Source: a virus. Taken from it: a stretch of DNA of 23,183 bases. This document shows positions 1 to 23,183 of the stretch, one piece after another (position 1 is the stretch's first letter; every line of letters begins with the position of its first letter). Position numbers and translations under genes: made by a program. Where the stretch lies: positions 1-23,183 of the IMG/VR virus record IMGVR_UViG_3300032579_000077; one strand, given 5' to 3'. Below the pieces are notes generated by a model. That model searched no databases. It was not told the origin of the DNA and saw only the letters and a program-made list of their open reading frames with translations.

Positions 1-270
1 CACCACGACGACTCTGCGCTTGGCCTCAACTGCCACGCCAACGGGTATGCCGTGGATTGCTGGCCGTTGCAAACCAACCAGCCGGGCAACTATTACGATG
101 CCGAGAACCCGCACTTCTTGGACTTCCTGACGGTGGCCGCGCAGTCGCCTTGGTGTTACCAGATTGGGTTGGCTGGCAGTGCCCAGACCGACGCTGCGGT
201 CAAGGCATCCAAGGGCAAGAGTTTCATGGATGACGGTGCCGACCACATCCACCTTGGCGCAATAGCGTAA
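1..270 (+). CDS. M15-type peptidase, probable endolysin (5'-truncated)
   Basis: The frame is open from the left edge, so only the C-terminal 89 residues are present. It likely cuts peptidoglycan peptides (LD/DD-carboxypeptidase or endopeptidase type) for host lysis. The motif HANGYAVD (codons at 34-57) matches the HxxGxAxD zinc-site motif of the M15 (VanY-like) family, and DDGADHIHLG near the end supplies the HxH that closes the M15 active site. No signal peptide can be judged because the N-terminus is missing. It stops at 268-270 and is followed 34 bases later by a small gene. A cell-wall or structural peptidase carried on the virion is an alternative role. The family call rests on motif spacing only; the role in lysis is inferred from phage context. 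Confidence 0.6.
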   Translation, partial: HHDDSALGLNCHANGYAVDCWPLQTNQPGNYYDAENPHFLDFLTVAAQSPWCYQIGLAGSAQTDAAVKASKGKSFMDDGADHIHLGAIA

Positions 271-272
271 TC

Positions 273-301
273 GTGGTAGGGTCCTCGTATGGAGGGCCCT
301 C
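273..301 (+). promoter_or_regulatory. Intergenic motif TGGTAGGGTCC plus palindrome GAGGGCCCTC
   Basis: This gap between the peptidase and the next gene carries TGGTAGGGTCC (274-284), nearly the same as TGATAGGGTCC at 8723-8733 ahead of the capsid block. TATGGA at 288-293 could be a -10-like hexamer. A 10-base perfect palindrome at 292-301 contains the ribosome binding site of the gene at 305. I infer a promoter or operator; no -35 box is obvious. Confidence 0.3.
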
Positions 302-304
302 ATC

Positions 305-595
305 GTGTCTAACGTAGTCGGCAGTATTGCTGAAGCCTTGGTAGCGGCAGCAGAAGCAAACAAATCTGAAGTTCTTGCGGCGCTGACTGCCGCAGAAGGT
401 GGCGTCGAAGCGGCCATCGTTGCTGTGATTCAAAACCTACCGATGCCAGGTGGCATCATTGGCATTGCGTTCCCCGCAATCAAGGGAAGCCTTGAGGCGG
501 AAGTGGCGAAGCTCGTGCAAGCCAACGGCCCGGAGATCGTGTTTGATTTCCTTGATGCCGAGGCGCACGCGCTTGCCCAGAAGCTGGGTGGCTAA
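305..595 (+). CDS. Hypothetical Ala-rich protein (96 aa)
   Basis: I do not recognise this protein. It starts with GTG at 305 behind a good Shine-Dalgarno sequence (GGAGGG at 291-296). The 96 residues are rich in Ala and predicted mostly helical, with a more hydrophobic Gly/Pro-containing middle (LPMPGGIIGIAFPAI, about residues 45-59) that could be a short membrane-inserting or buried segment. It is mildly acidic, unlike the strongly basic proteins that follow. Its stop overlaps the next start (TAATG), so the two are probably translationally coupled. Its place just after a lytic peptidase makes a holin or lysis-accessory role worth considering, but a single short apolar stretch is weak support. 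I am sure it is a gene, not of its function. Confidence 0.7.
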   Translation: MSNVVGSIAEALVAAAEANKSEVLAALTAAEGGVEAAIVAVIQNLPMPGGIIGIAFPAIKGSLEAEVAKLVQANGPEIVFDFLDAEAHALAQKLGG

Positions 596-909
596 TGCCA
601 GTACCCAAACCGCTTCCGAAAAAAGCATCTAAGGGCGCGAAAGCCAAGCGCATGGGTGACGTGATGCACGAGCTCAAGCAGGGCCCGCATCACAAGGAAC
701 GCAGCCACAAGCAAGAGGTGGCGATTGCGATGAAGTCTGCTGGCACTGCCACCAAGGGCAAGACGAAGATGAAGAAGTCTGCCAGCATGAAGAAGTCCGA
801 CACCAAGAAGATGTCTGCCAAACCCATGAAGGGCATGATGCCCAAGAACCCGATGAAGGGGGTGGGTAAGGGCATGAAGGCCATGATGCCAAAGGAAGAG
901 ATGATGTAA
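595..909 (+). CDS. Lys/Met-rich basic protein, DUF6496-like
   Basis: The 104-residue protein contains 26 Lys and 16 Met by my count. Residues 21-50 carry a pattern (MHELKQG followed by SHKQEVAIAMKSAG) that resembles, from memory, the DUF6496 family pattern 'MHEFK.G......SRKQAIAIALS.A', found in small phage and bacterial proteins of unknown function. After this the sequence becomes low-complexity with repeated KK, MK, PMKG and AMMPK units. The start ATG overlaps the previous stop and its own stop overlaps the next start. The high charge suggests nucleic acid or polyanion binding, perhaps in the virion; this is inference. The composition is shared with the genes at 909, 1579, 1942, 4638 and 4864, forming a cassette. 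Confidence 0.75.
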   Translation: MPVPKPLPKKASKGAKAKRMGDVMHELKQGPHHKERSHKQEVAIAMKSAGTATKGKTKMKKSASMKKSDTKKMSAKPMKGMMPKNPMKGVGKGMKAMMPKEEMM

Positions 910-1148
910 TGGCAAGCATGACCAAGAAGGACAAATCGCCGTCGGGTGGTTTGACTGAATCCGGGCGTCGCAAGTACAACAAGGAAGGGCATCACTTGCA
1001 GAAGCCTGTGACCAAGGTCAAGACGAAAAAGGACGCCTCTCGCCGGAAGAGTTTTTGCGCTCGCATGTCTGGCGTCAAAGGTCCGATGATGAAAGACGGC
1101 AAGCCCACTCGCAAAGCCCTCGCGCTACGGAAATGGAAGTGTAAATAA
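909..1148 (+). CDS. Small basic protein, DUF6321-like
   Basis: This 79-residue protein reads as one compact domain: GGLTESGRRKYNKE (about residues 13-26), then KPVTKVK, RRKSFCARMSGVKGPM and finally GKPTRKALALRKWKC. From memory this order (GLT..GR.KYN.E ... L..PV ... RR.SFCAR..G..GP ... PTRKALALRKW) is the hallmark of DUF6321, a family of small basic proteins of unknown function in phages and environmental contigs. Two Cys (in FCAR and WKC) could pair or bind metal. It is coupled on both sides by TAATG overlaps. It is strongly basic. Being a conserved ordered family, it is the best handle for finding related cassettes. Function unknown; family recognition fairly sure. Confidence 0.8.
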   Translation: MASMTKKDKSPSGGLTESGRRKYNKEGHHLQKPVTKVKTKKDASRRKSFCARMSGVKGPMMKDGKPTRKALALRKWKCK

Positions 1149-1567
1149 TGGCAAGTAGTATTTACGATCGCCCTGATTTCAAGGCGAACCCTTACGGCAA
1201 AGCCGTCAAGGGTGAAACCCCGGAACAAGCTAAAGCCCGCCAAAGAATGTTTTACACAACTCAGCGGCACATGTTGGAACGTCTTGCGATGGACGGCAAC
1301 AAAGAAGCCAACATGGAGTTGATGAAGATGGCAAGCCATTACGGAAAGGCTGACGTGTTGGCCGCCGCTATGGAACGCCAAAAACTTTATAACCAACAAT
1401 CTCGTGCTGGCGGTTCAGGGTATCCTGGTGCGCCAAAATCTACTCCACCTCCAACCCCTCGTGCGCTGACGCCAACTGATCCAGGTTATACTCAGAGCAG
1501 CGTCAACGCTGCTGACGCCGCGGCAGACATTGCGGCGTCGCGTCGCAAAAATATTTTAGGCTTATAA
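1148..1567 (+). CDS. Hypothetical protein, helical with Pro-rich linker (139 aa)
   Basis: I do not recognise this protein. Residues 1-30 are polar, residues about 35-85 look helical (including HMLERLAMDGNKEANMELM and ADVLAAAMERQKLYNQ), residues 86-115 form a Gly/Pro/Thr-rich linker (STPPPTPRALTPTDPG), and the C-terminus is a second helix (AADAAADIAASRRK). It starts at ATG 1148 inside the previous stop codon, so coupling is likely. It is the least biased protein of the local block and may be its only folded two-domain member. Its position among small basic proteins upstream of the terminase genes suggests packaging or virion association, without direct evidence. Confidence 0.7.
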   Translation: MASSIYDRPDFKANPYGKAVKGETPEQAKARQRMFYTTQRHMLERLAMDGNKEANMELMKMASHYGKADVLAAAMERQKLYNQQSRAGGSGYPGAPKSTPPPTPRALTPTDPGYTQSSVNAADAAADIAASRRKNILGL

Positions 1568-1578
1568 GGGACATCGAC

Positions 1579-1857
1579 ATGGCGTACGATCACGAACGTA
1601 TTCAACACTACATCGACGGCTTGATGAAATACGGAAACAGGGATACATCCAAGTCATCAATGCCCAGTCAATCTGCAAAAACCATGCCCAATTCCATGCC
1701 GAAAGCCATGCCAAAAATGGGCGGCATGAAGGGCGGTATGTCAAAGGGTAAGGCTCCGGCCAAATCTTCTCCTAAGGCAATGCCTAAGGCAATGCCTAAA
1801 GCGATGGCAAAACCTGCTGCGAAAAAAATGGCAAAGCCTAAAAAGGGCGGCAAGTAG
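1579..1857 (+). CDS. Lys/Met/Ala/Pro low-complexity basic protein
   Basis: The 92-residue product has an ordinary N-terminus (MAYDHERIQHYIDGLMKYGN) followed by some 70 residues of low-complexity basic sequence with repeated MPKA units (MPKAMPKAMAKP near residues 68-79) and a terminal KPKKGGK. The Shine-Dalgarno AAGGGA (1567-1572) lies seven bases before ATG 1579. The repeat looks like the C-terminal tails of histone H1-like or nucleoid-binding proteins, so DNA or RNA binding is plausible; this is composition-based inference. Near the 3' end the codons CCT AAA AAG GGC could allow -1 slippage into an acidic frame (see 1842-1967). The three imperfect 12-base repeats inside the gene may change in copy number. 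Confidence 0.7.
   Translation: MAYDHERIQHYIDGLMKYGNRDTSKSSMPSQSAKTMPNSMPKAMPKMGGMKGGMSKGKAPAKSSPKAMPKAMPKAMAKPAAKKMAKPKKGGK
1771..1806 (+). repeat. Tandem 12-base coding repeat, 3 copies
   Basis: CCTAAGGCAATG occurs at 1771-1782 and again at 1783-1794, followed by an imperfect third copy CCTAAAGCGATG at 1795-1806. Each unit encodes Pro-Lys-Ala-Met. It makes the basic low-complexity tail of the protein at 1579-1857 and could expand or contract by slippage. Confidence 0.85.
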
Positions 1858-1967
1858 AACCGTTTCTCGACCCTGAGAGTCCGTATAGTTTAGCGGACGA
1901 TGAGGTCTATATCCCCCACTACGACGAAGGGACGTGGGAAGATGGCAACGACGAAGACGGCGAGTAA
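1842..1967 (+). other. Acidic reading frame without start codon (possible -1 frameshift extension)
   Basis: In the frame one base behind the gene at 1579, an open frame runs from a stop at 1839-1841 to a stop at 1965-1967. It encodes a strikingly acidic stretch, for example DDEVYIPHYDEGTWEDGNDE, with codons typical of this phage. It has no ATG, GTG or TTG. The upstream gene crosses into it at AAA AAG (1840-1845), a place where -1 slippage could occur, which would give the basic protein an acidic C-terminal tail of about 40 residues. It overlaps the first 26 bases of the gene at 1942. The T before AAA AAG is not an ideal slippery heptamer, so this may also be a decayed gene or chance. Confidence 0.3.
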
Positions 1968-2178
1968 GGCAATGACCCATGGGGTCATGCACCACGCCAA
2001 GAAAGAAGACGGTGTTCGCTCGCCGCTCAAAGCCATGTGGCTTGAGCACGAGTCGAATCCGCCGAACCCGAAGCACGTAAGCAAGCATTCTCCCACTCCT
2101 GAAGGTGCCGCATCAGCCAAGCACAAGAAGGGCAAAGCCGATGCCAACCGTCGGAAGAAAAACAAGGGACGCTCGTAG
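1942..2178 (+). CDS. Small basic His/Lys-rich hypothetical protein (78 aa)
   Basis: The product begins MATTKTASKAMTHGVMHHAK and ends in a Lys/Arg-rich tail (KHKKGKADANRRKKNKGRS). I chose ATG 1942 because GGGAAG lies directly upstream and the sequence from there is coherent. An in-frame ATG at 1900 would add 14 residues, but that region reads more convincingly as the acidic frame at 1842-1967. The middle (SPLKAMWLEHESNPPNPKH) is more ordered, so a short folded core between basic tails is possible. I do not recognise the family. It belongs to the basic-protein cassette by composition and lies just before a terminator-like hairpin, so it may be the last gene of its transcript. Confidence 0.65.
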   Translation: MATTKTASKAMTHGVMHHAKKEDGVRSPLKAMWLEHESNPPNPKHVSKHSPTPEGAASAKHKKGKADANRRKKNKGRS

Positions 2179-2180
2179 GC

Positions 2181-2918
2181 GTGCCAGGTGATAGTAGCGG
2201 AGCCCTGGCAACGGGGCTCCGTTTTGGTTTGACTGACAGCGCGTTTGACTCGTGGTGGCGCAACGCGCTTCTGCCGGAAGATCAATCCGAGTTTGTCCAC
2301 ATCTACAACGGCAACAAGTTAGGCGCACGGTTTGTCTGTGCGCTGGACTATCTCTCGCGGGTTGACAACCGCAACACGACGCCTGACGTGATCGTCGAGG
2401 CGTACATGCTGGCAAAGAAAATCGACGTTGGTGCGGCCTCCGACATCTTGGTGCGGCAAAACGCGCAATACGTGTACGAAGACCCCAGCGTCAAGGTGTT
2501 GCTTGATCGCATTCGGTATCGCACGCGAGCGATTGCGATGGAGCGTGTGGCTGCGAAGACGTACGCCAAGGTTGAAGAATTGTACAGCCGTGCGGATGTT
2601 GAGGCTGACCCCGATGCAAAACTTGCCATCGAGAAAGTCGCCATCAACGCTGGCACCACGCTGTTGTCGATTGACGAACGCCAGCGGACGGCAGATGCCA
2701 AGCGTCGGGATGCAAAAGCGTTTCGTGAGGCGATGGAGACAAGCCGCCAGAACCAGCGTGATGCTTCGCAAGCGCCAACACTTGATGAGGCCAAGCATTT
2801 CATCTTGATGCTCAAGGAACAGTTTGGCCCGGAGGCTATCGCGCAGATGTTCCAGGAAGAATTGCCGCCGGTGCCACCGGAAGTGATTGACGCGGATGAC
2901 AGCGACACGAGTCATTGA
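2181..2918 (+). CDS. terS: Probable terminase small subunit
   Basis: The 245-residue protein precedes and overlaps the large terminase gene by 23 bases, the usual place for the DNA-recognition subunit of the packaging motor. I recognise no specific family motif. The start at GTG 2181 has AAGGGA 11 bases upstream. Residues about 70-170 are helical with a probable coiled coil (RAIAMERVAAKTYAKVEELY and following), common in the oligomerising core of small terminases. Residues about 170-195 are rich in Arg, Lys and Gln, and the acidic Pro-rich C-terminus (PPVPPEVIDADDSD) could contact the large subunit. A terminator-like hairpin at 2198-2230 sits in the first codons, so a TTG start at 2229 (protein beginning TDSAFDSWWRN after the initiator) is an alternative. 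The function is inferred mainly from position. Confidence 0.6.
   Translation: MPGDSSGALATGLRFGLTDSAFDSWWRNALLPEDQSEFVHIYNGNKLGARFVCALDYLSRVDNRNTTPDVIVEAYMLAKKIDVGAASDILVRQNAQYVYEDPSVKVLLDRIRYRTRAIAMERVAAKTYAKVEELYSRADVEADPDAKLAIEKVAINAGTTLLSIDERQRTADAKRRDAKAFREAMETSRQNQRDASQAPTLDEAKHFILMLKEQFGPEAIAQMFQEELPPVPPEVIDADDSDTSH
2198..2230 (+). terminator. Intrinsic-terminator-like hairpin at the start of the small terminase gene
   Basis: CGGAGCCC (2198-2205) pairs perfectly with GGGCTCCG (2214-2221) around an 8-base loop, and is followed by TTTTGGTTT (2222-2230). An 8-bp GC-rich stem plus a T-rich tract is the form of a rho-independent terminator. It would end, or weaken, transcription of the upstream small-gene block. 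It lies within the reading frame starting at GTG 2181, which either means the real start is the TTG at 2229 or that the hairpin tunes terminase expression. Confidence 0.5.
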
Positions 2919-4605
2919 GTGGGGTCGCGGCTTGCGCCGCGACTTCCTCATGCGAAACTTCTTCACGTTTGCCAAGCACTCGGGCATTTGTCCTGACATC
3001 AACGAGGCCGAGTACGGCGACATCTGTGAGTTCTTAGAGTCGTGTATTCCGAACACGCCCAAGGTCGTGGCGTGGCGGTTAGAGACGGGTCGCATCCACC
3101 AGCCACCCGGTCGGTACTGCCAGCAGTATAACGACTTCCAGATGCCGCGACGTACGTTCAAGACCAGCCTTGCAAAGGCGTTGTGTGCGTACGCGCAGGA
3201 GCTCGACCCGGACATTCGCATTGTGTTGGGCCGTGCAACAGCGGACATGGCCGAGTCCACGCTTGAGGGTTTGAAAGATGACTTGACGCGTAACGAGACG
3301 TTGCGTCAGGTGTTCGGCAACATCAAGGGTCGGTACAGCACGTGGACCACGCAAAAGATCACGCGCTCAGATCGGAGCCCTGGTATCAAGGAGCCGACGG
3401 TCGACACGGTTGGGTTAGGCCAGTCGCAGACTGGTCAGCATCCTGACTTCGTGATCTTGGACGACTTGGTGCATGAGGGCAACTTCGAGTCGGTGACGCA
3501 GATGTATGCCGCTCGCAAGTTGGTCGACTCGTACGACCCGATTCTGGAGTCGTGGGGAAGTCTGTTGTTGATGGGCACCCGTTGGGGTGACAACGACATT
3601 CACGGTTATGTTGCCGAGCGCGACAACATCCTGGAGGACCAGGGCAAGTCTCCGAAGTTCCGGCATTTCATCTTGGGTGCCTACAAAGACATCGGCACCG
3701 GGGAGTTGCGGTTCCCGACGGTATTGCCGAAGGCGTTCCTTGATCGCCAGCAAGACATCATCGACCCGAAAATGTTCTCCGCCTGGTACATGAACAAGGC
3801 TCGTGCCGAGGGTGAGGACATCTTCACGATGGCCTACATCCAGTACTTCGATGGCGAGATGGTGACGGGTCCGTTTGCCCAACTTTCGCTATCGGAAGGT
3901 GAACCCTTGCGAGCGCGGTTTGGGAAGATGTTCCCGATCTCGACGGTGCTCACGTGCGACCCTGCGCCCACGGTGGGTCCGCGTTCGGACTTCACGGGTG
4001 TGGTGGTAGCCGGGTTTGACGAGCACGCCAACTACTGGGTGTTGCACGCCGATGAGTTCAAGAAGTTACCGTTTGACCGCTTGCAATACATTCTCTACCT
4101 TTGCAGACAATACGACCCAGCCACGATTGCTTTAGAGAACGGCGACTTGGACGCGGTGTTGTTGCAGATGCGGTTAGACGAGATGGGTTTGCGGGGCAAG
4201 GTGGTCAAGTTCGACCCGAAGATGGACCGCAAGAAGATCACGGCCACGGGGTTATCCCCGCGTGGGCGCACGAGTAAAGCGTCTCAGATCGAGGCAATGG
4301 AGCCGACGCTGCGGGCGCGGCGGGTATTCTTTGCGCGTGGCACGACGGCCCCGCTGATTCGGCGGTTGCAGTCGTATCCGTACGTCGACCACGACGACGT
4401 GTTGGATGCCTTCAGCATGTTGAAGGCGTACGAGTCTCCGTCGAGTCGTCGGGCGATGGACGACCCTGAGAAGATATTTGAAATGCAAGAGAAACGAGAG
4501 TATGCTTTAGAGGGGTTACGGTTCGACGGCACCGACCTCGAAGAGCCATCTTTGATGGCCAGGACTCCGTTCAAGAAGAAACCCGGAGCCTGGGCTGGAA
4601 GGTAG
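2896..4605 (+). CDS. terL: Terminase large subunit
   Basis: This is the packaging motor: an N-terminal ATPase that drives DNA into the head through the portal and a C-terminal RNase H-fold nuclease that cuts the concatemer. In the 569-residue product I see a Lys/Arg-rich Walker A variant PRRTFKTS (about 84-91), Walker B FVILDD (about 185-190) and the coupling motif GTRWGDND (about 227-234). The nuclease acidic residues appear in VLTCDPAP (about 351-358), IALENGD (about 411-417) and DHDDVLDAF (about 498-506). The length is normal for the family. I chose ATG 2896; a TTG at 2887 in the same frame would add three residues. It overlaps the small terminase gene by 23 bases, indicating coupling. All catalytic motifs look intact. 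Confidence 0.95.
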   Translation: MTATRVIEWGRGLRRDFLMRNFFTFAKHSGICPDINEAEYGDICEFLESCIPNTPKVVAWRLETGRIHQPPGRYCQQYNDFQMPRRTFKTSLAKALCAYAQELDPDIRIVLGRATADMAESTLEGLKDDLTRNETLRQVFGNIKGRYSTWTTQKITRSDRSPGIKEPTVDTVGLGQSQTGQHPDFVILDDLVHEGNFESVTQMYAARKLVDSYDPILESWGSLLLMGTRWGDNDIHGYVAERDNILEDQGKSPKFRHFILGAYKDIGTGELRFPTVLPKAFLDRQQDIIDPKMFSAWYMNKARAEGEDIFTMAYIQYFDGEMVTGPFAQLSLSEGEPLRARFGKMFPISTVLTCDPAPTVGPRSDFTGVVVAGFDEHANYWVLHADEFKKLPFDRLQYILYLCRQYDPATIALENGDLDAVLLQMRLDEMGLRGKVVKFDPKMDRKKITATGLSPRGRTSKASQIEAMEPTLRARRVFFARGTTAPLIRRLQSYPYVDHDDVLDAFSMLKAYESPSSRRAMDDPEKIFEMQEKREYALEGLRFDGTDLEEPSLMARTPFKKKPGAWAGR

Positions 4606-4618
4606 ACTCTCCCGCCGT

Positions 4619-4633
4619 CCGATGATAAGGTGG
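4619..4633 (+). promoter_or_regulatory. Shared motif CGATGATAAGGTGG upstream of the second basic-gene pair
   Basis: The gap between the large terminase and the next gene carries GATGATAAGGT (4621-4631), differing at one base from GATGATAGGGT at 8721-8731. Part of it, AAGGTGG, also serves as the Shine-Dalgarno for ATG 4638, so the match may be partly due to that. A regulatory role is inferred only from recurrence in three gaps. Confidence 0.25.
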
Positions 4634-4637
4634 CACC

Positions 4638-4862
4638 ATGAAGACCGGAAAACCCTCGGGAATGAAAGCTGGCCGCATGGTCCGCGCTCATTACGAAATG
4701 AAAACCGAGCATCACAAGATTGAATCGCTTGGCAAAGAGATGATGCAGGGCGGTTCGTACAGCCATTCCAACGAGCACGACATCGCTCACCTCATGGGTC
4801 AGGGCGGGTCGCAGGCGCATACCGATCATATCCGTTCGCTCAAAGACATGATGGGGCAGTGA
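4638..4862 (+). CDS. Met/His-rich small hypothetical protein (74 aa)
   Basis: By my count this 74-residue protein has 9 Met and 8 His. The N-terminus is basic (MKTGKPSGMKAGRMVRAHYE), and the middle and C-terminus are helical with His spread through it (HSNEHDIAHLMGQ, AHTDHIRSLKDMMGQ). The Shine-Dalgarno AAGGTGG ends five bases before ATG. I do not recognise a family. It shares its composition with the genes at 595-2178 on the other side of the terminase genes, so the basic cassette appears split by terminase. Metal binding by His/Met or DNA binding are possible roles; neither is shown. It is followed one base later by a similar gene, and the two likely act together. Confidence 0.65.
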   Translation: MKTGKPSGMKAGRMVRAHYEMKTEHHKIESLGKEMMQGGSYSHSNEHDIAHLMGQGGSQAHTDHIRSLKDMMGQ

Positions 4863-4863
4863 G

Positions 4864-5130
4864 ATGGTATCCAAGCACAGCATGAAGGCCAAGTCCCACA
4901 AGGGTGGTGGGATTCCGCGTTTGCACATCAGCGGGATGGATACGCTCGGTAGCCTCCCGGTTGGTGGCATGTTCAAGCAGCACCACCACGGTGAGCAGCC
5001 CGGTCACAAGACCGCGAAGCATAACGACAAGTCTGCGCCGGTGCATCACCACAAAGGTGAGAAGACGATGGCGCACAAGCACAAAGGCATGGACGGAAAA
5101 GCCATGTATCACAAGGGCAAGAAAGGCTAA
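4864..5130 (+). CDS. His/Lys-rich small basic protein (88 aa)
   Basis: The 88-residue product has 14 His and 16 Lys by my count, with two HHH clusters (KQHHHGEQPGHK and APVHHHKGEK) and a His/Lys-alternating end (MAHKHKGMDGKAMYHKGKKG). A short more hydrophobic stretch (GIPRLHISGMDTLGSLPVGG, about residues 16-35) may be a folded core or an interaction segment. It begins one base after the preceding stop. The clusters are what one expects of a protein binding transition metals or polyanions; whether it does either is unknown. It is the most extreme member of the basic cassette. I see no signal peptide or membrane segment. The gene is probably real, because its codon use and spacing match its neighbours. 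Confidence 0.65.
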   Translation: MVSKHSMKAKSHKGGGIPRLHISGMDTLGSLPVGGMFKQHHHGEQPGHKTAKHNDKSAPVHHHKGEKTMAHKHKGMDGKAMYHKGKKG

Positions 5131-5143
5131 CGCGGGAACGCTT

Positions 5144-5212
5144 ATGGTACCGCCCGCCAGCGGTGGCGCTCCCGGTCCTTCCCCGGTGAGCGCCTTCTGC
5201 TTTGAAGCCTAA
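5144..5212 (+). CDS. Possible 22-aa leader peptide overlapping the portal start
   Basis: ATG 5144 opens a 22-codon frame (MVPPASGGAPGPSPVSAFCF then EA) whose stop at 5210-5212 lies just past the portal's TTG start at 5202. It fills most of the 71-base gap. Translation of it would bring ribosomes to the weak portal start, so coupling is possible. No strong Shine-Dalgarno precedes it and the peptide is not recognised; it may be chance. Confidence 0.25.
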   Translation: MVPPASGGAPGPSPVSAFCFEA

Positions 5213-7271
5213 GGAAGAAGACATCCCCTTACATGGGGGTGTCGAGACACATCAGCCCAAGCACGCCACTGTTCGGTTTGCTTCTGCGTCGAAAGATAAG
5301 AAGCTCACTGATAGCAAGTGGAATTTGCTTTCCAACGACCTCTACCAGACGGTCTTGGCTTCGCTGTCTGCGCGTGGCGCATTGAATGCGAACCTCAAGG
5401 AGTGGTCTGACGCCTACGACATGGTGACGTCCGAGAAGGACTGGCCGTTTGTCAACTCATCGAATTTGGCGTTGCCCTATACCGCAGGTCAGTTAGAGTC
5501 GTTACATGCCTATCTCGCGGGGCAGGTCTTCACCCCGCGTCCATTCATCGTGACAGGGCGGAACACGGACGCCGTGCGTACCGCGCCAATGGTAGAGAAC
5601 TTCTACAATGGCGAGTGGCAACGACTGCGTTCGGATGGGTCTTCGTATTTCCAAAAGGCGATTCAACTCAACCAGTTGGCGTTACGTGATGGCGTAGGCA
5701 TTCTGGAAGTGTTGTGGACTCGTCGTCGTCATCGTCGGGAAGTCGAGATGTCGGTCCCGATGACGGACGAAAACGGGCAGGTGGTGTTTGGTCCAGACGG
5801 TCAGCCGCAATGGGATGTGCGTCGTGATACGGTCGACATCTTCGTCAAGGATTACCCCGAGTGGCGGTGCGTACCGCTCAAAGAATTCATCCTCATCCCG
5901 GACGAGGCTCCTTCAATCGAAGAGGCTGCGGGTGTCGCGTGCGTGGAGTGGCTCTACGAAGATGACCTTGATCGGATGGTTCGGGCTGGTCTACTGGACT
6001 CCGACGAAGTGGAGAAAGCCCTTCGTTACGACGAGAACGGAACCAGTGACGTAGCCTCCGACCCAGAGGGCACGTACGATAAGTCTGCGTCATACCAGAT
6101 TGGGTTAGGCCAGGGGCAGGGCAGTATGTCCAGCCCGTTCTTCAAGAACCGTGGCCCGCTCAAGGTCTGGCGTATCCACAGCCGTCAGTTTGACATGAAC
6201 GAAGACGGCATGACGGAAGAGAACATTTTCTGGTTGCACGAGTTGAGCCAGAAGATGTTGGGTTGGGTGCCGTACGATTACGCCGACGGTCGCCGTCCGT
6301 TCTTCTCGTACTGCCCGTTCCCGCGTGCGGACAACTTTTACGGGTACAGCCTGGTCGAGCGGTTAGCGGGCATCGAGACAGAGTTGCGTGCCACGCACAA
6401 CGCCCGCAACGACCGTATCCAGTTTGGGTTGTTCCCGCCGATGGCCGTGCCCACGGGGTCAGAGATATTGACTCGTAAGGGCCGATGGTATCCTGGCGAA
6501 ATGATCGAGACGGACTTCGTGGGTGCAGACCCAGCCGTCAAGATCATGCAGATCGCCGACGTTCCGATCTCGTCGTGGCAAGAAGAGAGTGCGCTTAAGC
6601 AATACGGCACGGAGTACACCGGGCTGAACATGCCGATGATTGGAGCGCAGTCATCTGGGAAGCGTAGCGCGACGGAGATGCGTCAGCAGAACTCTGCCGC
6701 AGGTACGCGCTTGGGCTTGCTAGCCACCCGTCTCCGGGTCGCGCTTGGCCAGATTATCAACTTCACTCATGCGCTGAACAAGCAATACTTGCAGACTGAC
6801 CCCGAGACGATGGTGGGTCAGCAGACGATGAAAATCGACCTTCAGACGCTCGCGAAGGACTACCTCATCGGGGTGGCTGGCGCGAGTGACCCGATTGATT
6901 CGATCACTCGTCGGCAAGAGTCGTTGGCGTTCTTCCAGATTGCGATGAGCATCCCGTGGATTGCTCAGTCTCCGCTCAAGCAATATTACTGGGTGAAGAT
7001 GCTGGGTGATTCTTTCAACCGGCAGGACCTTCAGCTTCTCATCGGCACTGAGCAGGAAGCACAGCAACGGGAAGAGCAACAGCAACAACAGGCGCAAACA
7101 CAGGCGCAACAAGGTGGTCCTCCTGGCGGTGGGCAACCTGGCCAGCAACAGCCTCAGCGTCCCCCGCAACCGCAGGGGCAACCGGGTAGGCCCGCTGGTC
7201 AAGCGCCACAAGTAGCGCGTCCACAACAGCAACCTCGTCCGCAAATGCGTATGCCTATGGGACGACGATAG
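5202..7271 (+). CDS. Portal protein
   Basis: The portal is the dodecameric ring at one head vertex through which the terminase pumps DNA and to which the adaptor binds. The identification rests on size (689 residues), position right after the terminase genes and before the scaffold and capsid genes, and portal-like sequence in the first 200 residues (for example WPFVNSSNLALPYTAGQLES, then QLNQLALRDGVGILEVLW). A central region with many aromatic residues includes FSYCPFPRADNFYGYSLVE, a pattern typical of podovirus portals. From about residue 616 the C-terminus is a Gln/Pro/Gly-rich low-complexity tail ending in Arg/Met residues, probably disordered. The start is TTG 5202, the first possible start after an in-frame stop at 5187, with GGTGAG upstream. 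Function is likely; the exact family is not assigned. Confidence 0.85.
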   Translation: MKPKEEDIPLHGGVETHQPKHATVRFASASKDKKLTDSKWNLLSNDLYQTVLASLSARGALNANLKEWSDAYDMVTSEKDWPFVNSSNLALPYTAGQLESLHAYLAGQVFTPRPFIVTGRNTDAVRTAPMVENFYNGEWQRLRSDGSSYFQKAIQLNQLALRDGVGILEVLWTRRRHRREVEMSVPMTDENGQVVFGPDGQPQWDVRRDTVDIFVKDYPEWRCVPLKEFILIPDEAPSIEEAAGVACVEWLYEDDLDRMVRAGLLDSDEVEKALRYDENGTSDVASDPEGTYDKSASYQIGLGQGQGSMSSPFFKNRGPLKVWRIHSRQFDMNEDGMTEENIFWLHELSQKMLGWVPYDYADGRRPFFSYCPFPRADNFYGYSLVERLAGIETELRATHNARNDRIQFGLFPPMAVPTGSEILTRKGRWYPGEMIETDFVGADPAVKIMQIADVPISSWQEESALKQYGTEYTGLNMPMIGAQSSGKRSATEMRQQNSAAGTRLGLLATRLRVALGQIINFTHALNKQYLQTDPETMVGQQTMKIDLQTLAKDYLIGVAGASDPIDSITRRQESLAFFQIAMSIPWIAQSPLKQYYWVKMLGDSFNRQDLQLLIGTEQEAQQREEQQQQQAQTQAQQGGPPGGGQPGQQQPQRPPQPQGQPGRPAGQAPQVARPQQQPRPQMRMPMGRR

Positions 7272-7280
7272 GAAGGGAAC

Positions 7281-8009
7281 ATGGATCAAGACCTCCAGCC
7301 GCCGGAGTATGCACCCCCGCAGGCTGACCCCACCGTAGCCGAAGCGCCGCCAGAGCGCAACGTCGACGTCGAGCTCGCGGTGGCGAACGCCAGGGCTGAG
7401 GCTTTCCGGGAGATGGCGGCGCAACAGCGCCAGGCCGACCCTGTACAGTATCAGCCCCAGCAGCAACTACCTCCGTTGCCGACCAACCCGCTCGATTTAC
7501 TGACCGCACACGAGCGTGAGCAGATGAAGACGATGGCGATCACCGACCCGGATGCGTACGCATCCAAGGTGGGTGAGTTGTCGGTGAAGTTGGCCGAGGC
7601 GCGGGTCAGCCGTGCGGCGGCGCCGATTGTGGCAGGTCAAGCGCAGACCATCGTGGCGTTGTTCAAGAGTCGGATGGCGGCAATCGACCAGGCGTACTTT
7701 GCCGAGGTAGAGCCGTTGTTCGACCAGCAAATCCGTTCGGTTGGAAGCAACATCTCCAACCTGGTCAACATGCCCCACGAGATGCAGACGTACGAATTGG
7801 AGTTGCGTTGGAAGTCGGCCAAGGCTGACGTGATGGACCGACGCATTCGGAACGCTCCGAAGCCCGAGCCTCGCCTGATGGCAAGCGGTGGTCCGGGGAA
7901 CAGCCCGCGTCCGCAGTCGGTGGTCGAGGTCGACCCGGCCATTGCGGCGATGGCCAAGCGGTACAATTTTAGTCCTGAACAAATTGCAGCGATTGAGGGT
8001 GAAGTCTAG
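7281..8009 (+). CDS. Probable capsid scaffolding protein
   Basis: The 242-residue protein lies between the portal and the capsid genes, where scaffolds are encoded. It has a Pro/acidic N-terminus, two helical regions (about 25-55 and 75-185, including AYASKVGELSVKLAEARVS), a disordered Pro/Gly linker (about 190-215) and a short C-terminal helical segment (DPAIAAMAKRYNFSPEQIAA). A helical body with a small C-terminal helix-turn-helix that contacts the shell is the usual architecture of scaffolds. A Shine-Dalgarno GGAAGG sits just before ATG 7281. Its stop overlaps the GTG of the next gene. There is no protease motif, so if the scaffold is removed by proteolysis the enzyme is elsewhere. A head-assembly role is inferred from place and shape rather than from sequence identity. 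Confidence 0.65.
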   Translation: MDQDLQPPEYAPPQADPTVAEAPPERNVDVELAVANARAEAFREMAAQQRQADPVQYQPQQQLPPLPTNPLDLLTAHEREQMKTMAITDPDAYASKVGELSVKLAEARVSRAAAPIVAGQAQTIVALFKSRMAAIDQAYFAEVEPLFDQQIRSVGSNISNLVNMPHEMQTYELELRWKSAKADVMDRRIRNAPKPEPRLMASGGPGNSPRPQSVVEVDPAIAAMAKRYNFSPEQIAAIEGEV

Positions 8010-8698
8010 TGGCGGCTAAACAAACAACTCCAGAGGTTCCAGCGGAGCAAGCCATCGGCGTCGAAGCCGAGGCGATGTTCGACCCGGTACGCGAGTCCGC
8101 GCAGAAGGCGGCAATGACGGACTGGCAGGTCCGTCAGAATCCGGCGGAGTGGACGCGCCTTGCCAACGGGGCGGCGGTTCGTATCCAGCCGGGCGTCATG
8201 CCGTCGTACATCGAGGGAAGTCCCGAGGCGGACATGATGTCCAAGCCCGTGCAGATGATCTCGCCGGAGTACCGTAAGCCCGATTACGTTGGGCGTGACG
8301 GTCGCTTGGTTGGCCACCGTTACCAGTGGCGTGTGTTCAAGACCATTGATGCCAAGGACATGCGTCCGCAGTTGACGAGTAACTTGCACCGCAGTGGGCG
8401 CATCCGGTACGTCGAGACGTACGAGATCGACAAGCAGTGCCCGTTTGCGGTGTACACCGAGCACACCACGGGTGAGAACAAGTACGTCTCTCACATGAGC
8501 ATGATCTTATGTGAGGTGATGGACCCTCGTTTGGCGTACGACACGTTCAAGCGTCACGAGGATATTGCGTTGCAACGGGCCATGTCGGCCAGCCGTGACA
8601 TCCCGAATAGCCCCAGTTTGGGTGACGGATTGACGACGGCGAGCCCTGGCAAGTTCGGAATCAACTTGTCGGTAGGGGAAACCCGCACCGGGGGTTAG
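8009..8698 (+). CDS. Hypothetical head-module protein (229 aa)
   Basis: I do not recognise this protein. GTG 8009 shares its first base with the TAG of the scaffold gene, so it is translationally coupled to it. The protein appears globular with mixed alpha/beta content. A central region (YVGRDGRLVGHRYQWRVFKT) and a later HMSMILCEVMDPRLAYDTF segment look well ordered, followed by a low-complexity Ser/Gly-rich C-terminus (SPSLGDGLTTASPGKFG). It has no transmembrane segment or signal peptide. Being between scaffold and capsid genes, it is likely a head-assembly or minor virion protein. It is followed by the 76-base gap containing a putative regulatory motif, so it is probably the last gene of the portal-scaffold transcript. 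Confidence 0.7.
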   Translation: MAAKQTTPEVPAEQAIGVEAEAMFDPVRESAQKAAMTDWQVRQNPAEWTRLANGAAVRIQPGVMPSYIEGSPEADMMSKPVQMISPEYRKPDYVGRDGRLVGHRYQWRVFKTIDAKDMRPQLTSNLHRSGRIRYVETYEIDKQCPFAVYTEHTTGENKYVSHMSMILCEVMDPRLAYDTFKRHEDIALQRAMSASRDIPNSPSLGDGLTTASPGKFGINLSVGETRTGG

Positions 8699-8718
8699 CC
8701 CTTGCGCTAGGTCTGTGG

Positions 8719-8766
8719 GTGATGATAGGGTCCAAGTTATGAGTGGTCTTCACTCTAACTAAGGAG
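8719..8766 (+). promoter_or_regulatory. Putative promoter region ahead of the capsid block
   Basis: One of the longest true gaps (8699-8774) holds TGATGATAGGGTCC (8720-8733) and TTATGAG (8738-8744), followed by a small hairpin GAGTG-GTCTT-CACTC (8741-8755) and a strong Shine-Dalgarno AAGGAG (8761-8766). The first motif recurs near 274 and 4620. It resembles the downstream end (TATAGGG) of T7-type phage RNA polymerase promoters, but no such polymerase gene is in the window. Strong expression is expected here because the capsid genes follow. Confidence 0.35.
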
Positions 8767-8774
8767 AGACGCGC

Positions 8775-9734
8775 TTGGCAACGCTGCCTATCATCGCCCC
8801 GCGAATCTACGGCTATCCTGGCCTCGACTCGCCAGTTATTGGCTCGTATTTTCAACAGCAGGCCGCGGCTTTTCGCGAGGCAGACTTCCTCGCGCTGACC
8901 ACGACCGGTTCCATCACCACCCCATCGGGTGGCCTCAGCACGCTCGCGACCTACGCAGGTCCGGCGCTGGGACAAAATGTTAGCATCTCCAGCACTGCTG
9001 CGACGACTGCCAACAACGTCACGATCACTGGTGTATCGACTACTGGTGCGCCAGCCGCAACTTATTACGTCCAGCTCACTTACACGGCGTCTGGGCTTGA
9101 ATCGCTAACTGGTACCGAGTTCCTCGTCAACTGCGCCGCTGGTTACACGTTCTCTGTGAACGTGTCTGCAACTGGTGCGCCTTCAGGAACCACCAACTTT
9201 GCCGCTTATGTCGCTACCTACAGCGGTGGTGAAGCTCTGCAACAAGCGAGCAAAACCACGACGGCTACTGGTTCAGCGTTCAGCATTAGCTACCCGCTTA
9301 CCAACAGCATTGGTGCAAACCGTGCGGCGACTAACGCTTCGGCCAACATCATTGGTCTTGCGATGGCTGACTCTGCGGCGCAGTACGTCACTGGTGAAGG
9401 CGGTTCGTTTACCGCTGGTGGCCCGGGCAACTTGCTTGGAACCTGGGGCAACCCGGCTCCGCTTGGCCCGCAGGACCCGCAACAGGCGTTGGTGGCCAAG
9501 GTTGGCAACGGTCAGCCGATTGAAATCAGCCTTCTGCAACCGTGGAACAACTCGCTCATCGGTACGTCCGCAGGGCTCTTGCTCACGAGCGCAGGGTACT
9601 TCGTACTCGACAACACCCAAAGCAACAAGATCATCACGATCACTGACAAGATATACGGCGTGCCGTCTGATGTCGGCGTCGCAGGTGACACCTACGCGCG
9701 CGTGAAGGCTGTCTTCACGTCGGGCACAATCTAG
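8775..9734 (+). CDS. Putative head decoration or fibre protein with Ig/FN3-like domain
   Basis: The 319-residue protein precedes the capsid gene and is likely on the virion surface. Its start is TTG 8775, eight bases after a perfect AAGGAG. Residues about 75-180 form a Thr/Ser/Gly-rich beta region with the pattern TYYVQLTYTASGLESLTG, then AAGYTFSVNVSATGAPSG and YVATYSGGEALQQ, which resembles Ig/fibronectin-III-like modules found on phage virion proteins. The C-terminal third (GYFVLDNTQSNKIITITDK and YARVKAVFTSG) looks like a small beta domain, which in other phages is often the part that binds capsids. It has neither Cys-rich nor membrane segments. The role as decoration is inferred; structural protein status is fairly safe given its place and strong ribosome binding site. 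Confidence 0.6.
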   Translation: MATLPIIAPRIYGYPGLDSPVIGSYFQQQAAAFREADFLALTTTGSITTPSGGLSTLATYAGPALGQNVSISSTAATTANNVTITGVSTTGAPAATYYVQLTYTASGLESLTGTEFLVNCAAGYTFSVNVSATGAPSGTTNFAAYVATYSGGEALQQASKTTTATGSAFSISYPLTNSIGANRAATNASANIIGLAMADSAAQYVTGEGGSFTAGGPGNLLGTWGNPAPLGPQDPQQALVAKVGNGQPIEISLLQPWNNSLIGTSAGLLLTSAGYFVLDNTQSNKIITITDKIYGVPSDVGVAGDTYARVKAVFTSGTI

Positions 9735-9745
9735 GAGATACATAG

Positions 9746-10708
9746 ATGCCTCAAGGTATTACTAGCACTCGTACCTCCTATAACGCCCAAACGAAGGCGA
9801 TGGAGTTGGCGTTTATCAACGCCAGCACCACCATCCCCAAACAGTACCCCAAGATTTTCAACGAGTGGACGACGGACCCGAAGCGTTCGATTGCCACGGT
9901 TGAACCCATTGCGGAACTCGGTTTGCTCCGGGGTCGCACTGAGGGTGGCGCGTTTGCGGTGGACAACCCGGTTGAACTCATCCCGGTGTCGTTCACCTAT
10001 TCGACCTACGGCCTCACGTCTTACGTGACGGAAGAAGCCCAGCTCGAAGACCCGCTCAACCTCATGGCGATGCTTCCGCAGATGCTTGCGAACAGCGAAC
10101 GCTACACGCAAGACATCACCATCTGGAACACGTTCAACTTCTCGTTCTCCAGCCTCGTGCCAGGCAGCGACGGTCTTCCGCTCTGCTCGTCAGCGCATCC
10201 GCTGGGTCCGATTGTTACGTCGACTGGTGTGAGCTCGCTCACGGGCCTCACGTTCAGCAACTATCTCTCGACCGCTCCGCTCACGCCGGAATCGTTCCGT
10301 CAAGCGGAAATCCTGTTCGAGACCTTGCTGACCGACCGTGGTCTGCCGGATCGTCGCACGCCGAAGTACCTCGTCTGCGGCCCGCAGTTGGCCAAGACGG
10401 CGCAGGAAGTCCTCGGTGCGCGTCTCGCTCCGTACACCAACCAAAACCAGCCGAACACGGCGGCGGACCAAGCCGAGATCATGGTCGTCCGTTACATCAC
10501 CAGCCCGACGGCGTGGTGGCTCTGTGCGGGACCTGGTGACTGGGCGCACGGTGGCGACAGCAACAGCCTTGTTGTTGGTTACAAGTGGCAGTCGCGCGTC
10601 AAGGCGTGGTATGACAATCCGACGGGCAACTACGGTATCCGTACGTCGTACCGGAATACCTATGGCTTCGTGAACTGGCGCGGTATCGTTGGTTCGAGCG
10701 GCTCGTAA
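9746..10708 (+). CDS. Major capsid protein (HK97-fold, Mu gpT-like)
   Basis: This protein forms the icosahedral shell. The 320-residue length and N-terminal amphipathic region (AFINASTTIPKQYPKIFNEW) fit HK97-fold capsid proteins. A central segment, DGLPLCSSAHPLG (about residues 141-153), matches the 'G.pLfs.aHpl' signature seen in capsid proteins of the Mu gpT-like group, and the following ALTPESF-like region (TAPLTPESFRQAEILFETLL) continues this pattern. The end (YGIRTSYRNTYGFVNWRGIV) is typical of the last beta strands of such proteins. AGGAGA lies eight bases before ATG. It follows the presumed decoration and scaffold genes as expected. There is no obvious N-terminal delta domain, consistent with a separate scaffold. 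Assignment is strong; the subfamily is from memory. Confidence 0.9.
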   Translation: MPQGITSTRTSYNAQTKAMELAFINASTTIPKQYPKIFNEWTTDPKRSIATVEPIAELGLLRGRTEGGAFAVDNPVELIPVSFTYSTYGLTSYVTEEAQLEDPLNLMAMLPQMLANSERYTQDITIWNTFNFSFSSLVPGSDGLPLCSSAHPLGPIVTSTGVSSLTGLTFSNYLSTAPLTPESFRQAEILFETLLTDRGLPDRRTPKYLVCGPQLAKTAQEVLGARLAPYTNQNQPNTAADQAEIMVVRYITSPTAWWLCAGPGDWAHGGDSNSLVVGYKWQSRVKAWYDNPTGNYGIRTSYRNTYGFVNWRGIVGSSGS

Positions 10709-10722
10709 GGGGGTCCGCATAA

Positions 10723-11466
10723 ATGCCTTACGCAAAGCAAGAATGGAGTCGAACGCCAAACTCTTGGACGTTCGACGCCCTTGGTAGTGAAACGCTTGGG
10801 CCGGTAAGCATATCGGCCAGCGCGACAACCAACGCTACGGCGCAAACGGTCGCGATGATTCCAAACACCATCAAGATCGCCAAGGTTGGGGTAATATTCA
10901 CGTCGATTGCCGCGCTTTCGGGCGCGTCTTTCAACGTGGTGTACAACACCAACCAGACTCCTGGTGCGACCCTGAGCACGGGTTCAGGGACCTCTGCTCA
11001 GTACCTTACCAACGGTTGCGCTCCGAACGACAACTCGTTCACGGGTGCCAACCCGCCTGGTACGTCGTCCAACGCCAACTCGGCGAACACCGCGCTGTCG
11101 GTGCAGCCTGGTGGGCTTGGTATCCCGACAAACTACGCGGTTGACAACCAGCCGTTGTTCGCGTCGGACATCACGTTCAACACGACCAACTTCCCCGGTG
11201 CTACCACAGCGGGCGGCGGTATGGCGTACTTTGTGCCAACCAACTTCGATGCGGTGTATCCGTGTGGTCCGGTGTTCGGTGCAAGCGGTTACACCAACGT
11301 CTCGGGGTACTTCACGCTTCGCGTGACAAACGCCAGCGGTGCAATCGGTAACTTGGCCGTAACGCTCTTCTACGCGCCGATCACCGGCAAAGAGAAGTGG
11401 GGCTCGGCCACCAACACCAACTCGATCTGTACGCCTGGGTCGACGGCTTCCGTCGGAGACTTCTAG
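10723..11466 (+). CDS. Putative virion structural protein (beta-rich, 247 aa)
   Basis: I do not recognise a family. The protein starts at ATG 10723 behind a GGGGG Shine-Dalgarno just after the capsid gene stop, so it should be co-expressed with the capsid. It is rich in Ser, Thr, Asn and Gly, with alternating hydrophobic strands (TIKIAKVGVIFTSIAALSGA, then FTLRVTNASGAIGNLAVTLF near the C-terminus), and so is probably a beta-sandwich. Three Cys occur, in NGCAPN, YPCGPV and SICTPG. The position and composition suggest a decoration protein, head-completion protein or another virion surface component. No signal peptide is evident, which argues against a membrane or secreted function. Confidence 0.6.
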   Translation: MPYAKQEWSRTPNSWTFDALGSETLGPVSISASATTNATAQTVAMIPNTIKIAKVGVIFTSIAALSGASFNVVYNTNQTPGATLSTGSGTSAQYLTNGCAPNDNSFTGANPPGTSSNANSANTALSVQPGGLGIPTNYAVDNQPLFASDITFNTTNFPGATTAGGGMAYFVPTNFDAVYPCGPVFGASGYTNVSGYFTLRVTNASGAIGNLAVTLFYAPITGKEKWGSATNTNSICTPGSTASVGDF

Positions 11467-11469
11467 TCA

Positions 11470-12099
11470 ATGGCTAGCGGCGCACAGCTCAACGAATGGG
11501 GCCGTGGGATTGTGATGCTGTCGGTTGCACCAAGTGCATCCGCAGTGAGCACCCCGCTTGCGTCGTACGGAACCATCCCTGCGCTACCGTCTCCGCCGAA
11601 TCCGGCGGGGTACGGTGGGCAGACGTTGTACAACGGTTTGCCATACCCGGTTGCTGGCTTCGGCAACGACTCGGGTTGGTATGCCAGCCCCAAAGGGTTG
11701 TCCAAGGTCACGTTCCAGTTGATTGGTCCTGGGGCCACGGCGGCTGGGTATAGCGTATCGGTTTACGGTACGATTGACCCGGCGGCATACTGGACGTATG
11801 TGTACGGCAAGCAGAATCCCACGGCGAACCTCGCGGTTGGTGGTGTGGCGTATGCGGGCGGTATGGATGGGTTCTCTAGTTCCGGCAACGGATACTACCC
11901 TGGCGTTCCGGCCACGAGCTCGGTGCTCTTACCGGGTCCGGCGGAGCAGTCAGGGACAGGGACGGTTGGCAACCCGATGGTTTCGGGGACGTCGACGATG
12001 CTTCAAGTCTCAGGCGCGTTCCTTGCGTATCGCGTCGTTGTGACGACGGTAAGTAGCCCGAGCAATCCGATTCAGGTTATTGGCTGGGCCATCCCGTAA
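11470..12099 (+). CDS. Putative virion structural protein (beta-rich, 209 aa)
   Basis: I do not recognise a family. ATG 11470 is three bases after the previous stop, with GGAGA a few bases further upstream. The sequence is Gly/Pro/Tyr-rich and beta-like, with segments such as KVTFQLIGPGATAAGYSVSV and AFLAYRVVVTTVSSPSNPIQ. This overall form (a strand-rich core with Ser/Gly loops, ending in IQVIGWAIP) is shared with the gene at 10723 in general character but not in recognisable sequence. It is likely a minor head or decoration protein. It is the last member of the capsid group before a small membrane protein. It is surely a gene; function is inferred from neighbours. Confidence 0.6.
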   Translation: MASGAQLNEWGRGIVMLSVAPSASAVSTPLASYGTIPALPSPPNPAGYGGQTLYNGLPYPVAGFGNDSGWYASPKGLSKVTFQLIGPGATAAGYSVSVYGTIDPAAYWTYVYGKQNPTANLAVGGVAYAGGMDGFSSSGNGYYPGVPATSSVLLPGPAEQSGTGTVGNPMVSGTSTMLQVSGAFLAYRVVVTTVSSPSNPIQVIGWAIP

Positions 12100-12131
12100 C
12101 TTATCACCCGGTTTTGTAAAGGTGTATCAAC

Positions 12132-12347
12132 GTGTCAGACATCCTAGATTATCGGGTGGGCCAACTTGAGGAATGGAAGACGACCGTGGAAAAAAAATTG
12201 GCCGCCCTTCCTGACCGCAATGACGTCAAGAAAATCGTTTCTGATGTCATTGAGCACCGCAGTCGCTGGAACCTGAATGTGTTTATTCAGATCGCCACGT
12301 TGGTTGCGGTGATCTTGTCGGCGATTTACCCGTTGGTTCATAAGTAA
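12132..12347 (+). CDS. Small coiled-coil plus single membrane segment protein (holin/XhlA-like)
   Basis: The 71-residue protein has a coiled-coil N-terminal half (YRVGQLEEWKTTVEKKLAAL) and one C-terminal transmembrane helix (NVFIQIATLVAVILSAIYPL, about residues 49-68) ending in a short basic tail. This layout resembles XhlA-type phage membrane proteins and some holins or holin partners. It starts at GTG 12132; the upstream AAAGGTG (12118-12124) is a fair ribosome binding site. Its stop overlaps the next ATG (TAATG). A lysis gene between capsid and adaptor genes would be unusual since the probable endolysin is some 12 kb upstream, so a virion- or injection-related membrane role is equally possible. 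Confidence 0.6.
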   Translation: MSDILDYRVGQLEEWKTTVEKKLAALPDRNDVKKIVSDVIEHRSRWNLNVFIQIATLVAVILSAIYPLVHK

Positions 12348-13171
12348 TGCAAGTCCAGGACATTCTCAACAACGCTCGGGACTTGTCGAATACGCCGAAC
12401 ACCAATAACTCCCGATGGTCAAACGACATGTTGACTCGTCGGGCAGATCGAGCGATCAAGTCATTGGTCGCTCGAATCTATTTTCCCGAGTCTCGCTTGA
12501 CGCTGACGGCTCCAGGGAACGAGCAAGAGTTTGACTTGCCCGAGATGCACGCCATCTATCGGGTATATCTCAACGGGCAAATCTGTGTGGAGGTGCCTGG
12601 CAATGTCGACACGCTTGAAGGCGACCAAATCCACTTCAACGATCAGACTGGCCAGGGAGCAGTCCCGGCAGGCGGTGGCGGCGCGGCAGGCGGCACGTTC
12701 TCGCAGCCGCAGTGGGCCATCCAAACGCCGTTGGCCTATCCTTACCTCAACAGTTGGGGAGCGCCATCTCCGGTTGCCCAGCCGTGGTTTGCTGGCCAGC
12801 GGCCTCGGTATTACCGTCGAGGCGGCTACATCGGATTCGTGCCAGCGCCAACGGCAGGGGTCATCATCACGATTGACTGCGTGCGTGTCCCAACGACGTT
12901 GACGATTCCGACGGTGCTCACGCAAACGGTGGTGGTGCCAGACAACTTCATGGATGCCATCACGTACCGGATGCTTGACGAGATGTTGCACGCTGACCGT
13001 GACCAGGCGACGGCGGCCATTGGCACGATGTACGGTCAGAAGTACGAACAGGAAGTGCGGCGTTTGCGGACCTGGAAGCGTCAGTACGCGATTGAAGACG
13101 ACCAGTTCCAGATGCTCAACTATCGCGGGTCGTACAAGATTGGTGGGTTCACGTCCGGCGATTACTGGTGA
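12347..13171 (+). CDS. Head-tail adaptor (connector)-like protein
   Basis: The N-terminus reads like the start of podovirus adaptor/connector proteins: VQDILNNARDLSN followed by SRWSNDMLTRRADRAIKSLV (about residues 23-42). Such proteins ring the portal's lower face and join it to the tail nozzle. The middle has beta strands and a Gly-rich loop (GAVPAGGGGAAGGTF, about 105-119). The C-terminal third is helical with a basic region (YEQEVRRLRTWKRQYAIEDD) that would pack in the ring. The 274-residue length is longer than the P22 gp4 type, with the Gly-rich loop and an Arg/Tyr-rich strand region as the likely extra. The position between head and fibre genes fits. Resemblance is to the general pattern only, so other short-tail components remain possible. 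Confidence 0.65.
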   Translation: MQVQDILNNARDLSNTPNTNNSRWSNDMLTRRADRAIKSLVARIYFPESRLTLTAPGNEQEFDLPEMHAIYRVYLNGQICVEVPGNVDTLEGDQIHFNDQTGQGAVPAGGGGAAGGTFSQPQWAIQTPLAYPYLNSWGAPSPVAQPWFAGQRPRYYRRGGYIGFVPAPTAGVIITIDCVRVPTTLTIPTVLTQTVVVPDNFMDAITYRMLDEMLHADRDQATAAIGTMYGQKYEQEVRRLRTWKRQYAIEDDQFQMLNYRGSYKIGGFTSGDYW

Positions 13172-13174
13172 TCT

Positions 13175-13525
13175 ATGACGTGGAGTATTACCGACCAGTC
13201 ATTCACCACGAGCACCAGTTACTGGGGCGAATCTGACAAACCGTTTACGCCGACTGCGCCCACGCCGTCGGCGTCTGGTTTCAAATACGGCAGTGTTGCC
13301 AGTGTGCCAGCGGATGGTTCCGCGTCGGTCACGGTGTTGTATCCCAACCCGTATGCCAGTGTGACCAGTGCCATCATGGTGAGCTATGGTGGTGGGTCTT
13401 CTTGGAGTGGGTATTCGTTGGCGATTCAGGTGTCGAACCCGATAGCCACAGGTTTCACGGTAACCGTGTCTGGTGGTCCCACGGGGTCCACGACCACGGT
13501 ATACTGGATGGCGGAGGGTTCGTAA
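13175..13525 (+). CDS. Small beta-rich fibre-module protein, paralog of the gene at 19746
   Basis: The 116-residue protein is paralogous to the 102-residue product at 19746-20054. Both start MTW, share YGS..(S/N)VPAD.S..VTV..P.PY, then GGG.SW.GY.L...V.N and end in (F)(T/Q)VTVSGG..GST.T(V/I)YWM..G. The C-terminal strands resemble the sugar-binding-like terminal domains of some tail fibres, which end in 'WiAiG', so a receptor-binding or fibre-tip role is a fair guess. It sits immediately upstream of the first long fibre (stop TAA, then GTG). The first 35 residues are Ser/Thr/Pro-rich and may be a flexible linker or oligomerisation part. The function is not proven; paralogy is clear from sequence. 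Confidence 0.65.
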   Translation: MTWSITDQSFTTSTSYWGESDKPFTPTAPTPSASGFKYGSVASVPADGSASVTVLYPNPYASVTSAIMVSYGGGSSWSGYSLAIQVSNPIATGFTVTVSGGPTGSTTTVYWMAEGS

Positions 13526-15775
13526 GTGTCATTACCAACGTATTACGGCAACGTATCCGGCGGCACGATTTCCGGGACTACCGGAACATTCAGCAGTGTT
13601 GTTGCTGCCGCGTCATTGACGTTGGGTACCCCGTTAGATGTGATCTACGGTGGCACGGGCACCACGAGCCCTGCGTTGACTGCAGGCACGGGTATATCGT
13701 TGAGCGGGTCGTGGCCGAATTACACGATCTCTGCAACGAATAGCGGCACAGTCACATCGGTCACGGCTTCAAGTCCGTTGGCATCAAGTGGTGGCACAAC
13801 CCCCAACATTTCGTTTACGGGTATCCTTGGCGTTTCCAATGGTGGTACGGGGACGTCTAGCCCTTCGTTGGTAAGCGGCACAAACACGAGCGTTAGCGGA
13901 ACGTGGCCCGCGCAAGCGGTGAACGTGACGTCGTTTCCAGCATCGAGCCTTACTGGTAGCGTTAGTCTCACAACCCAGGTGTCGGGCATTTTGCCCGTCG
14001 CGAATGGCGGTAGCGGGACATCTACGCCCAGTCTTGTAGCCGGGTCAAACGTCAGCATTACAGGTTCGTGGCCGAATCAAACGATCAACGCGACGGCCTT
14101 CCCGACGACGTACACGCGCACGACGTTCACTGCGACAAGCGGGCAAACTAGTTTTACCGTTACGTACACCGTCGGTTCGGTTCAGGTATATCTCAACGGT
14201 GTGTTCTTGGCGACAACCGATTACACGGCAACGAGCGGGACAGCAATCGTGTTGGCAACGGGAGCCAACACGGGCGACATCGTGGACGTTGTTTCGCTTG
14301 GCACGTTGTCGGGCAGTATCAACCTTGCAACTCAAGTAATAGGGACGCTTGCCATTGCGAATGGCGGCACAGGCCAGACATCTGGCACGGCTGCATTCAA
14401 TGCCCTATCTCCGATCACCAGCACTGGTGATTTGATTATTGGGAATGGTACCAATAGCGCAACACGTTTGGCGATTGGCGCGAACACTTACGTTCTGACA
14501 AGTAACGGAACGACGGCAACATGGGCGGCTCCGTCGGGAGGCGGAACGACAACCAACTCGCTGACGATCAACAGCAGTGGCACAGGCGGTGCCAGTCCTC
14601 AATCGTTCAACGGTAGTTCTGCCGTCACGATTTCATACAATACTGTGGGTGCGTCCCCGCTTGCAGGTAGCACGTCTCTAACCACTGTCGGCACAATCAC
14701 GACAGGGACCTGGAATGCGGGCTCGGTAACGACAAGCGGTTCATTTGTTGCAGGTTCCAGCACCTACGGTCCGACAAGCGCAACGGTCAATGGCAATATT
14801 ACCGCCAGTGAAGTTGTTACCTTCCAAGTGTCGAGCAGTTCCGGGAACCTGATTATCAATTCGGGCAATAGTTCTGCATCCGTTGTTGCGCTCAATTACA
14901 ACAATGGTGCGACGGGCGGTTTTGCGGTTGGAGACGGAAGCACCGGGTATTACGGCACAATTACGTCAACAGGATTGCATGCCGGGTCAAGCAATTACGG
15001 TTTAACAAGCGCAAGCGTAGCCGGGTCTATTACTCCGGGATATAGCAGCGCGGTAGGTACGTCGTCGATCTACAGCGGCACGGGAACCCCGGCTTTTTCG
15101 GCTCCGTCAGGGTCGTTGTATCTTTCGTACAGCGGTACTGGTGGCGGATTAGTTTACTACAACTCTTCTACTGCTGGCACGAGCGGAACGTCATGGGCCG
15201 CTTTCGGTGCTTCGGTGCAAGAACAATACGCAGTATTTACTGCAAGCACGACGTGGACGTGCCCAGCAGGAGTAACAAAAGTGTATGCGTTTGTTGTAGG
15301 CGCTGGTGGTGGCGGCGATGGTAATGATAACACGGGCGGTGGCGTCGGTGGGCAAGCGTATGGGTATTACACCGTTAGCCCTGGAACGGGATACACGATA
15401 ACCGTTGGAACCGGTGGAACAGGTAGCACGTCAGGAAGTGGCACAAGCGGTAACACCAGTTCTTTTGCTTCGTTCTGTTCTGCTACTGGCGGTGGTGCTG
15501 GCACGAGTGGTGGCTCTGGATCAAATGGTTCCGGGTCAAGTGGAAATCTACGAAACAATACTGCAGCAACATCTTTGCAAGACACCTTTGCTCAATTTAC
15601 TGGCAATAATTTTTATGGTTTTTATAGCCTCATCACAACTTCCGCAACTGTTTGGTCAAACACGCTTTCTGATAGCACGTCTGGTGCTGCCGAACTCGTG
15701 TCTCCTGGCGCTGGTGGCTACATCTACGGCACCGGCGGCGTTGGTGGCGTGGTCGCGCTTTGGTGGGTAGGATAA
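13526..15775 (+). CDS. Tail fibre 1, NGGTG repeats with Gly-rich C-terminus
   Basis: The 749-residue product is a modular fibre that likely binds the host surface. It starts with GTG 13526 after a good GGAGGG (13513-13518). The N-terminal part holds repeats of the form (N/Y)GG(T/S)GT..P(S/A)L..G.(N/T).S..G(S/T)WP.(Q/Y) (about residues 40-190). Residues about 195-262 match a common phage-fibre module (GQTSFTVTYTVGSVQVYLNG, then DYTATSGTAIVLATGA). Another repeat follows (about 275-345), then a trimeric-fibre-like beta region to about 565. The C-terminus (WTCPAGVTKVYAFVVGAGGG then Gly/Ser-rich) is a polyglycine-type tip, perhaps the receptor-binding end. Ser/Thr/Gly dominance is typical of beta-helical trimers. 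It shares modules with fibre 2. The attachment site to the virion is not identified. Confidence 0.85.
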   Translation: MSLPTYYGNVSGGTISGTTGTFSSVVAAASLTLGTPLDVIYGGTGTTSPALTAGTGISLSGSWPNYTISATNSGTVTSVTASSPLASSGGTTPNISFTGILGVSNGGTGTSSPSLVSGTNTSVSGTWPAQAVNVTSFPASSLTGSVSLTTQVSGILPVANGGSGTSTPSLVAGSNVSITGSWPNQTINATAFPTTYTRTTFTATSGQTSFTVTYTVGSVQVYLNGVFLATTDYTATSGTAIVLATGANTGDIVDVVSLGTLSGSINLATQVIGTLAIANGGTGQTSGTAAFNALSPITSTGDLIIGNGTNSATRLAIGANTYVLTSNGTTATWAAPSGGGTTTNSLTINSSGTGGASPQSFNGSSAVTISYNTVGASPLAGSTSLTTVGTITTGTWNAGSVTTSGSFVAGSSTYGPTSATVNGNITASEVVTFQVSSSSGNLIINSGNSSASVVALNYNNGATGGFAVGDGSTGYYGTITSTGLHAGSSNYGLTSASVAGSITPGYSSAVGTSSIYSGTGTPAFSAPSGSLYLSYSGTGGGLVYYNSSTAGTSGTSWAAFGASVQEQYAVFTASTTWTCPAGVTKVYAFVVGAGGGGDGNDNTGGGVGGQAYGYYTVSPGTGYTITVGTGGTGSTSGSGTSGNTSSFASFCSATGGGAGTSGGSGSNGSGSSGNLRNNTAATSLQDTFAQFTGNNFYGFYSLITTSATVWSNTLSDSTSGAAELVSPGAGGYIYGTGGVGGVVALWWVG

Positions 15776-15778
15776 AAC

Positions 15779-16027
15779 ATGGCATACGCATTGGTTGACC
15801 CAAGTACTCAAGTCATTGAAACCCCCGCCCAAAAAGGGCCGCCGTATGTTCCTCCGGTGTATTACCCCAACTCGGCACGGGTTGCACAGGTAGAGCCGGA
15901 TCAGAACAGCACGTTCCCGGTGGCGTCTCCGCTTGAGTGGATTGAGTGTCCGGACACGGTTGTTGCGGATCAGTGGTACTACAACACCTCAACGTCGGCG
16001 TTCGTGCAGATTGGTGGAACGTCATGA
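15779..16027 (+). CDS. Small fibre accessory protein (82 aa)
   Basis: This protein lies between two long fibres and is coupled to the second (ATGA overlap at 16024). It begins MAYALVDPSTQVIETPAQKG and later reads FPVASPLEWIECPDTVVADQ then WYYNTSTSAFVQIGG. The WI.C...V..D.WYY ending resembles small proteins next to fibre genes in aquatic phages. Like the protein at 19363 it ends in a Tyr-Tyr/Trp and Ser/Thr strand pattern similar to that of tail-fibre assembly proteins. A chaperone or fibre-attachment role is possible but I cannot confirm it. A Pro-rich segment (PPYVPPVYYP, about residues 21-30) may be a peptide-binding arm. I am confident it is expressed. Confidence 0.55.
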   Translation: MAYALVDPSTQVIETPAQKGPPYVPPVYYPNSARVAQVEPDQNSTFPVASPLEWIECPDTVVADQWYYNTSTSAFVQIGGTS

Positions 16028-18468
16028 GTATCCCACGCAACTTTAGTATTCTTGCCGAGAACGCCAACAGTAGTGGCGTGTTGCAGATCGCAGGCGGTGG
16101 TACTGGAACCACAACGCCTAGCCTTGTCGCGGGCACCAACGTCACGATAACGGGCACATGGCCCAATCAGACAATCAATTCCACAGGCAGCGGAGGCAGC
16201 GGTGTCAGCAGCGTAACCGCATCGAGCCCGCTTGCATCGAGCGGCGGCACGACACCAAATATCTCGTTCACGGGCACGCTTGCGGTTGCGAATGGCGGCA
16301 CCGGAGCGGCAACGCTGACCGGGTACGTTTATGGTAACGGCACGTCGGCAATGACGGCATCGACCACAATTCCGACGACGGCCCTTAGCGGCACAATTAC
16401 GAATGCGCAGCTGGCAAATAGCTCGCTGACAGTCAACGGCACCGCGATCAGCCTTGGCGGCAGTGGAACGGTTACTGCAGCGGCAGGCACCCTGACCGGG
16501 ACCACGCTCAATAGTACTGTTACCGGATCAAGTCTCACTTCGGTCGGAACGATCACGTCCGGCACCTGGAACGGCGGAATTATTCCCGTTGCATACGGCG
16601 GCACAGGCACCTCGTCGCCAGGCCTTATCCAAGGTGCGAACATTACTATTAGCGGCTCTTGGCCTAATCAAACGATTGCGGCGACGGGTAGCACGGGCGT
16701 TTCGAGCGTTACGGCATCAAGCCCGCTCGCCTCAAGCGGCGGATCAACGCCAAACATTTCGTTTTCGGGAATTCTCGGCATTTCTAACGGCGGTACGGGG
16801 ACCGCCAGCCCTGCTTTGGTAAACGGGACGAATACCAGCGTTAGTGGGACGTGGCCGGCTCAAGCGGTGAACATTACTGCGTTTCCGGCATCAAGTCTCA
16901 CCGGGACCATCAGCCTGACAACCCAAGTGTCCGGCACGTTGCCGGTTGCGAATGGCGGCACCGGGGTCACGACATCGAGCGGTGCGAGCTCCGTGGTGTT
17001 GCGCGATTCAAGCGCGAACATTACGACAAACGCATTGTTCGAAGGATACACGAACCAGGCGGCAGGCACTGCGATTACGCTGACCGCATCGTCAACGCCA
17101 AACTGGATTATCACCGGGTCTGGTGGTCAGACCATCACGTTGCCGAACGCGACGACGTTGCCAATCGGCGCGCAATTCACGTTCAACAATAACCAAACTA
17201 GCGGCACTATCACCGTCAACAATACTACATCGACCCTCGTGGTATCGGTTGCGTCGGGTGCATTTGCTACGGTCACGTTGTTGAGCAATGGCTCATCGGC
17301 TGGCACCTGGGACCTTCACTTTAGCGTTCCGTCAAACACGCAATGGTCAACGAACACGTTCCAATACCCTGGGACCATTACGCAAGCGACGTGGAACGGC
17401 GTTGGTATTGGGACGTACTACGGGGGCACAGGTCTTAGTGGATCAACCCCATTTACAAGCGGCGGAGCGGTCTACGCATCGAGCTCAAGTGCACTAACTA
17501 CGGGCACCCTTCCCGTTGCGTCAGGCGGCACCGGAGCGACTACGCTGACCGGGTACTTGATTGGGAACGGGACCTCGGCGGTTACAGCATCGACGACCAT
17601 TCCGACATCCGCATTGAGCGGCACCATTTCAAACACACAGCTTGCCAACAGCTCCGTTACCGTAAATGGAACGGCGATCAGCCTCGGCGGAAGTGGAACG
17701 GTTACGGCGGCGGCAGGAACGCTGACAGGGATTACCCTCAATAGCACGGTTACGGGATCGAGCCTTACGTCTGTCGGCACGATTACGAGCGGAACGTGGA
17801 ACGGCACAACGATTGCGATTGCCAACGGTGGGACCGGGCAAACCAGCAAGTCTGCGGCGTTCAATGCTCTTTCGCCAATAACGGCGACGGGCGACCTCAT
17901 TATCGGCAACGGCACCAATTCAGCCACAAACCTTGCCATCGGTGCAAACACCTACGTGCTGACCAGCAACGGCACGACGGCATCGTGGGCCGCGCCAACG
18001 GGCGGTGCATCGCTTTCTGCAAACAACACCTGGACAGGGACGCAGACATTCTCCGGAACGTCAAGCGTGTTGGCCGCGACGTTTGCCAACATGGCCGAGA
18101 ACATCACGGTCAGCGCCACGGCAGCCACGGGCACAATCAACCTGTATACGGCTACGCAGTCGATTCTTTATTACACGACAAACGCGACGGGTAACTTTAC
18201 CATCAACGTCGCGCATTCGTCAGGCACAACGCTCAACACGGCGATGGCGACGGGTACGGCTATTACCGTCGTATTCATGAACACCAACGGCACGACGGCG
18301 TACTATTGTTCTGCAATGAATATCGACGGCACGGCGCAGACGGTCAAGTGGCTGGGCAACATCGCCCCTGCGGCGGGCAACCCGTCGTTGATTGACTTCT
18401 ACACTTTCACCATCATCAAAACGGGTTCGGCCACCTACACGGTATTCGGCTCGATGACGACGTACTGA
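16024..18468 (+). CDS. Tail fibre 2, NGGTG repeats with conserved C-terminal head
   Basis: This 814-residue protein is a second long fibre. ATG 16024 (MSIPRNFSILAENANSSG) overlaps the previous stop as ATGA with GGTGGA upstream; a longer frame from 15946 is only overlap with the previous gene. NGGTG-type repeats with TPSLVAGTNVTITGTWPNQ units fill much of the first 330 residues. Residues about 335-465 form a second module (GGQTITLPNATTLPIGAQFT, then AGTWDLHFSV). A 95-residue block at about 90-184 is repeated at about 500-594 (see repeats). The C-terminus (about 668-814, GTINLYTATQSILYYTTNAT through DFYTFTIIKTGSATYTVFGS) matches a beta domain that ends many aquatic phage fibres and structural proteins. 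A host-binding or shaft role is likely. Why two fibres exist is not known. Confidence 0.85.
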   Translation: MSIPRNFSILAENANSSGVLQIAGGGTGTTTPSLVAGTNVTITGTWPNQTINSTGSGGSGVSSVTASSPLASSGGTTPNISFTGTLAVANGGTGAATLTGYVYGNGTSAMTASTTIPTTALSGTITNAQLANSSLTVNGTAISLGGSGTVTAAAGTLTGTTLNSTVTGSSLTSVGTITSGTWNGGIIPVAYGGTGTSSPGLIQGANITISGSWPNQTIAATGSTGVSSVTASSPLASSGGSTPNISFSGILGISNGGTGTASPALVNGTNTSVSGTWPAQAVNITAFPASSLTGTISLTTQVSGTLPVANGGTGVTTSSGASSVVLRDSSANITTNALFEGYTNQAAGTAITLTASSTPNWIITGSGGQTITLPNATTLPIGAQFTFNNNQTSGTITVNNTTSTLVVSVASGAFATVTLLSNGSSAGTWDLHFSVPSNTQWSTNTFQYPGTITQATWNGVGIGTYYGGTGLSGSTPFTSGGAVYASSSSALTTGTLPVASGGTGATTLTGYLIGNGTSAVTASTTIPTSALSGTISNTQLANSSVTVNGTAISLGGSGTVTAAAGTLTGITLNSTVTGSSLTSVGTITSGTWNGTTIAIANGGTGQTSKSAAFNALSPITATGDLIIGNGTNSATNLAIGANTYVLTSNGTTASWAAPTGGASLSANNTWTGTQTFSGTSSVLAATFANMAENITVSATAATGTINLYTATQSILYYTTNATGNFTINVAHSSGTTLNTAMATGTAITVVFMNTNGTTAYYCSAMNIDGTAQTVKWLGNIAPAAGNPSLIDFYTFTIIKTGSATYTVFGSMTTY
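16291..16575 (+). repeat. 95-codon duplication in fibre 2, copy 1
   Basis: This 285-base block encodes NGGTGAATLTGYVYGNGTSA and onward to GTITSGTWNG. It is repeated at 17521-17805 (offset 1,230 bases) with no insertion or deletion; by eye 85 of 95 residues match. At the DNA level the copies differ at many third positions, so this is an old, selected duplication. Confidence 0.8.
17521..17805 (+). repeat. 95-codon duplication in fibre 2, copy 2
   Basis: This is the second copy of the 285-base block at 16291-16575, starting SGGTGATTLTGYLIGNGTSA. Substitutions are mostly conservative (V/L, T/S, L/V), with changes such as Y/I and M/V, consistent with a structural repeat of the fibre shaft. It precedes a third unit type (AIANGGTGQTSKSAAFNALS) also found in fibre 1. 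Confidence 0.8.
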
Positions 18469-18469
18469 T

Positions 18470-19366
18470 ATGCCTACGATAGCAACATTAGCATGTGGCA
18501 CGTCTCGCGGTTATGGGACGGACCATCCAAGCGCGACTACACTTCCCTGGTCTTCGTCATCTCTATCTAGCACAAGCCTTGTTGGCGGTGGTGGCGGAGG
18601 CGGTTCTGGTACTATTACGTCCGTTGGTGGCGGTGGTGGTGGCGGTGCCATCTTTGCTAGTTTTTCGTTCAACGGGACATACACACCGGGCAATACCGTC
18701 GTTGTCACGATTGGTGCTGGAGGCACGTCGGCTGGCAGTGGCAGTGCAACGACGGCAGTTAGCGGCACTAGTTTTAGCGCAACGGGCGGTGGATACGGCG
18801 GTTCCGGCGCAACGGCTGGCGCGTCTATTTCTGGCGCGTCAGGCGGTGGCGCAGGTGCCACGTCGTCTCTGGCAGGCACCGCAGGTACAGGCTCGACGTA
18901 TGGGTTTGGCGGTGGCGCTGGTGCCCGCGCGAGCGGTACGTCGTATGCAGGCGGAGGCGGCGGCGGTTATTCTGCCGCTGGTTCTGCGGCATCGGGTACC
19001 ACTGGTGGAAAGGGCGGGAACTCTACAGGCGGCCTTGGCTTTGGTACAGGAACTCAATCGTTCGGCGGAGGCGGAGGCGGGTACACGACAGGCGGTGCGG
19101 CTGGCGGTACAGGCGCGGGCGCGGGCGGAAGCGGTGCCGCCGCAGGCGGCGCGGCATCTGCGAATAGCGGTAGCGGTGGCGGTGGTTGCGGGCGCACGGC
19201 ATCGACAGGGGGTACAGGCGGGAGCGGACTGTTCAACATTTTTGTGCCGTTCGTTTGCCGCCCCCCCATGTATTCAGTCACCATTAGCAACGCGGCTCTG
19301 TACCAAGGCGGTACTCTGTATCAATGGGGATTTCTCATGAAAGCCTCGGGGACGCTAACGCTGTGA
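18470..19366 (+). CDS. Polyglycine-rich protein, candidate receptor-binding tip
   Basis: The 298-residue product is dominated by Gly with Ser, Ala and Thr. Long runs such as GGGGGGG alternate with short strands (AIFASFSFNGTYTPGNTVVV, about residues 60-79). The pattern resembles adhesins of T-even-like phages (gp38 type) in which polyglycine-II helices form a sandwich capping the fibre. It lies immediately after fibre 2, two bases past its stop, as an adhesin would. The last 45 residues (from LFNIFVPFVC) are hydrophobic and lose the Gly pattern. A seven-C run at 19261-19267 does not break the frame. A short spacer with no good ribosome binding site implies coupling to fibre 2. Alternative: structural filler protein. 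The adhesin role is inference. Confidence 0.65.
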   Translation: MPTIATLACGTSRGYGTDHPSATTLPWSSSSLSSTSLVGGGGGGGSGTITSVGGGGGGGAIFASFSFNGTYTPGNTVVVTIGAGGTSAGSGSATTAVSGTSFSATGGGYGGSGATAGASISGASGGGAGATSSLAGTAGTGSTYGFGGGAGARASGTSYAGGGGGGYSAAGSAASGTTGGKGGNSTGGLGFGTGTQSFGGGGGGYTTGGAAGGTGAGAGGSGAAAGGAASANSGSGGGGCGRTASTGGTGGSGLFNIFVPFVCRPPMYSVTISNAALYQGGTLYQWGFLMKASGTLTL

Positions 19367-19749
19367 GCCATTTCGCGCACGTCACGAACGGCATTGTAGA
19401 TCAGGTTATTGTCGTCGAGCAAGACCAGATCAACTCGGGCGCGTTCGGCCCGCCGTCCGAATGGGTACAAACCAGTTACAACACCTACGGCGGGGTGCAT
19501 TATGCCCCTGACAGTTCGTACCAAACGCCCGATGGCGGCGAGGCCATCCGTGCCAACTACGCTGGCATCGGGTACACTTATGATGCTACCAACGACGTGT
19601 TCTACGCGCCCAAACCCTACCCGTCATGGGTCATCTCTGGACCGTCTTGGCTGTGGCAAGCGCCTGTTCCCTATCCCACAGATGGTCAAGACTACGAGTG
19701 GGATGAGTCAACAACTTCCTGGGTTCTTGTTCCTGGAGATGCAACATGA
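19363..19749 (+). CDS. Fibre-associated protein (HFA...NYAGIGYTYD...WDESTTSWV family)
   Basis: GTG 19363 (start MSHFAHVTNGIVDQVIVVEQ) overlaps the stop of the polyglycine gene, which I prefer to an in-frame ATG at 19324 because the family begins at HFA. The order of motifs in the 128-residue protein, namely HFA...VDQVIVVEQ, then WVQTSYNTYGG, then RANYAGIGYTYD, YPSWVISG, and lastly WQAPVPYPTDGQDYEWDEST with SWV, is one I know from small proteins encoded next to structural and fibre genes in cyanophages and other marine phages. The final W...P...Y.WDE..SWV part resembles tail-fibre assembly proteins. Molecular function is not established. It is conserved and adjacent to the adhesion genes, so a fibre-folding or attachment role is likely. 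The next gene's ATG overlaps its stop (ATGA). Confidence 0.75.
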   Translation: MSHFAHVTNGIVDQVIVVEQDQINSGAFGPPSEWVQTSYNTYGGVHYAPDSSYQTPDGGEAIRANYAGIGYTYDATNDVFYAPKPYPSWVISGPSWLWQAPVPYPTDGQDYEWDESTTSWVLVPGDAT

Positions 19750-20054
19750 CATGGGCGAGTGCGGATTTCCCGTTTGTCGGTGGGTCAGGCACAACGCCTG
19801 GTCCGACCTTCCAGTATGGCAGCAAGACCAATGTTCCGGCAGACGCATCCAGCACGGTCACCGTTTCCATCCCGGTACCCTACACGACCAGCTTGGCTTC
19901 GGTGATCGTGACCATCGGTGGAGGGTTGTCCTGGAACGGCTACCAATTATCTTCTGAGGTGACGAACCTCACTACATCATCTTTCCAAGTGACAGTTTCT
20001 GGCGGGGCCCCTGGTTCAACCGTGACGATCTATTGGATGTCCCAAGGTACATAA
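19746..20054 (+). CDS. Paralog of the 13175 protein
   Basis: The 102-residue protein is a diverged second copy of the product at 13175-13525, shorter by 14 residues, mostly in the N-terminal Ser/Thr/Pro linker. Shared strands include VPAD.S.TVTV..P.PY, GGG.SWNGY.L and the C-terminal VTVSGG.PGSTVTIYWM. DNA similarity is low at synonymous sites, so the copy is old and under selection. It closes the adhesion cassette that its relative opens. A fibre-tip or sugar-binding-like role is inferred from the WM..G ending and from location. The ATG lies within the previous stop (ATGA). It is followed by a 13-base spacer containing the strong Shine-Dalgarno of the next gene. Confidence 0.65.
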   Translation: MTWASADFPFVGGSGTTPGPTFQYGSKTNVPADASSTVTVSIPVPYTTSLASVIVTIGGGLSWNGYQLSSEVTNLTTSSFQVTVSGGAPGSTVTIYWMSQGT

Positions 20055-20067
20055 GGAAGGAAACACC

Positions 20068-20244
20068 ATGAACGACCAACTCAAAGAAGAACTCGACCGC
20101 CTCATTGGCGAGCGCGAGCAACTCGTCCAGACTGGCCAACAAGCGGCGGCTATTGCCCAGCAAAAGCAGAACGAGATTTACGCCTGCGACGGGGCGATTG
20201 CGACCCTCAAGAAGCTCATCGCCGCCAACGAGAACCCGGCTTAG
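20068..20244 (+). CDS. Small coiled-coil protein (58 aa)
   Basis: This short gene is well supported: AAGGAAGG (20053-20060) lies seven bases before ATG 20068. The product begins MNDQLKEELDRLIGEREQLV and continues in heptad-like helix (AAAIAQQKQNEIYACDGAIA then TLKKLIAANENPA), nearly all helical, with one Cys near residue 41. It is most likely an oligomerising coiled coil. No family is recognised. Placed between fibre genes and the nozzle-like gene, it could be a tail adaptor, a chaperone or a virion-assembly factor. A membrane segment and signal peptide are absent, so it is not a spanin or holin by sequence. Confidence 0.7.
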   Translation: MNDQLKEELDRLIGEREQLVQTGQQAAAIAQQKQNEIYACDGAIATLKKLIAANENPA

Positions 20245-20247
20245 CAC

Positions 20248-22269
20248 ATGGCTGACGCCAACGCCGCAGCTCTGGTAAAGGTTGGTCCTTTCCAGGGGGT
20301 AGACTACACCACGGCGGGTCCGTCGGTGGCTTCCGGCGTTGGCTCGGCTGCGTCCAACGTGTCGTTGACTCGTGTCATTGGCGCGATGTCAACGTCGCGT
20401 GGGCGCACAAACGTGACCACGCTCACGGGTGGGGGCACCATCCAGGCGCTCAACCCACTCAACTTTTCCCACTACACGTCCCCGTCGAGCAACACCAGCG
20501 GGCGGTTGATTGTGGCGGCGATCACGGGTGGGTCTGCGGCGGTGGTGGCCTATAACCCGGACACGAGCACGCAACTTTCTATCAGTGCTGGTTCGTCGAC
20601 GCTTCAGCCGTATACGCAGGCGACGAGTTTTGACGGTGCGTTGTATACCAACACCGGGTATCAGATTCGATACAACCCAAGCACGGGTGGGTTCAACCAA
20701 TTTTCGTGGACGTATCCCAATACGTTTTTGAGTCTGACGTCGTACACCATGACGCCGACGACGACAGGTACGGTCAACATTACGGCTGGCACGTACTACT
20801 GGAATTTCACGACGTTCACGACGTTTCCTGATGGCACGACGCAAGAGTCTCCTCCGTGGACGCTTTCGTATCCCACGAGTTCAGGGTACACCGAGTCGAC
20901 AAGTTTCTCTGCGGCCATCACGTTTGCCAGTGGGAATTGGTCAGGCACGAACGCAGATGGTTCGACTTACGTGACCTATGTGTATCGTCAATCGGCAAAC
21001 CAGCCGACGTGGTATTACGTCGGCACGGCTACGGGTGCGGCAACGACTGCGTTTGTCGACAACAATTCCGACACCACGATCTCGGCTAACGCGCAATTAG
21101 AATTCCGCAGCAATGTGCCGATGCAGATTCCGGTCGGCACGCTTGGCTCGACGTACAACAGTTACACGTCCCCAGCGGTTGTGTTCACGCATAAGAACCG
21201 GGCGTGGATATTCATTGACTTTCAAAGTGATACCGAGACTTACAACGTCGCTCAATGTCAGTTGTGGTTTTCGGATTACGGTGCGCCGTGGTCGATGTTC
21301 AGCGCAACCCAAGTGTTGTTGATTGGTCAAGAGTCCGACAACGCCGCGCCGTTGACCGCAACGCTGTACAACAACATGCCGATGGCGGGATGCTCGCTCT
21401 CGTCTATTGCCATCTTGTTCAAACGCCGCACCACGTACATCTTGTACGGTGACGACCAAACGACGTTTCTTCCTCGGAAGATGTTTGACATCGGCTGTGT
21501 GTCTGGTGCGTCGGCCACGGTCTGCGAAGACGTGGTGTGTTGGTTGTCGGAGGAAGGACCGCAGATCACCGACGGCCAGGTCCGTCAGTACATCGGTGAC
21601 CAGGTGCGGAACCTCTTGAACACCATCCCCCAGAGCGATTGGCAAAAGGCCGTGGGGTGGTTCAACGATCGCACGTGGTATCTGTCGTTCCCGTCCACAG
21701 GCATCACCCTGCGGTATTACTTGCAGACGAAGCAATGGTTGCCGACGCTTCCGTACGGCACTAATGCTGCGTACGGGATTGCGTCCGAGTCGGCTCCGGT
21801 GGGCACCCCTCGTCTCAACGAGACGATTGCCGCTCGTCCCAGTAGCCTTGTGATTGATGCCTGGGCCACGGGTGACACGGACTTGGGTGGGGCCATCACG
21901 GGGACGTGGACCAGTCCGTACACGGATTCTGGGGCACCTGGGGTTCAGAAAGAATACCAGTGGGTGGTCATCAACGCCCCCGTGCAGACGGGCGTCACGG
22001 CCACGGTCCAGTTGGTCATCGACCAGGACACGACCCAAAAGCAGTTCTCGTGGACGTTTGACTTGAGCCAGGGGCCGACGCTCGTGGCGACGATTGGTCC
22101 CGGCATCAACCCGTCGGGGTATGCGCTGGACAACACGGGCTTCATGGCCCAGGTGTTTATCACGTTGAACAATACTGCCAGCGCGACGTCAGCGGCGGTG
22201 ATATACTCGGTAGAAATCCACGGTTCCATCCAGCGGTCCTTCGTGGCATCCAACAGTGGGGTAACGTAA
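20248..22269 (+). CDS. Tail nozzle/hub-like protein (podovirus type)
   Basis: The 673-residue protein has the features of the short-tail nozzle or stabilisation proteins of podoviruses (P22 gp10- and T7 gp12-like). The N-terminus (GPFQGVDYTTAGPSVASGVG, then NVSLTRVIGAMSTSRGRT) matches the usual opening where the chain enters the portal-adaptor interface. Residues about 174-287 form an Ig/FN3-like insertion (TYYWNFTTFTTFPDGTTQES, YVYRQSANQPTWYYVG). The rest has propeller-type strands (AVVFTHKNRAWIFID, LWFSDYGAPWSMF, ILFKRRTTYILYGDDQ, then EEGPQITDGQVRQYIGDQV and WFNDRTWYLSFP). The start is ATG 20248; the upstream site is weak, suggesting coupling to the small coiled-coil gene. Function by pattern and place is good; precise orthology is not shown. 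Confidence 0.75.
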   Translation: MADANAAALVKVGPFQGVDYTTAGPSVASGVGSAASNVSLTRVIGAMSTSRGRTNVTTLTGGGTIQALNPLNFSHYTSPSSNTSGRLIVAAITGGSAAVVAYNPDTSTQLSISAGSSTLQPYTQATSFDGALYTNTGYQIRYNPSTGGFNQFSWTYPNTFLSLTSYTMTPTTTGTVNITAGTYYWNFTTFTTFPDGTTQESPPWTLSYPTSSGYTESTSFSAAITFASGNWSGTNADGSTYVTYVYRQSANQPTWYYVGTATGAATTAFVDNNSDTTISANAQLEFRSNVPMQIPVGTLGSTYNSYTSPAVVFTHKNRAWIFIDFQSDTETYNVAQCQLWFSDYGAPWSMFSATQVLLIGQESDNAAPLTATLYNNMPMAGCSLSSIAILFKRRTTYILYGDDQTTFLPRKMFDIGCVSGASATVCEDVVCWLSEEGPQITDGQVRQYIGDQVRNLLNTIPQSDWQKAVGWFNDRTWYLSFPSTGITLRYYLQTKQWLPTLPYGTNAAYGIASESAPVGTPRLNETIAARPSSLVIDAWATGDTDLGGAITGTWTSPYTDSGAPGVQKEYQWVVINAPVQTGVTATVQLVIDQDTTQKQFSWTFDLSQGPTLVATIGPGINPSGYALDNTGFMAQVFITLNNTASATSAAVIYSVEIHGSIQRSFVASNSGVT

Positions 22270-23183
22270 TGGGAACGACGCTCGCAAACCAACGATCATC
22301 GGGTCAAGCACAATCGACTGGTCCAATGGGTGCGGGCACGGCTGGCAACTATGGCAAGCTGGGTGGCCAATCGTTGCCGGAAAACTTCTCTTCCATCTTG
22401 AATAACCCCAATGCGTTAGCCGCATTACTGAGCGGTACCAACGCTGGTGGCGCAAACACCACGGGCACGGGCACTGCCGGGACAGGGACGCTGGGCACGG
22501 GCACGTCGGGTGCGGTCAACACAGGAACCGCTTCGACGGGGGGAACTGGTCGAGTTGGTACGGCTACGACCACGCGAGCGACGCCGCAATCTGCGCCCTG
22601 GGTAGGCACAGGAAGCCCGCCACCGTGGATGTCAACCACACCTACGACGTCACCCACGACCGCACCAACCACAGGAAGTACGGGAAGTACGGGAAGCACG
22701 GGAAGCACGGGAAGCACCGCGAGTACTCCCACCACCACCAGCACCAATCCGGCAAATGGTCCTGCGTACGATCAGACGTGGTTGGGGACGACGAATTGGA
22801 ACCCTGCGAGTCTGACTCCAGGGTCAGCACAATACAATGCGTTACAAAACGCGGTGTACAATAGCCTTAGTGGCTTGAGCTCAGGCACGCTCAACTCAAC
22901 CATCTTGAATTTGTTTGGGTCGAACCTGACCAACGCAACGGACCCGAGCACGGGGCAAGCGTTGTTTAGCCAGCCGCAAATCCAGGCAATGGAAAATGCG
23001 TTGCAGTCCAATCCGAACTTTAACAACCCGACGTTCATGCAACAAGAAAACAACCCCAGCATCAACATGAGCAACCCGTTTGTGCAACAAGAATACAACG
23101 CAATCAACGGGGTCAATTTACAGAACCCGACCGGTGTTCAAGTCAGCCAGTACCAACCGGGCAATCCGTATGGTCCGACGTTT
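22269..23183 (+). CDS. Low-complexity N-terminal part of a large protein (3'-truncated)
   Basis: ATG 22269 overlaps the stop of the previous gene (TAATG) and the frame stays open for all 305 codons to the window edge. The first about 40 residues are ordinary; about 55-165 are Gly/Thr/Ser/Pro-rich, with GTGTAGTGTLGTGTSG and a GSTGSTGSTGST run. The remainder (TSLTPGS-like, ALQNAVYNSLSGLSSGTLNS, then NPTFMQQENNPSINMSNPF) is Asn/Gln-rich and probably helical. In short-tailed phages the gene after the nozzle often encodes internal virion or ejection proteins, so an injected virion protein is a plausible guess; a fibre or linker protein is another. Its full size and C-terminal domains are not visible here. 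I am certain of the open frame, not of the role. Confidence 0.65.
   Translation, partial: MGTTLANQRSSGQAQSTGPMGAGTAGNYGKLGGQSLPENFSSILNNPNALAALLSGTNAGGANTTGTGTAGTGTLGTGTSGAVNTGTASTGGTGRVGTATTTRATPQSAPWVGTGSPPPWMSTTPTTSPTTAPTTGSTGSTGSTGSTGSTASTPTTTSTNPANGPAYDQTWLGTTNWNPASLTPGSAQYNALQNAVYNSLSGLSSGTLNSTILNLFGSNLTNATDPSTGQALFSQPQIQAMENALQSNPNFNNPTFMQQENNPSINMSNPFVQQEYNAINGVNLQNPTGVQVSQYQPGNPYGPTF
22671..22718 (+). repeat. Tandem 9-base repeat ACGGGAAGY
   Basis: ACAGGAAGT is followed by four units of ACGGGAAG(T/C) and a partial ACC-ending unit. Each unit encodes Thr-Gly-Ser and forms the (GST)n stretch of the protein at 22269. It is a likely site of slippage-driven length change between phage strains. 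Confidence 0.85.

Follow-up and report, generated by a model that had tools for sequence, protein, structure and literature searches.

A block of small, mostly basic proteins around the terminase genes of an uncultured virus of bacteria: a candidate local version of a head-associated protein set of aquatic tailed phages

Six small ORFs bracketing the terminase genes of an uncultured virus of bacteria (positions 1-23,183 of IMG/VR record IMGVR_UViG_3300032579_000077, the whole stretch analysed here and termed the window) may be the local form, in part specific to its lineage, of a modular set of small basic proteins that is widespread among aquatic tailed phages and belongs to their head/packaging operon. 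Members of the set would bind the genome or the head interior. We put the probability of this reading at about 0.5. It is based on the head/packaging position of DUF6321 and DUF6496 genes in phages, on the clustering and fusion of the modules concerned and on the presence of DUF6321-bearing proteins in virions of T4-like cyanophages. Head association of the DUF6321 family is well supported, whilst its charge and position suggest DNA binding; for the other five proteins (A, C, D, E and F) position and composition point to both head association and DNA binding.

All six ORFs listed in an earlier note on this DNA are present, and are here called proteins A-F; a seventh gene, at 1148-1567 within the block, was missing from the list. 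The features, with net charge computed as K+R-D-E, are as follows.

595-909, + strand: protein A, 104 aa, 25% Lys, 15% Met, net +21; weak DUF6496-like segment at residues 9-57, K/M-rich repeats at the C-terminus
909-1148, + strand: protein B, 79 aa, DUF6321 (PF19846), net +20; invariant Cys C50 and C78
1148-1567, + strand: 139 aa protein within the block, pI 9.7, not Lys-rich
1579-1857, + strand: protein C, 92 aa, K/M/P-rich, KAMP tandem repeats, net +17
1942-2178, + strand: protein D, 78 aa, Lys/His-rich, net +12
2181-2918, + strand: putative small terminase subunit, assigned by its position before TerL only (best family match E=0.13)
2887-4605, + strand: large terminase subunit (TerL; PHROG 38, E=3e-55)
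4638-4862, + strand: protein E, 74 aa, Met/His-rich (12% and 11%), net +2, not Lys-rich
4864-5130, + strand: protein F, 88 aa, 14 His, 16 Lys, net +12
5202-7271, + strand: portal/head-tail adaptor (PHROG 332 and 1216), bounding the block downstream

The genes preceding A in the window are lysis-like. The start of D was taken as the ATG at 1942, with GGGAAG just 5' of it, the mechanical ORF opening at 1900. Starts had been described as coupled, and this holds in part: start and stop overlap between the ORF at 305-595 and A, between A and B and between B and the gene at 1148, E and F lie 1 bp apart and D and the putative small terminase gene 2 bp apart, but C and D are uncoupled from the gene preceding each (gaps of 11 and 84 bp). 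By synonymous codon preference, the sense frame was favoured in A, B, D, E and F, whilst the gene at 1148-1567 and C scored lower than core genes.

The residue counts previously reported for A (26 Lys and 16 Met of 104) and F (14 His and 16 Lys of 88) are exact, and the extreme composition attributed to all six proteins is found in five of them, A, B, C and D being strongly Lys-rich and F Lys/His-rich. When compared with 81 ORFs of 60-140 aa from elsewhere in a T4-like cyanophage genome, no control ORF matched A, B, C, D or F in Lys fraction or in net charge per residue. The claim was wrong for E, which is Met/His-rich and nearly neutral: its Lys content and charge were ordinary (reached by 32% and 21% of the control ORFs, respectively) and it was extreme for Met and His only. 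The composition of A and C derives partly from tandem repeats of 12-18 bp.

Protein B is a true DUF6321 member, as had been suspected (Pfam profile search, E=1.5e-24; 86.8 bits against a curated cut-off of 28.5 bits), with residues 9-76 covering almost the whole 72-position profile of PF19846 and 58-68% identity to members from aquatic phages; in the window the domain stands beside largely orphan partners. The proposed DUF6496-like character of A fared less well. It gave no match to PF20106 even at E<=10 (curated cut-off 24 bits), although its similarity to a model built from seven phage DUF6496 proteins (full score 5.1 bits, best domain 12.5) was above shuffled controls, only 1 of 1000 shuffles reaching the full score. 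A resembles DUF6496 in its VMHELKQG...KQEVAIAMKSAG segment and in its position behind lysis-like genes, which the DUF6496 gene of Vibrio phage pA2SJ1 shares, but differs in its long K/M-rich tail, the typical protein being ~50 aa. Searches with A, D, E and F returned no relatives beyond the same virus, and none is known outside it for C, D, E or F. Two further contigs of this virus encode identical E and F; both end at window positions 2724-2808, so that they are uninformative on A-D. Common ancestry of all six was considered and rejected, as the module models clearly matched B only and gave noise for D and for the protein at 1148-1567. As judged from sequence, the six proteins are not one family, with relatives for B and, weakly, for A.

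The DUF6321 core (R-SFCARM...TRK-LAL-KW-C, including two Cys) was invariant at these positions in 43 sequences including B, and AlphaFold2 predicts a small three-helix domain (model of B: pLDDT 82, pTM 0.55). A PDB fold search with the DUF6321 model gave no match, and the good matches in a viral structure library were DUF6321 proteins, unnamed proteins and larger phage proteins aligned over DUF6321; a function based on fold was considered and rejected. The family has no assigned function: a literature search found no paper naming DUF6321, and the main text of the P-SCSP1u cryo-EM paper held no match for the terms sought.

The link to head and packaging genes extends well beyond the window: in unrelated phages, too, DUF6321 and DUF6496 genes lie within head or packaging modules. 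Of 50,697 named phage records, 514 contained DUF6321, most often next to scaffold/capsid genes, ahead of terL or flanked by the small and large terminase genes. In T7-like phages it stands between the scaffold gene and that for the major capsid protein, in some phages after the capsid gene, in T4-like cyanophages between the two terminase genes and at two loci (L034 and L047) one to three genes before TerL, whilst in Microcystis phage LMM01 it lies among helicase and replication genes. In P-RSM4 the DUF6321 gene is T4-GC119. Across 28 non-redundant loci, the large neighbours of DUF6321 matched mostly head/packaging families. Co-occurrence had been proposed beforehand as a check, and small basic genes did cluster around DUF6321 beyond chance at these loci: 22 of 53 immediate neighbours were small basic ORFs against 8.7 expected (p=0.0005), and 34 lay within two genes against 20.0 expected when labels were shuffled among small ORFs only. 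None of 50 fragmentary records held DUF6496 together with DUF6321, a comparison in which control genomes were also silent and absence is unproven. An apparent DUF6321-capsid fusion (L082, PHROG 696 match) was discarded, half the profile being covered and the surrounding genes not forming a capsid operon.

Recurrent small basic modules, 35-100 aa when standing alone, adjoin DUF6321 or form fusions with it and among themselves. Single-ORF fusions comprised CYKVK+DUF6321 (56 ORFs), KRWF+CYKVK+DUF6321 (2 ORFs), YANI+DUF6321, YANI+DUF6496, YANI+HHKHM and DUF3008+DUF6321; DUF6496 thus also belongs to this network. The two halves of DUF5872 (PF19197), annotated as a single protein of an algal virus and absent from the window, correspond to separate CYKVK and KRWF genes adjoining DUF6321 in some phages. 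In 66 of 70 fused DUF6321 proteins a Glu stands 2-5 residues before the conserved Trp of the domain, followed in 63 by G, D, A or S; this junction resembles the pattern recognised by the T4 prohead protease, and its Glu is absent from standalone DUF6321 forms. A general excess of such sites was not retained as a finding, E-G/A/S motifs exceeding shuffles inconsistently (in two of four polyproteins), and only the domain junction was kept.

Virion association, the other check proposed, was found for DUF6321-bearing proteins in published proteomes of purified cyanophage virions. Table 3 of the S-CREM2 study (PMC10665884) lists 4 unique peptides for ORF137 (coverage 4.1%), 8 for ORF136 (pI 10, 17% Lys) and 7 for ORF160, which carries the CYKVK module. 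ORF137 is a DUF6321 protein (Pfam E=3.5e-10) whose coverage is low, and carry-over in CsCl preparations is possible. S-SCSM1 ORF29 (DUF6321+CYKVK+KRWF) is labelled 'virion protein' in its GenBank record. Conversely, neither the DUF6321 protein ORF192 nor the basic ORF194 of S-SZBM1 is among the 30 detected virion proteins in Table 1 of PMC9146016. The virion evidence covers fused, T4-like forms, B being a standalone form. Trypsin cleaves Lys-rich proteins to peptides that are too short for detection. These published proteomes have not been interpreted in this way before, and the block's products, probable genome-binding head proteins, are not described as a set.

Under the genome- or head-interior-binding reading, the small basic proteins would be made together with head proteins, a late timing suggested by charge and position, and would enter or line the head during assembly, where their Lys-rich segments might bind packaged DNA or another polyanionic surface and so help to load, neutralise or protect the genome, possibly exiting with it at ejection. 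DNA condensation, as earlier proposed for the block, is plausible. The T4 internal head proteins IPI, IPII and IPIII are small, basic, packaged in the head and processed after Glu by the prohead protease; the fused DUF6321 proteins carry a comparable candidate Glu-Gly/Asp/Ala/Ser junction, with no sequence relation to the T4 proteins shown and with cleavage and ejection putative. Ascovirus P64, which binds and condenses viral DNA, and the small basic proteins that condense genomes in eukaryotic dsDNA viruses are likewise cationic, modular and virion-resident (PMC6163548), but lack any sequence relation to the phage set; condensation has been measured in those viruses and is putative for the phage set, and phage heads are filled by a motor. 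Several points count against this reading, namely the replication context in LMM01, the non-detection in S-SZBM1, the orphan status of C, D, E and F and the non-basic E. A further one is that, to our knowledge, condensing proteins play no part in DNA packaging in most tailed phages.

Virion presence would also fit if these were capsid-assembly or cement factors that bridge the acidic surfaces of scaffold, portal or capsid while the prohead assembles, with no action on DNA. The location of the DUF6321 gene in T7-like phages, flanked by those for scaffold and major capsid protein, agrees with this, as do the three-helix prediction and the conserved SFCARMSG and ALALRKW, which are more specific than non-specific DNA binding needs; however, the PDB fold search matched no cement protein, and extreme Lys content with neighbours varying by phage suggests that charge matters more than any one shape. 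We regard such a role as possible but doubtful. Unlikely, in our view, are ejected host-takeover or counter-defence carriers, in which the modules would load cargo injected with the DNA in the manner of internal head or polyvalent proteins. Cyanophage DUF6321 proteins are multidomain, ORF194, beside the DUF6321 gene of S-SZBM1, weakly matches DUF3008 and bears an S-adenosylmethionine lyase domain (E=6.8e-8), and a SAM hydrolase is among the S-CREM2 virion proteins listed in PMC10665884, but ORF194 itself was undetected in virions, and the standalone modules carry no enzyme, nor did Pfam find one in the window block.

Late-made binders of the host nucleoid, transcription machinery or ribosomes, not forming part of the virion, would suit the replication-gene context in LMM01 and the charge of the block proteins, which resembles that of ribosomal and nucleoid proteins; the head-module position in most phages and the detection in virions by mass spectrometry make this improbable. 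More improbable still is a metal-binding set in which the His-rich E and F and the Cys-bearing B would bind Zn, Cu or Fe, either to stabilise the virion or to deliver metal. The 14 His of F, the 8 of E, the two invariant Cys of DUF6321 and the recurrence of HHKHM and two-Cys modules in relatives speak for it, but A, C and D contain no Cys, E and F have no relatives beyond this virus, DUF6321 has no PDB fold match and a Pfam search of all six proteins matched no metal-binding family.

A broader and distinctly tentative extension of the genome- or head-interior-binding reading is that aquatic tailed phages draw on a common kit of interchangeable small basic domains (DUF6321, DUF6496, the two DUF5872 halves, DUF3008, and the modules YANI and HHKHM), which would form a chromatin-like complement of the packaged genome, encoded as separate genes beside terminase or capsid genes in podophages and the window virus, and as one polyprotein, putatively cut by the prohead protease, in T4-like cyanophages. 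About 1% of the searched records of sequenced phages carry DUF6321, as do hundreds of viral contigs from the environment, the carriers being mainly viruses of marine picocyanobacteria and SAR11. The head-module link, the shared basic modules and the virion data together give several unassigned families a testable role, and raise the question of whether some tailed phages package their DNA along with basic proteins.

The positions of the six small ORFs described in the earlier note were confirmed in the window, a virus record of 23,183 bases, within the following gene order.

Genes of the window in order of position
Upstream of 595: two putative lysis-like ORFs
595-909: protein A
909-1148: protein B
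1148-1567: seventh block gene (139 aa)
1579-1857: protein C
1942-2178: protein D
2181-2918: putative small terminase gene, terS
2887-4605: large terminase gene, terL
4638-4862: protein E
4864-5130: protein F
5202-7271: portal, followed by more head genes
9746-10708: major head protein match, among these head genes

All residue counts of the earlier note were exact on recount, and the extreme basic composition it ascribed to all six proteins holds for A, B, C, D and F but not for E, which has a net charge of +2 and, against 81 same-size ORFs from elsewhere in one cyanophage genome, is unusual in Met and His alone. The Lys fraction or charge of the other five was matched by none of these 81 ORFs, and their Lys fraction was reached by 0-2% of 99 small control ORFs taken from the contigs carrying DUF6321 (PF19846), at least 2.5 kb away from that gene. 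The composition of A and C is partly due to tandem 12- to 18-bp repeats. The product of the seventh gene is not Lys-rich; this gene and that of protein C (1148-1857) differ in synonymous codons from the core head genes, with more AAA for Lys, and may have been recently acquired. Further downstream (13526-18468), two long proteins of 749 and 840 aa, both rich in Gly, Ser and Thr, have similar repeated segments, like tail or fibre proteins.

Protein B belongs to DUF6321 (Pfam E=1.5e-24). The DUF6496-like label given previously to protein A was not recovered in Pfam (PF20106), even at E<=10, but is weakly supported by a model built from seven phage DUF6496 proteins, since the full score of A was equalled by only 1/1000 composition-preserving shuffles. 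C, D, E and F had no Pfam match and only chance-level PHROGs matches; protein C was compared with Pfam, PHROGs and the module models only. In IMG/VR and named phages no relatives of A and D were found, and those of E and F were confined to two further contigs belonging to this virus (100% identity). These sister contigs (IMGVR 3300031884_000089 and 3300032605_001089) both stop at window 2724-2808, just upstream of terL, so that genes A to D are known from one contig only; candidate causes are repeats, the assembly, or differences among strains within the basic block.

Among 50,697 named phage records, 514 contained DUF6321, mainly those of phages of Synechococcus, Prochlorococcus and Pelagibacter; IMG/VR yielded at least 590 stretches with the domain. 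In T4-like cyanophages it sits between the genes for the two terminase subunits, in other annotated genomes it adjoins scaffold and capsid genes or lies upstream of a terminase, and in two environmental lineages, one sharing its TerL family with the window, it is two or three genes ahead of TerL. Its 59 large neighbours fell mostly into head, packaging and connector families in a PHROG scan. One phage that departs from this head-module placement is Microcystis phage LMM01 (L098:3980-4243), whose DUF6321 gene is on its own with helicase and replication genes around it. Just 20 contigs of a bacterial and archaeal genome collection matched; most of these belong to metagenome-assembled genomes, many have DUF6321 flanked by small basic genes as in the phages, and the family therefore looks phage-borne. 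A 73-aa HNH endonuclease (Pfam HNH_3, E=1e-8; L012:464-685 and relatives) recurs upstream of DUF6321 at several loci.

DUF6321 co-occurred with small basic genes beyond chance. After 87 loci were collapsed to 28 non-redundant ones, direct neighbours were small and basic in 22/53 cases, against 8.7 expected when labels were shuffled within loci and 11.0 when shuffled among small ORFs only; neither scheme reached 22 in 2000 trials, the p value being limited by trial number and the gene calls being simple ones made in this analysis. In Vibrio phage 5P1a, a cultured phage and convenient test system, a 51-aa Lys/Met-rich protein resembling protein C in composition follows the DUF6321 gene (L010:4115-4270). 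The recurrent neighbours group into four families of small basic modules.

Recurrent modules beside DUF6321
YANI: GLYANIHAKRKRIKAGSGEKM
HHKHM: HSxHHxxKHMxxM
CYKVK: CYKKVKxRYKVFPSAYASG
KRWF: KRWFxEKWVDVxxGKPCGR, matching DUF5872 (PF19197)

Adjacent CYKVK and KRWF genes are both covered by the DUF5872 profile, across a stop codon. Among the loci examined, CYKVK was fused to DUF6321 in 56 ORFs (from related T4-like phages, and thus not independent events) and KRWF+CYKVK+DUF6321 in two; YANI was fused once each to DUF6321, DUF6496 and HHKHM, and a DUF3008+DUF6321 fusion was also found. The YANI+DUF6496 gene precedes terS, terL and portal. In further phages the DUF6496 gene is found next to the portal gene, in the interval from terL to the head-tail connector, or flanked by portal and capsid genes (excluding one unannotated record, with one further case less clear). 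From these fusions and positions, DUF6321 and DUF6496, both domains named in the earlier note, are therefore members of one interchangeable set; the DUF6321 and DUF6496-like genes adjoin each other in the window.

A Glu lies 2-5 residues ahead of the conserved Trp opening the DUF6321 domain in 66/70 distinct fused proteins, a count inflated by related sequences; the next residue is Gly, Asp, Ala or Ser in 63, and residues further upstream are variable. This Glu is missing from the three standalone forms that share the domain start. The T4 prohead protease cuts after Glu before Gly, Ala or Ser; prohead-protease processing of the fused proteins is a lead only, given the inflated count and the fact that Asp falls outside the T4 rule. 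AlphaFold2 predicted, fairly confidently, a small DUF6321 fold (pLDDT 82, pTM 0.55) with helices at 17-25, 40-54 and 68-75, for which a PDB fold search returned no relative. The conserved core points to a specific partner in addition to charge.

Virion detection has been published for homologues; DUF6321 was named in no paper of the literature searched. The virion proteome of the T4-like cyanophage S-CREM2 includes ORF137, ORF136 and ORF160 with 4, 8 and 7 unique peptides respectively (PMC10665884 Table 3); from the genome record, ORF137 has a C-terminal DUF6321 (Pfam E=3.5e-10), ORF136 is basic (pI 10, 17% Lys) and ORF160 bears the CYKVK module. S-SCSM1 ORF29 (517 aa, KRWF+CYKVK+DUF6321) is labelled 'virion protein', which very probably reflects mass spectrometry, since the whole record has 48 such labels against 45 proteins detected and the three non-structural virion proteins named in that study all carry one (PMC9602691). 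The S-SZBM1 DUF6321 protein was not among 30 virion proteins detected. Between terS and DUF6321 in S-SZBM1 (OL473597) lies ORF194 (L121:1493-3616), a basic 707-aa protein whose S-adenosylmethionine lyase domain (E=6.8e-8) and weak DUF3008 match suggest possible counter-defence cargo in this position; directly after terS, the acidic 87-aa ORF195 (L121:1228-1491) had the third highest emPAI in the virion proteome (PMC9146016 Table 1).

The proteins might alternatively be capsid-assembly factors, carriers ejected from the virion, metal binders, or late proteins acting on the host; of the packaging-linked DNA-condensing or metal-binding set hypothesised in the earlier note, metal binding is unsupported. 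The best reading of the window block is a head- or packaging-linked set of small basic, virion-associated proteins, probably acting on packaged DNA. The ORFs, their composition, the DUF6321 membership of B, the genomic association of that domain and the fusions of modules were observed directly, and the presence of homologues in virions comes from publications; we infer DNA binding, the timing of these proteins, and the extension of this reading to A, C, D, E and F.
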